Assembly (NCBI RefSeq): GCF_005938105.1
Contig: NZ_VCPE01000018.1
Location: 79,358-143,357, forward strand
Origin: Brucella haematophila
GTDB taxonomy: Bacteria; Pseudomonadota; Alphaproteobacteria; Rhizobiales; Rhizobiaceae
DNA length: 64,000 nt
Direction of reading: 5' to 3'
In this document: positions 1-64,000 of the stretch, in pieces
Layout of the letters: each line of letters opens with the position of its first letter
How positions within the stretch are numbered: the stretch's first letter is position 1
The notes under the pieces: model-generated
The model's input: only the letters and a program-made list of their open reading frames with translations
What the model was told of the DNA's origin: nothing
Databases searched by the model: none
Made by a program: the position numbers and the translations under genes

Positions 1-287
1 GCGATGAGACAACGGAAGCGATGCACGCTGTGCTGCATAAGGAATTGCCGGGTTTTGGCGAGTTGATGCGCCGCGTCAGTCTGGAACAGACGCCGACGGC
101 CATTCTTTCGCGCCAAACGGCAGGTAGTCGCGGCAAGAGTTTCATTTTAAACCTGCCGGGCAAACCTGCATCCATAGCGATGACGTTGCAGGCGGTCTTT
201 CCCGCTATCCCGTATTGTTTGGATTTGATCGGTGCGGGGCGCATCGAAACCGACCCCGCCGTCGTTAAGGCGCATCGTCCCGTCTAA
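1..287 (+). CDS. MogA-like molybdopterin adenylyltransferase, C-terminal part
   Basis: The reading frame is open from the left edge (frame of base 3) and stops at 287, so only about the last 94 codons are present. The residues match the C-terminal half of MogA/MoaB enzymes, which adenylylate molybdopterin before molybdenum insertion: a PGFGE segment, PTAILSRQ, ILNLPGKP and a closing IPYCLDLIGA block, all in family order. The MPT-binding N-terminal part lies outside the window. A 162-base gap separates it from the next gene, which is unrelated in function. Family assignment is firm; MogA versus the paralogue MoaB cannot be settled from this fragment. Confidence 0.85.
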   Translation, partial: DETTEAMHAVLHKELPGFGELMRRVSLEQTPTAILSRQTAGSRGKSFILNLPGKPASIAMTLQAVFPAIPYCLDLIGAGRIETDPAVVKAHRPV

Positions 288-449
288 GAAAAACCGCGCA
301 GCGATTCCCGATTTGGACGGAATTCTACATTGCCTTTCGTCTGTTGTCATCACGACGAATTGCGCAACCCTGCTTTGCACTTTTATATGATTTCAATGCT
401 TGCTTTTCCCCGAAACCGCGCCGAATAATAGCGAAAAAAGGGGTACTAA

Positions 450-1862
450 GTGAAGCCATTTGACGAAATGCTCAACCATGGCGGGAATGTCCGCCCACCT
501 TACGAATTTCTCAAACAGTGGCTCGACGGCCAGGATTCTGGCAAGCTTTTGCAGAAGTCTCATGATGCCGAAAGCGTCTTTCGCAAGACCGGCATCACCT
601 TTGCGGTCTATGGCGATCAGGAAGCCGCCGAGCGGCTCATTCCCTTCGATATCATCCCGCGCATTATTTCCGGTCAGGAATGGCGTCGTCTTTCGCAGGG
701 CATCGAACAGCGCGTCATGGCGCTCAACGCCTTCCTCGACGACATTTATCATCGGCAGGAAATCATCAGGGCAGGGCGTATTCCCAAGGAACTGATCACC
801 AAGAACGAGGCATTTTTGCCCGAAATGATCGGTTTTCGTCCGCCCGGTAATGTCTATACGCATATTATCGGTGTCGATATCGTGCGCACGGCGGAGAACC
901 AGTTCTATGTGCTGGAGGACAATGCCCGCACGCCATCCGGCGTTTCCTATATGCTGGAAAATCGCGAAACGATGATGCAGCTTTTCCCGGAGCTGTTCCA
1001 GAACGTCAAGGTGCGTCCGGTCGAGAACTATCCGCAACTTCTGCGCCAGTCGCTGGCCAGTGTTGCACCTCCCGGCACACAGGGCGTGCCAACTGTCGCG
1101 GTGCTGACGCCCGGCATTTATAATTCCGCCTATTTCGAACATGCGTTTCTGGCCGACCAGATGGGTGTCGAGCTGGTGGAAGGAAGCGATCTGCGGGTGG
1201 TCGACGGACGTGTTGCGATGCGCACCACGCAAGGCTATCGCGCCATTGACGTGCTCTATCGTCGCGTGGACGACGCCTATCTCGACCCACTGACCTTCCG
1301 TCCGGATTCGACGCTCGGCGTTGCCGGTATCATGGATGTCTATCGCGCGGGTAATATCACCATTGCCAATGCGCCGGGCACCGGCATTGCGGATGACAAG
1401 GCGATCTATTCCTACATGCCGGAAATCGTCGAGTTCTATACGGGCCGCAAGGCGATCCTCGAAAATGTGCCGACATGGCGCTGTTCGGAACCGGACAGTC
1501 TGGCCTATGTGCTCGACAATCTTGCCGATCTCGTCGTCAAGGAGGTGCATGGTTCTGGCGGTTACGGCATGCTGGTCGGGCCTGCGTCCACCAAGGCGGA
1601 ACGGGAAGCCTTTTCGAAGAAGCTCCAGGCTCGCCCGCGCAACTATATCGCGCAGCCGACGCTGGCGCTTTCCACGACTCCGATCTTTACTGAAAAGGGG
1701 CTGGCGCCGCGCCATGTCGATCTGCGTCCCTTCGTGCTGGTTTCAGACCGTATCCGTATCACGCCGGGCGGCTTGACCCGTGTGGCGTTGAAGGAGGGAT
1801 CGCTCGTTGTGAACTCCAGTCAGGGTGGCGGCACCAAGGATACCTGGGTTCTGGACGACTAG
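450..1862 (+). CDS. circularly permuted ATP-grasp protein (type 2, DUF404/DUF407)
   Basis: The 470-residue product starts at a GTG preceded by a GGGG-type ribosome site. It carries the signature blocks of circularly permuted ATP-grasp proteins: LEDNAR at 155-160, YRRVDD at 270-275, NAPGTGIADDK at 307-317 and KEVHGSGGYGM at 364-374. Family members are predicted to ligate amino acids or peptides using ATP; the substrate is not known. It is the first gene of a co-directional set with an alpha-E protein, a transglutaminase-like protein and Anbu, an association seen in many bacteria. A promoter may lie in the 162 bases upstream, where a TATATGAT-like element is visible near 385. Function beyond predicted peptide ligation is inference. 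Confidence 0.92.
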   Translation: MKPFDEMLNHGGNVRPPYEFLKQWLDGQDSGKLLQKSHDAESVFRKTGITFAVYGDQEAAERLIPFDIIPRIISGQEWRRLSQGIEQRVMALNAFLDDIYHRQEIIRAGRIPKELITKNEAFLPEMIGFRPPGNVYTHIIGVDIVRTAENQFYVLEDNARTPSGVSYMLENRETMMQLFPELFQNVKVRPVENYPQLLRQSLASVAPPGTQGVPTVAVLTPGIYNSAYFEHAFLADQMGVELVEGSDLRVVDGRVAMRTTQGYRAIDVLYRRVDDAYLDPLTFRPDSTLGVAGIMDVYRAGNITIANAPGTGIADDKAIYSYMPEIVEFYTGRKAILENVPTWRCSEPDSLAYVLDNLADLVVKEVHGSGGYGMLVGPASTKAEREAFSKKLQARPRNYIAQPTLALSTTPIFTEKGLAPRHVDLRPFVLVSDRIRITPGGLTRVALKEGSLVVNSSQGGGTKDTWVLDD

Positions 1863-1957
1863 ACGTTGCGTGAATACGATTTTGTGTGCGTGGAACCCGG
1901 CATCAAGACCGGAGCGCGAAGACGGAGCCGAAAAGGCTCGATAAGGGGAATGATTTC

Positions 1958-2899
1958 ATGCTTTTAGGCCGCACGGCAAACGGGCTTTTCTGGATGTTCC
2001 GCTACATTGAACGGGCGGAAAACATGGCTCGCCTGGTGGATGCCGGATTGCGCATGGCGCTGACCAAGACGTCCGATGCACCGGAGGAATGGTCTTCTGT
2101 GGTGGTGTCGGCGGGCGCAAGTCAGGCCTTTTCCGCCAAATATGATGCATACAATGCTGCAAATGTTGCCGATTTCCTGCTGCGGGACACCAGCAATCCG
2201 TCAAGCGTGATGTCGTGTTTTGAGACAGCGCGTTCCAATGGGCGCATGGTGCGCACCGCGCTGACACGTGAAGCGTGGGAAAGCGTCAACGAAGCATGGA
2301 TGCTTTTGAAAAAGTCGCTGAGCAAGCCTTTGAAGGAAAGCGACCTGCCACCGCTACTCGACCAGATCAAGCGCGAAACTGCGCTGATCCGTGGCGCTTT
2401 TCACGGCACTATGCTGCGCAACGAAATTTTCGATTTCGCGGGCCTCGGCACCTTCATAGAGCGCGCCGACAACACGGCACGTATCCTCGACGTGAAATAT
2501 TATGTGCTTTTGCCAGCCATATCCTATGTCGGCACGACGCTCGATAATTATCAGTGGGAGTCGATCCTGCGCTCGGTCTCGGCGGATCGCTCCTATCGCT
2601 GGGTTTATGAGGGCGATTATCGACCGGCCCATGTTGCGGATTATCTGATCCTGAACGGGCGCATGCCGCGCTCACTGAATTACTGCTATCGCAGCATCAA
2701 CGAGCATCTGGATTTTCTGTCCAAGGACTATGGCAACAATGCCACCTGTCATGAAACAGGGGAGAAAATCTTTTCGACACTGCAAAATCAGGACATAAGT
2801 GCCATCTTTGATGTGGGACTGCATGAATTCCTGACGGACTTCATCAAATGCAACAACCGGCTCGGCAACGAGATCGCTGAAACCTATAATTTCTATTGA
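1958..2899 (+). CDS. alpha-E domain protein (DUF403)
   Basis: The ATG at 1958 has an AAGGGGA ribosome site 8 bases upstream, and the product (313 residues) then starts with MLLGRTANGLFWMFRYIERA, the usual N-terminus of the alpha-E family; an in-frame start at 1886 would add 24 unusual residues and is rejected. The protein is predicted to be all alpha-helical with no signal peptide. Alpha-E proteins are almost always encoded beside circularly permuted ATP-grasp enzymes and transglutaminases and are thought to work with them in making or handling a peptide; no biochemical activity is established. It lies 95 bases after the ATP-grasp gene and 9 bases before the transglutaminase gene. Confidence 0.92.
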   Translation: MLLGRTANGLFWMFRYIERAENMARLVDAGLRMALTKTSDAPEEWSSVVVSAGASQAFSAKYDAYNAANVADFLLRDTSNPSSVMSCFETARSNGRMVRTALTREAWESVNEAWMLLKKSLSKPLKESDLPPLLDQIKRETALIRGAFHGTMLRNEIFDFAGLGTFIERADNTARILDVKYYVLLPAISYVGTTLDNYQWESILRSVSADRSYRWVYEGDYRPAHVADYLILNGRMPRSLNYCYRSINEHLDFLSKDYGNNATCHETGEKIFSTLQNQDISAIFDVGLHEFLTDFIKCNNRLGNEIAETYNFY

Positions 2900-2908
2900 G
2901 GTCCTCGC

Positions 2909-3706
2909 TTGCATCTTAAAATCCGGCACGTTTCGCATTATGCTTATGAACATCCGGTGCCCTATGCGGTGCAGCGTTTGCGTTTGCGGCCGCCGACCGT
3001 GCCGGGACAGGTGGTGAAGCACTGGGAAGTGAAGATCGAAGGCGGCGAGCCGGAAGTCTCTTATATTGACGGTTTTGGCAACAAGACCGATTTGGTGCAG
3101 CACCATCGCAATATCAGCGAGATTATCATCACCGCCAGCGGCAGTGTCGAGGTAGAAGACCGCGTCGGCGTGCTCGGTCCGGTGTATGGCTACGCGCCAT
3201 TGTGGCTGTTTGAGCGTGAAACAGAACTGACCTTGCCGGGTGAGGGCATTCGCGCTCTGGCAGGCGAACTTTCAACCGGGATGGAACGGCTTGCGCTGTT
3301 GCACGATCTGATGAACCGCGTCCATGCGAACGTGGCCTATGTGCCTGGCACGACCAGCGTTTTCACCGATGCGGAAACGGCACTCGGCGCGGGCAAGGGG
3401 GTCTGTCAGGACCACAGCCATGTCTTCCTGTCGGTCGCGCGGCTTCTCGGCATACCTGCGCGTTATGTCTCCGGCTATCTCATGATGGAGGGCGTGGAAG
3501 ACCAGACTGCAAGCCATGCCTGGGCGGAAGCGCATATTGACGGGCTTGGTTGGGTCGGGTTCGATGCGGCCAACAATATTTGCCCGAATGACCGCTATGT
3601 GCGTCTGGCGACGGGGCTCGACTATCGCGATGCGGCTCCAATTTCGGGGGTTAGGCTCGGTGGAACGGCTGAAAGCCTTGCGGTTCACATCAATGTAGGG
3701 CAGTGA
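2909..3706 (+). CDS. transglutaminase-like cysteine protease family protein
   Basis: The 265-residue product starts at TTG, 9 bases after the alpha-E gene, with a GAGG ribosome site overlapping the previous stop. It has the N-terminal beta domain of bacterial transglutaminase-like proteins (residues 1-80) and a papain-like core with the full catalytic triad: Cys166 in GKGVCQDHS, His203 in SHAWAEA and Asp219 in GFDAAN. No signal peptide is visible, so it is probably cytoplasmic. Members act as proteases or amide-bond-rearranging enzymes. Its place between alpha-E and Anbu suggests it processes the peptide made by the ATP-grasp enzyme, which is inference. Confidence 0.93.
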   Translation: MHLKIRHVSHYAYEHPVPYAVQRLRLRPPTVPGQVVKHWEVKIEGGEPEVSYIDGFGNKTDLVQHHRNISEIIITASGSVEVEDRVGVLGPVYGYAPLWLFERETELTLPGEGIRALAGELSTGMERLALLHDLMNRVHANVAYVPGTTSVFTDAETALGAGKGVCQDHSHVFLSVARLLGIPARYVSGYLMMEGVEDQTASHAWAEAHIDGLGWVGFDAANNICPNDRYVRLATGLDYRDAAPISGVRLGGTAESLAVHINVGQ

Positions 3707-3745
3707 TCGGACAAGAACGATGATATTGCCTGCCGGATACTGCTG

Positions 3746-4489
3746 ATGACCTATTGCGTTGGAATGAAAACCGATCGTGGCCTTGTGTTCATGTCCGACA
3801 CCCGGACAAATGCAGGGCTCGATAATATTTCCACTTTTTCCAAGATGCGGAGCTGGTCGAAGCCCGGCGACCGCGTCATCGTCCTGCTTTCGGCTGGCAA
3901 TCTTGCCACGACCCAATCCGTCGCCAGCCTTCTGGAAGAACGGATGAAGGCACCTGCCGACAGACACCCGTCAGTATTCGATGCTCCGTCCATGTTTCAG
4001 GTCGCGCGGCTGATCGGTGACACGGTCAAGGAAGTGATCCAGAACTCAGCAACCGGTGGCCAGAAGGCGGCAGATGCGTTCGGTGCTTCCTTCATTCTGG
4101 GTGGACAAATCAAAGGCGGCCAGCCGCGCCTGTTCTATATCTATCCGGAAGGCAATTTCATCGAAAGCTCGGTCGATACGCCGTTCTTCCAGATCGGCGA
4201 GAACAAATATGGCAAGCCCATTCTGGTGCGTGCCTACCAGCCGGATATGAGCTTCGAGGAAGCGGTGAAGCTGCTGCTGGTCTCTTTCGATTCCACGCTG
4301 AAAGCCAATCTCTCTGTCGGGCTTCCTCTGGACATGCAGATTTACGAAGCCGATAGCCTCAAGACGGGCATGCAGCGGCGCTTCGAAGCAACGGATCCTT
4401 ATTACCAGACGGTATCCGAAAGCTGGTCCGAAGCGCTGAAATCGGCGCTCGTGCAGTTGCCGCCATTCAGTTTCGACGATCAGAAATAA
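3746..4489 (+). CDS. Anbu, proteasome-like Ntn-hydrolase peptidase
   Basis: The 247-residue product begins M-T-Y-C-V-G, which places Thr2 as the N-terminal nucleophile after Met removal. Asp18 (in SDTRTNAG) and Lys33 (in FSKM) fall where the proteasome/HslV active-site Asp17 and Lys33 are expected. Length and sequence fit Anbu, the ancestral-beta-subunit family that assembles into open, helically stacked rings. The start is fixed by the need for Thr at position 2, although the ribosome site is weak. It is the last gene of the ATP-grasp/alpha-E/transglutaminase set and is followed at once by a strong terminator. The physiological substrate of Anbu is not known. Confidence 0.93.
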   Translation: MTYCVGMKTDRGLVFMSDTRTNAGLDNISTFSKMRSWSKPGDRVIVLLSAGNLATTQSVASLLEERMKAPADRHPSVFDAPSMFQVARLIGDTVKEVIQNSATGGQKAADAFGASFILGGQIKGGQPRLFYIYPEGNFIESSVDTPFFQIGENKYGKPILVRAYQPDMSFEEAVKLLLVSFDSTLKANLSVGLPLDMQIYEADSLKTGMQRRFEATDPYYQTVSESWSEALKSALVQLPPFSFDDQK

Positions 4490-4514
4490 GAAATAATAAC
4501 CGTTTAAAAGAGAA

Positions 4515-4545
4515 GACCGGGCATCGCAGGATGCCCGGTCTTTTT
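4515..4545. terminator. bidirectional rho-independent terminator
   Basis: A perfect 10-bp stem, GACCGGGCAT paired with ATGCCCGGTC (4515-4524 and 4531-4540) with a 6-base loop, is followed by TTTTT on the plus strand and, reading the other way, by TTCTCTTTT. It separates the Anbu operon from the convergent binding-protein gene. Confidence 0.92.
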
Positions 4546-4547
4546 GA

Positions 4548-6254
4548 TTAGTCTTTCGTCACGGTCTGAACGTAGTTGGCGTCTGCAACCATGTTGAAAC
4601 CGTGCACATTCGCACCGGTCACAGCCGTCTCGATCTGCTGATAGAGGATGGCGAACGGGCTGGTTTCCTGAAACTTCTTCTGAAGATCGTGATACATGGC
4701 TTCACGCTTCGCCGTGTCGCGCTCTTCGGCAGCAGCCATGGTTTCAGCCGTCAGTTCCGGAATCTCCCAATGCGCCTGCCAGGCATTGGTGCGCATGGAT
4801 ACGTCTTCACCATTGTTCGGATTGTTGGTGAAGGTCACGGCATTGGTATGCGGATCCCAGTAGTCCGGGCCCCAGATGCCGAGTGCGAGCTGATGCTTGC
4901 GCGCACGCACCTTGGTCGTTGTCAGTTTGCCGTCGCCTTGCAGAATTTCCACGTCGATGCCAGCCTTGCGCATGGTCTGCTGAATGTTCTCGGCAATACC
5001 GACGCCGGGCTGCGTGTTGCGGACATCGAGTGTCACCTTGAAGCCGTCCTTCAGGCCGGCCTTGGCCAGCAGTTCCTTGGCCTTGTCGACATCATAGGTG
5101 AAAGGCTTGTCGTCCACCGCACCGAACATGCCCGCAGGCAGGAAGGATTGATGCGTGCGGCCAATGCCCTTGATGAGCTGGGATTCGATGGTGTTGTAAT
5201 CGATGAGATACTTGATTGCCTGACGCACTTCCGGCTTGGCCAGTTCAGGCACATTCTGGTTTGCGACCAGATAATAGACGCGCCCCTTCGGCGCTGCGAG
5301 AACGTGATACTTGTCGTCCTTGCTGAGCGTTTCCAGATCGCCGGGTTCAAGGTTGCGTGCAATATCGATATCGCCTGCCTGCAAGAGCAGACGCTGTGAG
5401 CTGCCTTCTTTCACATGACGATAGATCACGCGCTTCATGGCGGGCTTGACGTCGGCATAATTCTCGTTGCGTTCGAGAAGCAGCACTTCATTGGCACGCC
5501 ATTGCTTCAAGGCGAACGGGCCGGAACCGGCATAACCGGTTTTCAACCATTCATAGCCGAAGTCGGTATCGTAAGGATAAGCGTCGGTCTTTTCGGCCTT
5601 CTGCTCGTGCTCCTTGACCAGCTTGCTGTCTACGATGGACGCAACGCTGGAGGTCAGGCAGTTCAAAACGAAGCTCGGCGCAAACGCTTTTCCAGTCGTG
5701 AAGACCAGCGTTTCGTCATCGGGAGCCACGATATTCTGATCGGCATTGTCGCGTGTCAGGCCGAACTGGCTGAGAATGAAAGCCGGGCTTTTGTCGAGCT
5801 TGATCGCGCGTTGCAGCGAATAGGCAGCATCTTGCGCCGTCAACGGATTGCCGGAGGCGAATTTCAGGCCCTTGCGAATCTTGAAAGTGATCGAGCGGCC
5901 ATCATCCGAGAACGTCCAGCTTTCGGCGATCTGCGGGATGATCTTGGTCGGATCCTTGGTGTCCGTCGTCACCAGACGCTCATAGGTGCTGGTGAGCACC
6001 TCCGACGTGGTGATTTCGAAAATTTCCGCGGGATCGAGCGAAATGACGTCATCGATACCCATGGCGATGACCAGCGTATCGGCTGGCGTGGCGGCCTGCA
6101 CCGCTTTCGGCGCTGCCGACAGCAGCAGGCCAAAGGCCAGCGCAGCGGGAATTGTGCTGCGCAAAAGACGCTGCGCAAAGCCAGATTTCAGGCTTGTTCT
6201 GGAGGTGGTATCGCCATGGCGACGGTGATTGAAGGACAGGATTCCGGTGGTCAT
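4548..6254 (-). CDS. ABC transporter substrate-binding protein, dipeptide/oligopeptide family (SBP_bac_5)
   Basis: The start at 6254 (MTTGILSFNH...) has a GAAGGGGAAG ribosome site; the longer upstream frame is rejected. The 568-residue product has an N-terminal basic stretch, a hydrophobic core and an alanine-rich cleavage region (near KAVQAATP), so it is exported. The mature part carries family-5 features: an early SLDPAEIFE segment, RKGLKFASGNPLTAQD and a C-terminal LGIWGPDYWDPH block. Family members bind dipeptides, oligopeptides or other solutes in the periplasm for an ABC importer. No permease or ATPase gene is adjacent, so it is an orphan binding protein. Substrate unknown. Confidence 0.88.
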   Translation of the reverse strand: MTTGILSFNHRRHGDTTSRTSLKSGFAQRLLRSTIPAALAFGLLLSAAPKAVQAATPADTLVIAMGIDDVISLDPAEIFEITTSEVLTSTYERLVTTDTKDPTKIIPQIAESWTFSDDGRSITFKIRKGLKFASGNPLTAQDAAYSLQRAIKLDKSPAFILSQFGLTRDNADQNIVAPDDETLVFTTGKAFAPSFVLNCLTSSVASIVDSKLVKEHEQKAEKTDAYPYDTDFGYEWLKTGYAGSGPFALKQWRANEVLLLERNENYADVKPAMKRVIYRHVKEGSSQRLLLQAGDIDIARNLEPGDLETLSKDDKYHVLAAPKGRVYYLVANQNVPELAKPEVRQAIKYLIDYNTIESQLIKGIGRTHQSFLPAGMFGAVDDKPFTYDVDKAKELLAKAGLKDGFKVTLDVRNTQPGVGIAENIQQTMRKAGIDVEILQGDGKLTTTKVRARKHQLALGIWGPDYWDPHTNAVTFTNNPNNGEDVSMRTNAWQAHWEIPELTAETMAAAEERDTAKREAMYHDLQKKFQETSPFAILYQQIETAVTGANVHGFNMVADANYVQTVTKD

Positions 6255-6426
6255 GCAACTTCCCCTTCGGTCATGGCCATCATTTGGGCCGGACCATGCA
6301 TAGAAAATGCGCCTCATAGTCTGAGAAGCCGGATGTCCGCGACTCGCTCTGGCGCCGCGCCATTAGATTCCTATTTAGGGAAGGTTCACAATATAGACTG
6401 CGCTTATCAGGCAATATTGTGCCCGC

Positions 6427-6458
6427 AAAAAAGAAAAGGCCGGAGAAGATCTCCGGCC
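6427..6458 (-). terminator. rho-independent terminator of the nitroreductase gene
   Basis: On the minus strand a 9-bp stem (GGCCGGAGA with TCTCCGGCC, plus-strand 6438-6446 and 6450-6458) is followed by TTTTCTTTTTT. It lies 26 bases after the nitroreductase stop codon. Confidence 0.88.
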
Positions 6459-6483
6459 CTGTCTCATATTCTCAAATTCGGGA

Positions 6484-7083
6484 TCAGCCGAATACCTTGA
6501 AGCGCTCGCCATCATCCATGAAGGCTTTTTCGCCGAAAGGCTGTTCGTTGGAGCCGAACGGCATCTGGGCGCGGAGCTTCCACGACGACGGAATATCCCA
6601 GGTCTTGGCGACTTCTGCGTCGATCAGCGGGTTGTAGTGCTGCAGGCTCGCGCCGATACCGGCGTCGGAGAGGGCAGTCCAGACCGAATGCTGAGCCATG
6701 CCGCCCGACTGTTCCGACCAGACCGGGAAGTTATCGGCATAAAGCGCGAACTGTTCCTGAAGGCCCTTCACCACGTTCTGGTCTTCAAAGAACAGAACCG
6801 TACCAGCACCGGCTGCAAAGCTGTTAAGCTTGGCTTCCGACTGTGCAAATGCGTCGGCAGGAACGATCTTGCGCAGCTCTTCCTTGGCAATGTTCCACAG
6901 CTTGTCGCTTTCAGCGCCAAACAGGATGACTGCACGCGAGCTCTGGGAGTTGAACGACGAAGGCGTGTGCTTGACGGCTTCACGGATCAGTTCTGCAACC
7001 TGTTCCTTGGCGAGCGGGAGGTTCTTGCCAAGAGCATACTGGGTGCGACGCTTCTTGATGGATGCGAGATGACTATTGTTCAT
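6484..7083 (-). CDS. Frm2/Hbn1-like nitroreductase family protein
   Basis: A 199-residue FMN-dependent nitroreductase-fold protein. The start at 7083 has an AGGA ribosome site, and the product then opens with MNNSHLASIKKRRTQYALGK, close to the N-terminus of the Frm2-like subgroup; the in-frame extension to 7176 adds Ser/Thr-rich residues with no family match. The block HTPSSFNSQSSR is the subgroup's FMN-binding motif. Members reduce nitro compounds or quinones with NAD(P)H, and the yeast relatives affect lipid and oxidative-stress responses. It is a single-gene unit with its own terminator and a palindrome upstream. Physiological substrate unknown. Confidence 0.87.
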   Translation of the reverse strand: MNNSHLASIKKRRTQYALGKNLPLAKEQVAELIREAVKHTPSSFNSQSSRAVILFGAESDKLWNIAKEELRKIVPADAFAQSEAKLNSFAAGAGTVLFFEDQNVVKGLQEQFALYADNFPVWSEQSGGMAQHSVWTALSDAGIGASLQHYNPLIDAEVAKTWDIPSSWKLRAQMPFGSNEQPFGEKAFMDDGERFKVFG

Positions 7084-7170
7084 TCGTTCTAATCCTGATG
7101 TTGCAGTAGATTGTGAACTTCCTGACACATCTATCGATGCAGAATGTCCAGAAGTTACATTCATGACGTG

Positions 7171-7186
7171 CCCCAAGATATTGGGG
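7171..7186. promoter_or_regulatory. short palindrome upstream of the nitroreductase gene
   Basis: CCCCAA-GATA-TTGGGG is a perfect 6-bp dyad with a 4-base centre, 88 bases upstream of the nitroreductase start. A second near-palindrome, GGGAAATTCCC, sits at 7304-7314 in the same gap, nearer the divergent FAD protein gene. Either could be an operator; no binding protein is identified. Confidence 0.4.
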
Positions 7187-7374
7187 TAAAACCGTTCAAC
7201 GCCAGCCCGTTTTTCAGCGACACACTGTCAACAAATAGGGATTGTGAAACCGCCATTGTTTCCATTTTGGCCAGAGAATGCGGGTGGGAGCCTGTGCGTT
7301 GTGGGGAAATTCCCAACTAAAGCGGGGTTTACATCTTGGGCACGATGTTGGAATCTTATTAAATTAGTGGGATT

Positions 7375-8787
7375 TTGAAAAGGACGATGGAAGCCCTTCA
7401 AAGGGCGAAACCATCGCGAACAGGGATAGGTCACGATAGTTTGAAGTCTTTTGTCATTATCGGCGGTGGCGCGAGCAGCGTCATTCTTGCAGCGCAATTG
7501 CTGGAGCGTTCGCTCGACACGACGGTTCGCATTTTCGAACGGTCTGGTCGTATTGGCAGGGGGATCGCCTATTCCACGGAAAACCCCAGTCACCTTCTCA
7601 ATGTTCGCGCGAACAATATGAGCGCTTTTCCCGGTGATCCGGATCATTTCCTGGACTGGCTGCAAGCCCGGCAAACGGCAGCAAACGCGCCAATCGCCAA
7701 TGAATGGCAGCCGCAGTCTTTCGCACCACGCAGGCTCTATCGCGATTATCTGAACGAACTTGTGGAAGAATATCGCGCTGGCGACGCAGCGAGGCTGGTT
7801 GTCGATCCACGCGAGATTGTCGATGTCGTTCTGGAAGGCGGAAGGCCTACCGTTGTCGCGGATTCAGGCGATATCGTTTCGGCAGAGGCGGTTATTGTCG
7901 CGACAGGCAATGAAACAGCAATTGCCGTTTCCGGGGCAAATGTTGCCGAATATTGGTCCAGCAACGGCTATTTCGACATTCCGGCGGAGGCGCCAGTGGC
8001 GATCTTCGGGACCGGGCTGTCCATGGTCGACAGCGTGTTATCGTTGCTGGATCGTGGTCATCGGGGACCGATACACGCAATATCGAGGCGCGGATTGGTG
8101 CCTGCGCGTCACGCACCTGTGGAGCCTTTTGCGGTCGACACCGACTCTCTGTTTGTCGCTTCTGGCGTTGTTGGTCTGCTGCGTCGCGTTCGTGCGCTCA
8201 TGCAGGAGGCTGAAGCTGCGGGTTCGAACTGGCGTGTCGTCATGGATGCGCTGCGGCCTCACACACAGCAGATATGGACGCGGCTGCCGGTGGCGCAACG
8301 CGAAAGTTTTCTCCGTCATTTGCGTCCTTGGTGGGATACGCACCGTCATCGCATGGCACCCGCTGTCGCTGATCGTATAGATGCGGCGCGCGCTTCCGGA
8401 CAGCTTGAAATTATCGCAGGGCGCCTGCTTTCCGTACAGGAAAGCGATGAGGATATGACGATCCGCTATCGCGAACGTCATACCGGTTCGTTCCATAAGG
8501 TGAAAATCGCGACAATCATCGATTGCCGTGGTGGAAATCCCCGGTTCTCGACAACACGCAATCCAGCATTGCTCGGTTTGATGGAGCATGGGTTGGCAAA
8601 ACCCGATGCACTTGATCTCGGTCTGGATGTGACCAGGGATTTCCAGTTGATCAATGCGCGCGGCGAGCCTTCCGGTTCATTTTTTGCAATTGGTCCCGTC
8701 ACAAAGGGTGTTTTTTGGGAATCGACAGCCGTTCCAGATATTCGCGTTCAAGTCGCGAAACTGGTGGATACGCTGCTCGAAGGCTAG
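7375..8787 (+). CDS. FAD/NAD(P)-binding protein (YdhS/COG4529-like)
   Basis: The product (up to 470 residues) has an N-terminal Rossmann fingerprint, VIIGGGASSVILAAQLL at about residues 25-41, followed by GRIGRGIAYSTENPSHLLNVRA, typical of the NAD_binding_9 family, and a second nucleotide-binding segment (VAIFGTGLSMVDSVLSLL). Members are uncharacterised flavoproteins related to monooxygenases. The start is uncertain: TTG at 7375, ATG at 7387, or TTG at 7440 after an AGGGATAGG site are all possible. No signal peptide or membrane segment is seen. It stands alone between the nitroreductase and the antiporter operon, so context gives no substrate. Confidence 0.85.
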   Translation: MKRTMEALQRAKPSRTGIGHDSLKSFVIIGGGASSVILAAQLLERSLDTTVRIFERSGRIGRGIAYSTENPSHLLNVRANNMSAFPGDPDHFLDWLQARQTAANAPIANEWQPQSFAPRRLYRDYLNELVEEYRAGDAARLVVDPREIVDVVLEGGRPTVVADSGDIVSAEAVIVATGNETAIAVSGANVAEYWSSNGYFDIPAEAPVAIFGTGLSMVDSVLSLLDRGHRGPIHAISRRGLVPARHAPVEPFAVDTDSLFVASGVVGLLRRVRALMQEAEAAGSNWRVVMDALRPHTQQIWTRLPVAQRESFLRHLRPWWDTHRHRMAPAVADRIDAARASGQLEIIAGRLLSVQESDEDMTIRYRERHTGSFHKVKIATIIDCRGGNPRFSTTRNPALLGLMEHGLAKPDALDLGLDVTRDFQLINARGEPSGSFFAIGPVTKGVFWESTAVPDIRVQVAKLVDTLLEG

Positions 8788-9108
8788 AGCTGAAAAAATC
8801 TTTCAGGTAGCAATGTGTGCTCATGTCATTCGCCTGCAAGATTTTTGCGGCAAGTTACCCTTCAAGGTAAGGTTGCAGGGGCAGGCTTGCGGTGAACGAA
8901 AGAGATTCGCATCGGTTTCTACGGTAAAAAAGTCAGAAAATTGCGATAAGTCTCTGATTTGTCCCATATAAACAATCGAAAGCTATTGCCAATATATTGT
9001 CGAGCCGGTCATAATAACGACATCGGAATATATGATTCCTCACAACATCTGGCCGGAGCATTTCAATTGCTGCTTTACTGAGCTGCATTTGCGCCGTGTC
9101 AGTTGACA

Positions 9109-9156
9109 GAACATTTCCTGCAAAAGTGTCTGACGGTTTTGCGCCCGGAAATTAAG
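9109..9156. repeat. intergenic dyad repeat, GCATTTCC-type copy
   Basis: An imperfect copy of a roughly 45-base palindromic unit: ACATTTCCTGCAAAAGTG, a short centre, then GGTTTTGCGCCCGGAAAT. The arms GCAAAA and TTTTGC pair, as do TTTCC and GGAAA. A close relative lies at 23022-23069 in this window. Confidence 0.75.
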
Positions 9157-9161
9157 ACAAA

Positions 9162-9206
9162 TTGGAGCGCATCCCGAAAAGTGTGAACAGCTTTCGGACA
9201 AGATGT
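9162..9206. repeat. intergenic dyad repeat, GAGCGCATCCC-type copy
   Basis: Begins TTGGAGCGCATCCCGAAAAG, identical over its first 20 or more bases to the copy at 19804, then diverges (CAGCTTTCGGACAAGATG in place of the symmetric CGGTTTTCGGAAAAGATG). It sits directly after another repeat unit, about 45 bases upstream of the pha start codon. Confidence 0.8.
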
Positions 9207-9249
9207 GTGTGATTATAAAACGTAAGAGCGGATTGGAGGCCTTGGGCGC

Positions 9250-12171
9250 ATGACGATGGACGGCAGAATGCTTTTCCTGCTTGTCCTTCTTCCTTTTATT
9301 GGCAGCGTCATCACGGGTCTTTTCAGGGGCGCCGACCGAAGCGGTTCCGCTTGGTTCACGGCAGCCATCGCTCTCGTCGCATTCATTCTCACGGCGAGCC
9401 TTTATCCGATCGTTTCGGACGGAAAAGTCCTGCGCGGCACCGTTGAATGGTTGCCCGCCTATGGTCTCAATGTAACGCTGCGCATGGATGGTTTCGCCTG
9501 GCTGTTCGCCATGCTGATCACCGGCATTGGCCTTCTGGTCGTGATCTATGCGCGCTATTACATGTCACCGGACGATCCGGTGCCGCGTTTCTTCTCTTTC
9601 TTATTGTCGTTCATGGGGTCGATGCTCGGCGTCGTTCTGTCCGGCAATATCATTCTGCTTGCTGTCTTCTGGGAGCTGACGAGTATCTTCTCGTTCCTGC
9701 TCATCGGCTATTGGTATCACAATGCCAGTGCGCGCGATGGTGCGCGTATGGCGCTGACAGTCACCGGCATTGGCGGCTTCTGCCTGCTGGCAGGCATGCT
9801 GCTGCTCGGCCATATCGTCGGCAGCTATGATCTTGATGCGGTTCTGGCAGCGGGTAACGAGGTTCGTACCCATCCGCTTTACACCGTCGCGCTCGTTCTG
9901 ATCCTGCTCGCCGCTTTCACCAAAAGCGCGCAGTTTCCGTTCCATTTCTGGCTGCCGAATGCGATGGCGGCGCCGACACCTGTTTCGGCCTATCTCCATT
10001 CGGCGACGATGGTGAAGGCCGGGGTGTTTCTGCTTGCCCGCCTGTGGCCGGTGCTGGCCGGAACCGAGGAATGGTTTTGGATATTGGGTTCGGCGGGCCT
10101 GATCACGCTTTTGCTGGCAAGTTTCTTTGCTGTGTTCCAGCAGGATCTCAAAGGGCTGCTCGCTTATTCGACGATCAGCAATCTGGGTCTTATTACTGCG
10201 CTTTTGAGCCTTGGAAGCCCGCTTGCGGCGGTGGCCGCGATCTTCCACATGGTCAATCATGCCATCTTCAAAGCGTCGCTTTTCATGGCAGCCGGCATCA
10301 TAGATCATGAAACGGGCACGCGCGATATGCGCCGCCTGAGCGGATTGTTCCGATTAATGCCCTACACGGCGACACTTGCCATGGTGGCGAGCGCGGCCAT
10401 GGCCGGCGTCCCGCTGCTGAACGGCTTCATTTCCAAGGAAATGTTCTTTGCTGAAGCAGTCGAGACGCATCTTGCATCGTGGCTGGATTCGATCACGCCC
10501 TATGTGGCGACGCTTGCCAGTATTTTCACGGTGGCCTATTCGATCCGCTTCATCTACTCGACCTTCTTCGGTCCGCCGCCGCATGATCTGCCCCGCGAGC
10601 CGCACGAACCGCCGCACTGGATGCGTCGGCCTATCGAGCTTTTGGTGCTGCTCTGCCTTTTGATCGGTATCGTTCCAGGACTGTCTATCGGCCCGTTCCT
10701 CCATTCGGCGGTTCGCTCGGTGCTGGGTGATGCAACGCCGGAATATAGCCTCGCGGTCTGGCATGGTTTCAATCTGCCGCTGATGATGAGTATCGCCGCG
10801 ATGATTGGTGGCGTGTTGTTGCACTGGTGTCTGAAAAACTATCTGGCCACCAGCGAAGATGGTCCGCCACTCTTCCGCCATCTGCAAGGGCAGCGTATTT
10901 TCGAGCGCGTGCTGGTGACGCTGTCGTGGAACTGGGCGCGTAAGGCGGAAAGCTTCCTGAGCACACGCCGCTTGCAGCCGCAACTCCGCATCATCGTTGC
11001 TATAGCCGTTGTGGTCGCTGGCTGGCCGCTGATCGAGGGTAGTTTACGCTCTGGCACTTTGGGCGCGCAGCCGGTCGATCCGATTTTCGCAGGCCTCTGG
11101 GCGCTTGGTTGCGCCTGCGCCATCGGTGCGGCTTATCAAGCCAAGTATCACCGTCTAGCTGCTCTGATCCTGCTTGGCGGGGCAGGGCTTATCACCTGCA
11201 TCACCTTCGTCTGGCTGTCTGCACCTGATCTCGCGGTAACCCAGCTTCTGGTGGAAATCGTCACCACGGTTCTGTTGTTGCTCGGCTTGCGCTGGCTGCC
11301 GAAGCGTTGGGAAGACCCGGACCCCATTCCCGTGAAGATCGGCCCGCGCATCCGCCGTTATCGCGATCTCTTGCTGGCGGTTGCCAGTGGTGTCGGCGTT
11401 TCGATCATTGCCTATGCGATGATGACGCGCCCGTCACCCAACAGCATTGGCGATTATTTCCTGCAGAACGCCTATTCAGGCGGCGGCGGCAAGAATGTCG
11501 TGAATGTCATTCTGGTTGATTTTCGCGCTTTCGATACATTTGGTGAAATTGCCGTTCTCGGCATTGTCGGCCTGACGGTTTTTGCGCTGCTGCGTCGTTT
11601 CCGTCCCGCGCCGGATTCCACCGGCTCGACTGCACAGCAGAAGATTCAGGACGCCTATGACGAAGCCATGCCGGATCGCAAGGCGGGTGAAACGCTGAAT
11701 GATTATCTGGCTGTGCCGTCGGTTGTCATGCAATGGCTGTTTCCGGTCATCATCGTTCTGGCCGTGCATCTGTTCCTGCGCGGGCACGATCTGCCGGGCG
11801 GCGGTTTTGCGGCTGGTGTAGCGCTGGCGATTGCCTTCATCCTGCAATATCTGGCTGCCGGAACGCGCTGGGTTGAAGACAGGCTGCGCATTCTGCCGCT
11901 GCGCTGGATCGGCATCGGCTTGCTGAGCGCTGCGGCAACCGGCTCCGGCGCGTGGCTGTTCGGCTATCCGTTCCTGACCACATTCTTCCAGTATGCAGAC
12001 ATACCCTATGTCGGGAAAATGCCGATGGCGAGCGCCTTGCTATTCGATTTCGGTGTTTTCACGCTGGTCGTGGGTGCAACCGTCATCGTTTTGATCGCAT
12101 TGGCGCACCAATCGATCCGTAAACATCGCGTCGAGAAACTCGCCGCTGCGACTGCGAAGGAGGAGAACTGA
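9250..12171 (+). CDS. phaA: monovalent cation/H+ antiporter subunit A fused to subunit B
   Basis: The 973-residue membrane protein starts at ATG 9250 with GGAGG 10 bases upstream. Residues 1 to about 770 form the MrpA/PhaA subunit: a long series of membrane helices related to NADH dehydrogenase subunit 5, including a QFPFHFWLPNAMAAPTPVSA block. The C-terminal part (about 830-960), starting with QWLFPVIIVLAVHLFLRGHD, is an MnhB-type subunit B domain. This A-B fusion is typical of rhizobial Pha systems, where subunit B has no gene of its own. The complex exchanges Na+ or K+ for protons across the inner membrane for pH and salt tolerance. The cation cannot be told from sequence. Confidence 0.95.
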   Translation: MTMDGRMLFLLVLLPFIGSVITGLFRGADRSGSAWFTAAIALVAFILTASLYPIVSDGKVLRGTVEWLPAYGLNVTLRMDGFAWLFAMLITGIGLLVVIYARYYMSPDDPVPRFFSFLLSFMGSMLGVVLSGNIILLAVFWELTSIFSFLLIGYWYHNASARDGARMALTVTGIGGFCLLAGMLLLGHIVGSYDLDAVLAAGNEVRTHPLYTVALVLILLAAFTKSAQFPFHFWLPNAMAAPTPVSAYLHSATMVKAGVFLLARLWPVLAGTEEWFWILGSAGLITLLLASFFAVFQQDLKGLLAYSTISNLGLITALLSLGSPLAAVAAIFHMVNHAIFKASLFMAAGIIDHETGTRDMRRLSGLFRLMPYTATLAMVASAAMAGVPLLNGFISKEMFFAEAVETHLASWLDSITPYVATLASIFTVAYSIRFIYSTFFGPPPHDLPREPHEPPHWMRRPIELLVLLCLLIGIVPGLSIGPFLHSAVRSVLGDATPEYSLAVWHGFNLPLMMSIAAMIGGVLLHWCLKNYLATSEDGPPLFRHLQGQRIFERVLVTLSWNWARKAESFLSTRRLQPQLRIIVAIAVVVAGWPLIEGSLRSGTLGAQPVDPIFAGLWALGCACAIGAAYQAKYHRLAALILLGGAGLITCITFVWLSAPDLAVTQLLVEIVTTVLLLLGLRWLPKRWEDPDPIPVKIGPRIRRYRDLLLAVASGVGVSIIAYAMMTRPSPNSIGDYFLQNAYSGGGGKNVVNVILVDFRAFDTFGEIAVLGIVGLTVFALLRRFRPAPDSTGSTAQQKIQDAYDEAMPDRKAGETLNDYLAVPSVVMQWLFPVIIVLAVHLFLRGHDLPGGGFAAGVALAIAFILQYLAAGTRWVEDRLRILPLRWIGIGLLSAAATGSGAWLFGYPFLTTFFQYADIPYVGKMPMASALLFDFGVFTLVVGATVIVLIALAHQSIRKHRVEKLAAATAKEEN

Positions 12172-12509
12172 TGGAGCTGGTTCTTGCTCTCGCAATCGGT
12201 GTGCTGATGGCGTCCGGCGTCTGGCTGGTGCTGCGCCCGCGCACGTTTCAGGTGGCGATCGGCCTGTCGCTGATCTCCTATGCGGTCAATCTGTTTATCT
12301 TCTCTATGGGACGGCTGCGTTCCAATGCGCCGCCGGTTCTGGAATCGGGTCTGGACGTGCAGGCCGCTCAATATACCGATCCGGTGCCGCAGGCGCTCGT
12401 GCTGACGGCAATCGTTATCGGCTTCGCCATGACGGCGCTCTTCCTTGTCGTGTTGCTCGCTTCGCGCGGTCTGACACGCACCGACCATGTCGACGGCAAG
12501 GAGAACTGA
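12171..12509 (+). CDS. phaC: cation/H+ antiporter subunit C (MnhC/PhaC)
   Basis: A 112-residue protein with three predicted membrane helices, related to NuoK. It carries the family segment VLRPRTFQVAIGLSLISYAV and a conserved PVPQALVLTAIVIGFA helix. Its ATG shares one base with the stop codon of the preceding gene (TGATG), so translation is probably coupled. It is one of the small structural subunits of the Pha/Mrp complex. Confidence 0.95.
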   Translation: MELVLALAIGVLMASGVWLVLRPRTFQVAIGLSLISYAVNLFIFSMGRLRSNAPPVLESGLDVQAAQYTDPVPQALVLTAIVIGFAMTALFLVVLLASRGLTRTDHVDGKEN

Positions 12510-14164
12510 TGATGGATTGGAAATCACACCTCATCGTTGCTCCGATCCTTCTGCCGCTGGTAACGGCAGCGGTTCTGCTGTTGATCGACGAGCGCAGCCG
12601 CAAATTGAAGATGGCGATCAATTCGCTCTCGACACTTGGCCTGATCGGCATTGCCTGCACGCTTGTGGTTATGGCGAGCGAAAAAGCGCCGGAAGCAATC
12701 GTTTATCTCATCGGCAACTGGCCTGCACCGTTTGGCATTGTGCTTGTGCTCGACAGACTGGCGGCGATGATGCTGCTTCTGGCAAGCCTGCTCGGCATGG
12801 CCGCGCTCAGCTTCGCGCTGGCGCATTGGCACAAGGCAAGTCCGCATTTCCATACGATCTTCCAGCTCTTGCTGATGGGCCTGAACGGCGCATTCCTGAC
12901 GGGCGATCTGTTCAACCTGTTCGTCTTCTTCGAGGTCATGCTCGCCGCCTCCTATGGTCTGGCGCTGTACGGCTCCGGTCCGGCACGCGTTAAGGCGGGT
13001 CTCCATTACATCGCGGTCAATCTGGTTGCGTCGTCGTTGTTCCTGATCGGCGTGAGCCTGATCTACGGTGTCACCGGCACGCTGAATATGGCTGACCTCG
13101 CGCAGCGGATCACGCAGGTTGCACCTGAAGACCGTATGCTGCTTGAAGCAGGTGCAGCGGTTCTGGGCGTCGCGTTCCTGATCAAAGCGGGCATGTGGCC
13201 GCTCAATTTCTGGCTTGCGCCGACCTATACGGCAGCTGCAGCGCCCGTTGCGGCGATCTTCGCGATCATGAGCAAGGTAGGCATTTATGTGCTGTTGCGC
13301 CTGTCGCCGCTGATGTTCGGTATTGGCGCTGGCTCGTCCTACGGTTTCGGCAATGACTGGCTCTATTTCGGCGGCATGATCACGCTCGCCTTCGGTCTGA
13401 TCGGCGTGGTCGCATCGCAGGCCATGGGCAGGCTCGCCAGCTATAGCATTCTCGTTTCCTCGGGCACGCTGTTGGCTGCCATCGGTAGTGGCAACACCGC
13501 CATGGCTGGTGCAGCATTGTTCTATATGGTCAGTTCCACGCTGACGATTGCTGCATTCTTCCTGTTGATCGAACTTGTCGAGCGCGGACAGGATGCCGCC
13601 GCCAACGTTCTTGCGGTGACGATGGAAGCCTATGGTGATGACGAGGAAGAGGAAGAGGAGGAAGAGGTTGGTGCAGTCCTGCCTGCTACGCTTGCCATCC
13701 TTGGCACATTCTTCGCGATATGCGCCATTTTGCTAATCGGTCTGCCACCGTTTTCGGGCTTCATCGCCAAGTTCCTGATCCTAGCAGCGGTCTTCAACGG
13801 TGATGGACCGACGCCGCAACTGGCTATGCCGGTCAGTCCGGCAAGCTGGGCGCTGATCGCGCTGATCCTGCTGTCCGGCCTTTCGGCGCTGATTGCCATG
13901 ACACGAACCGGCATCCGCACCTTCTGGGCGTCGCTAGAAGGCAATGTGCCGCGTGTTCTGGTGCGCGAAGTGGTGCCGATTGCCGGGCTTTTGGCGCTTT
14001 GTCTTGCTCTGACAATCGCAGCTGGTCCCGCCATGCGCTACATGGACGAAACTGCACGTTCGCTGCACCATCCATCCGATTATATCGACAGTGTTCTCAA
14101 AGCGCCCAAGATCGAGCATGACGCGACCAAGGCGACAGGTGCGCAAGCGGTGGGGGTAGAATGA
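12509..14164 (+). CDS. phaD: cation/H+ antiporter subunit D (MnhD/PhaD)
   Basis: A 551-residue polytopic membrane protein related to NuoM/NuoN, a proton-translocating-type subunit. Family blocks include DLFNLFVFFEVMLAASYGLA and the KAGMWPLNFWLAPTYTAAAA helix with its functional Lys. The start overlaps the phaC stop by one base; a second ATG follows directly (MM). An unusual run of acidic residues (DDEEEEEEEEV, about residues 377-387) lies in a loop between helices and is encoded by a GAG/GAA repeat at 13637-13668. Otherwise length and layout are normal. Confidence 0.95.
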   Translation: MMDWKSHLIVAPILLPLVTAAVLLLIDERSRKLKMAINSLSTLGLIGIACTLVVMASEKAPEAIVYLIGNWPAPFGIVLVLDRLAAMMLLLASLLGMAALSFALAHWHKASPHFHTIFQLLLMGLNGAFLTGDLFNLFVFFEVMLAASYGLALYGSGPARVKAGLHYIAVNLVASSLFLIGVSLIYGVTGTLNMADLAQRITQVAPEDRMLLEAGAAVLGVAFLIKAGMWPLNFWLAPTYTAAAAPVAAIFAIMSKVGIYVLLRLSPLMFGIGAGSSYGFGNDWLYFGGMITLAFGLIGVVASQAMGRLASYSILVSSGTLLAAIGSGNTAMAGAALFYMVSSTLTIAAFFLLIELVERGQDAAANVLAVTMEAYGDDEEEEEEEEVGAVLPATLAILGTFFAICAILLIGLPPFSGFIAKFLILAAVFNGDGPTPQLAMPVSPASWALIALILLSGLSALIAMTRTGIRTFWASLEGNVPRVLVREVVPIAGLLALCLALTIAAGPAMRYMDETARSLHHPSDYIDSVLKAPKIEHDATKATGAQAVGVE

Positions 14165-14673
14165 GAAAAATCCTGCCATATCCGCTGTTGTTCGTGTCGC
14201 TGCTTCTGTTCTGGCTGTTGCTGAACGGCTTTACCCCCGCGCAGCTCATTCTTGGCGTGGTCATCGCGCTGTTCGCCTGCCAGATCATGACGGCGCTTCA
14301 ACCACAGAAAAATCATATTCGCTCGATCCCGACGATGCTCCGGCTTTTCGTCACGTTCAGCCTCGATATTCTGAGTTCGAACATCACCGTTACGCGCATC
14401 ATCCTTTCCGGAAGAAAGCGCCGTCCCGGTTTCGTGGTTATCCCGCTGGAGCTGGAAAATCGCACGGCGCTGGCAGTACTCGCCTGTGTGGTGACAGCAA
14501 CACCCGGCACGGCCTGGGTCGATCATCACAGCGCACGTCGTGAACTGACCATTCACGTACTCGACCTTGAAGAAGCGCAGGTCTGGCGCGATCTGATCAA
14601 GCAAAAATATGAGAAGCCGCTGATTGCGATTTTCGGGGCAGCAGACGTTGTCGAGAAGGAGAAATCCGCATGA
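14161..14673 (+). CDS. phaE: cation/H+ antiporter subunit E (MnhE/PhaE)
   Basis: A 170-residue protein with two N-terminal membrane helices and a cytoplasmic C-terminal domain. The family segment VVTATPGTAWVDH is present at about residues 111-123. The start overlaps the phaD stop as ATGA. Subunit E is required for full antiport activity in the Mrp/Pha family, though its mechanism is not settled. Confidence 0.94.
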   Translation: MRKILPYPLLFVSLLLFWLLLNGFTPAQLILGVVIALFACQIMTALQPQKNHIRSIPTMLRLFVTFSLDILSSNITVTRIILSGRKRRPGFVVIPLELENRTALAVLACVVTATPGTAWVDHHSARRELTIHVLDLEEAQVWRDLIKQKYEKPLIAIFGAADVVEKEKSA

Positions 14674-14951
14674 GTGCCGTTATCATCTTCTGGTCTCTGC
14701 TCGCTGCGCAATTGATGCTGATCGCCGCCATGGGATGCGCGGTTTATCGCTTGCTGGTCGGCCCTCGGGCACAGGACCGCGTGCTCGCCACCGACGCCCT
14801 TTATCTAAACGCCTTGCTGCTGCTGATCACCTTCGGCATTCGCACTGGCAGCGATATCTATTTCGAGGCTGCGCTGATCATCGCGTTGCTAGGTTTCGTC
14901 GCCACCGTCGCGCTCGCCAAATTCCTGATGCGCGGGGAGGTGATCGAATGA
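14670..14951 (+). CDS. phaF: cation/H+ antiporter subunit F (MnhF/PhaF)
   Basis: A 93-residue protein with three predicted membrane helices. The conserved GPRAQDRVLATDAL segment follows the first helix, as usual for the family. ATGA overlap with phaE and a 4-base overlap with phaG show it is internal to the operon. Confidence 0.95.
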   Translation: MSAVIIFWSLLAAQLMLIAAMGCAVYRLLVGPRAQDRVLATDALYLNALLLLITFGIRTGSDIYFEAALIIALLGFVATVALAKFLMRGEVIE

Positions 14952-15301
14952 TCCATGCAGCCGAAATCCCGCTTTGGGCCGCCATACTCATTTCGTTTTT
15001 TCTCGTCGCCGGTGCTTTCCTGACGCTTGTCGGATGCATTGGCCTTGTGCGTTTCAAAACCTTTTACGAACGCATTCACGCACCAACCATCGGCTCTTCT
15101 TTTGGGGCTGGGGGAATCTTGATCGCGTCGATCATATTTTTCTCCATCTTGCAATCGAAGCCGATTCTGCATGAAGTATTGATTACCGTCTTTGTGGTCA
15201 TCACAACGCCGGTGACGCTCATGCTGCTCAGCCGCGCCGTGATCCATCGCGACACGACGCAGGACAGCAAGGAGCTGCCTTCATCTTCCGACCCCGATTG
15301 A
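14948..15301 (+). CDS. phaG: cation/H+ antiporter subunit G (MnhG/PhaG)
   Basis: The start at 14948 overlaps the phaF stop as ATGA and gives a 117-residue protein with three membrane helices; longer frames upstream run through phaF and are rejected. The block GCIGLVRFKTFYERIHAPT is characteristic of subunit G. It is the last gene of the pha operon. No clear rho-independent terminator follows; a stem TGCGGAA/TTCCGCA lies at about 15327-15356 but lacks a T run. Confidence 0.94.
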   Translation: MIHAAEIPLWAAILISFFLVAGAFLTLVGCIGLVRFKTFYERIHAPTIGSSFGAGGILIASIIFFSILQSKPILHEVLITVFVVITTPVTLMLLSRAVIHRDTTQDSKELPSSSDPD

Positions 15302-15608
15302 GGCCGGCAGACATCATGCTTGAGGGTGCGGAAGGGGCGTTTTCGGCTTTTCCGCAGTGCAGAACGGGGAAAATCAGCGGCTTCTTCCGGTAAGGGCCGC
15401 CATCGTTTTTCGGACGAACGGACTGAGCTTTTTCGGGTTCGCTTAAAGACTCATATCCTCTTGTTCGGTCACGATATTCGCTCTTTCCCGAATCTGAAGC
15501 GTATTGCCTGCGGCCTGTTGGGTCCGGAAGGAGCGGCCGATGGCATTTGGAGGAGTGCTGGCGGCTGCGGCCAATTGTCCAGATGCGGCGCATCAATGGT
15601 CAGGCGGA

Positions 15609-15636
15609 TTGAAGGTTTTCATCATTTAGATTATCT
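15609..15636 (+). promoter_or_regulatory. candidate promoter of the gbsR-cyd operon
   Basis: TTGAAG (15609-15614) and TTATCT (15631-15636) are separated by 16 bases and would start transcription near 15643, inside the palindromic site. Sequence match only. Confidence 0.5.
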
Positions 15637-15640
15637 GGAT

Positions 15641-15665
15641 TTCAGTAATTTCTGAAAATTCAGAA
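15641..15665. promoter_or_regulatory. overlapping palindromes, candidate autoregulatory operator
   Basis: TTCTGAA-AA-TTCAGAA (15650-15665) is a perfect 7-bp dyad, and TTCAG-TAATT-TCTGAA at 15641-15656 forms a second one sharing the centre half-site. They lie at the predicted transcription start, just before the ribosome site of the GbsR/MarR gene. A winged-helix dimer binding here would repress its own operon. Confidence 0.5.
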
Positions 15666-15683
15666 AATACGGGAGAGAGAATT

Positions 15684-16268
15684 TTGGAATTGTCGCCAAT
15701 CGTTCAGTCGTTCGTGCTCCACTTTGGGGAGATGGGCAGCCGTTGGGGCATCAACCGCACGGTGGGGCAGATTTATGCGCTGCTCTATTTGTCGCCTCAG
15801 CCCATGTGTGCTGACGAGATCGTCGACGCGCTTGGTGTGTCACGCTCGAATGTCTCCATGGGCATACGCGAACTGCAGGGCTGGAACCTCGTGCTTCTGA
15901 AGCACATTCCCGGCGACCGTCGCGATTTCTTCACGACGCCGGATGATGTCTGGCAAATTCTGCGCACACTCGCGGAAGAGCGCAAGAAGCGCGAGATTGA
16001 CCCAACCCTGTCCGTTTTGCGCGAAGTGCTGATGGAAGCACCGCAGGACGACGGTGATCGTTATGCGCAGGAGCGCATGAAAGACATGTACAGCCTGATC
16101 GAGCGGCTGACCAACTGGTACGACGACGTCAAGAAGCTCGATACGGACCGTCTGACAAGCCTGCTGGCGCTTGGCGCCAAGGTAACCCGTTTCCTCGAAA
16201 CCACCGACAGGATCGTGGCTTTGGGACGTGGGCGAACATCGGCCAAGAAGGAGCCTAAGCGAGATTGA
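15684..16268 (+). CDS. GbsR/MarR-family transcriptional regulator
   Basis: A 194-residue protein starting at TTG with a GGGAGAGAG ribosome site. The N-terminal winged helix spans about residues 20-90 (QIYALLYLSPQPMCADEIVD, then SRSNVSMGIRELQ as recognition helix and RRDFFTT in the wing), as in GbsR (COG1510). The C-terminal part is a helical dimerisation region. It is translationally coupled to cydD (the TTG of cydD overlaps its stop), so it probably controls the cydDCABX genes. Palindromes at 15641-15665 are a plausible binding site. The signal it senses is unknown. Confidence 0.9.
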   Translation: MELSPIVQSFVLHFGEMGSRWGINRTVGQIYALLYLSPQPMCADEIVDALGVSRSNVSMGIRELQGWNLVLLKHIPGDRRDFFTTPDDVWQILRTLAEERKKREIDPTLSVLREVLMEAPQDDGDRYAQERMKDMYSLIERLTNWYDDVKKLDTDRLTSLLALGAKVTRFLETTDRIVALGRGRTSAKKEPKRD

Positions 16269-18043
16269 CATCTGATGTCCCCCAAACGGAGCAGCTGGCG
16301 GAGAAGCTGACGCCAGACGACGGAGAGGCGACAGGCGGCAAGCGCCGCTCAAGCCCTTCCAAGCGTCGTTCTGAGCGCCGGTCAGTTCCAGCCATGCTTC
16401 GGCGGGGGGCAAATCTTCAGGCACTGGCAGCGCTTCTGTGGCTGCCCCAGGCCGGGCTGATCGCCTATGCGATCGGATGTCTCGCCGATACGGGTTTCGA
16501 CGACAGAATCTACTATGCGGCGTTCGGCATATTCGTGCTGGGTTGCCTGCGCAGCCTGATCGACGGTGCTGGCGCGGCCAAGGCATTCGACGCTGCTCGC
16601 GCCGAACTGACAGCTTTGCGTGAACGGGCTGTCACAGCGCTTTCCAACCGTTCTCCACTCGACACAGCGCGGCCATCGTCAGGCGAGGCTGCAAGCATTC
16701 TCGCCGAACAGGCCGAGATGGTCGTGCCCTATTTGTCGCGTTTTGTGCCGGTGCGCATTCGGGTCATGCTGGTGCCGCTGGCGATACTGCTGGCCGTCTT
16801 CTGGTTTTCATGGGCAGCGGCACTGGTTTTGCTCGTTGCCGCGCCTTTGATCCCGATTTTCATGGCGCTGATTGGCTGGCGCGCGAAAGCTGCGAGTGAG
16901 AAGCAGCTTGTAGCGCTTGGCGGGATGAATGGTTTTCTGCTCGACCGGCTGCGCGGTTTGACCACGATCCGCAGTTTTCACGCTGTGGATGCCACCGCCA
17001 CGCGGCTGCGTGAAAATGCCGAGACCCTCCGCACGAAGACAATGAAGGTTCTGCGGATTGCATTCCTGTCTTCCGCTGTGCTGGAGCTTTTTGCGGCGCT
17101 TGGCGTAGCCATGGTTGCCGTTTATATCGGCTTCCACTTGCTTGGCACATTGCAGTTCGGTGCCTGGGGACACCAGCTGACGCTCGGCGAAGGCTTGTTT
17201 ATCCTGCTTCTGTCGCCCGCTTTCTTTGAACCACTGCGAGACCTTTCCGCCGTCTGGCATGACCGTGCATCGGGCGAAGCCGCCATTGATGCGCTGGAAA
17301 AGCTCAGCCGTCATTTCATGCCGGTTGTAGGCAAGAGCGATATCTCAGCGCGCGAACCGGAACAAACGACCCCTTCCGTTCAACTGCACGATGTTGGTTT
17401 TCAATATCCGGCCGGGCCTTCGGTCTTGACTGATTTCAACCTGATGATTGAAGCGGGCGAGCATGTCGCTCTGCTTGCGCCAAGCGGTTATGGCAAGTCC
17501 ACCATTCTGGCGTTGATCGCCGGGCTGGCAGCGCCGCAAACAGGCGCAATACGTATCGGCAGCACGAGCATGACACCTGAAAATGCGATGGGTTTGCGCC
17601 AACGCATGAGCTGGGTTGGGCAAAGGCCGCATATTTTTGCAGGCTCCGCACGTCACAACATTACGCTCGGGCGTGAAGCTGCGGCTAGACCGACTGCCGC
17701 TATCATCGATGATATGGCGCTTGCACATGTTACCGGCGTCACCGGGAATGGCGTTATCGGGGAAAGCGGGGCCGGACTTTCGGGTGGTGAGGCCTTGCGG
17801 CTTGCATTGGCCCGCATCGCGGTAGACCCCAAGGCCGATATCATTCTTGCCGACGAGCCGACGGCCCATCTCGATAATGAGACCGCCAGGCACATTGCCG
17901 ACAGTCTGTTGCGGTTGGCCAAGGGCAAGACCCTGATCGTCGCCACCCATGATGAGGGACTGGCGCGCAGGATGGATCGCATCATACGCCTGGATTCTCG
18001 TCAGGATACCGATCCCTTGTGGCAGAGGAGGGCAGCCGAATGA
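16265..18043 (+). CDS. cydD: thiol reductant ABC exporter subunit CydD
   Basis: A 592-residue half-transporter fused to an ATPase: about six membrane helices (residues 60-330), then a nucleotide-binding domain with Walker A APSGYGKST, signature LSGGEALRLALARI and Walker B ILADEPTAHLD. Together with CydC it exports glutathione and cysteine to the periplasm, which is needed for bd oxidase assembly. The chosen TTG start overlaps the regulator stop and has AAGGAG upstream; a later ATG at 16394 would remove a charged Arg/Lys-rich N-terminal extension of about 43 residues. It overlaps cydC by 4 bases. Confidence 0.93.
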   Translation: MTSDVPQTEQLAEKLTPDDGEATGGKRRSSPSKRRSERRSVPAMLRRGANLQALAALLWLPQAGLIAYAIGCLADTGFDDRIYYAAFGIFVLGCLRSLIDGAGAAKAFDAARAELTALRERAVTALSNRSPLDTARPSSGEAASILAEQAEMVVPYLSRFVPVRIRVMLVPLAILLAVFWFSWAAALVLLVAAPLIPIFMALIGWRAKAASEKQLVALGGMNGFLLDRLRGLTTIRSFHAVDATATRLRENAETLRTKTMKVLRIAFLSSAVLELFAALGVAMVAVYIGFHLLGTLQFGAWGHQLTLGEGLFILLLSPAFFEPLRDLSAVWHDRASGEAAIDALEKLSRHFMPVVGKSDISAREPEQTTPSVQLHDVGFQYPAGPSVLTDFNLMIEAGEHVALLAPSGYGKSTILALIAGLAAPQTGAIRIGSTSMTPENAMGLRQRMSWVGQRPHIFAGSARHNITLGREAAARPTAAIIDDMALAHVTGVTGNGVIGESGAGLSGGEALRLALARIAVDPKADIILADEPTAHLDNETARHIADSLLRLAKGKTLIVATHDEGLARRMDRIIRLDSRQDTDPLWQRRAAE

Positions 18044-19722
18044 ACGGTCTGCAAGCGCTCCGTCCAATCCTGCGCCTGTTTTTCAGAACCAAGGGTGCTG
18101 CTCTTTATGCTGGCATTGCAGCTGCGACGGTCACTGTTCTGGCTGGTATCGCGTTGCTTGGCCTCTCTGGCTGGTTCATCACGGCGACGGCCATTGCAGG
18201 CTTGAGTGTAGCCACCGCTATTGTGTTCGATGTCTTTGCACCAGCAGCCGGTATCCGGTTCCTGGCAATCGTGCGGACGGGCGCGCGTTATCTCGAACGC
18301 CTTGTCACCCACGATGCGACGCTCGCCATTCTGGCGGCCTTGCGCGAAAAGCTGTTTCGAAGCTGGGCGAGACCCGCCGCAGCCAATGCACTTTTGAAAC
18401 GCCCTGCGCGGCTGTTGTTCCGCCTGACCGCAGATATCGATGCACTGGATTCGCTTTATCTGCGTGTCGTCGTGCCGATTGGTGCTGCACTTGCAACTGC
18501 GTTGGTGGCAGGTCTTGCGCTGGCACTGATGCACCCTCTGTTCGGGCTTGCTGTTGCCCTTGTGCTTTTGATCGTCGGCTTGAGCCTGCCGCTATTGGCT
18601 GCACGGCGTTCGGAAATGCCGATGCGGAGACGCGCCAAGGGCACTGAGGCCCTGCGTGCCCGTACGATCGATCTGGTTGCGGGCCAGACAGAATTGCTCA
18701 TGGCCGGGCGGATGCAGGCGCAAAATGATGCTCTCATCCGGGCAGATGGTTACGTCGCTGCGGCGGACCGCACGCTCAACCGGGTCGAGATCAGAACCGG
18801 CGCGGGCCTCGGTGTGGCACATGCCGGACTTCTGGCTGGCGGCCTGATTGGCGGTGGCTGGCTTGTTCAGGCCGGGACAATCGGGGCGCCGGTCGCTGCA
18901 TTGGCTATGCTGGTTATTCTGGGGGCCATGGAACCATTCGCGGCGCTGCGGCGCGGCGCGATGGAACTGGGGCGCACCATTCTGGCTGCGCGGCGCGTTG
19001 GGCCACAATTGCGCGACGGAGTAGCGACCGCCGGTCTGCCCACGCCACCGGATGGCGTTGCTGTGCGGCTTCGTAGTCTTTCTGTCCGCCATGAAGACGC
19101 AGCCGTAAATGCCTTGAAAGCCATCAACCTCACGGTCGAAGCGGGTGAACGTGTTGCCATTGTCGGAACCAGTGGTGCAGGTAAATCGACCTTGTTCAAC
19201 CTGCTCGCAGGCGAAATCGCGGTGAAGGACGGCAGTGCGGAAGTGATGGCCAGCAGTTTGCTGACACAGCGCACCGAACTCTTTCAGGACAGTCTGCGCG
19301 ATAATCTGCGACTGGCCAAGCCCGATGCTGATGACGCGAAGCTGATGCAAGCTTTGCACACAGCCGGTCTCGGAGAATTTGTCGAAACATTGCCAGCAGG
19401 CCTCGACACGATGCTGGGCGAGGGTGGTTTTGGATTGTCCGGCGGGCAGGCGCGACGTCTTGCATTGGCGCGACTGTTCTTAAGCGATTCTTCATTGTGG
19501 CTGCTCGACGAACCGACCGAAGGACTGGATGCTGCGACCGCTGAAGACGTGTTGACGCGGCTGCGGACACAGGCTGGCCAACACACGCTGTTGGTTGCGA
19601 CACATATCCAGCGCGAAGCGCGGATTTGCGACCGGATCATTGTTTTAAATCAAGGCGCTCTAGTTGAGTCTGTGCGCATGAGTGACCAGCGCTTCGGTGA
19701 AATCCTCGAATCCATGAGGTAA
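18040..19722 (+). CDS. cydC: thiol reductant ABC exporter subunit CydC
   Basis: The ATG at 18040 overlaps the cydD stop (ATGA) and gives 560 residues. Six membrane helices precede an ATPase domain with Walker A VGTSGAGKST, signature LSGGQARRLALARL and Walker B WLLDEPTEGLD. The early LLGLSGWFITATAIAGLS segment is typical of CydC. It forms a heterodimer with CydD. The gene is separated from cydA by about 350 bases containing a repeat, so cydA may also have its own promoter. Confidence 0.94.
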   Translation: MNGLQALRPILRLFFRTKGAALYAGIAAATVTVLAGIALLGLSGWFITATAIAGLSVATAIVFDVFAPAAGIRFLAIVRTGARYLERLVTHDATLAILAALREKLFRSWARPAAANALLKRPARLLFRLTADIDALDSLYLRVVVPIGAALATALVAGLALALMHPLFGLAVALVLLIVGLSLPLLAARRSEMPMRRRAKGTEALRARTIDLVAGQTELLMAGRMQAQNDALIRADGYVAAADRTLNRVEIRTGAGLGVAHAGLLAGGLIGGGWLVQAGTIGAPVAALAMLVILGAMEPFAALRRGAMELGRTILAARRVGPQLRDGVATAGLPTPPDGVAVRLRSLSVRHEDAAVNALKAINLTVEAGERVAIVGTSGAGKSTLFNLLAGEIAVKDGSAEVMASSLLTQRTELFQDSLRDNLRLAKPDADDAKLMQALHTAGLGEFVETLPAGLDTMLGEGGFGLSGGQARRLALARLFLSDSSLWLLDEPTEGLDAATAEDVLTRLRTQAGQHTLLVATHIQREARICDRIIVLNQGALVESVRMSDQRFGEILESMR

Positions 19723-20069
19723 CCGGGCGGGCAGGGTCCAGATATCGGGGCTTTGCCAACATTAGAGAATGGAAACGACGGGCGGCTTTTCATCCGGTCT
19801 TCGTTGGAGCGCATCCCGAAAAGTGTGAAACGGTTTTCGGAAAAGATGCGCGTTAAAAGATAGAATTGGAGCGCCAATCTGATCCAATCGGATCGAAACG
19901 CGCTCTAGAACGGACGATGTCATGACGGAGTCCGTCAAGCGAAGGCGCGTCGCGTCTGCCAATTTATGCGGCGTGCAACATTATATCGTTTTGGTCGCAT
20001 TCTGCGATGCCGGTGAAATCATCGGACCGCGAATGCTCTAGGAGGGCCGGGAATTACCGGCTGAAAAAG
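19723..20069. other. 347-base cydC-cydA intergenic region
   Basis: It holds the large dyad repeat at 19804-19908 and, beyond it, about 160 bases that may carry a cydA promoter. No good FNR-type TTGAT-N4-ATCAA site was seen. No coding frame is supported. Confidence 0.55.
19804..19908. repeat. two-part intergenic dyad repeat (complete copy)
   Basis: The first half folds as GCGCATC...GATGCGC with inner arms CCGAAAA...TTTTCGG. The second half folds as GAGCGC...GCGCTC with inner GATCC...GGATC. The first half is shared with the copy at 9162. Such units recur between genes in Brucella/Ochrobactrum and other Rhizobiales genomes. Here it splits cydDC from cydABX and may affect transcript ends or stability. 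Confidence 0.8.
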
Positions 20070-21647
20070 ATGGAACTCGATATTGTCTCCCTGTCGCGAT
20101 TGCAGTTTGCAATCACGGCACTTTATCACTTCCTCTTCGTACCTCTGACGTTGGGTCTTTCCGTGCTGCTGGCCATCATGGAAACCGTTTATGTGATGAC
20201 GGGGCGACTCATCTGGCGACAGATGACGAAATTCTGGGGTACTCTGTTTGGCATCAACTTCGCGATCGGTGTCGCGACGGGTATTGTGATGGAATTCCAG
20301 TTCGGTATGAACTGGAGCTATTACAGCCATTATGTGGGCGATATTTTCGGTGCCCCGCTCGCCATTGAGGGCCTGATGGCCTTCTTCCTCGAGGCGACCT
20401 TCGTTGGTCTGTTCTTCTTCGGTTGGGACCGTCTTTCCAAGGTCGGCCACTTGATCGCGACCTATGCAGTTGCGGCGGGTTCGAATTTTTCCGCTTTGTG
20501 GATTCTTATCGCCAATGGCTGGATGCAGAATCCCGTCGGATCGGCGTTTAACCCTGAAACCATGCGCATGGAAATCACCGATTTCTTCGCGGTTCTGATG
20601 AACCCGGTGGCGCAGGCTAAATTCGTGCATACGGTTTCGGCGGGTTACGCAACGGCCTCGGTCTTCGTTCTGGGCGTTTCCGCCTGGTATCTCCTGAAGG
20701 GGCGCTCGGTTGAACTCGCCAAGCGTTCGATGACGGTTGCTGCTTCCTTCGGTTTGGCCGCCTCGCTTTCGGTCGTCGTTCTTGGCGATGAAAGCGGCTA
20801 TCTGGCCAATGAACACCAGAAGATGAAGATCGCCGCTATCGAAGCGATGTGGGAGACGGAACCGGCTCCGGCCCCGTTCACCGCCTTTGGTATTCCGGAC
20901 CAGCAAGCACGCGAAACCCATTTCGCGGTGCAAATTCCATGGGTCATGGGGTTGATCGGCACACGTTCGCTGACCACGCCGATCCAGGGCATCAACGATC
21001 TGGTCGAGAATGCGGAGAACCATATTCGCAACGGTATCGTCGCCTATGATGCCTTGCAGAAAATCCGCGCCACTGGCGATACCAGCACTGTGCCGCAGGA
21101 TGTGAAGGACGTTTTCGCCGATAACAGCCAATGGCTGGGCTATGCGCTCCTCCTGAAGCGCTATGTGGACGATCCGCGCACGGCTACTGACGAACAGATT
21201 GCCAAGGCCGCGAATGACACCGTTCCGGGTGTCCTTCCGCTGTTCTGGGCATTCCGCATCATGGTGGCCATCGGGTTCTTCCTGATCCTGCTTACCGGTA
21301 CGTTCTTTGTACTGTCGGCACGGCGCAAACTCGATCAGCATCGCTTCCTGCTGAAAGTTGCGGTCTTTGCAATTCCGCTGCCGTGGATTGCCGCAGAAAT
21401 GGGCTGGATCGTCGCTGAATTCGGACGTCAGCCCTGGATCATCGAGGGTATTCTGCCGACAGCGGTCGGTGTCTCCAATCTCGGTGCATCGACGGTTCTG
21501 CTCACCATCATCGGCTTTGTCGCGATCTATACGGTCCTGTTCATCATTGAGATGGGTCTGATGATACGCGCTATCAAAGCCGGACCAGAACCCGACAGCA
21601 AACCTGAAGCCATGCTTGCACCTGCCAGCATTGCGCCTGCGGAGTAA
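20070..21647 (+). CDS. cydA: cytochrome bd ubiquinol oxidase subunit I
   Basis: The start at 20070 gives the family N-terminus MELDIVSLSRLQFAITALYH (525 residues), with His20 as the heme b595 ligand; an in-frame start at 20007 would add 21 residues with no family match. Other landmarks are KFVHTVSAGYATA (heme b558 His region) and EFGRQPWIIEGILPT. Length close to E. coli CydA indicates a long quinol-binding Q loop. The enzyme reduces O2 to water with quinol electrons at high affinity and does not pump protons. The ribosome site is weak (GAAAAAG). Confidence 0.96.
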   Translation: MELDIVSLSRLQFAITALYHFLFVPLTLGLSVLLAIMETVYVMTGRLIWRQMTKFWGTLFGINFAIGVATGIVMEFQFGMNWSYYSHYVGDIFGAPLAIEGLMAFFLEATFVGLFFFGWDRLSKVGHLIATYAVAAGSNFSALWILIANGWMQNPVGSAFNPETMRMEITDFFAVLMNPVAQAKFVHTVSAGYATASVFVLGVSAWYLLKGRSVELAKRSMTVAASFGLAASLSVVVLGDESGYLANEHQKMKIAAIEAMWETEPAPAPFTAFGIPDQQARETHFAVQIPWVMGLIGTRSLTTPIQGINDLVENAENHIRNGIVAYDALQKIRATGDTSTVPQDVKDVFADNSQWLGYALLLKRYVDDPRTATDEQIAKAANDTVPGVLPLFWAFRIMVAIGFFLILLTGTFFVLSARRKLDQHRFLLKVAVFAIPLPWIAAEMGWIVAEFGRQPWIIEGILPTAVGVSNLGASTVLLTIIGFVAIYTVLFIIEMGLMIRAIKAGPEPDSKPEAMLAPASIAPAE

Positions 21648-21652
21648 GGACC

Positions 21653-22807
21653 ATGATACTCAGCGAATTGTTGGACTATGAAACCCTTCGCATCATCTGG
21701 TGGGTACTGCTCGGCGTGCTGCTGATCGGCTTTGCCGCGATGGACGGGTTTGATCTTGGCGTGGACATTCTGATGCCGCTTGTCGGCAAAACGGATGTGG
21801 AGCGCCGCGTCATCATCAACACGATCGGCCCGGTCTGGGAAGGCAATCAGGTTTGGCTGGTTTTGGGCGGCGGCGCAATTTTCGCCGCCTGGCCACCGCT
21901 TTATGCCGTGTCCTTCTCCGGCTTCTATCTGGCGATGTTCGTCATCCTCTTTGCCCTCATTCTGCGCCCGGTCGGTTTCAAATACCGCTCGAAGCGTGAG
22001 TGCAGGGCTTGGCGTCAGGGGTGGGACATTGCCCTGTTCATCGGCGGTTTTGTACCCGCACTGATTTTTGGTGTTGCCGTCGGTAACGTGTTGCAGGGCG
22101 TGCCCTTCCGTTTGGCCGATGATCTCCAGATCTTCTATGAAGGTACGTTCTTCGGCCTGCTCAACCCGTTTGCTCTCATTTGCGGCGTGTTGTCGGTGAC
22201 CATGCTTTCGATGCATGGCGCCTCCTGGCTGGTGCTGAAAACATCGGGAGAGATACAGCAGAGAGCACGCCGTTATGGCAGCATTGCTGCACTTCTCACG
22301 CTCGTTCTTTATGCCCTGGCCGGCGTTGCCAGCTGGTTCTGGGTGTCGGGTTACCGGATTACGAGCGCTGTCGTCACCGACGGGCCATCCAATCCGCTGC
22401 GCAAGACTGTGGAACTGGATCATAGCGCATGGTTCAGCAATTATGTGAACTATCCGATCCTGCTGATCGCTCCGGCGCTCGGCATTCTGGGCGCGATTGC
22501 AGTGTTCCTGACATTGCGTGGCGGTCGTGAAGTCGCTCCGCTTCTGCTGGGCAAGCTTACGATCTTTGGCATCATCTCGTCGGTCGGCGTCTCGATGTTC
22601 CCCTTCATTCTGCCGTCTTCGCTCGATCCCCGGGCAAGCCTGACAGTTTGGGACTCGTCTTCCAGCCATATGACGCTGTTCATCATGCTGGTCGTGACCC
22701 TGATCTTCCTGCCGATCATCGTTGCCTACACCTCCTGGGTCTACAAAGTGCTGTGGGGCAAGGTGGAAAAGGAAATGATCGAGGACGAGAGCAACCACGC
22801 TTATTGA
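21653..22807 (+). CDS. cydB: cytochrome bd ubiquinol oxidase subunit II
   Basis: A 384-residue protein with about nine membrane helices, starting 5 bases after cydA behind a GGAGTAAGGA ribosome site. The block WWVLLGVLLIGFAAMDGFDL near the N-terminus and GPVWEGNQVWLVLGGGAIFA are diagnostic of CydB. It pairs with CydA to form the oxidase. The normal C-terminus is present. Confidence 0.96.
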   Translation: MILSELLDYETLRIIWWVLLGVLLIGFAAMDGFDLGVDILMPLVGKTDVERRVIINTIGPVWEGNQVWLVLGGGAIFAAWPPLYAVSFSGFYLAMFVILFALILRPVGFKYRSKRECRAWRQGWDIALFIGGFVPALIFGVAVGNVLQGVPFRLADDLQIFYEGTFFGLLNPFALICGVLSVTMLSMHGASWLVLKTSGEIQQRARRYGSIAALLTLVLYALAGVASWFWVSGYRITSAVVTDGPSNPLRKTVELDHSAWFSNYVNYPILLIAPALGILGAIAVFLTLRGGREVAPLLLGKLTIFGIISSVGVSMFPFILPSSLDPRASLTVWDSSSSHMTLFIMLVVTLIFLPIIVAYTSWVYKVLWGKVEKEMIEDESNHAY

Positions 22808-22864
22808 TCTGGCTGCGGGCGGCGTTGTCCGTCCGCGCCTTTCAATCCAAGAAAGGAAAGCAAT

Positions 22865-23020
22865 ATGTGGTATTTTTCCTGGCTTCTGGGCCTGCCGCTC
22901 GCCGCAGCTTTCGCTGTGCTCAATGCCATGTGGTACGAGCTGATGGATGACCGTGCGCGCAAGCGCATCGCAGCCGATCCGACTTTGGATATGGCACACC
23001 AAGGCACGAAACATCATTAA
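22865..23020 (+). CDS. cydX: bd oxidase small subunit CydX (YbgT-like)
   Basis: A 51-codon gene 57 bases after cydB, preceded by AAGAAAGGAAAGC. The product starts MWYFSWLLGLPLA, has a single hydrophobic helix (about residues 4-22) and the NAMWYE motif at its end, followed by a short polar tail ending KHH. This matches CydX/CbdX, the third subunit that stabilises the heme environment of cytochrome bd. The gene is short enough to be missed by length-filtered gene prediction. A repeat and then a terminator follow. Confidence 0.93.
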   Translation: MWYFSWLLGLPLAAAFAVLNAMWYELMDDRARKRIAADPTLDMAHQGTKHH

Positions 23021-23021
23021 A

Positions 23022-23069
23022 AGCATTTCCAGCAAAAGTGCGAAGCGGTTTTGCGTGGGATAATGCGTA
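23022..23069. repeat. intergenic dyad repeat, GCATTTCC-type copy
   Basis: AGCATTTCCAGCAAAAGTGC, then GAAGCGGTTTTGCGTGGGATAATGCG: arms GCAAAA and TTTTGC pair around a GTGCGAAGCGG centre. It is the same family as the copy at 9109 and begins immediately after the cydX stop. Confidence 0.78.
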
Positions 23070-23080
23070 GAACAAAGGCA

Positions 23081-23110
23081 AAACGGCCCGGAAACGGGCC
23101 GTTTTCTTTA
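23081..23110. terminator. rho-independent terminator after cydX
   Basis: A perfect 10-bp stem, AAACGGCCCG with CGGGCCGTTT (23081-23090 and 23095-23104) around a GAAA tetraloop, runs into TTTTCTTTA. A-rich sequence on the left lets it work in both directions, closing the cyd operon and the convergent GntR gene. Confidence 0.9.
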
Positions 23111-23126
23111 TGGGTTCATTCGGGCT

Positions 23127-23900
23127 TTAAGCGGATGGTATCGAGAGTTCCGCCACGAAATCATAAGCATCTCCGCGATACAGCGATTTGGTGAATTCCA
23201 CTGCCCGGCCTGATGCGAGATAGGAAATGCGCTCGATAGACAATCCTGCATCGCCAGCCTTGACGCCGAGTATCCGTGCATCGGGATCCTTGATGTTGCA
23301 GGCGGATATGCGCTGCACCGCACGAACCGGGCGAAAGCCTGTCCGTCCGAGTTCGGCATAGAGCGAGCCCTGTACGGCATTGGGGTCTGGCAAAACTTCG
23401 CTCGACAAGGTGGCGCGTTCGATAGCCAAGGGCAGATCACTTGCCATACGCAAACGGCCAAGCCGGGCGACACGGGTTTCTGAAGAAACGCCAAGCTTCA
23501 TCATTTCCTCGGGCGAGGGATAATAGAGACCGCGCTCCAGCCATTTTGATTGGGTGGCAATGCCGCGCCGCGCCATGTCTTCGGTGAAAGACGTCAGCAT
23601 GGAAAGCGATTGCTGCACGCGCTCACTGGGGCGAACGACAAAAGTGCCGGAACCATGACGGCGCACCAGAAGTCCCGATTTGACGAGATCATCCACCGCC
23701 TTACGTACAGTCACGCGGCTGATATTGGCATATTCAGCAATGTCGCGTTCAGGTGGCAGGGCTTCACCGTCGGCCAGATGTCCGGCGCGAATCGCGGCTT
23801 CCAGCGACTGGCGCAACTGCATGTAGAGCGGTCCCGCGCCTGAAGAGGGGGCGGTGCCCTGAAGATTTTTGGGTAGGAAAGCGCTGAAATTGCCGCTCAT
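23127..23900 (-). CDS. GntR-family (HutC/UTRA) transcriptional regulator
   Basis: A 257-residue regulator. The winged helix spans about residues 25-95, with the GntR signature LPPERDIAEYANISRVTVRK and the wing segment RRHGSGTFVV. The C-terminal UTRA effector-binding domain follows (about 110-250), which in this subfamily binds sugar phosphates or related ligands. Its ATG overlaps the stop of the kinase gene (ATGA), so the two are made together. It probably controls the divergent amino-sugar ABC transporter; TACC-containing direct repeats near the kinase start are candidate sites. The ligand is inferred, not shown. Confidence 0.92.
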   Translation of the reverse strand: MSGNFSAFLPKNLQGTAPSSGAGPLYMQLRQSLEAAIRAGHLADGEALPPERDIAEYANISRVTVRKAVDDLVKSGLLVRRHGSGTFVVRPSERVQQSLSMLTSFTEDMARRGIATQSKWLERGLYYPSPEEMMKLGVSSETRVARLGRLRMASDLPLAIERATLSSEVLPDPNAVQGSLYAELGRTGFRPVRAVQRISACNIKDPDARILGVKAGDAGLSIERISYLASGRAVEFTKSLYRGDAYDFVAELSIPSA

Positions 23901-24784
23901 GCACGCGCCTCATCCATCTTGTGGCCATAGCGCTTGAGTGCGAGCTGCAAGGCTCCAGTCAAAGCGTCGGCTGCCGGTTGGACAATGAGCTTCTGATGGT
24001 TCGCGGGGAGCCACTCCACATAAAGCGGCGCCATGCCGCCCAACAGACTGATCCGCTCCGCACCCTGAGCGACCAGCATATCCAGTGTTTCGCTGACATA
24101 GCCTGCGGAACGTTCAAGAAGCATGCGTGCCGTCTCGTCGCCATTGGCAGCATACTGGAAAATACGCGGGGCATATTTGCCGAAATCGCCGGGCTTCGCT
24201 GTCCACGCAAACTCAACCAGATTGTCGGGATTGTTGCTGAACTCATCGAGCACGTCTGTTGTCAGGCGGCTGCGGGGATGAATGCCGTCATGCACCAGCA
24301 GGCATTCCTGCAACAGGCTTTGTCCAAGCCGCGCGCCGCTGCCCAGATCGCTGAGCGGAAAGCCCCAGCCGCCAACCGAATGAATTCGCTCCTGCTGGCG
24401 GACGATATAGGCCGTGCCAGTGCCGAGAATGGCGACGATGCCGTCCTGATCGCCAAGCGCACCTTGCAATGCGATGAGGCCGTCGAACTCGACATTGGCA
24501 TGGGCAAAGGGGAGGCCGCGTTCAATCGGCAGTCCCGCACCTGCGACATTGCCGCCAGCAAGGCCGAGGACCGCATGGCTTTCGCCGTAATGGCTCTGGT
24601 CCAGCCCGGCATCGGCAAAGGCATTGTCGATGGCTGCGCGTACATTGACGAGCGAAGTCTGCGGGTCGGTGACAATATTGGCCGATCCGCTGCGTCCCGT
24701 TCCGAGAATCGCACCGTTGCCATCTGCCACCACAGCGCGACATCCGGTGCCGCCGCCATCCACGCCAATGAAAAACTCTGCCAT
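23897..24784 (-). CDS. glucosamine/N-acetylglucosamine kinase, BadF/BadG family (GspK-like)
   Basis: The start at 24784 gives MAEFFIGVDGGGTGCRAVVA, the phosphate-1 motif of the ASKHA fold, in a 295-residue protein. Further matches to the Vibrio glucosamine kinase GspK include GSANI (about 36-40), AILGTGTAYI, FPLSDLGSGA and PAADALTGAL at the end. Members use ATP to phosphorylate glucosamine or N-acetylglucosamine. It is encoded with a GntR regulator and opposite a sugar ABC importer, so it probably phosphorylates the imported sugar. Exact substrate is an inference. Confidence 0.85.
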   Translation of the reverse strand: MAEFFIGVDGGGTGCRAVVADGNGAILGTGRSGSANIVTDPQTSLVNVRAAIDNAFADAGLDQSHYGESHAVLGLAGGNVAGAGLPIERGLPFAHANVEFDGLIALQGALGDQDGIVAILGTGTAYIVRQQERIHSVGGWGFPLSDLGSGARLGQSLLQECLLVHDGIHPRSRLTTDVLDEFSNNPDNLVEFAWTAKPGDFGKYAPRIFQYAANGDETARMLLERSAGYVSETLDMLVAQGAERISLLGGMAPLYVEWLPANHQKLIVQPAADALTGALQLALKRYGHKMDEARA

Positions 24785-24821
24785 GAAGATACCTCCAACT
24801 TGAAGATACCAAAAAAATACC
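24784..24821. promoter_or_regulatory. direct repeats at the kinase start, candidate GntR sites
   Basis: TGAAGATACC occurs twice exactly (24784-24793 and 24801-24810, 17 bases apart), and AAATACC follows at 24815-24821. The first copy overlaps the kinase start codon. Repeats of this kind in a divergent control region suit a dimeric regulator. A related TTGGTAC lies further on, near 24948. Confidence 0.4.
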
Positions 24822-25168
24822 ATTAACCAAGCAGATTCAGCGAAGCCGAGACAAATTGATTAATGTGTTGATAAAATAAGGTAAATTATCTTGCTTCCAA
24901 TTTTTATGCGAGAATTTCGTAAACTTCGCTGGACAATTGGTACGTTTTTGGCATTAAATTCAACCAAAGGGGAGCGCAATGCCGCCAGGGGTCGCCAAAG
25001 GTTGTTGACAGGCGAGGGCCGCGCGGAAATGGGATGGAGCAAAGACCGGCAGAGCCGGCATTTATCCCGTACCGTGATGAGCCATCGTCATCAACGTGGT
25101 GTATCGCAATGGACAGGCGTATCTCGCCTCTTTTGTGCGTCTGCGTTCAAAAAACGGGAGAAGGTCAA
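24785..25168. other. 384-base divergent control region, kinase/GntR versus sugar ABC genes
   Basis: Contains the repeats at 24784-24821 and a TTGATTAATGTGTTGATAAAATAAGG stretch near 24855-24883 (AT-rich, promoter-like). The GGGAGAAGG ribosome site of the binding-protein gene is at the right end. In-frame extension of the transporter gene into this region lacks a signal peptide context and is not supported. Confidence 0.55.
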
Positions 25169-26428
25169 ATGGTTCGCAATACCTTGAAATTCATGCTGCT
25201 GGGTTCGACGCTGCTGGCGTCGGGTTCTGCCGCATTGGCTCAGGACGTCACGCTGACGGTTGAAAGCTGGCGTAACGACGATCTGCAGATCTGGCAGGAA
25301 AAGATCATTCCAGCCTTTGAAGCCAAGAATCCGGGCATCAAGATCAATTTCGCGCCAAGCGCGCCGACGGAATATAACGCCGCTCTCAATGCCAAGCTGG
25401 ATGCTGGTTCGGGCGGCGATCTTATTTCGTGCCGTCCGTTCGACACCTCGCTGGAGCTGTTCAACAAGGGCAAACTTGCCGATCTCACCGACCTCGAAGG
25501 CATGAAGAACTTCTCCGACGTCGCCAAGTCCGCATGGACCACCGACGACGGCAAGAAGGCTTTCTGCGTGCCGATGGCTTCGGTTATTCACGGCTTCATC
25601 TATAATCAGGAAGCCTTTGACAAGCTTGGCTTGAAGGCCCCGGCGACCGAAGCCGAGTTCTTCGCGATGCTCGACAAGATCAAGGCCGACGGCACCTATA
25701 TCCCGATGGCGATGGGCACCAAGGATATGTGGGAAGCCGCAACCATGGGCTACCAGAATATCGGCCCAACCTATTGGAAGGGTGAAGAAGGCCGCAAGGC
25801 GCTCATCGCTGGCCAGCAGAAGCTGACCGACGAGCCGTGGGTTGAGCCGTTCAAGGTTCTTGCCAAGTGGAAGGATTATCTGGGCGACGGTTTCGAAGCA
25901 CAGACCTATCCGGACAGCCAGAACCTCTTCACGCTGGGCCGCGCTGCGATCTATCCGGCTGGTTCGTGGGAAATCGGCCTGTTCAACACGCAGGCGCAGT
26001 TCAAGATGGGCGCATTCCCGCCGCCAGTGAAGAATGCCGGCGACAGCTGCTACATCTCGGATCACAACGATATCGGTCTTGGCCTCAACGCTTCGAGCAA
26101 GAATGCCGAGCAGGCCAAGGTGTTCCTTAACTGGGTCGCTTCGCCGGAATTTGCGGAAATCTACGCCAATGCGCTGCCAGGCTTCTTCAGCCTGAATTCG
26201 ACGGCTGTGAAGATGTCCGATCCGCTGGCGCAGGAATTCGTATCCTGGCGCGAAAAGTGCAAGCCGACCATCCGCTCGACCTACCAGATCCTGTCGCGTG
26301 GCACGCCAAACCTGGAAAACGAAACCTGGGTACAGTCTGCTAATGTCATCAACGGCACCGTAACGCCGGAAGATGCCGCCAAGAAGCTGCAGGAAGGCCT
26401 GGACAGCTGGTACAAACCAGCCAAGTAA
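25169..26428 (+). CDS. sugar ABC transporter substrate-binding protein (family 1)
   Basis: The start at 25169 follows GGGAGAAGG and places a proper signal peptide at the N-terminus (MVRNTLKFMLLGSTLLASGS, cleavage after ...AALA). The 419-residue product is an extracellular solute-binding protein of the MalE/UgpB type: DVTLTVESWRNDD at the mature N-terminus, the PSAPTEYNAALNAKLDAGSG block, and a C-terminal helical end with QEGLDSWYKP. It delivers a sugar to the two permeases downstream. A stable stem-loop after the stop codon probably raises its mRNA level relative to the permeases. Confidence 0.92.
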   Translation: MVRNTLKFMLLGSTLLASGSAALAQDVTLTVESWRNDDLQIWQEKIIPAFEAKNPGIKINFAPSAPTEYNAALNAKLDAGSGGDLISCRPFDTSLELFNKGKLADLTDLEGMKNFSDVAKSAWTTDDGKKAFCVPMASVIHGFIYNQEAFDKLGLKAPATEAEFFAMLDKIKADGTYIPMAMGTKDMWEAATMGYQNIGPTYWKGEEGRKALIAGQQKLTDEPWVEPFKVLAKWKDYLGDGFEAQTYPDSQNLFTLGRAAIYPAGSWEIGLFNTQAQFKMGAFPPPVKNAGDSCYISDHNDIGLGLNASSKNAEQAKVFLNWVASPEFAEIYANALPGFFSLNSTAVKMSDPLAQEFVSWREKCKPTIRSTYQILSRGTPNLENETWVQSANVINGTVTPEDAAKKLQEGLDSWYKPAK

Positions 26429-26438
26429 AGCGATAGTG

Positions 26439-26474
26439 CACGGGCGGCTTTGCGACAGAGCAGGGCCGCCCGTG
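26439..26474 (+). terminator. stem-loop between binding-protein and permease genes (attenuator or mRNA stabiliser)
   Basis: CACGGGCGGC pairs perfectly with GCCGCCCGTG (26439-26448 and 26465-26474), followed by TGCATTTTC. The T run is weak, so partial termination or 3'-end protection of the binding-protein mRNA is more likely than full termination. Confidence 0.6.
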
Positions 26475-26610
26475 TGCATTTTCGATGCCGAACAGACCTA
26501 CCGGATAGTCTTGCGGGCAGTTTTTCTTTCGCGCAATGCGCGATCCGTGTCAGTCTCACGGCGATGGAAAGTTCGTAAGAACCGCATAAGCCGAAGAACA
26601 GCGAGTGTTG

Positions 26611-27555
26611 ATGAGCCAGTCTGCCGACCTGCCAATCATTGAGCAAAAACGCCCGAGGCGGTGGCACATTCTTGTGTTTCTGCTGCCTTGTGTGCTGGTT
26701 TATACTGCCGTCATGGTGCTGCCGCTGATCGAAACATTGCGGCAAGCGTTTTTCAATGTCGTTGATGGCCAGCGCGTCTTTGTTGGCTTCGCCAATTTCC
26801 AGACGCTGTTCGGCGACGTAAACTGGTCGCGCGATTTCTGGAATGCTTTGAAAAACAACGTCATATTCTTCTGCATTCACATGCTGGTTCAAAACCCGAT
26901 CGGCATTTTGCTCGCGGCCATGCTGTCGCTGCCGAGACTGCGTTTTGCCGCCTTCTACCGCACCGCGATCTTTCTGCCGACGCTTCTGTCCTTCGTGATT
27001 GTCGGCTTTATCTGGAAGCTGATCCTGTCGCCGATCTGGGGCGTTGCACCATGGATGATGGATCTGGTGGGCATGAAATGGGCCTTTGGACCGTGGCTCG
27101 GCAAGGCCGAAACCGCACTTGTGACGGTGTCGCTTGTCTCTGTCTGGCAGTTTGTCGGCATTCCGATGATGCTGATCTATGCAGCGCTGCTCAACATTCC
27201 CGATGAAATTATCGAAGCTGCCGAATGCGATGGCATTACCGGCTGGAGCCAGTTCTGGAAGATCAAGCTGCCGCTTATCCTGCCGTCAATTGGCCTGATC
27301 TCGGTCATGACCTTCGTTGCCAATTTTAACGCGTTCGACCTTGTATATTCGATGCAGGGCGCACTCGCGGGACCAGACAAGGCGACCGATATTCTGGGCA
27401 CGTTCCTGTACCGCACCTTCTTCGGCTTCCAGCTTCAGCTTGGCAATCCGTCCATGGGCGCCACTATCGCGGCCGTGATGTTCCTCATCATCCTCGCCGG
27501 TGTGTCGCTCTATCTGTTCGGCATCCAGCGTCGCATGCGCCGCTATCAGTTCTGA
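26611..27555 (+). CDS. sugar ABC transporter permease (MalF/UgpA type)
   Basis: About 314 residues with six membrane helices. The EAA loop that contacts the ATPase is present as EIIEAAECDGITGWSQFWKI. The ATG at 26611 (MSQSADLP) is preferred to the GTG two codons upstream, though neither has a strong ribosome site. It is the first of two permeases in this importer; 13 bases separate it from the second. Confidence 0.92.
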   Translation: MSQSADLPIIEQKRPRRWHILVFLLPCVLVYTAVMVLPLIETLRQAFFNVVDGQRVFVGFANFQTLFGDVNWSRDFWNALKNNVIFFCIHMLVQNPIGILLAAMLSLPRLRFAAFYRTAIFLPTLLSFVIVGFIWKLILSPIWGVAPWMMDLVGMKWAFGPWLGKAETALVTVSLVSVWQFVGIPMMLIYAALLNIPDEIIEAAECDGITGWSQFWKIKLPLILPSIGLISVMTFVANFNAFDLVYSMQGALAGPDKATDILGTFLYRTFFGFQLQLGNPSMGATIAAVMFLIILAGVSLYLFGIQRRMRRYQF

Positions 27556-27568
27556 GGAGCGAGAAATC

Positions 27569-28408
27569 ATGTCGAAAGCACGCACTTCGCCCCTTCGCAC
27601 AACATTCGTTCATGCGGCACTGATCATCTATATGCTTGTCGCCGTCTTTCCGGTGGCGCTGACGCTGATCAATTCCTTCAAGGACCGCAATGCGATTTTC
27701 CGCACGCCGCTGCAGTTTCCGACACCGGAAAGCTTTAGCCTCATCGGCTATGAAACGGTTCTGAAACAGGGCTCGTTCCTGACCTATTTCCAGAACAGCG
27801 CCATCGTTACGGTGGCGAGCATCTTCTTCGTCATCCTGTTTGGCGCTATGGCCGCCTTTGCGCTGTCGGAATATCGCTTCAAGGGCAACACGCTGATGGG
27901 GCTTTATCTGGCCATCGGCATCATGATCCCGATCCGTCTTGGTACGGTTGCATTGTTGCAGGGCATGGTCGCTGTGGGGCTGGTCAATAGTCTGACCTCG
28001 CTGATCCTCGTCTATACAGCCCAAGGCTTGCCACTTGCGATCTTCATCCTGTCCGAATTCATGCGAACCGTGTCCGACGATTTGAAAAATGCCGGGCGAA
28101 TAGACGGCATGTCGGAATATGCGATCTTCTTTAAGCTGGTGCTGCCGCTGATCCGTCCCGCCATGGCAACGGTCGCCGTCTTCACCATGATCCCGATCTG
28201 GAACGATCTCTGGTTCCCGCTGATCCTCGCACCGAGCGAAGCCACCAAGACGGTGACATTGGGCTCGCAGCTGTTCATCGGCCAGTTCGTCACCAACTGG
28301 AATGCGGTTCTGTCGGCGCTTTCGCTGGCAATGTTCCCGATCCTCGTCCTCTACGTCATTTTCTCGCGGCAACTGATCCGCGGCATCACAGCCGGAGCTG
28401 TAAAATGA
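27569..28408 (+). CDS. sugar ABC transporter permease (MalG/UgpE type)
   Basis: The start at 27569 follows GAGGAGCGAG and gives 279 residues with six membrane helices. The EAA loop reads DLKNAGRIDGMSEYAIFFKL, and the C-terminus ends ISRQLIRG-like ([14 protein letters not shown]), as usual for the MalG-type subunit. Its stop overlaps the start of the dehydrogenase gene. Confidence 0.92.
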   Translation: MSKARTSPLRTTFVHAALIIYMLVAVFPVALTLINSFKDRNAIFRTPLQFPTPESFSLIGYETVLKQGSFLTYFQNSAIVTVASIFFVILFGAMAAFALSEYRFKGNTLMGLYLAIGIMIPIRLGTVALLQGMVAVGLVNSLTSLILVYTAQGLPLAIFILSEFMRTVSDDLKNAGRIDGMSEYAIFFKLVLPLIRPAMATVAVFTMIPIWNDLWFPLILAPSEATKTVTLGSQLFIGQFVTNWNAVLSALSLAMFPILVLYVIFSRQLIRGITAGAVK

Positions 28409-29493
28409 GTTCAGATACATCAAGCGCCCCGGCCCCAATCGCTCCGGTACGCGTGCTTTCGGCAGGTCTTGGCAATATGGGCCGCAGCCATGCGTTGGCC
28501 TATCATCGCAATCCGGGCTTTGAAGTCGTTGGTCTGGTCAACCGGACCAAGGTTGCGGTGCCAGACGAGCTGGCAGGCTATGAAATTCATCCATCTTTTC
28601 ACGAGGCCATGGCCGAGCTGAAACCGGATATGGCCTGCATTGCCACTTATTCGGAAAGCCATGCCGATTATGCCGTGGCTGCGATGGAGCAGGGGGCGCA
28701 TGTCTTTGTTGAAAAGCCGCTGGCAACGACCGTGGAAGACGCGCGCCGGGTCATCGATTGCGCACGGGCCAACGGACGCAAGCTCGTCATCGGCTATATC
28801 CTGCGCCATCATCCGTCCTGGATGCGGCTGATTTCTGAAGCGCGACAGCTCGGCGGTCCTTACGTTTTCCGTATGAACCTCAACCAGCAGTCAAGCGGCG
28901 CGACCTGGGAAACGCATAAGAACCTGATGAACACCACATCGCCGATTGTCGATTGCGGTGTGCATTATGTCGACGTCATGTGCCAGATCACTGATGCAAA
29001 GCCGGTGGAAGTGCGCGGCATGGGCCTGCGTCTTTCCAATGAAATCAAGCCGGATATGTATAATTACGGCCATCTGCAGGTGCTGTTCGATGACGGCACG
29101 ATTGGCTGGTACGAAGCAGGCTGGGGTCCGATGATGTCCGAAACCGCCTTCTTCGTGAAGGATGTAATCTCGCCGAATGGCTGCGTTTCCATTGTCATGA
29201 ACGAGGCTGTGACCAAATCTGACGACGTAGACGCGCACACCAAAACCTCGACCATTCGCATCCATCGCGCTGAACGCGGTGCGGAAGGAAAATTCCTGAA
29301 GCCGGATACGGATCTTTCCATGTCGGATGAGCCGGGCCATCAGGAATTGTGCGAACGCGAACAGGCTTACATGCTGAAAGCTATTCGCGAGGATATCGAT
29401 CTCAACCGCCATATGGACGATGCGCTGCAATCGCTGCGTATCTGTCTCGCCGCTGACGAAAGCGTGCGTCTTGGCCAGCCGGTAAAACTGTAA
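28405..29493 (+). CDS. Gfo/Idh/MocA-family NAD(P)-dependent sugar oxidoreductase
   Basis: A 362-residue protein with an N-terminal Rossmann fold ([20 protein letters not shown], about residues 13-32) and the family motif [10 protein letters not shown] at about 102-111, where the Lys is catalytic. The C-terminal alpha/beta domain has HYVDVMCQI with the conserved HxxD-type histidine region. Such enzymes oxidise or reduce sugars, inositols or their derivatives. Translational coupling inside the ABC importer operon (ATGA overlap) says it acts on the imported sugar or its product. Substrate unknown. Confidence 0.9.
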
Positions 29494-29506
29494 GGGATTT
29501 TTGACT

Positions 29507-30508
<1,002 letters not shown>

Positions 30509-30533
30509 GCCATTCGACAGTTCGAAAAAATTG

Positions 30534-30563
30534 AACCGCGCTTGTTTCAAGCGCGGTTTTTTA
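30534..30563 (+). terminator. rho-independent terminator of the sugar ABC operon
   Basis: An 11-bp perfect stem, AACCGCGCTTG with CAAGCGCGGTT (30534-30544 and 30548-30558), is followed by TTTTT. The A run upstream makes it symmetric. Confidence 0.92.
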
Positions 30564-30998
30564 TGCTCGCCAGAATCAAGGTGGCCTCTGGAGACTTTTT
30601 CCGTTGGTTTTGCCATGACAGCGCGGTGGACAAAGTGCCTCATGCATCATTTGGGAATGCGCAATTCACGCGAAATAGTACCAGATAGTACTGACGTATT
30701 CGTCAACGGTGCGTAAGAATATTGCGTCCGTGGCAGGCTAAACATTCCATATCAAATCCCATATAAAACATGGAAATACACTTATTTCATTGACCTGTTG
30801 AAGCGACGTATTTTCGGGCCGGAGAACTGAACTGCAAGAACACCTCTCGAGGTCATGAAAAATAATCTTGCTTTATTTTGAGAGCCGTATCACCCTGAAT
30901 GACAGTGAAATCGGAGGAGGAAAACCGGCTTCACGTCGCATGGGAGGAATGCGGTCAATCTGTGTTTGAAAGGCCATCCGGAAACCGGATTTTGATAA

Positions 30999-32327
<1,329 letters not shown>

Positions 32328-32330
32328 TCC

Positions 32331-33359
32331 ATGACCAAGATGACTATGCCAAGAATGACAATGATCGAGGCGATCCAGAACGCCCACGACATTGCCATGG
32401 AGCGCGACAAGAATGTGGTCGTGTTCGGTGAGGATGTCGGTTATTTCGGCGGCGTGTTTCGCTGCACCGCCGGTTTGCAGAAGAAGTACGGCAAAGAGCG
32501 CTGCTTCGATGCGCCAATCAGCGAGCTTGGCATTGTTGGCACCGCAATCGGCATGGCCGCTTACGGCTTGCGCCCCTGCATTGAAGTGCAGTTCGCCGAT
32601 TATGTCTATCCGGCCTATGACCAGATTGTCTCCGAAGCCGCCCGTCTGCGCTATCGCTCGGCAGGCGAGTTCACGTGCCCCATCGTGATCCGCATGCCAT
32701 CCGGCGGCGGTATTTATGGCGGGCAGACGCACAGCCAAAGCCCGGAAGCACTTTTCACCCATGTGTCCGGCTTGAAAACGGTGATGCCATCCACGCCAGC
32801 GGATGCCAAGGGCTTGCTGCTTGCAGCGATAGAAGACCCCGATCCGGTGATCATGTTCGAGCCGAAACGGCTTTATAATGGCCCCTTCGACGGCCATCAC
32901 GACAAGCCGGTCACGTCCTGGAAAAAGCACGATCTGGGCGAAGTGCCCGAAGGCTATTACACGGTTCCGCTCGGCAAGGCCGCTATTCGCCGTGAAGGCA
33001 GCGCCGTGACGGTTTTGGCCTATGGCACCATGGTGCATGTGGCGCTGGCCGCCGCGGAAGAAACAGGCGTCGATGCCGAGATTATCGATCTGCGCACGCT
33101 TTTACCGCTCGATACCGAAACCATCATGGCCTCGGTGCGCAAGACTGGTCGTTGCGTCATCGTGCATGAAGCAACGCTGACCTGCGGCTACGGTGCGGAA
33201 CTTGCCGCGCTGGTGCAGCGCGATTGCTTCTATCACCTCGAAGCGCCAGTCATTCGCGTGACGGGTTGGGACACGCCTTACCCACATGCGCAGGAATGGG
33301 CCTATTTCCCCGGTCCTGATCGCGTCGGTCGCGCACTCGTGTCGATCATGGAAGCGTGA
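32331..33359 (+). CDS. bkdA2: branched-chain 2-oxoacid dehydrogenase E1 beta subunit
   Basis: A 342-residue transketolase-like beta subunit, 3 bases after the alpha gene. Family blocks are VVFGEDVGYFGGVFRCTAGL, the GMAAYGLRPCIEVQFADYVY segment and the C-terminal IRVTGWDTPYPHAQEWAYFP. It completes the E1 active site and binds the E2 core. Its stop overlaps an upstream GTG of the E2 frame, but the E2 gene most likely starts slightly later. Confidence 0.95.
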   Translation: MTKMTMPRMTMIEAIQNAHDIAMERDKNVVVFGEDVGYFGGVFRCTAGLQKKYGKERCFDAPISELGIVGTAIGMAAYGLRPCIEVQFADYVYPAYDQIVSEAARLRYRSAGEFTCPIVIRMPSGGGIYGGQTHSQSPEALFTHVSGLKTVMPSTPADAKGLLLAAIEDPDPVIMFEPKRLYNGPFDGHHDKPVTSWKKHDLGEVPEGYYTVPLGKAAIRREGSAVTVLAYGTMVHVALAAAEETGVDAEIIDLRTLLPLDTETIMASVRKTGRCVIVHEATLTCGYGAELAALVQRDCFYHLEAPVIRVTGWDTPYPHAQEWAYFPGPDRVGRALVSIMEA

Positions 33360-33370
33360 GGGGAGACAAC

Positions 33371-34678
33371 ATGGCTCATTTTACAATTAAACTCCCTGAT
33401 GTTGGCGAAGGCGTTGCCGAGGCCGAGCTAGTCGAATGGCATGTGAAGGTTGGCGATATCATTCGCGAGGATGATCTTCTGGCTGCCGTCATGACCGACA
33501 AGGCGACGGTGGAAATCCCGTCGTCGCGCGCGGGCAAAGTCATCGCGATCAATGGCGAAGTCGGTGAAAAGATTGCCGTCGGTTCCGAACTGGTGCGGCT
33601 TGAAATCGGAGGCGATTCTGGCGCAACCGAGGAAGTAAAGGCGGAAGAGCCAGCGCATACACCGATAGCGGTTGAGGCTCCAACGACGAACGCGCCGGAA
33701 GTGCCGGTCTTGTTGCAAACACCCGTTCCGCCAAAGCCGGCAGCACCCAAGCGTGAAACCTCCGCTCGAGCTTTTGCGGGCGCTGGCCCCGTGCGGGCGG
33801 AAGGTGAAAAGCCTCTGGCCACGCCATCGGTCCGGTTGAGGGCGCGTGATGCGGGCGTTGATCTGCGGCGTGTTCGCGGAACCGGACCTGCCGGGCGCAT
33901 CACGCATGAAGATCTGGACGCGTTTTTCGAGGCCGAAAGCGGTGCTGTTACGGCACTGTCGGGCTATACAGCCGACACATCCGTCAACGAGATCAAGGTG
34001 ATCGGGCTTCGACGCAAGATCGCCGAGCGCATGGCGGAAGCCAAGCGCCACATTCCGCATATCACCATTGTCGAAGAAGTAGACGTCACTCAGCTTGAAG
34101 AGCTGCGCGCTGGCCTCAACAATGAGAAGAAGGAAGGGCGTCCGCGCCTGACGCTGCTGCCATTCGTTATCCGCGCCATCGTCAAAGCGGTGAAAGAACA
34201 GCCGGGCCTGAATGCCCATTTCGACGATGAAGCCGATATCATCCGCCAGTTCGGGGGAGTGCATGTGGGCATTGCCACGCAGACACCGAATGGCTTGATC
34301 GTCCCCGTGGTGCGTCACGCCGAAAGTATGACCGTCTTTGCCGCTGCTTCCGAGCTGTCGCGTGTGACGGATGCCGCCCGCAATGGAACGGCAAAGCGGG
34401 AAGAGCTGAGCGGTTCCACCATCACGATCACGTCGCTTGGGCCGCTTGGCGCGATTGCCACAACACCGATTATCAATCGGCCAGAAGTTGCGATTGTCGG
34501 CATCAACAAGATTGCCGTGCGCCCGATGTGGGACGGAACCCAGTTCGTGCCGCGCAAGATGATGAACCTTTCATGCAGCTTCGATCATCGGGTGATTGAC
34601 GGTTGGGATGCGGCTGTCTTTGTGCAGAAGCTGAAAAGCCTCATCGAAACGCCTGCGATGATCTTTGTGGAAGGCTGA
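33371..34678 (+). CDS. bkdB: lipoamide acyltransferase (E2) of branched-chain 2-oxoacid dehydrogenase
   Basis: The ATG at 33371, with AGGGGAGA upstream, gives 435 residues beginning MAHFTIKLPDVGEGVAEAEL. One lipoyl domain has the lipoyl-Lys at residue 44 (MTDKATVE). A Pro/Ala-rich linker follows, then the peripheral-subunit-binding domain (LRARDAGVDLRRVRGTGPAG). The catalytic acetyltransferase domain ends with HRVIDG at 406-411, where His406 and Asp410 are catalytic. It forms the core of the complex and transfers branched acyl groups to CoA. Confidence 0.95.
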   Translation: MAHFTIKLPDVGEGVAEAELVEWHVKVGDIIREDDLLAAVMTDKATVEIPSSRAGKVIAINGEVGEKIAVGSELVRLEIGGDSGATEEVKAEEPAHTPIAVEAPTTNAPEVPVLLQTPVPPKPAAPKRETSARAFAGAGPVRAEGEKPLATPSVRLRARDAGVDLRRVRGTGPAGRITHEDLDAFFEAESGAVTALSGYTADTSVNEIKVIGLRRKIAERMAEAKRHIPHITIVEEVDVTQLEELRAGLNNEKKEGRPRLTLLPFVIRAIVKAVKEQPGLNAHFDDEADIIRQFGGVHVGIATQTPNGLIVPVVRHAESMTVFAAASELSRVTDAARNGTAKREELSGSTITITSLGPLGAIATTPIINRPEVAIVGINKIAVRPMWDGTQFVPRKMMNLSCSFDHRVIDGWDAAVFVQKLKSLIETPAMIFVEG

Positions 34679-34682
34679 ACTT

Positions 34683-36077
34683 ATGAGTGAGATTAACTGC
34701 AAACTTCTGATCATCGGCGGTGGTCCCGGCGGCTATGTCTGCGGCATCCGGGCGGGACAGCTCGGCATTGATACCGTGCTTGTCGAGCGAAAGCGCCTCG
34801 GCGGCACCTGCCTCAATGTCGGTTGCATTCCATCGAAAGCACTGATCCATGCGGCGGATGAATTCCATCGCCTTACACATTTCGCATCGAAAGGCGCGCT
34901 TGGCATTACCGCGCAAAATCCGGCCATAGACTTTGTCAAAACACTTGAATGGAAAGACGGTATCGTCAATCGACTGAATAGTGGTGTGGCCGGGCTGTTG
35001 AAACGGTCGCGCGTGCGCATGTTTCAAGGGCAGGCGCGGTTCATGGACGGTAAGACCGTGCTGGTTGATACCGATACGGGCCGCCAGACCATTCATGCGG
35101 AGAACATCGTGATCGCCACCGGCTCCGTGCCGGTTGAAATTGAAGCGCTGCCCTTCGGCGGCAATATCATTTCGTCCACGGATGCTATGTCGCTGGGTTC
35201 GATACCAGAGAAACTGGCTGTCGTAGGCGGAGGTTATATCGGGCTCGAAATCGGCACGGCCTATGCGAAGCTCGGTTCCAAAGTCACTGTCGTAGAAGCG
35301 ACCGACCGTATCCTGCCGCAATATGATGCAGAGCTGACACGGCCCGTCATGGCACGCCTGAAGGCGCTTGGCGTCGAGGTGCTGACCAGCACATCGGCCA
35401 AGGGCCTGACCGGCGACGGCAAGGCACTGGAAGTGCTGGCAGCAGATGGTTCAGTTAAGCGCATCGACGCTGATAAGGTGCTGGTGACGGTCGGACGCAA
35501 ACCGCAGACTGATGGTTGGGGTTTGAGTGAAATCAGGCTCGATATGGATGGACGCTTCATTCGCATCGATGATCGCTGCCGCACATCAATGCGTGGTGTC
35601 TACGCGATTGGCGATGTCACCGGGGAACCGATGCTGGCGCATCGCGCGATGGCGCAAGGTGAAATGGTTGCCGAGATCATCGCAGGCGGCAAGCAAGCCT
35701 GGGACAAGCGCTGCATTCCGGCGGTCTGCTTCACCGATCCGGAAATCGTAACGGTAGGGCTGCTGCCCGACGAGGCGCGCAAGGCCGGTCACAACACGCA
35801 GATTGGCATTTTCCCTTTTCAGGCCAATGGCCGCGCCATGACAGTTGAACGGGAGGACGGCTTCATTCGCGTGGTGGCCCGTGCGGACAATCATGTCATT
35901 CTGGGCATTCAGGCAGTTGGTGTTGGTATTTCCGAACTGTCGTCAGCCTTTGCGCAAGCCGTCGAAATGGGCGCGCGTCTTGAGGATATTGCAGGGACAA
36001 TCCATGCACATCCGACCTTGGGCGAGGGCTTTGCCGAGGCCAGCATGAAGGCGCTCGGTCACGCGCTGCATATCTAA
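34683..36077 (+). CDS. lpdV: dihydrolipoyl dehydrogenase (E3) of the branched-chain complex
   Basis: A 464-residue FAD disulfide oxidoreductase starting at ATG 34683. It has the FAD fingerprint GGGPGGYVCG, the redox disulfide GGTCLNVGCIP (Cys43-Cys48), the NAD-binding VVGGGYIGLEIG and the C-terminal active-site HAHPTLGEGF. It reoxidises the lipoyl group of the E2 with NAD+. Placed directly after bkdB, it is the dedicated E3 of this complex. Its stop codon overlaps the stop of the convergent SURF1 gene by 4 bases. Confidence 0.95.
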   Translation: MSEINCKLLIIGGGPGGYVCGIRAGQLGIDTVLVERKRLGGTCLNVGCIPSKALIHAADEFHRLTHFASKGALGITAQNPAIDFVKTLEWKDGIVNRLNSGVAGLLKRSRVRMFQGQARFMDGKTVLVDTDTGRQTIHAENIVIATGSVPVEIEALPFGGNIISSTDAMSLGSIPEKLAVVGGGYIGLEIGTAYAKLGSKVTVVEATDRILPQYDAELTRPVMARLKALGVEVLTSTSAKGLTGDGKALEVLAADGSVKRIDADKVLVTVGRKPQTDGWGLSEIRLDMDGRFIRIDDRCRTSMRGVYAIGDVTGEPMLAHRAMAQGEMVAEIIAGGKQAWDKRCIPAVCFTDPEIVTVGLLPDEARKAGHNTQIGIFPFQANGRAMTVEREDGFIRVVARADNHVILGIQAVGVGISELSSAFAQAVEMGARLEDIAGTIHAHPTLGEGFAEASMKALGHALHI

Positions 36078-36826
36078 GATCTGGATTTGCGCTCGTAACG
36101 CCAGACGAACACCGCAGCCCCGGCAACCATGGCTGCGAGCGCAAACCAGGTGATTGCATAGGACAGGTGGCTGTTGCGGAAGGAAACGACCGTCAGCCCG
36201 CCAACCGGCTGATTGCCGGGATTAGACTTGGCATCCGCATCGATAAAATAGGGTGCGACGGTGCCAAGGTTCTCTTTTGTGGCGAAAGCTGCAACGTCGC
36301 GAGAATTCCAGCTGTTTTTTGCCGGATCGTTTGGCCGGAGGAAGAACCCATCCGGCTCTGGCATGCGCAGAAGACCAGTCACAGTCGTTTCGCCAGCAAT
36401 CTGGGTTTCCTGACGAGTTGATAGATCACGCTTGTCGCTCGGCACAAAACCGCGATTGATATAGGTCAGCGATCCATCAGTGGAGCGCAGCGGCGTCAGA
36501 ACCCAATAGCCAGCGCCACGCTCTGTCAGCGCACGCACCAGCACTTCCTTATCGTTCAGATAGGTGCCGGTGATGGTCACGTGACGATATTCATCGTCCT
36601 TCTGATTGACATTGGCCCAATCGTCCTTGCCCGGCGCTGCGACGGGTTCAGCATGGACGCGAGCATCCACACGAGCGATGAGGTCTAGCTTCCATTGCAG
36701 GCGTTCGATCTGCCAGATGCCAAGGCCGACAAACAGCACGAAAAACAGGCTGGCCAGTACCGCCATGAAACCGAGAAAGAAACCGGACTTTTTCCTCTGA
36801 TCGTTTCCGTCAGCTTCGGTGTTCAT
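36074..36826 (-). CDS. SURF1-family cytochrome oxidase assembly protein
   Basis: A 250-residue protein with the two-helix SURF1 layout: an N-terminal helix (about residues 17-37) followed by LGIWQIERLQWKLDLIARVD, a periplasmic domain with TLYND-equivalent NDKEVLVRAL and INRGFVPSDKR, and a C-terminal helix (YAITWFALAAMVAGAAVF). SURF1 proteins help insert heme into heme-copper oxidases. AGGAA precedes the start at 36826. No cox or cyo genes are nearby, which is unusual; in relatives SURF1 commonly sits in an oxidase operon. Here it is convergent with lpdV. Confidence 0.9.
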   Translation of the reverse strand: MNTEADGNDQRKKSGFFLGFMAVLASLFFVLFVGLGIWQIERLQWKLDLIARVDARVHAEPVAAPGKDDWANVNQKDDEYRHVTITGTYLNDKEVLVRALTERGAGYWVLTPLRSTDGSLTYINRGFVPSDKRDLSTRQETQIAGETTVTGLLRMPEPDGFFLRPNDPAKNSWNSRDVAAFATKENLGTVAPYFIDADAKSNPGNQPVGGLTVVSFRNSHLSYAITWFALAAMVAGAAVFVWRYERKSRS

Positions 36827-36987
36827 CGCACATTCCTGAATTTATTAATGCTGGAGCAATGCTCCCTCATAAACCAGTCATGTGAATTTAGAAAGTTTGG
36901 GCTGGATAAAATAACAGCGCCAGCAGGCCGGGGATGGCGTGTGGCGCTGATAGCAAACCGACATAATATTCAATTCATGACGCAAAA

Positions 36988-37167
36988 TCAGGCAAGCTTG
37001 TGAATCTTGTGCCGACGATGCGAGTAGCCGCCCTTTGAACGGCGCAAAACATTGCAAACCTGTGTCTTATCTTCCGAGGGCTTCGGCATTTGCTCATGAA
37101 TGCGATGCAGTATCTGCTGCGTAACTGTACGATCCTTGTCGGTAGGCCCGATGATAATGCTCTTCAT
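36988..37167 (-). CDS. small basic hypothetical protein (59 residues)
   Basis: The start at 37167 follows GGGAGA with good spacing, giving a 59-residue protein starting MKSIIIGPTDKDRT and ending in a basic, His-rich tail (RRSKGGYSHRRHKIHKLA). No family is recognised and no signal peptide is seen. A well-formed promoter (37249-37277) and a stable leader hairpin precede it, and the ftsK terminator separates it from the upstream gene, so it looks like an independent unit. Translation is plausible but not proven. Confidence 0.55.
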   Translation of the reverse strand: MKSIIIGPTDKDRTVTQQILHRIHEQMPKPSEDKTQVCNVLRRSKGGYSHRRHKIHKLA

Positions 37168-37205
37168 CAACCATTCTCCCTGTTTTTTGGGCACAGAGTA
37201 GCATC

Positions 37206-37220
37206 CGGGGCTACCCCGGC
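37206..37220 (-). promoter_or_regulatory. GC-rich leader hairpin of the 59-residue gene
   Basis: CCGGGG-CTA-CCCCGG forms a perfect 6-bp GC stem with a 3-base loop in the predicted 5' untranslated leader, about 40 bases before the start codon. Confidence 0.5.
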
Positions 37221-37248
37221 CGGTCATCAAGAATGTACGAATAACCAA

Positions 37249-37277
37249 AGTATTAATCATAATTAACATATTGACAA
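37249..37277 (-). promoter_or_regulatory. sigma70-type promoter of the 59-residue gene
   Basis: On the minus strand TTGTCA (37277-37272) and AATACT (37254-37249) are 17 bases apart in an AT-rich stretch, close to the vegetative consensus. Transcription would start near 37242. Confidence 0.6.
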
Positions 37278-37319
37278 GGACATTCTTGCAACAGCACTCA
37301 ACTGCTTGAGATTGGCCGC

Positions 37320-37349
37320 AAAAAAGCCGAGTCGCTTTCGCAACCCGGC
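37320..37349 (-). terminator. rho-independent terminator of ftsK
   Basis: On the minus strand GCCGGGTTGC and GCGACTCGGC pair over 10 positions (two G-U pairs) around a GAAA loop and run into TTTTTTG. It lies 25 bases after the ftsK stop. Confidence 0.85.
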
Positions 37350-37374
37350 CTTTTAAGTAGTTATATCGATTAAA

Positions 37375-39900
37375 TCAGTCGCGATTCCCGGTCAGGATTT
37401 CACGCTTGCCGACGTGGTTCGCCGGACCAACCAATCCTTCCTTCTCCATGCGCTCGACAAGCGATGCGGCGCGGTTGTATCCGATGCCGAGACGGCGCTG
37501 GATGTAGGAGGTGGAGCACTTCTTGTCGCGCAGCACCACCTTGACCGCCTGATCGTAGACGTCGTCACCATCTTCCGAGCCCATAGACGTCGCGTCGAAG
37601 ACGGCGGCATCTGCGGTTTCTTCTTCGGCTTCCTCATCTTCCGTCACGGTTGCCAGATAATCCGGGCGGCCCTGTTCCTTCAGATGATTGACAACCTGTT
37701 CCACTTCCTCGTCCGAGACGAACGGTCCATGGACGCGGACGATGCGACCGCCACCGGCCATATGCAGCATGTCGCCCTGACCGAGCAGTTGTTCGGCGCC
37801 CATCTCACCCAGGATCGTGCGGCTGTCGATTTTCGACGTGACCTGGAAGGAAATGCGGGTCGGGAAGTTGGCCTTGATCGTGCCGGTGATAACATCGACG
37901 CTCGGACGCTGGGTTGCCATGATCAGGTGAATACCGGCGGCGCGTGCCATCTGCGCCAGACGCTGCACGGCTCCTTCGATATCCTTGCCTGCCACCATCA
38001 TCAGGTCGGCCATCTCGTCAATGATGACCACGATGTAAGGCATTGGCGTCAGGTCGAGTTCTTCCTGAATATAGGTCGGCTCGCCGGTTTCCTTGTCGAA
38101 ACCTGCCTGCACGGTGCACATGACGGTTTCGCCCTTGCCCTTGGCGGAAGCCGCGCGGGCATTGAAACCTTCGATATTGCGCACACCGAGCCGGGCCATC
38201 TTTCGATAGCGCTCTTCCATCTCGCGTACGGCCCATTTCAAGGCAACGACAGCCTTTTTCGGGTCGGTCACGACCGGGGTAAGCAGGTGCGGAATGCCGT
38301 CATAAATCGACAGTTCCAGCATCTTCGGATCGACCATGATCAGGCGGCATTCTTCCGGCTTGAACCGATAGAGCAGCGACAGGATCATGGTGTTGATCGC
38401 AACCGACTTGCCCGAACCCGTGGTGCCAGCCACCAGCAGGTGAGGCATCTTGGCAAGTTCAGCAATGATCGGTTCGCCACCGATGCCTTTGCCGAGGCAA
38501 AGCGGCAGGCGATAATTCGATGCTTCGAAGGTGCGGGAGTCAATCATCTCCCGCAGATAGACGGTCTCGCGATTTGCATTCGGCAGTTCGATACCGATGA
38601 CATTGCGACCGGGCACGACGGCAACGCGGGCGGAAAGTGCCGACATGGAGCGAGCGATATCGTCCGCAAGACCGATGACACGCGAGGACTTCACACCCGG
38701 AGCAGGCTCGAACTCATAGAGCGTGACGACCGGACCGGGACGCACATGGATGATTTCGCCGCGCACGCCAAAATCTTCCAACACGCTTTCCAGCAGACCT
38801 GCACTGCGCTCCAGCATTTCCTGCGTGATGACATTGCCATCAAGCGCAGGCGGCATCTGCAGGAGATCGCGCGGCGGGAATTCATATTCGCCATGGATCA
38901 CCGGCGCTTCTGCACGGGGGAGGGGTTGAGGCTGATAGAGAGCGATCGACGGAGCAGCTTTTGCCGGAGCGGGAGTTGCAACGACAGGGGCAGGCACTTC
39001 GATTTCTGCAGCGCTGTGCTCTTCGGCTTCCACTACGGCAAGCACGACATCGTCTTCAGTCGCTTCACCGGAAACTTCGGCAACCTCCGCAATCTGTGGC
39101 GCAGCTTCAACCTTCTTCGGTGCGATTGCCTTGGCCTTCGCCACCAGCGCAATGGCTGGAGCAACGGGAGCAACGGCGACAGGTTCTGGTGTTGCAATGG
39201 GCTGAGGAGCCGGAACTTCAGCCACTGGCTGCGGCGCTACGACTGCAACGGGTGTTTCTTCCGGCTGGCTGTTCCATTCACGAATGCGGAACTGCGCCAG
39301 AATGGATTCAACAGTCGGTGCGGGCTTTTTGGAAGCGGCAGGCACTGCGGCAACAACCGGCATAGTCGGAGCAAGACTCGCCTCGACGTCGCAACCTTCC
39401 CAGAACGCGAAGTCTGAAATATAGGCGAGCGCAGAAGTCGTAACCTCTGCTGCCGGCGCAACAACTGTCTGCACGACCACTGGCTCGGGCACAACATGAA
39501 CGACCGGCGTCGCAATCGCAGCAGGCATGACGGGCAGGGCAGGCGGTACCGGAACGACTGGCGGCTGCACCATGCCGAGCGAAACGCTCTGCTGGAGTGC
39601 AGCGACCGCCATTGGCTGGGCTTCAGCCACCTTCTCCACAATGGCTTCCGGCGCTTCCACAACAGGCTGAACCTGTGGACGTGCATTAACGTCCGGCAAA
39701 TCCTCGCCGCGACGGCGCATCAGTTCCACTTCCGGCGTACGGGTGAAACGGACATTTTCGCCCAAGGAAAAATGGATTTTCCAGGCACCGTCATCTGTCG
39801 GATTATGCGCATCCGACGGGCTACGCTGGGGCTTTGGGTCCGAAGCGTTCTCTGTACGATTTCCGTTGGAATGGGGGAAATTTTCTCTCAAATTACGCAT
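37375..39900 (-). CDS. ftsK: FtsK/SpoIIIE-type DNA translocase without visible membrane domain
   Basis: An 841-residue protein. Residues 1 to about 335 are a low-complexity Pro/Ala/Val/Glu-rich linker with no hydrophobic helices. The motor follows: [18 protein letters not shown] (Walker A), [12 protein letters not shown] (Walker B) and the RQ-type [13 protein letters not shown] segment. The C-terminal gamma winged helix (about 775-841) contains [19 protein letters not shown], which reads KOPS-type DNA and activates XerCD at dif. The missing four-helix membrane anchor sets it apart from E. coli FtsK; many Rhizobiales carry a second, soluble paralogue. It probably moves DNA during chromosome segregation. 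Confidence 0.92.
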
Positions 39901-40196
39901 GATACCTGAACCATAGATACTGTCGCCTGAATGAGCCCAAGTAATAAAAAATGAAGGTTAACAACCCCCTTCATAATTTCGCCTCTAGCCAGAAAATTCT
40001 GACAGGTACCGTTCGCCCGTTTGCCAGTTTGGGCTCGGTTTCTTCTCGATTATGCTCGCATATAGTCAAGTTTATTCAGAATGTTATATGCTATTTATGA
40101 TCCAATTTATTAGCATTAGTATGGCGCGCATTGGTTGTTGAATTTTATTATTCTCTTAAAGAGTGCAGCCCGGAAATCCGATATTCATCGGGTACA
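39901..40196. other. AT-rich gap between ftsK and macB
   Basis: About 296 bases with no coding frame. It holds the ftsK promoter region on the minus strand (several TATAAT/TTTATT-like runs near 39940-40110) and the 3' flank of the efflux operon. No clear terminator was found for macB; only a short CTCTT-AA-AGAG element is seen near 40152. Confidence 0.5.
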
Positions 40197-42161
40197 TCAG
40201 TCACGGGCCAGCGCCACGACGGGATCGAGTCGGGAGGCGTTGCGGGCAGGCATGAAGCCGAAGCCGATGCCTATGACGCTTGAGCAAAGCAGCGCTATCA
40301 CGATGGACGCTGGCGAGTAGATGAGCTGAAACTTCGTGCTGAATTGCGCAAACAGCAGGCCGAATCCGCCTGCGACCAGCACCCCCAACACACCACCGAT
40401 CAAACAGACGAGTACGGATTCGATGAGAAACTGTTGCAGGATATCGCTCTGTCGCGCGCCAACGGCCATGCGCACGCCGATCTCGTTGATTCTTTCGGAA
40501 ACCGCAACCAGCATGATGTTCATCACGCCGATTCCTCCGACGAACAGCGAAATACCGGCGATGCTCGCAACGAGCAGGGCCAGCATGTTTGTCGTCGCTT
40601 CTATGGTCTTTTGCAATGTATCAGTGTTGAAGATGAAGAAGTCCTTCTGACCGTGGCGTCGGGTCAGAAATGCGGTCACCATCTTTTCGGCTACCGCTGG
40701 ATCCATCGTATCGCGAATGCGGACGGCTATCGATTGCAGGGAGCGTGAGCCAGTCATGCGCGTTTGCACTGTCGTATAGGGCAAAAAGAGATCGAGCCTG
40801 CTTGCGCTCGCCATACCTTGCTCATCCGCTTTGATGACGCCAACAATACGCACGGGGATCTGCTTCAAAAACAAGATTCTGCCGACGACATATCCATTTT
40901 CGTTCGGGAACAGGCCCTTCTTGGTGTTTGCATCAATCACGGCATCCTGCGCGAGATTATCGACGCTCTTTCTGTCAAAGAAATGCCCCTCGACCAGTTT
41001 GCTCTTAACCGCGGTGAAATATTGCTCGCTTACGCCGTTGACCGTAATACTGACTTCCTTGTTGCCGACATGAACCGTTCCGGTTGTGGAACTTTCGGGC
41101 GTTGCGGCGACGACATAGGGCAGTTTGGCCAGTGCGTTTGAATCGTCGATGGTCAGCGTGGTCACAAGAGTGGCCTTCAGGTCACCAAAGCCGGTTCCTG
41201 GTCCGATATAGAGCGTGTTCGTGCCAAGGGTGCTGATCTGTTCGAGAATGCGCTGTTGCGAGCCTTGCCCAAGCGCTGTGACGCAGACAACCGATGCCGT
41301 TCCAATGATGATCCCCAGCATAGTAAGGAATGTCCGCATGCGGTGCGCATTCATGGAGCGCAACGCCATTGCGAAAGCCTCTTTAAAGCGATCGCGCATA
41401 TTACTGAATAATTGTACCTTTTCCCCTTTTGAGGGAACCGGAATATGGGCGTTTTCGATGTCTGCGCTGTCATCACGAGAGGCATCGGCTATGATTTCGC
41501 CGTCGCGGATTTCGATGATGCGATTTGCCCGTGCCGCCACGGCGCGATCATGTGTGACAATGATGATCGTGCGGCCTTCGCGGTTCAGTTCCTGAAGAAT
41601 GCCGAGCACTTCTTCGCCGCTGTGACTGTCAAGCGCACCGGTCGGCTCGTCGGCAAGAATGACATCGGCATCGTTGATGAGCGCGCGCGCTATCGAAACA
41701 CGCTGCTGCTGGCCGCCGGACAGCTGGTTGGGGCGATGGTGTGTGCGTCCACCCATGCCAAGCCGTTGTAAAATATCAAACGCTCGTTTGCGTCGCACGT
41801 CACGCGCTTGTCCGGCATAAGTGGCAGGTATTTCCACATTGCCGACGGCGTCCAGCTCGTTCATCAAATGATAACGCTGGAAGATAAAGCCGAAATGCTC
41901 GCGCCGCAGTTGCGCCAGTTCATCTGCCGAGAGTTCGGCGGTCGAACGTCCTGAAATCAGATACTGCCCCTCCGATGGACGATCCAGGCAACCCAGAATA
42001 TTCATCAGCGTGGACTTGCCGGAACCGGATGCACCAACAATCGCCACCATTTCGCCGCGCTGAATGGTGAGGTCGACATTGCGCAGGACCGTGGTGAAGT
42101 CATCACCGGATGGATAGTGACGTGACACAGATTTCAACAGGATCAGCGGCGTATCGCTCAT
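40197..42161 (-). CDS. macB: MacB-type ABC exporter, fused ATPase and permease
   Basis: The start at 42161 lies one base after the macA stop (TGA-C-ATG), giving 654 residues; a GTG three codons upstream is less likely. The N-terminal ATPase has Walker [10 protein letters not shown], signature [15 protein letters not shown] and Walker [14 protein letters not shown] linker leads to one membrane helix, a large periplasmic domain (about 310-520) and three C-terminal FtsX-type helices ([20 protein letters not shown]). MacB with MacA and an outer-membrane channel exports macrolides, peptides, siderophores or lipids. Substrate here unknown. Confidence 0.93.
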
Positions 42162-42162
42162 G

Positions 42163-43377
42163 TCACGCACCGTTGTCCGTCTCAGCAGTCTCCTGATTGT
42201 CGGTAACGATCTTGTCGCCTTCCTGCAATCCAGAGCGAATTTCCGTGTTGATCTTGTCGGTGATGCCTGTTTTCACCGTGCGATCTTCCAACCTTCCATA
42301 TTCTGTCAGGACGCGGACAGTCGCTTCTCCGGGAGCGCCCGCGTCAGTATCACCAACTGATTTCAGCGCCGATACCGGAGCAAGCAACACATCCCTGGCT
42401 TTTGCCAGAACGATATGAATCTCCGCCGTCATATAGGTGCGAAGCAAACCGTCCGGGTTGGGAATAGTGAATTTGCCTTTGTAATAAACGGCTGAGGCCG
42501 TAACACTGCCGGTCGCAGTTATACCGCTGCTGGAGCCAAAACTTTTATCGCTGACGACGGAATCAGGCGCTGGCTCGATTTTTTCAAGTTGCGCCTCGTA
42601 ACGCTTCGAATTTCGACCGGAAATGGTGAAGTAGAGCGGCAGGCCTTTATGCACGTCTGTGATATCAGCTTCGGAAATATCGGCTTCCACTGTCATCGTG
42701 GCGACCTGACCGAGGATTGCGATTGTCGGCACGGTCTGTTGAGCGTTGACGTTCTGACCTTCCTGCGCGACGATTGAAAGAATAGTGCCGTCGATTGGAG
42801 CAGTGATGCGGGTGTAAGCCAAATTGGTTTCGGCGATGCGGACACCCACCCTGGATGCGGCAATGCTCGCTTCTGTGTTGGCCAGCTGTGCCTGTTGCTT
42901 TTTCATCTCCGCAACGGCTTTGTCGTACTCGGACCGAGCGACCGCGTTTTTGCCAATCATCGTCTGATTGCGAACGAGATTCAATTTTGCCAATTCCAGA
43001 TCGGCGAGGTTTTGATCGCGGGTGGCTTCGTTCTGGCGCAATGTCGCCTGCGCCTTGTCGAGTTCGTTTTGCTGGTTGGTCGCATCGATGAGCGCTATGA
43101 CATCGCCCTCTTTTACATGCTGACCGGTTTGTACCTTGAGCGAGACTATTCGGCCCGTGACCTGAGCGCCAATGGCGACCAGTTTTTTCGGTCGCAACGT
43201 GCCAGATGCCAGCACAGAACTTTCAATGTCGCCGGGTTGAACGGTTGTCAGTGCGGGAATCGGTTCCTGCTTATTCCAATAGTTGAATGTCACGCCCATG
43301 GCCAAAATCAGTGCAACGAGCAGTGCCAGCCAACGTTTGCGAAAACGTTGTTTCATTACGGATTTCAAGGAATTCAT
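42163..43377 (-). CDS. macA: MacA-type periplasmic adaptor (HlyD/RND family)
   Basis: A 404-residue protein with an N-terminal membrane anchor (RWLALLVALILAMGVTFNYW), a lipoyl half-motif ASGTLRPKKLVAIGAQVTGR, a long alpha-helical hairpin (about 110-190) and a second lipoyl half followed by beta-barrel domains. This is the MacA layout. It bridges MacB to the outer-membrane channel. ATGA overlap with the upstream NodT-type gene and 1-base spacing to macB show one transcript of three genes. Confidence 0.93.
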   Translation of the reverse strand: MNSLKSVMKQRFRKRWLALLVALILAMGVTFNYWNKQEPIPALTTVQPGDIESSVLASGTLRPKKLVAIGAQVTGRIVSLKVQTGQHVKEGDVIALIDATNQQNELDKAQATLRQNEATRDQNLADLELAKLNLVRNQTMIGKNAVARSEYDKAVAEMKKQQAQLANTEASIAASRVGVRIAETNLAYTRITAPIDGTILSIVAQEGQNVNAQQTVPTIAILGQVATMTVEADISEADITDVHKGLPLYFTISGRNSKRYEAQLEKIEPAPDSVVSDKSFGSSSGITATGSVTASAVYYKGKFTIPNPDGLLRTYMTAEIHIVLAKARDVLLAPVSALKSVGDTDAGAPGEATVRVLTEYGRLEDRTVKTGITDKINTEIRSGLQEGDKIVTDNQETAETDNGA

Positions 43378-44882
43378 TGTGACCTCACGGGGCGGGTCGG
43401 ATCGGTGGCTGGTGTGAAAGGCTTCACGAAATGAGGACCCGTAAAGCCATCCACGACTTCAGGTTTTTCGACGTCGATCCTGCCGTTCCAGCCGCCACCC
43501 AATGCCTTTTGCAGGGCGACGTAATTGAGGATGATCTCCACACGGGCTTGCGACAGAGCGCTTTCCTGGGTTCGCAATCCGCGTTGAGCGGTAAGAACAT
43601 CGAGGAAATTCTTGGAACCAGCCTTGAACTGATCGAGTGTCAGCTCGTTGATCTTTCGGCGGTCGCGAACAATCTTTTCCAGTTGCGCAATGCGCAGACG
43701 GTTCTGATTGAATGCGACACTGGCATTTTCAACCTCACTCAAGCCGGTCAAAATTACCTGCCGATATTTGATGAAGGCTTCGTCGCGTGATGCGCGTGCT
43801 CCATCGATATCAGCAAGGAGCTTGCCACCTTGAAAAAGGGGGACTGTAATATTGGGGCCGAATGACCAGCCGATAGTTGAAAGCCGGGCAAAATCACCGA
43901 AGTTTGCACCATTTGTATTGATGGTTCCGACAAGAGAAATCTTGGGGTATAGCGCGGCCTGCATCTGACCTATCTGGGCCGTAAAGGTAGCATAATCCCG
44001 CTCCGCAGCGCGGATATCCGGGCGGCTTAACAGCAGGTTTGCGGGTAATCCGGCAGACACCCTGCGGGGTGCCAGCGGCAGGGGGCGAGGCTTATCAAGC
44101 ACAGCAGCCAATGCCAGCGAGGAGCGCCCAGTGAGGACGGATAGCGTGTTCAGATACTCTGCATATTGAATTCGCAGCCGAGGAATTTCGGCCTCGGTGG
44201 TCGCCACCTCGGTTTGCGCTGTCAGCAGATCGACTTGTGATATGTTTCCAGCTTCAAGCTGTGTGCGGGTGAGGGCAACTGTCCGGCGTTGAGAAACTGC
44301 ATTGCGCTCTGTGACAGCAATCTGCGCCTGCGCACCACGCAGCCGGACATAATTGGTCGCGATATCTCCAATCAAACTGACCAATGCTCCGCGCAGTAGC
44401 TCATTGGCAGATTCCTGTTTGTAGTAAGCTGCCTCGACACCACGCCGGTTAGCGCCGAACAAATCGAGTTCCCATGATGGGGATAAGCTGGCATTTGACG
44501 CGGTATTGGCGCTGTCTGAACTGCCGCCGGAACGTTTGAAATCAACGGTTCCCTTTAGTTGAGGGTAAAGCTCGCCGCCCACGGCCGCATAGCTGGCGCG
44601 CGTCTGACGCACTTTGGCTTTTGCCGTTGCAACATCGGGGCTGCCTTCAATACCATCAGCAATAAGCTTATCGAGTACCGGATCGCCGAGATTTTTCCAC
44701 CAGTCTGCAAGGCGTGGAGCGGCGATGCTGACCTTACTATTCCATGCAAGCGGCGTATGGATTACAGGCGAGCGGTAATCCGGTCCGACTGCAACACATC
44801 CGGAACCAAAAGGTAGAAGCAACAAAACCGCACATACCGGAATTTTGGTAATTTGAATATTTCCTAAAATAAATAATCTCAA
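43374..44882 (-). CDS. NodT-family outer-membrane efflux lipoprotein
   Basis: A 502-residue TolC-type channel subunit with a lipoprotein signal: hydrophobic stretch and lipobox ending GSGC, with Cys29 as the acylated residue. VGPDYRSPV directly after the Cys is the usual NodT-family start, and two OEP repeats follow (about 70-250 and 290-480). The reading frame starts at a TTG with no evident ribosome site; an alternative start a few codons later is possible. It is the first gene of the efflux operon and lies next to a very AT-rich promoter region. Confidence 0.9.
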   Translation of the reverse strand: MRLFILGNIQITKIPVCAVLLLLPFGSGCVAVGPDYRSPVIHTPLAWNSKVSIAAPRLADWWKNLGDPVLDKLIADGIEGSPDVATAKAKVRQTRASYAAVGGELYPQLKGTVDFKRSGGSSDSANTASNASLSPSWELDLFGANRRGVEAAYYKQESANELLRGALVSLIGDIATNYVRLRGAQAQIAVTERNAVSQRRTVALTRTQLEAGNISQVDLLTAQTEVATTEAEIPRLRIQYAEYLNTLSVLTGRSSLALAAVLDKPRPLPLAPRRVSAGLPANLLLSRPDIRAAERDYATFTAQIGQMQAALYPKISLVGTINTNGANFGDFARLSTIGWSFGPNITVPLFQGGKLLADIDGARASRDEAFIKYRQVILTGLSEVENASVAFNQNRLRIAQLEKIVRDRRKINELTLDQFKAGSKNFLDVLTAQRGLRTQESALSQARVEIILNYVALQKALGGGWNGRIDVEKPEVVDGFTGPHFVKPFTPATDPTRPVRSQ

Positions 44883-45148
44883 ACTATTGAAAACTTAATT
44901 CCATATTCTCGATTTCAATTAAATAAAAATAGATACAATTAAATTTTTTTATAATACAGTTGATTAAATATTCTAAATCCGTGGGAAGAAATAAAGATTT
45001 AAAATTCTCGATCCAATAATTTCTAAATTTATTATTTAAAATAACGAATGAGAAATATGATAATAGCGATATGATTACAATGACAAGAACTTGCTACTCA
45101 TTGTTTTGAGGCACTCAAACGCGCAGATTCAATGGAGCGGCGATCGGA
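44883..45148. other. very AT-rich island upstream of the efflux operon
   Basis: By hand count only 34 of the 180 bases from 44881 to 45060 are G or C (19%), far below the surrounding genes. No coding frame is supported. It must contain the promoter of the NodT-macAB operon. Its composition suits binding by a silencer such as MucR or H-NS-like proteins, which is inference. Confidence 0.6.
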
Positions 45149-46177
45149 TTAAACGGCGTTTGCGGCAAGCCAGTCGGCCAATGAACGGCGGCGGGCTGCG
45201 CGACCGCGCATAGCTTCGGCTGCGCACATGGAATTCAGCGCAGCTTCCTGTGTTGCTTCGGCCGCTGCGCGAAACAGCGTATCGATACGGTCTTCATTGA
45301 GCGTTGTTATTGCAACGAAATCGCGCTGTTCGTCGTGGTCGAATGTCACTGCCGTTGAAAAGCCGACAGCGATGTCGCCGCTGCCGTGTCCCCAGAATGC
45401 ACCAAGCCGCGCCAGACCTGCACCGCAACGGCGCGTGACACGCTTGAGCTGCCGGTGTTCCATGGGCACATCGGTTGCAAGTACGAGAATGACCGAACCT
45501 TTTTCCGGTTGTGCTTCGGCCTTGGGTGAGGGGCGGCGACCGTCGGGAAGGACAAGATCGCCTGCGCGCCCGAAATTGGTCAGTGCCAGAATGCCAATAT
45601 GACAGGTTTTACCATCCAGTTCGAATTGCCGGGATGATGTGCCGATACCGCCCTTGAAGCCGAAACAGCTCATGCCGGTTCCGGCGCCCACATTGCCCTG
45701 GGCAACATCTTCGCCAGCCGCACCCAATGCCAGGCGTGCGTGATCTTCGGTCACGGCCATAGCCTGAATGTCGTTCAATGGCCCGTCATTGCATTCCAGT
45801 ACCACCGGATTGACGGTCGCCGTTGTGCGGCCAATATCAGGGTTGCCCGCAATCGCCTCACGGATGAGGGCGTTGGCACAGGTGCCAACGCCAAAAGTGT
45901 TCGTCAGCAGGATCGGTGTTTCCAGCGTGCCGAGTTCTTCAATCTGAACCAAGCCTGTGCTTTTGCCAAACCCGTTGATCACATCGCAGGCGGCCAGCAC
46001 CTTGCGCCGATAGAGATTGCCATCATGGGGGAGAATGGCGGTTACACCTGTGTTGATGTCGCCATCGCGCAGGGTGTGGTGACCGACCCGCACGCCCGGC
46101 ACATCGGTAATGGCATTCTTGCTGCCGGTCGGCATGATGCCACAGATGATGCCGAAGTCGCGCGCGGTTGCAGTCAT
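45149..46177 (-). CDS. P1-family self-cleaving aminopeptidase (DmpA-like)
   Basis: A 342-residue Ntn-type peptidase of the DmpA/P1 family (L-aminopeptidase D-Ala-esterase/amidase). Family landmarks are ITDVPGVRVGHHTLRDG, LTNTFGVGTCANAL, NVGAGTGMSCFGFKGGIGTS and GHGSGDIAVGFST. The autocleavage site is Gly227-Ser228 in EKGSVILVLATD, which would free Ser228 as the N-terminal nucleophile of the beta chain. DmpA of Ochrobactrum anthropi releases N-terminal D- or L-residues from amides and peptides. Last gene of an operon with an amino-acid importer and a D-amino-acid aminotransferase, so D-peptide use is likely. Stereospecificity cannot be read from sequence. Confidence 0.92.
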   Translation of the reverse strand: MTATARDFGIICGIMPTGSKNAITDVPGVRVGHHTLRDGDINTGVTAILPHDGNLYRRKVLAACDVINGFGKSTGLVQIEELGTLETPILLTNTFGVGTCANALIREAIAGNPDIGRTTATVNPVVLECNDGPLNDIQAMAVTEDHARLALGAAGEDVAQGNVGAGTGMSCFGFKGGIGTSSRQFELDGKTCHIGILALTNFGRAGDLVLPDGRRPSPKAEAQPEKGSVILVLATDVPMEHRQLKRVTRRCGAGLARLGAFWGHGSGDIAVGFSTAVTFDHDEQRDFVAITTLNEDRIDTLFRAAAEATQEAALNSMCAAEAMRGRAARRRSLADWLAANAV

Positions 46178-46209
46178 TTCATAGTTCCGTTCTTAGTAAG
46201 ACCAAAGGG

Positions 46210-46953
46210 TCACAGACGTCCGGCTTCGATAATACGCTTGAGAAAGGCTTGCGTGCGCTCGCCTTGCGGATTGCCGAAGATTTGTGAAGGCGGGCCTTCC
46301 TCATAGACCTTGCCGTTTTGCAGGAAACAGACCTTGTCTGCAACCTCGCGTGCAAACCCCATTTCATGTGTGGCCAGCACCATGGTCATGCCCTTGGTCG
46401 CCAGATCGCGCACGATATCGAGCACTTCCGACACCAGTTCCGGATCGAGCGCCGAGGTAATCTCGTCCAGAAGCAGCAGTGTCGGGTCCATCATTAACGC
46501 GCGCACGATGGCAACGCGCTGCTGCTGGCCGCCGGAAAGCCGGTCTGGATATTCCTTCGCCTTGTGGTCAAGCCCGATACGGGCCAGAAGGGCGAGACCT
46601 TTTTCCTGCGCTTCTCTGGCAGGCATGCCCAGCACTTTTGTTGGACCCAATGTGACGTTTTCCATCACGGTCATATGTGGGAACAGGTTATATCCCTGAA
46701 ACACAATGCCGATTTCGCGGCGCAGAACGTCAAGATCAACGCCCGGACCAGTCACGCGGTCGCCATGGAGGCGGATTTCGCCTTCATCGATAGTTTCGAG
46801 CCGGTTGATGCAGCGCAGAAGTGTAGACTTACCGCAACCGGAAGGGCCGATCAGGCAGACGACCTGATGTTCTTCAATGTCGAGGCTGATGCCAGACAGA
46901 ACCTCCAGCGACCCATAGCGTTTGATTGCCTTGTCGATTTCAACGAGAGCCAT
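46210..46953 (-). CDS. polar amino acid ABC transporter ATP-binding protein
   Basis: The ATG at 46953 has AGGAG seven bases upstream, giving 247 residues (MALVEIDKAIKRYG...). A GTG at 46968 that overlaps the permease stop is a less likely start. Walker [10 protein letters not shown], signature [15 protein letters not shown] and Walker B LLLDEITSALD are complete; the ITSALD form is typical of GlnQ/HisP-type ATPases. It powers the permease encoded immediately upstream and precedes the P1 peptidase gene by 32 bases. Confidence 0.93.
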   Translation of the reverse strand: MALVEIDKAIKRYGSLEVLSGISLDIEEHQVVCLIGPSGCGKSTLLRCINRLETIDEGEIRLHGDRVTGPGVDLDVLRREIGIVFQGYNLFPHMTVMENVTLGPTKVLGMPAREAQEKGLALLARIGLDHKAKEYPDRLSGGQQQRVAIVRALMMDPTLLLLDEITSALDPELVSEVLDIVRDLATKGMTMVLATHEMGFAREVADKVCFLQNGKVYEEGPPSQIFGNPQGERTQAFLKRIIEAGRL

Positions 46954-46964
46954 ATCCGTACTCC

Positions 46965-48074
46965 TCACATGCTCGAACGCATTTTCCGACGATCCCGTTC
47001 GATCAGACGATCAACGAAACGGGCCTGCGGAATGGTGATCAGGATGAACAGGATGGCGACCGTCGTGACAGCCGACAGGTTGAAATAATTGGCCGCGATG
47101 ATCTTCGACTGGTTGAAGGCGTCAATGGTGCCGATGATCGCGACAAGCGCCGTGTCTTTCTGCAAGCTGATGCAGTTATTCATCAGCGGTGGAATGATGC
47201 CGCGCACGGCAAGCGGTACGACGACATAACGCATGGTGCGGACATAGGACAGGCCGAGCGAGCGTGCTGCTGCGATCTGGCTTGGATGCACGCTTTCGAT
47301 GCCTGCACGATAGACTTCCGACGTATAGGCACCATAAGTCAGCGTGAGTGCGATGATCGCATAAGCGTTGGAAGACAGATCTTTCAGGATCGGCAGGCCG
47401 GTCAAGGGCAGGCCAAAACCGATGAGATAGATCGTGATAATGGCAGGCAGACCGCGAAACAGATCGCTGTAGAAGGTCGCAAGCAGCCGGATCGGCTTGC
47501 CAGCCTTGCCCGGAAGCGTGCGTGCAATCGCAATCACCAGCGCCCAGATCAGGATCAAAATGGCGGCGACAAAGAAGATGATGATGTTGGTGCCAAAAGC
47601 CTTGAGCACCGTGCCCGACGATTTCGCAATCAAATTGACGTCGAAGAAGGTGCGGCTGACCGCAGCGTCATTGACGATCATGAACCAAGCGCCAGCACAG
47701 ATGATCAGCACCGCAACGGCATAAGAAATCGCCTGCCAGGACACATCGGATGCGCGTGCGCCCAATTCCCGACCAACGTAGATGTCAGCGCTTTTCCCGG
47801 CCTGACTGGAAAGCTGCACACTGCGCCATGCAAACCATAGAACGGCAAGCGGAGCCAACAGCAGCGCCCATCCGATGGTGAGAACAGGCGTCGCAAGCCA
47901 GCCCTGCGCGATCGTATAGCTGGTCACGCTGTAGACGGTCTGAATTGAGGCCAGAAGGGTAATGAACGAAAAGGCGAATGCGAACAAGGATCGACCGCTA
48001 TGGGTACGAACCTTGTTACGACTGCGCCATTGCCGCGCGCGCTCGACGCTGGCAGCCGGTGCCGGTTGGGACAT
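46965..48074 (-). CDS. polar amino acid ABC transporter permease
   Basis: A 369-residue inner-membrane protein, longer than the usual 220-250 because of an N-terminal extension with two or three extra helices (about residues 25-150). The His/Glu/Gln permease core follows, with the EAA loop region ESVHPSQIAAARSLGLSYVR and the C-terminal SVTTVAILFI-type helices ending in a basic RDRRKMRSSM. One permease gene alone implies a homodimeric channel. It sits between the binding-protein and ATPase genes. Confidence 0.9.
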   Translation of the reverse strand: MSQPAPAASVERARQWRSRNKVRTHSGRSLFAFAFSFITLLASIQTVYSVTSYTIAQGWLATPVLTIGWALLLAPLAVLWFAWRSVQLSSQAGKSADIYVGRELGARASDVSWQAISYAVAVLIICAGAWFMIVNDAAVSRTFFDVNLIAKSSGTVLKAFGTNIIIFFVAAILILIWALVIAIARTLPGKAGKPIRLLATFYSDLFRGLPAIITIYLIGFGLPLTGLPILKDLSSNAYAIIALTLTYGAYTSEVYRAGIESVHPSQIAAARSLGLSYVRTMRYVVVPLAVRGIIPPLMNNCISLQKDTALVAIIGTIDAFNQSKIIAANYFNLSAVTTVAILFILITIPQARFVDRLIERDRRKMRSSM

Positions 48075-48193
48075 AGATATTCTCGCTGAGGCAAGGTGGC
48101 TGCGCGCCTGCTATGGGTGCTGCTGCCACGGTGTCAAAATCGGGATTCCGGGCTGCGGCAGCCATGCTAACCGCAGTCCGGAAAACCGTCAGA

Positions 48194-49057
48194 TCATGGC
48201 TTCCAGACAGGAACGTCGGATGGCGAAGTGCCCCACGATGGCAGAAGATAGGCTGTTTCCAGCTTCTTCAGGGTTCCGTCTTTTTCCATGTCGGCGATCA
48301 ACTGATCGATGACCTTCTTGCTTTCCGAACCCTTCGGATAGATGCCTGCGGTCTGGCCGCCGGATTCGTACTGACCGACAACGGCCAGCTTGCCGTTGGA
48401 GTTTTTCACCTGACCGAGAACGATTGACAGGTCGGTCATCACCGCGTTGACCTTGCCAGCAGCAAGGGCGGTGAACATCGATGCGGTGTCATCGAAAACG
48501 TCGAGATGCGCGACGTTCAGCGTTTCCTGTGCAAAAGGAACCAGCGTCGTACCGGCCTGCGTGCCGACCTTCACCGTCTTCATTTCGGCTTCCGTGACCG
48601 GCTTGTCGGCGCGGGCTGCAACGCCATAAGCGGAAGACATGTAAGGCGTTGAGAAATCCACGACCTTCTTGCGCGGTTCGGTGACGGAGATCAGCGCCAG
48701 CGCGATGTCGTAATCCTTGTTCTGGCCAGCCACGATGGAGTCGAACGAAGCGTTGACCAGCTTCACCTTTTCAAGGCCAAGGCGGTGCGCGATGTTGACG
48801 GCCATGCAGAATTCATAACCGTCCTTGATCGTTTCCGGCGTGTCACCGTTGAACTGACCAAGGGCAGGCAGGTTGATGATGACCGTGAACTGACCCGGTA
48901 CAGCCGGGGTGATGGTGGCCGATCCCTTGTCGCCGATCAGCGGGCAATCGCCATAGCCTTCGGTTGCGGCGGATGCGCTGCCTGCGCCTGCCACTGCGGC
49001 GACGCTTGCGAACAATGCGCTATAGGCTGCTGTCTTTAAAAGGTTTTTTATTGTCAT
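48194..49057 (-). CDS. polar amino acid ABC transporter substrate-binding protein (family 3)
   Basis: A 287-residue periplasmic binding protein with a signal peptide (cleavage near ASAATEG). The family-3 blocks are present: GYEFCMAVNIAHRLG, VNASFDSIVAGQNKDYDIAL and the hinge segment FSTPYMSSAYGV. GAGGGG precedes its start. It is the second gene of the operon, 24 bases after the aminotransferase. A hairpin-forming GGCTGCGGCAGCC at about 48154-48166 lies in the gap before the permease. Ligand chirality cannot be judged by eye. Confidence 0.91.
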   Translation of the reverse strand: MTIKNLLKTAAYSALFASVAAVAGAGSASAATEGYGDCPLIGDKGSATITPAVPGQFTVIINLPALGQFNGDTPETIKDGYEFCMAVNIAHRLGLEKVKLVNASFDSIVAGQNKDYDIALALISVTEPRKKVVDFSTPYMSSAYGVAARADKPVTEAEMKTVKVGTQAGTTLVPFAQETLNVAHLDVFDDTASMFTALAAGKVNAVMTDLSIVLGQVKNSNGKLAVVGQYESGGQTAGIYPKGSESKKVIDQLIADMEKDGTLKKLETAYLLPSWGTSPSDVPVWKP

Positions 49058-49081
49058 ATTCCCCTCTTGCTTTCTTTTGGG

Positions 49082-49945
49082 TTAGAGAACTGCTTCTGCG
49101 CCCGTGCGGGCGAGATCCATGTAGATTTCCTGCAAACGGCGTGTATGCGGACCCGGCTTGCCATCGCCGATGGTGTGATCCTGAATGCCGATGATCGGCG
49201 TCACGAAGCTCGATGCGCTCGTGAGAAAGGCCTCTTTCGCGGCCTTGGCTTCTTCCACCGTGAACAGCCGTTCCTCGATTTTGAGGTTCTGCTCTTCGGC
49301 GATTTTCAGCACCGCCCGGCGGGTACAGCCGGGCAAGATGGCATTTGAATTGGGACGTGCGACCAGCACATTGTCGTGCGAGATGATGAAGGCGGTCGAT
49401 GATGCGCCTTCGGTGACGAAACCGTCTTCCACCAGCCAGACTTCGTGAAAGCCTTTGCTCTTGGCCTGTTTCTTGGCCAGCACCTGCGCCAGCAGCATGA
49501 CGGTTTTGATATCGCGGCGCGCCCAGCGCGTATCTGGTGTGACGTCGACGCGGACGCCATTCACCACTGACGGTGCATTGGCCAGATTTTTGGCCTGCGT
49601 GAACATCACCAGATTTGGCTTGATATCACTTGCATAGACGAAATCACGGTCAGCTTCGCCACGCGTCACCTGCATATAGACCACGCCTTCATGAAGCGTG
49701 TTGCGGCGGATGAGTTCGATCTGCGCCTTGCGAATATCGTCAAGCGAGACGGGCAGGGCAATATCGATCTCTTTGACCGAGCGCTCCAGTCGGGCGAGAT
49801 GGAGTTCATTGTCGACCAGACGGCCATCGATCACGGCGCTGACTTCGTAGATTCCGTCGCCAAACAAAAAGCCGCGGTCGAACACCGAAACCTTCGCTTC
49901 GCTTTCGTCAACGAAGGCTCCGTTCAAATAAATTACTCTGGCCAA
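49082..49945 (-). CDS. dat: D-amino-acid aminotransferase (fold-type IV PLP enzyme)
   Basis: A 287-residue class-IV aminotransferase starting at TTG behind GAGGA. The PLP Lys is Lys147 in RRDIKTVMLL and the cofactor-binding Glu179 lies in VTEGASSTAF, both in standard positions; FDRGFLFGDGIYEV near the N-terminus is typical of D-amino-acid and related aminotransferases. It interconverts D-amino acids and 2-oxoacids. First gene of an operon with an amino-acid importer and a DmpA-like aminopeptidase, which supports the D-amino-acid assignment over the branched-chain (IlvE) one. A LysR gene lies divergent. Confidence 0.88.
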   Translation of the reverse strand: MARVIYLNGAFVDESEAKVSVFDRGFLFGDGIYEVSAVIDGRLVDNELHLARLERSVKEIDIALPVSLDDIRKAQIELIRRNTLHEGVVYMQVTRGEADRDFVYASDIKPNLVMFTQAKNLANAPSVVNGVRVDVTPDTRWARRDIKTVMLLAQVLAKKQAKSKGFHEVWLVEDGFVTEGASSTAFIISHDNVLVARPNSNAILPGCTRRAVLKIAEEQNLKIEERLFTVEEAKAAKEAFLTSASSFVTPIIGIQDHTIGDGKPGPHTRRLQEIYMDLARTGAEAVL

Positions 49946-50054
49946 AATACGTCCTCGGCATGTGCATTTCTTGATCGAGAGGACGGTAGGAAAAAAGAAT
50001 TTGACTGGCCAATGCTATGTTTTGCAATAACTATGCAGAAAATGCATAAGGCGG

Positions 50055-50162
50055 AAGGGAGTAGGGGAATAAGGGAGTATGGCAGTATGTTCGGCGCGCG
50101 AACATGCGATGTTATCCCCCTGTTTCACCTATTCCCTTACTGCCTTATTCCCCTACTCCCCT
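50055..50162. repeat. long interrupted inverted repeat between dat and the LysR gene
   Basis: AGGGAGTAGGGGAATAAGG (50056-50074) is repeated inverted as CCTTATTCCCCTACTCCCCT (50143-50162) with one extra base, and weaker complementarity extends inward by another 10 bases. Inside, TGTTCG-GCGCG-CGAACA (50088-50103) forms a further small hairpin. The right arm abuts the LysR ribosome site. Confidence 0.75.
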
Positions 50163-50173
50163 AAGGAGCGCTT

Positions 50174-51103
50174 ATGGAACTCAAATGGCTGGAAGACTTC
50201 ATCGCGCTCGCTTCGACATCGAGCTTCTCAAGAGCTGCTGAGACGCGCCACGTCACGCAGTCGGCGTTTTCACGGCGTATCAAGCAGCTTGAAGTCTGGC
50301 TGGGGGTGACGCTCGTCAACCGCGCCACTTTTCCCGCGCAACTGACCCGTGAGGGAAAAACGTTTCTCCCCGTCGCCGAGGACACGGTCAGGCAGTTTTA
50401 CGCCACGCGCAAAAGTCTTCAGCCAAACCGGCAGGGGCAAAACCCAGCGTTGAAGTTTTCCGCCCTGCATACGCTGACCGTGACATTCTTCCCGCAATGG
50501 CTGAAGGGGATCGACGCTGCCATCGGCAATATTCACTCCCATCTCGCGCCGGATCGCGGTGGGTTCGAAGATAATATTGCCACACTGACCGAAGGCGAGG
50601 TCGATTTCTTCCTGACCTATGCGCATCCCTCGGTGCCGATCCTGATCGATCGGGAACGGTTTCCGTCCATCGTTCTGGGCACGGAGCGGCTCATCCCCGT
50701 CTCATTGCCCTCCGACGACGGGCCCTTGCTGGATCACGCCATCGAGACCGGCGCTCCGCTGCCCTATCTCAGCTATGGCGATTTTTCGTTCTTCGGTGCG
50801 GCTTTGGCGCAGAAATTTATGTCCGGTCCGAATTTCGCGCGCAAGGTCGTGCATGAGAACACGATGTCCATCGGCCTCAAGGCTATGGTTCAGGCCGGGT
50901 GGGGCATGGCCTGGCTGCCGGAAAGTCTGGTGCGCGACGAAATCAGCCGCGGCGATATGGTTCCTGCCTCGGTCGACCCACACTGGGATCTGACAACCGA
51001 AATTCGGATATACCGTCACGACGCCCCGCTTTCCCCGCGTGCCGAAAGCCTGTGGATCTATTTGCAGGCAAAAGGTGGTGCAGTTTCAGAAAACAGCGAT
51101 TGA
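50174..51103 (+). CDS. LysR-family transcriptional regulator
   Basis: A 309-residue regulator with TAAGGAG before its ATG. The N-terminal helix-turn-helix is complete (FIALASTSSFSRAAETRHVT, then QSAFSRRIKQLE), and the remainder is a LysR substrate-binding domain (about 90-300). Being divergent from the dat operon across a repeat-rich 228-base gap, it most likely controls that operon and itself; it also lies 66 bases before an MFS transporter gene in the same direction. Effector unknown. Confidence 0.93.
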   Translation: MELKWLEDFIALASTSSFSRAAETRHVTQSAFSRRIKQLEVWLGVTLVNRATFPAQLTREGKTFLPVAEDTVRQFYATRKSLQPNRQGQNPALKFSALHTLTVTFFPQWLKGIDAAIGNIHSHLAPDRGGFEDNIATLTEGEVDFFLTYAHPSVPILIDRERFPSIVLGTERLIPVSLPSDDGPLLDHAIETGAPLPYLSYGDFSFFGAALAQKFMSGPNFARKVVHENTMSIGLKAMVQAGWGMAWLPESLVRDEISRGDMVPASVDPHWDLTTEIRIYRHDAPLSPRAESLWIYLQAKGGAVSENSD

Positions 51104-51169
51104 CACGCCCATATGCACAGCGCTGTAAATGCACGGAATTTATTCGGCCGGAGAGGGACATAAAACGGC

Positions 51170-52480
51170 ATGAAGATCACCATCGAACAATCGCTCGATC
51201 AGGCGGGAACGGGCGCATTCCAGCGTGGTTTGCTCGGCGTTTTCGGCCTCGTCTGGGCCGCGGACGCCATGCAAGTTCTGGCAGTCGGCTTTACGGCTGC
51301 CTCCATTGCGAAGACTTTCGGGCTGACCGTGCCTCAAGCCTTGCAGACCGGCACGCTTTTCTTCTTCGGCATGTTGATCGGCGCCGCCGTTTTCGGCAGG
51401 CTCGCTGATCGATATGGCCGCCGCCGCGTTTTGCTCGTCACGGTCGCCTGCGATGCCGTGTTCGGTCTGTTGTCGGCCTTTGCGCCGGGTTTCGAAGTGT
51501 TGCTGGTCTTGCGTTTTCTGACCGGCGTGGCCGTCGGCGGAACGCTACCTGTCGATTATGCCATGATGGCCGAGTTTCTGCCGTCGAAGAACCGGGGTCG
51601 CTGGCTGGTTATGCTCGAAGGTTTCTGGGCGGTGGGCACTGTCGTCATCGCGCTTGCTGCATGGGCAGCAAGTCTTGCCGGCGTCGAGGATGCGTGGCGC
51701 TATATTTTCGTTGTTACGGCAGCGCCTGCGCTCATCGGTATCTGGCTGCGCCTTTGGGTGCCGGAATCGCCAATGCATCTTCTGAAATCCGGTCGCGCCG
51801 ACGAAGCGAAAGCGGTCATGAACCGTGTTCTGCGTCGGAATGGCAAGGCTGAACTGCCGCCGAAGGCTCGTCTCGAAGCACCGCTTCTCGTGACGGATGA
51901 ACGGCTTTTGTCGCCAAAGCTGCGCCAGCGCACGCTTGCGACGCTGGCAATCTGGTTTCTCGTTTCCGTTTCCTATTATGGCATCTTCACCTGGATACCG
52001 GCAAAGCTCGCGGGAGACGGCTTCGGTTTCGTGCGCGGCTATGGCTTTCTGGTCGTGGTGGCGCTGGCGCAATTGCCGGGCTACGCACTCGCGGCCTATG
52101 GCGTTGAAACATGGGGTCGTCGCAAGACACTGATCAGCTTCCTGTTCATCAGCGCTGCGGCCTGTGCCCTGTTTACGATTGCGGATAGTTCGGCTGTGGT
52201 TGGCGCGTCGATCCTCATTATGAGCTTCGCGCTGCTGGGTACATGGGGGGCACTTTATGCCTTCACGCCGGAGCTTTATCCGACAGCCCTGCGTGCAAGC
52301 GGCATGGGCGCAGCAGGTGCCATGGCGCGCCTCGGCGGCCTTTTGGCACCATCAGCTCTGGCTATCGTCATCAGTCAAAGCTTCAATGTGGCTGTGGCCA
52401 TGTTTGCCGGGCTTCTTGCACTGGCAGGCGTCATCGCGTTCCTGATCAATGTCGAAACGCGCCAGCAGGCCTTGAATTAA
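51170..52480 (+). CDS. major facilitator superfamily transporter (sugar/aromatic-acid type)
   Basis: A 436-residue protein with 12 predicted membrane helices. The MFS signature between helices 2 and 3 reads GRLADRYGRRRVLL, and the matching loop in the second half is WGRRKTLI. RFLTGVAVGGTLPVDYAMMAEFLPSK is characteristic of the metabolite/H+ symporter group. It follows the LysR gene in the same direction, so it may belong to the same D-amino-acid or organic-acid locus; substrate unknown. It ends 3 bases from the stop of the convergent alkB gene, with no terminator between. Confidence 0.9.
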   Translation: MKITIEQSLDQAGTGAFQRGLLGVFGLVWAADAMQVLAVGFTAASIAKTFGLTVPQALQTGTLFFFGMLIGAAVFGRLADRYGRRRVLLVTVACDAVFGLLSAFAPGFEVLLVLRFLTGVAVGGTLPVDYAMMAEFLPSKNRGRWLVMLEGFWAVGTVVIALAAWAASLAGVEDAWRYIFVVTAAPALIGIWLRLWVPESPMHLLKSGRADEAKAVMNRVLRRNGKAELPPKARLEAPLLVTDERLLSPKLRQRTLATLAIWFLVSVSYYGIFTWIPAKLAGDGFGFVRGYGFLVVVALAQLPGYALAAYGVETWGRRKTLISFLFISAAACALFTIADSSAVVGASILIMSFALLGTWGALYAFTPELYPTALRASGMGAAGAMARLGGLLAPSALAIVISQSFNVAVAMFAGLLALAGVIAFLINVETRQQALN

Positions 52481-52483
52481 GGC

Positions 52484-53122
52484 TCAAAGCGCCTTTCGGA
52501 ATGTCAGATTGAGGCGAACACGACCAACCTTGTCGTGTTCGCCATCTTTCAACGCCAGTATGCCGTGATGGTAAAGCCGCGAGGGTCCGCCCCAGACAAC
52601 CACGTCGCCGTGCTGCAAGGGGTATTTGGTGATCGGGTCGCTGCGCTTCAGGCCGCCGAACTGGAAGGTCGCCGGGAGGCCGAGCGAAACGGACACGATC
52701 GGATTGGTGAAATCACGTTCGTCCTTATCCTGATGCAGGGACAGTTTTGCACCAGGCTCATACCGGTTGATCAGGCAGGCATCGGGTGAAAACGCAGCAT
52801 ATCCGGCCTGCTTTGCGGCGTTTTCCGCAAGATTGCGAAAGGCATCTGGCATGATGGGCCAGCGGTTCCCGGTTTCAGGGTCTTCTGGGCTGTATCGATA
52901 TCCGCTTTTATCGGTCACCCAGCCTGCCTGTCCGCAATTGGTCATGGCGACCGACATGCGATAACCGCCGGGTGTTACCATGTGCCGGAATGGCGCGGCA
53001 GTACTGAGCTCCGCAACGGATTTCAGAATTGCGTCTTCATCTGGCAATGCAAAGCCGCGCAAAAGCACTGCACCGGGCGCAAGAATCTCAACAGGTTCAA
53101 GCTTTTCGAACAAATCTCTCAT
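52484..53122 (-). CDS. alkB: alpha-ketoglutarate-dependent DNA/RNA demethylase AlkB
   Basis: With the start at 53122 the product has 212 residues, against 216 in E. coli AlkB. The Fe(II) ligands are His130 and Asp132 in LHQDKDE and His186 in YHHG, and the 2-oxoglutarate-binding Arg lies in RVRLNLTFR near the end. Substrate-handling segments NRYEPGAKLSLH and FQFGG are also conserved. The enzyme removes methyl groups from 1-methyladenine and 3-methylcytosine by oxidation. A GTG five codons upstream is an alternative start. No ada or other alkylation genes are adjacent. Confidence 0.94.
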   Translation of the reverse strand: MRDLFEKLEPVEILAPGAVLLRGFALPDEDAILKSVAELSTAAPFRHMVTPGGYRMSVAMTNCGQAGWVTDKSGYRYSPEDPETGNRWPIMPDAFRNLAENAAKQAGYAAFSPDACLINRYEPGAKLSLHQDKDERDFTNPIVSVSLGLPATFQFGGLKRSDPITKYPLQHGDVVVWGGPSRLYHHGILALKDGEHDKVGRVRLNLTFRKAL

Positions 53123-53188
53123 AAGGCTTTTTAACACAAAGCAGCGCGGAAACGTCCCGAATTCTGCTTTTAAACTGCTTTGCTGCGC

Positions 53189-53212
53189 AAAAGGCCCCTT
53201 GCGGGGCCTTCC
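53189..53212. terminator. terminator between alkB and the autotransporter
   Basis: AAGGCCCC-TTGC-GGGGCCTT (53191-53198 and 53203-53210) is a perfect 8-bp stem. On the minus strand it is followed by TTTTGCGC, fitting termination of the autotransporter gene 20 bases downstream of its stop. Confidence 0.75.
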
Positions 53213-53230
53213 GATTGTCAGGCCGTAAGA

Positions 53231-56182
53231 CTACCAGTTCACTTTGAAACCGAGCGATCCCTTGAGGCTGTAATTATCGCCGAAATCCTCGAAGCTGGTC
53301 TTGACCATGCCTTCACCGAAAACAGCATATTTTCCGTCGGCCCAGGCATAGGTTCCGCCAGCGCCGATGCCGCCCCAGGTCTTGTCGTTTCCACTTTTGA
53401 AATCAACGCCGCCAGCTCTGATCTTATAGTCGTCCATGAACTCCTGATAGAGATTGGCGGCGAGATAAAGGTTGGTCTGGGTCAACCGGTTGTAGCCATC
53501 GCGCCATGCATTGCGATATTCCGCCGCCAGCCCGATGCGGGCATTGAGGCTATCGCCATTGCGTAGATCGACGGGTACACCCGCAACATCATGGAAGCTG
53601 TCAAAATCCACCGACGACCAGACGAGCTGCGCTTGTGGCGTGATCGACCAATGCCCGTCGAATTCGATACGGCGTCCGCCTTCGAGGCTAAGGCCATAGC
53701 CAAAGCCCTTATTGCCATCGGCCAGTGATTTTTCGAGCGTGTCGGAAACCAGCTTGCTGTCATACCAGGTCAGCTGAAGCTGTCCGTCGAGGTAATAGCC
53801 ATTATTGCCGTACCAGGTGAGTGCGCCGCCCAATCCCCAGCCATCGGTATCGATGGTGCCGTCACCGCTGAAGGACGAAATATCACTGCTGGCTTTGCCA
53901 TATTGCGCGGTGAAGCTGCCGATCAGGCGACCGGATTGGCTTTCCTGAAACAATGCATCGATACCAGCCTGCATGACGAAAACGCCAATATCCTGCGTCA
54001 CGCCAGCGGTGGAGCCGCCAGCCGCAAATTTGCTGTGCGTCCCTTCGATACGACCCCAGACACCGTGCTTGTCAATGGCGATATCCTGTCCCGGCGTCGC
54101 ATGACCGTCCTTAACATCTTCGCTCGGCAAGCTATTATCGTTCCAGTATCGATTGCCCACACGTTGTTGCAAGCTTGGCATCTGGTTCAATGCCTGCATA
54201 TTGCGTGCATAGCCTTCATAGATCGGCATGGACGGATTGTAGCGTGTCTCGCCATTCGCAGCCGTGTTGCGGAGATAAAAGCCACCGTCACCAGACAAGG
54301 CCACACTGTTCGCCGCTGTCGTGGAAGGCTGCATTTCAGGCTCCACAGGCGACGCGGATTCTGCTGACTGATCGGCGGCGGCGGTGATCTCATAGGCATA
54401 GACGCCGCCGACGACCGCGGCTTCGCCGTCTTCCGTTGTATAGTCGCCCGCGAGTGCAAATGTGCCTGCGGGATTGCCTGCAACCTCGATAATCCTGGTG
54501 TCGTCTGCTATCTGCGCGCTGGACTGGCCATAGGAAACGAGCCGCAACTGGCTGCTGCCGGAACTGTCGCCCCTGATAACAAGGTGGCTTGTGCGGTTGT
54601 TATCGGCACCGAGCCCCGTTGCAATCTCGACTGTGCCGCCTTTGCCGATGTAGTTGCCTTTGATGGTCAGTGTGCCAATTCCGTTTTCACCCGGAGCAAC
54701 AACGCCACCCGTTTCATTGGTCACCGAGTTGACGCTGCCGACACCACTTAACCGTCCTGCTCTGGCCACACGAACAGATGTGGCATTGTCGCCATCAAAG
54801 ATCAGTGTGCCGCCGACGACTGCTGAGTTACCGGTAAAGCTGTTGTCACCGGTGAGGCGCAATTCGCCAACGCCGCGCTTGATCAGGCCGCCAATACCGG
54901 AAATGGGATTGGACCAGGTTGATGAATAGCCCTGTGTGTCGACGTCGAAACCTTCCGCATAACGAAACTTCATCGGTCCGTTGACGGCAGCGCCGAGGTT
55001 CAACAAGCCCTGACCGTAAATTTCGGTGGGGCCGATATTGGTGGCAGTGGTCAGCAGGGTTTCGATGGTCTGCCGCGCATTCATATAGGGAAAGGCTTGC
55101 CGTACGACGGCAGCAGCGCCCGCCACATGCGGCGAGGCCATCGATGTGCCTTGCATATATTGATAACGCCCCCCGGGATAGGTCGAGTAAATCGGGCCGC
55201 CATTATCGCCACCGGGCGCCGCCATGCACCACTCGGCTGCGATACCGCAGCGATTGCTATAGCTGGCTATCTGTTTGTTTGGACCGACGGAAACGACGGC
55301 GATGATGGAACCCTTCAGATCCGAAAAGTCGAGATTGGCCACCGCCGGATCGCTTGGTGCCAGCAGGCGAAACGTATTGGGGTTGTTCATGTCGAGATCG
55401 CGCTGACGGCCATCCACGAACTTGTATTTACCGATGGCTGTGTTCTGCGGCGTTATTGCGGGGAATAGGGCGCTGCCACTCGGATGCGCTGACGAAATTG
55501 GCTGGACCTTGTAATCATTGCCCGCAGCGAAAACCATGACGATATCGGCTTTGGCGGCCGCTTTCAGCGCTTCGTAATCATTTTTCAGATAACCGCCATA
55601 CAGGATCGGCTGATAGCTCAGCCGCTGGTAATTGGGATTATTGTAAGGGGTAGGGAAGACATACGGGCCATAGCTGCCGTTCAGAACCTTGACCTTCGTC
55701 GTCGACGCATAGCGCAAAGCTCTGTTGATCGCGTCATATTGTCGGTCTGGCACGATGGCCCTCAAGGCGAGGATTTGGGAATCATAGGCGACGCCATGCA
55801 TGCCGACGCCATTACGCGCCGCGGCAATGATGCCGCTCACATGGCTTCCATGTCCTATGACCGTGCCGTTTTTCTGGATATCCCGAACGTCACGAGCACC
55901 CATAAACGTGCCGAAGTTTTTCGACCAGGGATGCACTTTTCCGGAAAATTCCGGGTGGTAGATATCAATGCCCGTGTCTAGCACGGCCACAGTGATGCCT
56001 TTGCCTGTAAAGCCGCGCCGATAGGCTGGCGCTGCGTTGATCATCGGCAGACCCCAGTTCGCCGTATATTCGGCATCAGATTTGAATGCCTGATTTGGCT
56101 CTGCTTGCTGCGCAAATGAAGATGATGGAAATAGAACTATAGTAACGGATAATAATCGAACGATTGGATGGAAATTCCGCAT
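53231..56182 (-). CDS. subtilisin-type (S8) serine protease autotransporter
   Basis: The ATG at 56182 follows GAGAGAGGG, giving 983 residues. The Sec signal ends near SSSFAQQ. The S8 protease domain has a complete triad: Asp69 in VAVLDTGID, His111 in GHGSHVSG and Ser347 in QGTSMASPHVAG. A passenger stem with an autotransporter repeat (about 435-560, from GVGELRLTGDNSFTG to VAPGENGIGTL) follows, then a 12-strand C-terminal beta-barrel of about 280 residues ending in LGFKVNW. The protein is therefore secreted to or through the outer membrane. Its promoter lies in an AT-rich region. Proteolytic target unknown. Confidence 0.94.
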   Translation of the reverse strand: MRNFHPIVRLLSVTIVLFPSSSFAQQAEPNQAFKSDAEYTANWGLPMINAAPAYRRGFTGKGITVAVLDTGIDIYHPEFSGKVHPWSKNFGTFMGARDVRDIQKNGTVIGHGSHVSGIIAAARNGVGMHGVAYDSQILALRAIVPDRQYDAINRALRYASTTKVKVLNGSYGPYVFPTPYNNPNYQRLSYQPILYGGYLKNDYEALKAAAKADIVMVFAAGNDYKVQPISSAHPSGSALFPAITPQNTAIGKYKFVDGRQRDLDMNNPNTFRLLAPSDPAVANLDFSDLKGSIIAVVSVGPNKQIASYSNRCGIAAEWCMAAPGGDNGGPIYSTYPGGRYQYMQGTSMASPHVAGAAAVVRQAFPYMNARQTIETLLTTATNIGPTEIYGQGLLNLGAAVNGPMKFRYAEGFDVDTQGYSSTWSNPISGIGGLIKRGVGELRLTGDNSFTGNSAVVGGTLIFDGDNATSVRVARAGRLSGVGSVNSVTNETGGVVAPGENGIGTLTIKGNYIGKGGTVEIATGLGADNNRTSHLVIRGDSSGSSQLRLVSYGQSSAQIADDTRIIEVAGNPAGTFALAGDYTTEDGEAAVVGGVYAYEITAAADQSAESASPVEPEMQPSTTAANSVALSGDGGFYLRNTAANGETRYNPSMPIYEGYARNMQALNQMPSLQQRVGNRYWNDNSLPSEDVKDGHATPGQDIAIDKHGVWGRIEGTHSKFAAGGSTAGVTQDIGVFVMQAGIDALFQESQSGRLIGSFTAQYGKASSDISSFSGDGTIDTDGWGLGGALTWYGNNGYYLDGQLQLTWYDSKLVSDTLEKSLADGNKGFGYGLSLEGGRRIEFDGHWSITPQAQLVWSSVDFDSFHDVAGVPVDLRNGDSLNARIGLAAEYRNAWRDGYNRLTQTNLYLAANLYQEFMDDYKIRAGGVDFKSGNDKTWGGIGAGGTYAWADGKYAVFGEGMVKTSFEDFGDNYSLKGSLGFKVNW

Positions 56183-56492
56183 GAGTCCCTCTCTCAATTG
56201 TTGATAATTTTCCCCCGCATATATTCAAGAATTAATTATTTCCATTTACATCCTAATACTTTAAATACGAAATTTACTTCGCAATATTAGGAATAAGACA
56301 CATTGGTCATTTTAAAATATATTGTAAAATCGCTATGAATTGCTCTTAATCTATTGATCGCAATTTCCTAATGTTGACGAAATTATTTCTTCGCTAATTC
56401 GGAGCAAGACCACGAGAACAGCAAGAAGAACGGCAATAAAAAACGGGGCCGAAGCCCCGTCTTTGCTGATTCCCATCTTGGTATGGATTTCG
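56183..56492. other. AT-rich region upstream of the autotransporter
   Basis: About 22% G+C by hand count over 56221-56340 (27 of 120). No coding frame. It carries the autotransporter promoter on its left side and the opp operon terminator at 56437-56460 on its right. Confidence 0.6.
56437..56460 (-). terminator. rho-independent terminator of the opp operon
   Basis: On the minus strand ACGGGGC-TTCG-GCCCCGT (56443-56449 and 56454-56460) has a 7-bp stem with a stable tetraloop and is followed by TTTTTATTG. It lies 32 bases after the ATPase stop codon. Confidence 0.9.
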
Positions 56493-58103
56493 TCAGTCAG
56501 CTGTGCCGAAGCGTTCCTCGCTGAGTGCCGCCGCCATCAAGGCCTTCGTATAATCCTCTCTGGGATGATCAAAGATTTGCTCGGTATCGCCTTGCTCGAC
56601 GATCCTGCCATTGCGCATGACGATCACATAATCGGACACGGCGCGAACCACAGCCATGTCGTGGCTGATGAACAGGTAGGAAAGGCCGTGTTCCTTTTGC
56701 AGATCGCGCAGCAGCGCAACGATCTGCTTTTGCACAGAGCGGTCAAGCGCACTGGTCGGTTCATCCAACACGATGACACGCGGTTTCAGGATCATCGTGC
56801 GGGCAATGGCGATGCGCTGGCGCTGCCCGCCTGAGAACTCATGCGGATAGCGATTGCGCATCGACGGGTCCAGACCGACCTCTTTCAGCGCTTCCTGCGC
56901 CCGGCGGTCACGCTCTCTGGCGGAAAGCTGTGGTTCGTGGATCAGCAATCCCTCGGTGATAATGCGCCCCACCGTCATGCGCGGGCTGAGCGAGCCGAAC
57001 GGATCCTGAAAGACCAGTTGCAGTTCCCGGCGTTTGGGACGCATGGTCTGCGGATCGCGCGGCAGTTCCTTGCCGAGATAAGCGATACGGCCTTCCGAAT
57101 CGAGAAGCCGCAGGATGGCCCGCCCCAGTGTGGATTTTCCCGAACCGGATTCTCCGACAATGCCGATGGTCTGGCCTTCCTTGAGCGTCAGCGAGACATT
57201 GTTCACGGCGGTCATATAGTTGGCCGCGCCGAGCCACGGCTTATGGATCAGGAAGTTGACCTTCACATTATCGGCGCGGATCAATACAGGCGCTTCATCC
57301 GGCGGCGGCAGCTTTTCGCCTTCCGGTTCCGCATCCAGCAACATGCGTGTGTAGGGATGCTGTGGCGCGGTAAAAAGGGCCTCCGTTTCATTGCTCTCGA
57401 CCACTTCGCCGGAGCGCATCACATAGACCCGGTCGGCAAAACGGCGCACAATGCCCAGGTCGTGAGTGATGAACACAACCGCCATGCCAAGCCGCTCTTG
57501 CAGATCGGCCAAGAGATCAAGTATCTGCGCCTGAATGGTGACATCAAGCGCCGTTGTCGGCTCGTCGGCGATCAGGATATCCGGCTCGTTGGCGAGTGCC
57601 ATGGCGATCATCACACGCTGACGCTGACCACCTGACAGCTCATAGGGATAGCTGTCTATGCGGCGTTCCGGCTCTGGAATGCCAACGAGTTTCAGCAGTT
57701 CCAGAATACGCGGACGCGCCTGCTTCTTGCTCATGCCACGGTGATAGCGCAATGGCTCGGCCAGTTGGTCGCCGATGCGATAGAGCGGATCAAGGGAGGT
57801 CATCGGCTCCTGAAAGATCATGGTGATCTTGGCGCCACGGATATTGTTCAGCGCCTTGTCGGACATGCCGATCAGGTCTTGGCCGCGATAGAGCGCCTGT
57901 CCCGTTGCCTTGCCGTTGCGGGCCAAAAGCCCCATGAGCGCCATGGTCGTCTGGCTTTTACCGGAGCCGGATTCACCAACGATGGCCACGGTTTCACCGG
58001 CCTTGACGTCGAGATTGATCCCGCGAACGGCGGGAACCGGACCATCATGGGTATCAAAGGTGACGCGCAGATCGCGAACGCTCAGAATGGTTTCCTTCGT
58101 CAT
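56493..58103 (-). CDS. oligopeptide ABC transporter ATPase, OppD and OppF fused in one chain
   Basis: The start at 58103 lies one base after the oppC stop (TGA-G-ATG), giving 536 residues. There are two complete ATPase domains: Walker [10 protein letters not shown] and signature [16 protein letters not shown] in the first, Walker [10 protein letters not shown] and [16 protein letters not shown] in the second, each with its own Walker B ([12 protein letters not shown] and [12 protein letters not shown]). E. coli uses separate OppD and OppF; the fused form resembles YejF and GsiA. The first Walker A ends GKSQ rather than GKST, as in OppD. It energises OppB/OppC. Confidence 0.93.
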
Positions 58104-58104
58104 C

Positions 58105-59238
58105 TCAGCGATCCTTCGGGTCAAGACTGTCACGCAGGCCATCGCCTAGGAAGTTCAGCGCGAACAGAATGATGGTCAATGTTGCGGCGGGCCAGATCAA
58201 CTGCCAGCTCGCGCCGCTGACGTTATTTGAGCCTTCCGCTATGAGGAGGCCGAGTGAGGTGAGGGGGTCTTGCACGCCAAGGCCAAGGAAGGAGAGGAGG
58301 CTTTCCAGCAGAATTGCCTTCGGCACCAGCAACGTGACGAAAACGACTACCGGACCAAGCGCATTTGGAATGATATGGCGTGTAATGACCCCGCGCCGTG
58401 TCGCGCCAAGCGCTTCTGCCGCTTGCACGAATTCCTGCCGTTTGAGGCTCAATGTCTGTCCGCGCACAATACGCGCCATATCCAGCCATTCCGTCGCACC
58501 GATGGCGATAAAGATGATGAAAATCGACCGCCCGAAGAAGACCAGCATCAAGATCACGAAGAAGATGAAGGGCAGCGAATAAAGGATATCGACAACCCGC
58601 ATCATGACATTGTCGATACGCCCGCCAAGATAGCCGGAAACAGCGCCGAATGAGACGCCGAGCACCAGTGACATCGCGGACGCCAGCAAGCCGATGGCAA
58701 GCGACATGCGTACGCCGATGAAGATACGCGTCATCAGATCGCGACCGAGATTATCGGTGCCCAGCAGGAAATAATTGCGCGTTACATCAAGCGTAAGCTT
58801 GCCACTCAGACCGTCGGCGGCCAGTTCCACCTTCGGATTGCTGAACAGGTCCGAGCGCTGGAAATAACGGAGAACACGCTCGTCGGTCGGGCGCTGCGCC
58901 GTGAAGCCGACAACGATGTTGTTGCCGGTCAATTCAGGCTCAGCGGAAGCCTTCAACCGCGCCCGTGCCATCTCACGTTCAAGGCCCGGCAGGATTGTAT
59001 CCGCTCGCGGATAAGCTTCGAGGCTTGGCGCAACGCGCACGAACTGCGGATAGATTTTGTCATAGGGATGCGGGCTGAGCATCGGCCCGAAAATGCCTGC
59101 AAGAGCCAAAACCGCGAGCACGATGGCACTGGCAACGGCAGCCTTGTTCTTGCGCAGGCGCAGCCAGGCATCCTGCCAGAGCGAGCGGCTTGGCATGCTC
59201 AATTCGGCGGTTTCCGTTGGTACGGTCAGATCAGTCAT
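58105..59238 (-). CDS. oppC: oligopeptide ABC transporter permease OppC
   Basis: The ATG at 59238 is preceded by GAGGG and overlaps oppB by 8 bases, giving 377 residues. The N-terminal cytoplasmic tail and first helix (about 33-55) are followed by a long periplasmic segment, which makes the protein larger than E. coli OppC (302). The permease core has [20 protein letters not shown] and the EAA loop [20 protein letters not shown]. It forms the channel with OppB. Confidence 0.92.
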
Positions 59239-60154
59239 AGCGAACCCTCGGATCAAGCCATGCATAAAGAAGATCAACAATGAGGTTGAACACCACGACG
59301 AAGATCGAAATCACGACCACCGTGCCCATCACGAGCGTGTAGTCGCGGCTGAGGGCGCCTTGCACAAAATAGCGCCCGATGCCCGGAATGCCGAAAATCG
59401 TTTCGACCACGACAGAGCCAGTGAGGAGGGCTGCGGCGGTCGGGCCGAGATAGGAAACAGCCGGCAGCATGGCCGCGCGCAATGCATGCACGCCAACCAC
59501 GACACGGGCTGGCAGACCATAGGCGCGGGCAGTGCGAACATGATTGGCACGCAGCGCTTCAATGGTGGCACCTCGCACCAGACGCGCAATGACGCCCACT
59601 TGCGGCAGAGCGAGTGTCAGCACCGGCAATATCCAGTAAGTGACATTGGCCGATGACCAGCCGCCTGCCGGAACCCAACCCAGAATGACACCGAACAGCA
59701 GGCTCAGAAGCGGAGCGACAACGAAATTGGGCGTTGTGATGCCGAAAGTCGCGAGCGCCACAACGAAATAGTCCACGGCAGAATTCTGCTTCAGCGCGGC
59801 GAGCGTGCCGAGAAAAGTGCCGATGATCGCGGCGAGCGTCAGGCCAAGAGTGCCGAGCATGATCGACACCGGCAGACCGGAGGCGAACAAATCGTTCACG
59901 GAAAAATCGCGCCGCGTGAAGCTCGGGCCGAGATCGCCCTGCACGAGATTACCGAGATACATCAGATACTGCTGCCAGAGAGGCGCATCCATATTATAGG
60001 CGCGCTTGAGATTGGCGAGGATCAGCGGATCGAGGGGGCGCTCAAGGTCGAACGGACCACCGGGAGCAAGCCGGATCAGGAAGAATGTCAGCGTGACGAT
60101 AATGAAGATCGTGGGTATCGCACTACCCAATCGTCGGAGCGTGTAGCCCAGCAT
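59231..60154 (-). CDS. oppB: oligopeptide ABC transporter permease OppB
   Basis: The start at 60154 follows AGAAGGGA and gives 307 residues, almost the length of E. coli OppB (306). The N-terminus (MLGYTLRRLGSAIPTIFIIV), the FTRRDFSVNDLFASGLPVS segment and the EAA loop HVRTARAYGLPARVV match OppB along the whole chain. Six membrane helices. It is separated from oppA by a terminator-like hairpin, so it is probably made in smaller amount than the binding protein. Confidence 0.94.
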   Translation of the reverse strand: MLGYTLRRLGSAIPTIFIIVTLTFFLIRLAPGGPFDLERPLDPLILANLKRAYNMDAPLWQQYLMYLGNLVQGDLGPSFTRRDFSVNDLFASGLPVSIMLGTLGLTLAAIIGTFLGTLAALKQNSAVDYFVVALATFGITTPNFVVAPLLSLLFGVILGWVPAGGWSSANVTYWILPVLTLALPQVGVIARLVRGATIEALRANHVRTARAYGLPARVVVGVHALRAAMLPAVSYLGPTAAALLTGSVVVETIFGIPGIGRYFVQGALSRDYTLVMGTVVVISIFVVVFNLIVDLLYAWLDPRVRYD

Positions 60155-60313
60155 GTCGTTGTCCCTTCTTTGCCAGACAGCGCGAAGCTGTCGGGCAAAT
60201 CCCACTAAGGGCTTTTAGATTATTGTTTTTCTAATATTTTTTTCAGTTTTCATCTGTTGCTGAACGAAAACGGAAAGGCTGGCGGGAGAGGGGTGTCTAG
60301 CCCTCCTCCGCAC

Positions 60314-60345
60314 AAAAATAGGGCCGCGCCGTCAAGCGCAGCCCT
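60314..60345 (-). terminator. terminator-like attenuator between oppA and oppB
   Basis: On the minus strand AGGGCTGCGC pairs with GCGCGGCCCT (plus-strand 60336-60345 and 60320-60329, one G-U pair) around TTGACG and is followed by ATTTTTG. It sits 9 bases after the oppA stop inside the operon. Confidence 0.8.
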
Positions 60346-60353
60346 GTCTGAAA

Positions 60354-61931
60354 TTACTGTTTGAGGGATAGCCAGCGCGTCTTGTGGCTATCCATCAGAT
60401 TGTCGTTCCAACCGGCGACATTGTCGGAAACGAGCGCACGCGACGAATAATAGAGGATTGGAATATTGCCCACTTCGTCGAGCTGGATTTTTTCGGCTTC
60501 GCCCAGAACCTTGGCGCGTTCTCCCAGATCGGTGGTCTTTTCGGCCTTGGCCATCAGCGCGTCATAGTCAGCATTCTTCCACTTGGAATAGTTGAAGCTG
60601 ACATTGCCCTGGCTGATGAACAGGAAGTTCTGCGGATCGTTGTAATCGCCGATCCAGCCGGCACGCGCGATATCGAACGGACCGTCATCACGCATGAAGT
60701 TGAAATAGGTGGCGCCTTCGGTCTCGTTCAGCGAAGCCTTCACGCCGATATTGCCCAGCATGTCGGCAATGGCTGCCATGGTGTTCTTGTTGTTCTCGGA
60801 CGTGTTGTAAAGCAACTCGATCGACAGCGTGTTGGGCTCAACACCTGCTTCTTTCAAAAGTTCCTTGGCCTTGTCTTCGCGCTCCAGCATATCATCGGAA
60901 TAATCGAGCTTCGGCGCATCCTTTACATAATTGGCAATACCGGGCGGCACCATGGAATAGCCGGGCAGCATGGTTCCCTGCCAGACCTGATCGGCCAGAA
61001 ACTCGCGATCGATGGCCAGCGATATCGCCTGACGCACCTTGATGTCCTTTAGCTTGCTGTCGGCTGACTTGCCTTTGACCGGCAGATAATAGACGCCGAG
61101 ATAAGGCGCCATACGGAATTCCTTGGCCAGATTTTTCTTCACATAGTCCATCTGTTCGGCGGGAACGTCGGAACAGATCTGCACTTCCTTGGCCTCAAAG
61201 CGGCGCATGCAGCTGGCGCGGTCTTCAAAGGGAATCCAGTTGACCGTATCGATCTTGACCTGATCGGCTTCGTAATAATACGGGTTCTTCTTCATGACGA
61301 TCTTGTCGTTCGGCGTGAAGCTTTCGAGCATATAGGCGCCATTTGTCACCATCTTGCCGGGCGTGGTGAACTTGTCGCCATTGGCCTCAACGCTTTTCTC
61401 GTTCAGCGGAAAGCCGGTCTGATGCGTCAGAAGCTCAAGGAAATACGGAGCAGGGGAGTTGAGGCTGATCTTCAGCGTGTGATCGTCGACGGCCTCGACA
61501 CCGAGCTGATCAACCGGCTTCTTGCCGCCTGCAATGTCTTCTGCATTCTTGATGATGAACAGCATGCTGGCATAACCGGCTGCTGTCTTCGGGTCCATCA
61601 GACGACGGAATGTAAACTGAAAATCACCTGCAGTGACAGGGTCTCCGTTAGACCATTTGGCGTTGTCGCGCAGATGGAAGGTATAGACGGTTCCGTCTTC
61701 GGAAATATCCCACGATTTGGCGACACCGGGAATTGCCTTGCCGTCCGCATCCTGAATGGTCAGACCGTCATAGAGGTCGCGCAATACGTTGCCTTCGGCA
61801 ACGCTGGATGTGCGGTGATGGTCGAGCGTTGCCGGATCTGTATCGTTACCGCGATTGAGCACAGTCTCGGCAGATGCCGCGCCTGCGAGCGCCAGAAGAC
61901 ACACGCCTGTCAGTAGAAATTTCCGATACAT
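60354..61931 (-). CDS. oppA: oligopeptide-binding protein OppA
   Basis: A 525-residue family-5 binding protein with a signal peptide (MYRKFLLTGVCLLALAGAAS, cleavage near ASAET) and a GGAGGGG ribosome site. It follows E. coli OppA closely: RDLYDGLTIQDADG, FHLRDNAKWSNGDPVTAGDF, VTNGAYML, LLYNTSENNK and FDIARAGWIGDYNDPQNFL. It collects short peptides in the periplasm for OppBC. First gene of the operon; transport of cell-wall or host peptides is possible. Confidence 0.94.
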   Translation of the reverse strand: MYRKFLLTGVCLLALAGAASAETVLNRGNDTDPATLDHHRTSSVAEGNVLRDLYDGLTIQDADGKAIPGVAKSWDISEDGTVYTFHLRDNAKWSNGDPVTAGDFQFTFRRLMDPKTAAGYASMLFIIKNAEDIAGGKKPVDQLGVEAVDDHTLKISLNSPAPYFLELLTHQTGFPLNEKSVEANGDKFTTPGKMVTNGAYMLESFTPNDKIVMKKNPYYYEADQVKIDTVNWIPFEDRASCMRRFEAKEVQICSDVPAEQMDYVKKNLAKEFRMAPYLGVYYLPVKGKSADSKLKDIKVRQAISLAIDREFLADQVWQGTMLPGYSMVPPGIANYVKDAPKLDYSDDMLEREDKAKELLKEAGVEPNTLSIELLYNTSENNKNTMAAIADMLGNIGVKASLNETEGATYFNFMRDDGPFDIARAGWIGDYNDPQNFLFISQGNVSFNYSKWKNADYDALMAKAEKTTDLGERAKVLGEAEKIQLDEVGNIPILYYSSRALVSDNVAGWNDNLMDSHKTRWLSLKQ

Positions 61932-62267
61932 TTATGAACCCCTCCTTTGAAATTAATGAAATGTCCTGCATCTTATGGATAAGCGCATCACATGCAAGCG
62001 AACTTAGCAACACATTGAATTAATACAAATAATCAAAAAATTGGGATCAAGTTTTGTGCCTGAAAACGGGTACGGGAATTCTAATTTTCATGCAACTTAC
62101 ATGCATTGTACGAGTGTAATTTTTTGTCAAAAATCACCGTAATTTCCGGGAGTTGAGCGCTCGAATTGTCAGTTTGAGGAAATGAAATCGATGCTCGATT
62201 CGCCTAAATTTTCACCACGGAAATGGCTGGGGATAACGTGCGGATCGCCGTCTTCGAACCCGGCTGA
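61932..62267. other. 336-base region between oppA and the HxlR gene
   Basis: Holds the oppA promoter (AT-rich run around 62020-62045) and the 3' end of the HxlR gene on the other side. AATCGA-TGC-TCGATT is a perfect 6-bp dyad at 62186-62200. No coding frame or clear terminator is seen. Confidence 0.5.
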
Positions 62268-62684
62268 TCACTGGCGGGAATTTATAGGTCTGGGTGCGAG
62301 ATCAGTCACATTCGCTTTATCATAGCGCTGCCGCGCCTCGGCAATTGCTGATTGATTTTTATCCGCCCAACCGATCACTGCCGCGACGATATCCAGCAAG
62401 CTGAAGCCGAGTTTGGTCAATTCGTAATCGACCCGTGGCGGCACGCTCGGAAAGACTGTGCGCGTGATGAGACCGTCACGCTCCAGCCCGCGTAATGTAA
62501 GGGTCAGCATACGCTGGGAGACACCATCAATGGCTCGGCGAATTTCATTGAAGCGGCAAGGGCCTTTGCGCAGTGTACCGATCACATGCAGTGACCATTT
62601 GTCGGACATACGTTCAATCATTTCATGCGCAGAACGACATCTCGCTGCACTGGGGTCAGGTAAATCCGTGTAACCGAGTATCAT
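62268..62684 (-). CDS. HxlR-family transcriptional regulator
   Basis: The start at 62684 (MILGYTD) has AAGAAGG seven bases upstream, giving 138 residues; an in-frame ATG at 62714 adds ten residues. The winged helix is typical of HxlR: DKWSLHVIGTLRKGPCRFNE, GVSQRMLTLTLRGLERDGLI and PPRVDYELTKLGFSL. There is a Cys (RCRSAHEM) ahead of it, in the region where HxlR-type redox sensors such as YodB carry theirs. It is divergent from a quinone/azo reductase gene and most likely represses it in the absence of electrophiles. Confidence 0.92.
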   Translation of the reverse strand: MILGYTDLPDPSAARCRSAHEMIERMSDKWSLHVIGTLRKGPCRFNEIRRAIDGVSQRMLTLTLRGLERDGLITRTVFPSVPPRVDYELTKLGFSLLDIVAAVIGWADKNQSAIAEARQRYDKANVTDLAPRPINSRQ

Positions 62685-62781
62685 TTCTGTGCCTTCTTGC
62701 AGCATCATCAGCATCTTTCTAATTTGTATTTACGAACAGAGAAGTCACTTTTGAACATATACAGACAGGATTGCAAATTTC

Positions 62782-63396
62782 ATGAAGAATATTCTTCTCA
62801 TCACATCAAGTCCGAACGGAGAAGGGGCCATATCCACCAGATTTGCCAGAGAGCTTACTGATAAACTGGCACGCAAAGACGGCCATGATGTTACATATCG
62901 CGACCTCGCAGCAGAGCCGCTGCCACATATCGGACCAGCCTATGTGCGCGGCAGGATGCTATCGCCGGAAGAACGCAATGCGATGGAAGACAAAGCCGTT
63001 GAACTCGCTGAAGCGCTCGTCGTCGAATTACTCGAAGCCGATATCGTGATCATTGGCTCGTCGATGATCAACTATGCACCATCGACGCAGTTGAAGGCAT
63101 GGTTTGACCATGTGATCTGGCCCGGCGTGACGGTGAAATTCAGTGAGCATGGTCCGCAAGGTTTGCTCAGCGACAAGAAAATCTATCTCGTGACAACAAG
63201 TGGCGGCGCCTTCTCCGAAGGCAATCTTGAGCAACTCGATTTCCAATCCCGCTATGTCAGGCACCTGTTCGCTGTCATTGGATTGACCGATATCGAGCAT
63301 ATCCGGATTGAAGGCACAGCCTTTGGCCTACAGGCCGCACAGGTAGCAATGGATCGTGCCCGTGTTCAAATAGACGCGCTTGTCGAGGCAGCGTAG
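62782..63396 (+). CDS. azoR: FMN-dependent NADH:quinone/azo reductase (AzoR family)
   Basis: A 204-residue flavodoxin-fold protein with the AzoR N-terminal nucleotide site ITSSPNGEGAISTRFA, the MINYAPSTQLKAWFDHVIW helix and the TTSGGAFSEG FMN loop. Members reduce quinones and azo dyes by two-electron transfer, protecting from electrophile stress. It is divergent from an HxlR-type regulator across 97 bases, an arrangement seen in other bacteria for quinone-responsive control. Confidence 0.93.
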   Translation: MKNILLITSSPNGEGAISTRFARELTDKLARKDGHDVTYRDLAAEPLPHIGPAYVRGRMLSPEERNAMEDKAVELAEALVVELLEADIVIIGSSMINYAPSTQLKAWFDHVIWPGVTVKFSEHGPQGLLSDKKIYLVTTSGGAFSEGNLEQLDFQSRYVRHLFAVIGLTDIEHIRIEGTAFGLQAAQVAMDRARVQIDALVEAA

Positions 63397-63398
63397 TT

Positions 63399-63833
63399 AT
63401 GACGGACGCGACCGAGAACCAAATGAGCGAGCAACGCACAAGAGACGATTATATTCGGCTGGCGCAGCAGTTTCTGGATGTCAGCGACGCACAGGGCGAC
63501 GCGCTTGCCTTGTTGACTGACGACGTGCAGTTCTCGTTTCCGAAATGGGGAACCGTGCACGGCAAAGCGCAGTTGCTGCAATTCTTTCAGGACATGTCGC
63601 AACATGTTGCTGCGATGAGCCATCCTGCCGAGCACCGACGTTTTATTGTTGATGGTCCGTTGGTGTGTGTTGAAGGTTTGACACGGGGCCAGATGCAAAA
63701 TGGCAAGACTTGGAATACGGGCCGGTTCTGCACGGTCTATGAATTTGATGGCGACCTGATCAAACGCATCGACGTCTACACCGATCCTGACATGACGGAC
63801 GAAACCCGGGCAAATTATCCACGGCTCCGTTAG
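63399..63833 (+). CDS. NTF2-like/SnoaL-fold protein
   Basis: A 144-residue protein starting 3 bases after azoR. The NTF2-like alpha+beta fold is indicated by YIRLAQQFLDVSDAQGDALA, LLTDDVQFSFPKWGTVHGKA and the C-terminal FDGDLIKRIDVYTD strand pattern. Such proteins bind small ligands or act as isomerases or hydrolases. Coupling to azoR suggests a role in the same stress response. No catalytic residues can be named with confidence. Confidence 0.85.
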   Translation: MTDATENQMSEQRTRDDYIRLAQQFLDVSDAQGDALALLTDDVQFSFPKWGTVHGKAQLLQFFQDMSQHVAAMSHPAEHRRFIVDGPLVCVEGLTRGQMQNGKTWNTGRFCTVYEFDGDLIKRIDVYTDPDMTDETRANYPRLR

Positions 63834-63853
63834 CTGGTGTAACTGTAGCTAAC
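63829..63853 (+). terminator. weak stem-loop after the NTF2-like gene
   Basis: GTTAGCT (63829-63835, including the stop codon) pairs with AGCTAAC (63847-63853). No T run follows, so intrinsic termination is doubtful. Confidence 0.35.
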
Positions 63854-63975
63854 CCAGACGCCAGATTGTTCCATAATATACGTTATGCAATTTAAATGCG
63901 ATCTTGAGGTGGGTTCTAGTTTGAAGTGCGACTTGCAAATGATAACAATGAGTTATCGAATGCAAGGAACCTGTC

Positions 63976-64000
63976 ATGGACCGCACCTATTCGCATATTG
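63976..64000 (+). CDS. start of a gene cut by the window edge, possibly an IS30-family transposase
   Basis: ATG at 63976, behind AAGGAA, reads M-D-R-T-Y-S-H-I and runs off the edge. This N-terminus resembles IS30-type transposases, which often begin M-x-R-x-Y-S-x-(I/L)-D. The preceding AT-rich 120 bases could contain the left end of the element. Only eight residues are visible, so the call is tentative. Confidence 0.35.

What the first reader, a model, noticed from the sequence alone, without database searches (positions are those of the whole stretch)
450..4545. Complete Anbu peptidase operon with predicted peptide-ligase partners
ATP-grasp, alpha-E, transglutaminase-like protease and Anbu are co-directional with 9-95 base gaps, and a strong terminator closes the set. 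All catalytic residues are intact (Cys166/His203/Asp219 in the protease; Thr2, Asp18 and Lys33 in Anbu). The gene association is known from comparative genomics, but the product made and degraded by this system is not. Inference: the ATP-grasp/alpha-E pair builds a peptide or tag, and the two proteases mature or clear it.
Basis: partly seen in the sequence, partly recalled or inferred. Interest (0 to 1): 0.75.

Follow-up and report, generated by a model that had tools for sequence, protein, structure and literature searches.

The report
Ordinary four-gene Anbu peptidase operon
A known but still unexplained bacterial gene set that probably joins small molecules with one enzyme pair and cuts them again with others; this copy is intact and ordinary, and its relatives suggest that the cutting enzymes are interchangeable.

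Summary
In detail: ATP-grasp (450-1862), alpha-E (1958-2899), transglutaminase-like protein (2909-3706) and Anbu (3746-4489) are intact and co-directional, with gaps of 95, 9 and 39 bases and a strong terminator. This is the published Anbu operon, single-copy in its genome. It is partly supported: in 200 genomes every alpha-E genome has the ATP-grasp, and the two are often fused, while the hydrolases are optional. Whole genomes of the same family carry the rest without Anbu; Aureimonas operons lack the transglutaminase; in two genomes a zinc metallopeptidase (Peptidase_Mx) sits beside the ligase pair where no PF08379 transglutaminase passed the cut-off. That favours hydrolysis over cross-linking. 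Not supported: a small peptide gene conserved across lineages (only a small AsnC-type gene upstream in 10 of 81 loci, not here) and Thr2 autoprocessing (published Anbus lose only Met1). The sigma-54/NtrC nitrogen control known from Pseudomonas and Burkholderia relatives has no visible site here. No substrate is known. An ordinary member of a known kind.

The parts
288..449 (+). Promoter region upstream of the operon: conserved block TTGCGCAACCC-N-GCTTTGC at 360-380, then CTTGC-type -35-like and AATAAT-like -10 elements
   Evidence: Seen in most of 27 other genus members aligned, clear outlier L152; exact 21-base match only once in the own genome; no sigma-54 (GG-N10-GC) candidate. Promoter assignment is inference; the pattern scan lists no + strand promoter here.
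450..1862 (+). Circularly permuted ATP-grasp protein (predicted amide/peptide ligase), 470 aa, GTG start
   Evidence: PF14403 E 1.8e-168, PF04174; 3n6x 'putative glutathionylspermidine synthase' E 3.8e-192 over nearly the whole length; median omega 0.025, n=27
1958..2899 (+). Alpha-E protein, 313 aa, predicted helical domain of unknown activity, ATG start (not GTG 1886)
   Evidence: PF04168 E 2e-94; ATG at this place in 29 of 29; no credible PDB relative by sequence
2909..3706 (+). Transglutaminase-like cysteine hydrolase, 265 aa, TTG start; Cys166/His203/Asp219
   Evidence: PF08379+PF01841; triad invariant in 76 of 76; TTG at this place in 29 of 29
3746..4489 (+). Anbu (proteasome-like Ntn hydrolase), 247 aa; Thr2/Asp18/Lys33; Anbu-1-like S1 pocket
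   Evidence: PF00227; PDB entries 5loy, 5nyj, 5nyf, 5nyw, 5lox; catalytic residues invariant in 81 of 81
4510..4545 (+). Intrinsic terminator, also placed to end the convergent gene 4548-6317(-)

Best explanation
The operon encodes a conjugation-and-release module. ATP-grasp and alpha-E form one amide-ligase unit that uses ATP to join a carboxylate and an amine, giving a small peptide-like conjugate. The transglutaminase-fold cysteine hydrolase and the Thr hydrolase Anbu cut such bonds again, each able to serve without the other. In working principle it resembles a ligase paired with its amidase (glutathionylspermidine synthetase/amidase is the textbook case, recalled). Shown here: operon anatomy, purifying selection, ATP-grasp/alpha-E linkage with natural fusions, and optional or exchanged hydrolases. 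Inferred: that the ligase forms an amide, that the hydrolases act on its product, and that the product is a small non-ribosomal molecule rather than a gene-encoded peptide. In Pseudomonas and Burkholderia relatives the genes answer to nitrogen limitation, so a role in nitrogen economy is likely there and uncertain here.
For: In 200 genomes of the phylum: alpha-E 112, ATP-grasp 116 (113 over cut-off); all 112 alpha-E genomes have the ATP-grasp; 68 of 69 Anbu genomes have both. Fused ATP-grasp/alpha-E frames in at least 24 genomes (equal frame length in both listings), one confirmed. 44 of 112 alpha-E genomes lack Anbu, among them four of the window's own family (G043, G107, G194, G197); Sinorhizobium pSymB and a Rhizobium plasmid carry close ATP-grasp/alpha-E/transglutaminase homologues with no Anbu beside them. 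Transglutaminase-less ATP-grasp/alpha-E/Anbu in 3 Aureimonas loci. Peptidase_Mx beside the ligase pair in G102 and G186. Of alpha-E genomes without a good PF08379 hit 4 of 5 have Peptidase_Mx, against 23 of 107 others (p 0.012; 0.043 if G186 is counted with the others). 9 of 31 full-length Peptidase_Mx places lie within 5 kb of a core gene (lower bound). Operon absent as one block in 4 of 4 genus members without Anbu. Nitrogen induction: P. putida PP_2685-2688 (PMC8050072, PMC7801951), Burkholderia I35_5080-83 (PMC5491218). The ATP-grasp of the Yersinia operon releases phosphate from ATP (PMC6376114).
Against: Purified Anbus cut none of the standard substrates, and no contact between Anbu and its operon partners was found (PMC5666114, PMC6376114). 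The Yersinia ATP-grasp was not stimulated by Gln, Glu or Anbu, and amide formation was not told from ATP hydrolysis. PMC5666114 prefers protein degradation over peptide synthesis. The Aureimonas genomes keep other PF08379 proteins elsewhere, so the loss may be compensated. Only PF08379 was searched genome-wide; transglutaminase-like proteins without it would be missed. Most Peptidase_Mx genomes also have PF08379 (23 of 28), so the two often coexist. G031 lacks both; G094 has Anbu without ATP-grasp or alpha-E; 9 of 69 Anbus lie more than 10 kb from a listed alpha-E (listing truncated). 'Replaces the transglutaminase' rests on two genomes. Nitrogen control is not visible at this window's promoter.
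Confidence: 0.5

Rival explanations
1. Protein tagging and degradation: the ligase attaches a peptide or amino acid to proteins and Anbu, as a proteasome-like particle, degrades or de-tags them.
For: Anbu is a proteasome homologue that forms 12-subunit assemblies and binds proteasome inhibitors (PMC5666114); tagging and DUB-like roles are among the published hypotheses (PMC6376114).
Against: The other three genes run without Anbu in close relatives: 44 of 112 alpha-E genomes lack Anbu, four of them in the window's family; no small tag gene recurs across lineages beside the operon; an AAA+ partner appears to be absent (PMC5666114).
Confidence: 0.2
2. Bulk protein turnover under nitrogen starvation: Anbu and the transglutaminase-like protein recycle amino acids; the ligase pair is a separate nitrogen-storage or scavenging step.
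For: Nitrogen-limitation induction in P. putida, where in one study Anbu (log2 4.44) rises as much as ATP-grasp (3.99) (PMC8050072); NtrC/sigma-54 dependence in Burkholderia; COG3484 (Anbu) listed among enriched sigma-54 targets in alpha, beta and gamma classes (PMC12316311); DUF403/404/407 correlate with urea domains in marine metagenomes (PMC3597751); Anbu about 4 kb from ntrBC on an Acidithiobacillus plasmid.
Against: In another P. putida study Anbu rose less than its neighbours (1.1-4.8 against 11-37, PMC7801951), and the promoter before Anbu was constitutive; no sigma-54 site in the window and none above chance in 73 mostly alphaproteobacterial upstream regions.
Confidence: 0.2
3. Cross-linking: the transglutaminase-like protein is a true acyl transferase joining proteins or peptides made by the ligase.
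For: Family name; Cys-His-Asp triad intact; cross-linking is how PMC6376114 introduces it.
Against: A zinc metallopeptidase family protein lies in the same surroundings in two genomes where no PF08379 protein passed the cut-off; it could replace hydrolysis but hardly acyl transfer.
Confidence: 0.08

Closest known systems
Anbu operon of Pseudomonas, Yersinia and others (Valas & Bourne 2008; Iyer et al. 2009, both as cited in PMC5666114/PMC6376114)
   Same: Same four families in the same order and strand; Thr/Asp/Lys of Anbu; no propeptide; Anbu-1-like S1 pocket
   Different: No sigma-54 site visible here; a conserved upstream block of its own; one copy of each family found in the genome
Second operon type: transglutaminase-DUF2126 protein plus fused ATP-grasp/alpha-E (L178; similarly named genes in Burkholderia, PMC5491218)
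   Same: Same ligase and transglutaminase families
   Different: ATP-grasp and alpha-E fused in L178; DUF2126 amidoligase; not in the window's genome, which has single ATP-grasp, alpha-E and PF08379 hits
20S proteasome / HslV
   Same: Ntn hydrolase relatives with catalytic Thr/Asp/Lys
   Different: Anbu forms open rings with no known AAA+ partner and no propeptide (published); operon partners are ligase-like
Glutathionylspermidine synthetase/amidase (recalled)
   Same: ATP-grasp ligase coupled with a hydrolase of its product; the PDB match 3n6x is named a putative glutathionylspermidine synthase
   Different: Partners here are separate genes of other hydrolase families; the product is unknown; no membership is claimed

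Membership tests
Anbu (Anbu-1 subtype) | Closest solved structures are Anbu, full length | tested here: met
   Five sequences, E 5.7e-89 to 1.6e-64
Anbu (Anbu-1 subtype) | Thr right after Met1, Asp and Lys catalytic residues, no propeptide | tested here: met
   T2, D18, K33, 81 of 81
Anbu (Anbu-1 subtype) | S1 pocket T20-F30-T48-L52-S55 (mature numbering), not the basic Anbu-2 pocket | tested here: met
   Window T, F, S, L, T: 3 identical, 2 conservative; no Arg pair. Pocket residues from a PMC5666114 passage. In relatives F31 is F in 58 of 81
Anbu (Anbu-1 subtype) | Peptidase activity and open 12-mer | not testable with these tools
   Bench question; Anbus in the two papers seen showed no activity on standard substrates
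Anbu operon | ATP-grasp, alpha-E, transglutaminase, Anbu, same strand, this order | tested here: met
   72 of 80 related loci alike
Anbu operon | One transcript | tested here: inconclusive
   Short gaps, one terminator; no RNA data for this genome; in P. putida the stretch before Anbu also drove expression by itself
Amide ligase of the ATP-grasp fold | Amide bond formation | not testable with these tools
   Family assignment only
NtrC/sigma-54 nitrogen regulon | -24/-12 promoter upstream | tested here: not met
   No GG-N10-GC candidate from -300 to +30; 73 loci at shuffle level, though L081 reaches 10 of 11; three of six loci from outside the class reach 10 of 11. PMC12316311 counts alpha classes among those enriched
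Anti-phage defence | Match to a PADLOC model | tested here: not met
   0 of 4 proteins

The most novel reading that the evidence does not exclude
Three different hydrolase families (transglutaminase-fold Cys, Anbu Thr, zinc Peptidase_Mx) serve one ATP-grasp/alpha-E ligase interchangeably, so the real unit is a non-ribosomal conjugation cycle whose conjugate, not the proteasome relative, defines the system; Anbu would then be a proteasome homologue specialised for a small conjugate.
Probability: 0.3. Interest if true: 0.65.

Novelty: new member of a known kind. Interest (0 to 1): 0.33.

Why it matters
The substrate of Anbu, a relative proposed near the origin of the proteasome, was unknown in the two Anbu papers seen (dated 2017), and no later answer turned up in the searches made. 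Gene-content variants found here (no Anbu, no transglutaminase, Peptidase_Mx alongside) give a natural series for telling which part acts on what, and suggest looking for a small ligase product instead of testing Anbu on proteasome substrates.

Tried and rejected
Small peptide gene near the operon: six-frame ORFs of 20 aa or more outside the four genes at 81 loci (80 plus window) were clustered (blastp 1e-6; only the 60 largest families were printed, those in 8 or more loci). A second look for short same-strand families within 600 bases of the operon in 4 or more loci gave five groups. One is a real small gene by Pfam: a 78-79 aa Lrp/AsnC ligand-binding domain protein 157-585 bases upstream in 10 of 81 loci, mostly Mesorhizobium, not in the window. 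The other four occur in 4 to 8 loci of the same kin and read like alternative frames of neighbouring genes (my reading, not tested). No group spans lineages. Short or fast-evolving peptides could escape both tests.

Coding in the 95-base ATP-grasp/alpha-E gap: its length varies from 53 to 277 bases over 29 genus loci and the aligned sequence shows no evident conserved frame, so it is treated as untranslated.

alpha-E C-terminus as an acceptor tail: the Phe near the end is conserved but is followed by no residue or several of no fixed kind; not pursued.

sigma-54/NtrC control: rejected for this window. Regulon search with the upstream block: one exact site (the operon), one 2-mismatch site, two 3-mismatch sites, 1 control hit; no regulon inferred.

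Defence system: no PADLOC match. alpha-E against PDB by profile: best E 0.34, nothing credible. Paper searches: at least two of six COG numbers together gave 0 papers; the Peptidase_Mx terms gave nothing relevant, so whether its link to this operon is in print is not settled; Iyer et al. 2009 was not held. A broad search from 2018 on listed 20 of 5,669 papers, none relevant in the listing. PMC5748707 held none of the terms sought.

Dropped rows: L137 and L153 (partial alignments of ATP-grasp and alpha-E) from codon and alignment work; L154 has no ATP-grasp (contig end); L141 left out of the gap alignment. dN/dS numbers: 27 for ATP-grasp, 28 for the others, 2 of the Anbu 28 saturated. Of 34 Peptidase_Mx places listed, 3 partial ones were left out of the adjacency count, and the core-gene places used there were a partial list. 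G186 was set by hand among genomes without PF08379, its best E of 4.6e-5 being presumably the one match under the cut-off. From 34 usable alpha-E rows, 30 plus the window went into alignment A2.
Full report
What is there. Four genes on the + strand: ATP-grasp 450-1862, alpha-E 1958-2899, transglutaminase-like 2909-3706, Anbu 3746-4489, with gaps of 95, 9 and 39 bases. Pfam places all four above cut-off. Anbu's best solved relatives are five Anbu sequences; the ATP-grasp matches 3n6x, a 'putative glutathionylspermidine synthase', over residues 2-470 of 470. A 16-pair hairpin with a T run at 4510-4545 closes the set and faces the end of the convergent solute-binding-protein gene. The genome holds one alpha-E, one ATP-grasp, one PF08379 and one Anbu match and no Peptidase_Mx.

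Is it functional. Within the genus the proteins are under strong purifying selection: median omega 0.025 (ATP-grasp, n=27), 0.036 (alpha-E, n=28), 0.075 (transglutaminase-like, n=28), 0.036 (Anbu, n=28, 2 saturated). The alpha-E/transglutaminase gap is 9 bases in 29 of 30 genus loci, while the ATP-grasp/alpha-E gap varies from 53 to 277 bases. Catalytic residues of the transglutaminase-like protein and Anbu are invariant in 76 of 76 and 81 of 81 sequences. Anbu is in 31 of 35 genus genomes. In the 4 without it the genes that flank the operon (mog and a nitroreductase) lie side by side, and no piece of the four genes was found between them (genome-wide by DNA only one 29-base match to Anbu in G231). 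The operon is thus absent as one block, together with the solute-binding-protein gene. The latter varies on its own: of 30 genus loci fetched, 17 have it next, 9 have the nitroreductase next, and 26 have mog upstream.

Wider context. Of 80 related loci, 72 carry the four genes together in this order (69 plain, 2 with an extra transglutaminase-like frame beside them, 1 with ATP-grasp in two frames; some are cut at a contig end), 1 has them rearranged, 3 are cut before ATP-grasp or alpha-E by a contig end, 3 (all Aureimonas) lack the transglutaminase and 1 has Anbu alone. In 200 genomes of the phylum: Anbu 69, alpha-E 112, PF08379 110 (109 over cut-off), ATP-grasp 116 (113 over cut-off), Peptidase_Mx 28. 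Every alpha-E genome has the ATP-grasp (112 of 112); 68 of 69 Anbu genomes have both, the exception being G094; 64 of 69 have PF08379. Anbu lies within 10 kb of a listed alpha-E in 60 of 69 (the alpha-E listing was truncated). ATP-grasp and alpha-E share one reading frame, by equal frame length in both listings, in at least 24 genomes; in one, Pfam finds both domains in an 837-aa protein beside a transglutaminase-DUF2126 protein. Natural fusion is a usual sign of direct partnership.

The hydrolases are the loose part. 44 of 112 alpha-E genomes have no Anbu; four of these (G043, G107, G194, G197) are in the window's own family and have ATP-grasp and PF08379. Sinorhizobium pSymB and a Rhizobium plasmid carry ATP-grasp, alpha-E and transglutaminase with no Anbu beside them and no Sinorhizobium is among the 27 plasmid records with an Anbu match; their chromosomes were not searched. 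An Agrobacterium plasmid has ATP-grasp and alpha-E alone. Aureimonas carries ATP-grasp, alpha-E and Anbu without the transglutaminase, though PF08379 proteins occur elsewhere in those genomes. Five alpha-E genomes have no good PF08379 hit (G031, G082, G102, G196, and G186 with E 4.6e-5); four of these have Peptidase_Mx, against 23 of 107 others (p 0.012; 0.043 if G186 is moved). In G186 a Peptidase_Mx frame follows alpha-E with a 4-base overlap; in G102 it runs tail to tail into Anbu; in G082 and G196 it lies elsewhere. Over all, 9 of 31 full-length Peptidase_Mx places lie within 5 kb of a core gene, a lower bound. A zinc peptidase can stand in for hydrolysis, hardly for acyl transfer, so the transglutaminase-like protein is more likely a hydrolase. 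The genomes are related to unknown degrees, so the p-values are only a guide.

Regulation. In P. putida the homologous genes rise under nitrogen limitation: in one study ATP-grasp, alpha-E and transglutaminase 11-37 and Anbu 1.1-4.8 (PMC7801951, passages), in another Anbu as much as ATP-grasp (log2 4.44 and 3.99), though the stretch before Anbu was constitutive and the one before ATP-grasp responsive in reporters (PMC8050072, passages). In Burkholderia a related cluster, with a large transglutaminase-like protein, depends on NtrC and sigma-54 (PMC5491218, passages). A 2025 survey lists COG3484 among enriched sigma-54 targets in alpha, beta and gamma classes (PMC12316311, passage). The window has no sigma-54 candidate, and 73 upstream regions (window included) sit at shuffle level (5 of 73 score 9 or more against about 4.4% of shuffles; one, L081, reaches 10), whereas three of six loci from outside the class reach 10 of 11. 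The genus instead conserves a TTGCGCAACCC-N-GCTTTGC block and CTTGC/AATAAT-like elements; in the own genome the block is exact only here. So nitrogen control cannot simply be carried over to this genome.

Small genes. The only small same-strand neighbour that Pfam recognised is an Lrp/AsnC ligand-binding domain of about 78 aa upstream in 10 of 81 loci, mostly Mesorhizobium, absent here. It is an amino-acid-sensor type by family, not an obvious peptide precursor.

Mechanism. Most likely a ligase unit (ATP-grasp plus alpha-E) and hydrolases that reverse or trim its product. Shown: gene content, linkage, fusion, optional and exchanged hydrolases. Inferred: amide formation, the shared substrate, its small size. 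Against: published Anbus were inactive on standard substrates, no partner contacts were found, the Yersinia ATP-grasp was not stimulated by Gln, Glu or Anbu, and one group prefers protein degradation (PMC5666114, PMC6376114, passages only).

Its observation is accurate. Its model is the published one; the parts that could be tested here are partly borne out. Two of its proposed checks need correction: no small peptide gene recurs across lineages, and autoprocessing is not how Anbu exposes Thr. Its refuter 'separate transcripts' may be partly met in P. putida without harming the functional link.

Verdict. An ordinary, intact, single-copy member of a known and unexplained kind. The variant series is the useful part; whether the Peptidase_Mx link is already in print could not be settled.

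Noticed in passing
window 275-6482: Four genus members lack the whole operon and the neighbouring solute-binding-protein gene; mog and nitroreductase are adjacent there.
   Followed up: yes
window 4548-6317 (-): Family-5 solute-binding-protein gene (PF00496) convergent with Anbu; next to Anbu in 17 of 30 genus loci, the nitroreductase in 9.
   Followed up: partly
L048 4348-4584 and nine further loci: Stand-alone Lrp/AsnC ligand-binding domain gene of about 78 aa, same strand, 157-585 bases upstream of the operon, mostly in Mesorhizobium.
   Followed up: partly
L158 (G000:C34:191880-191900): Second, 2-mismatch copy of the operon's upstream block, about 200 bases before an MFS transporter gene.
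   Followed up: partly
L203: Azospirillum plasmid Anbu stands without its usual partners in the annotated stretch, among ABC transporter genes and near hydroxyisourate hydrolase.
   Followed up: no
L204: Acidithiobacillus caldus megaplasmid: Anbu about 4 kb from ntrBC, with a transglutaminase family gene further on.
   Followed up: no
L172, L176, L179: In G082, G196 and G019 Anbu lies beside a mutS gene (Pfam), away from ATP-grasp/alpha-E.
   Followed up: partly
L200: Agrobacterium plasmid carries ATP-grasp and alpha-E (82% and 68% identical) with neither transglutaminase nor Anbu beside them.
   Followed up: partly
L198: Burkholderia cenocepacia replicon carries an ATP-grasp (84.5%) and alpha-E (67%) unusually close to the window's, with a transglutaminase matched in two pieces and no Anbu beside them; its Anbu lies about 1 Mb away.
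   Followed up: no
window 1-64000: No tRNA and no Rfam family at gathering score in the whole window.
   Followed up: yes
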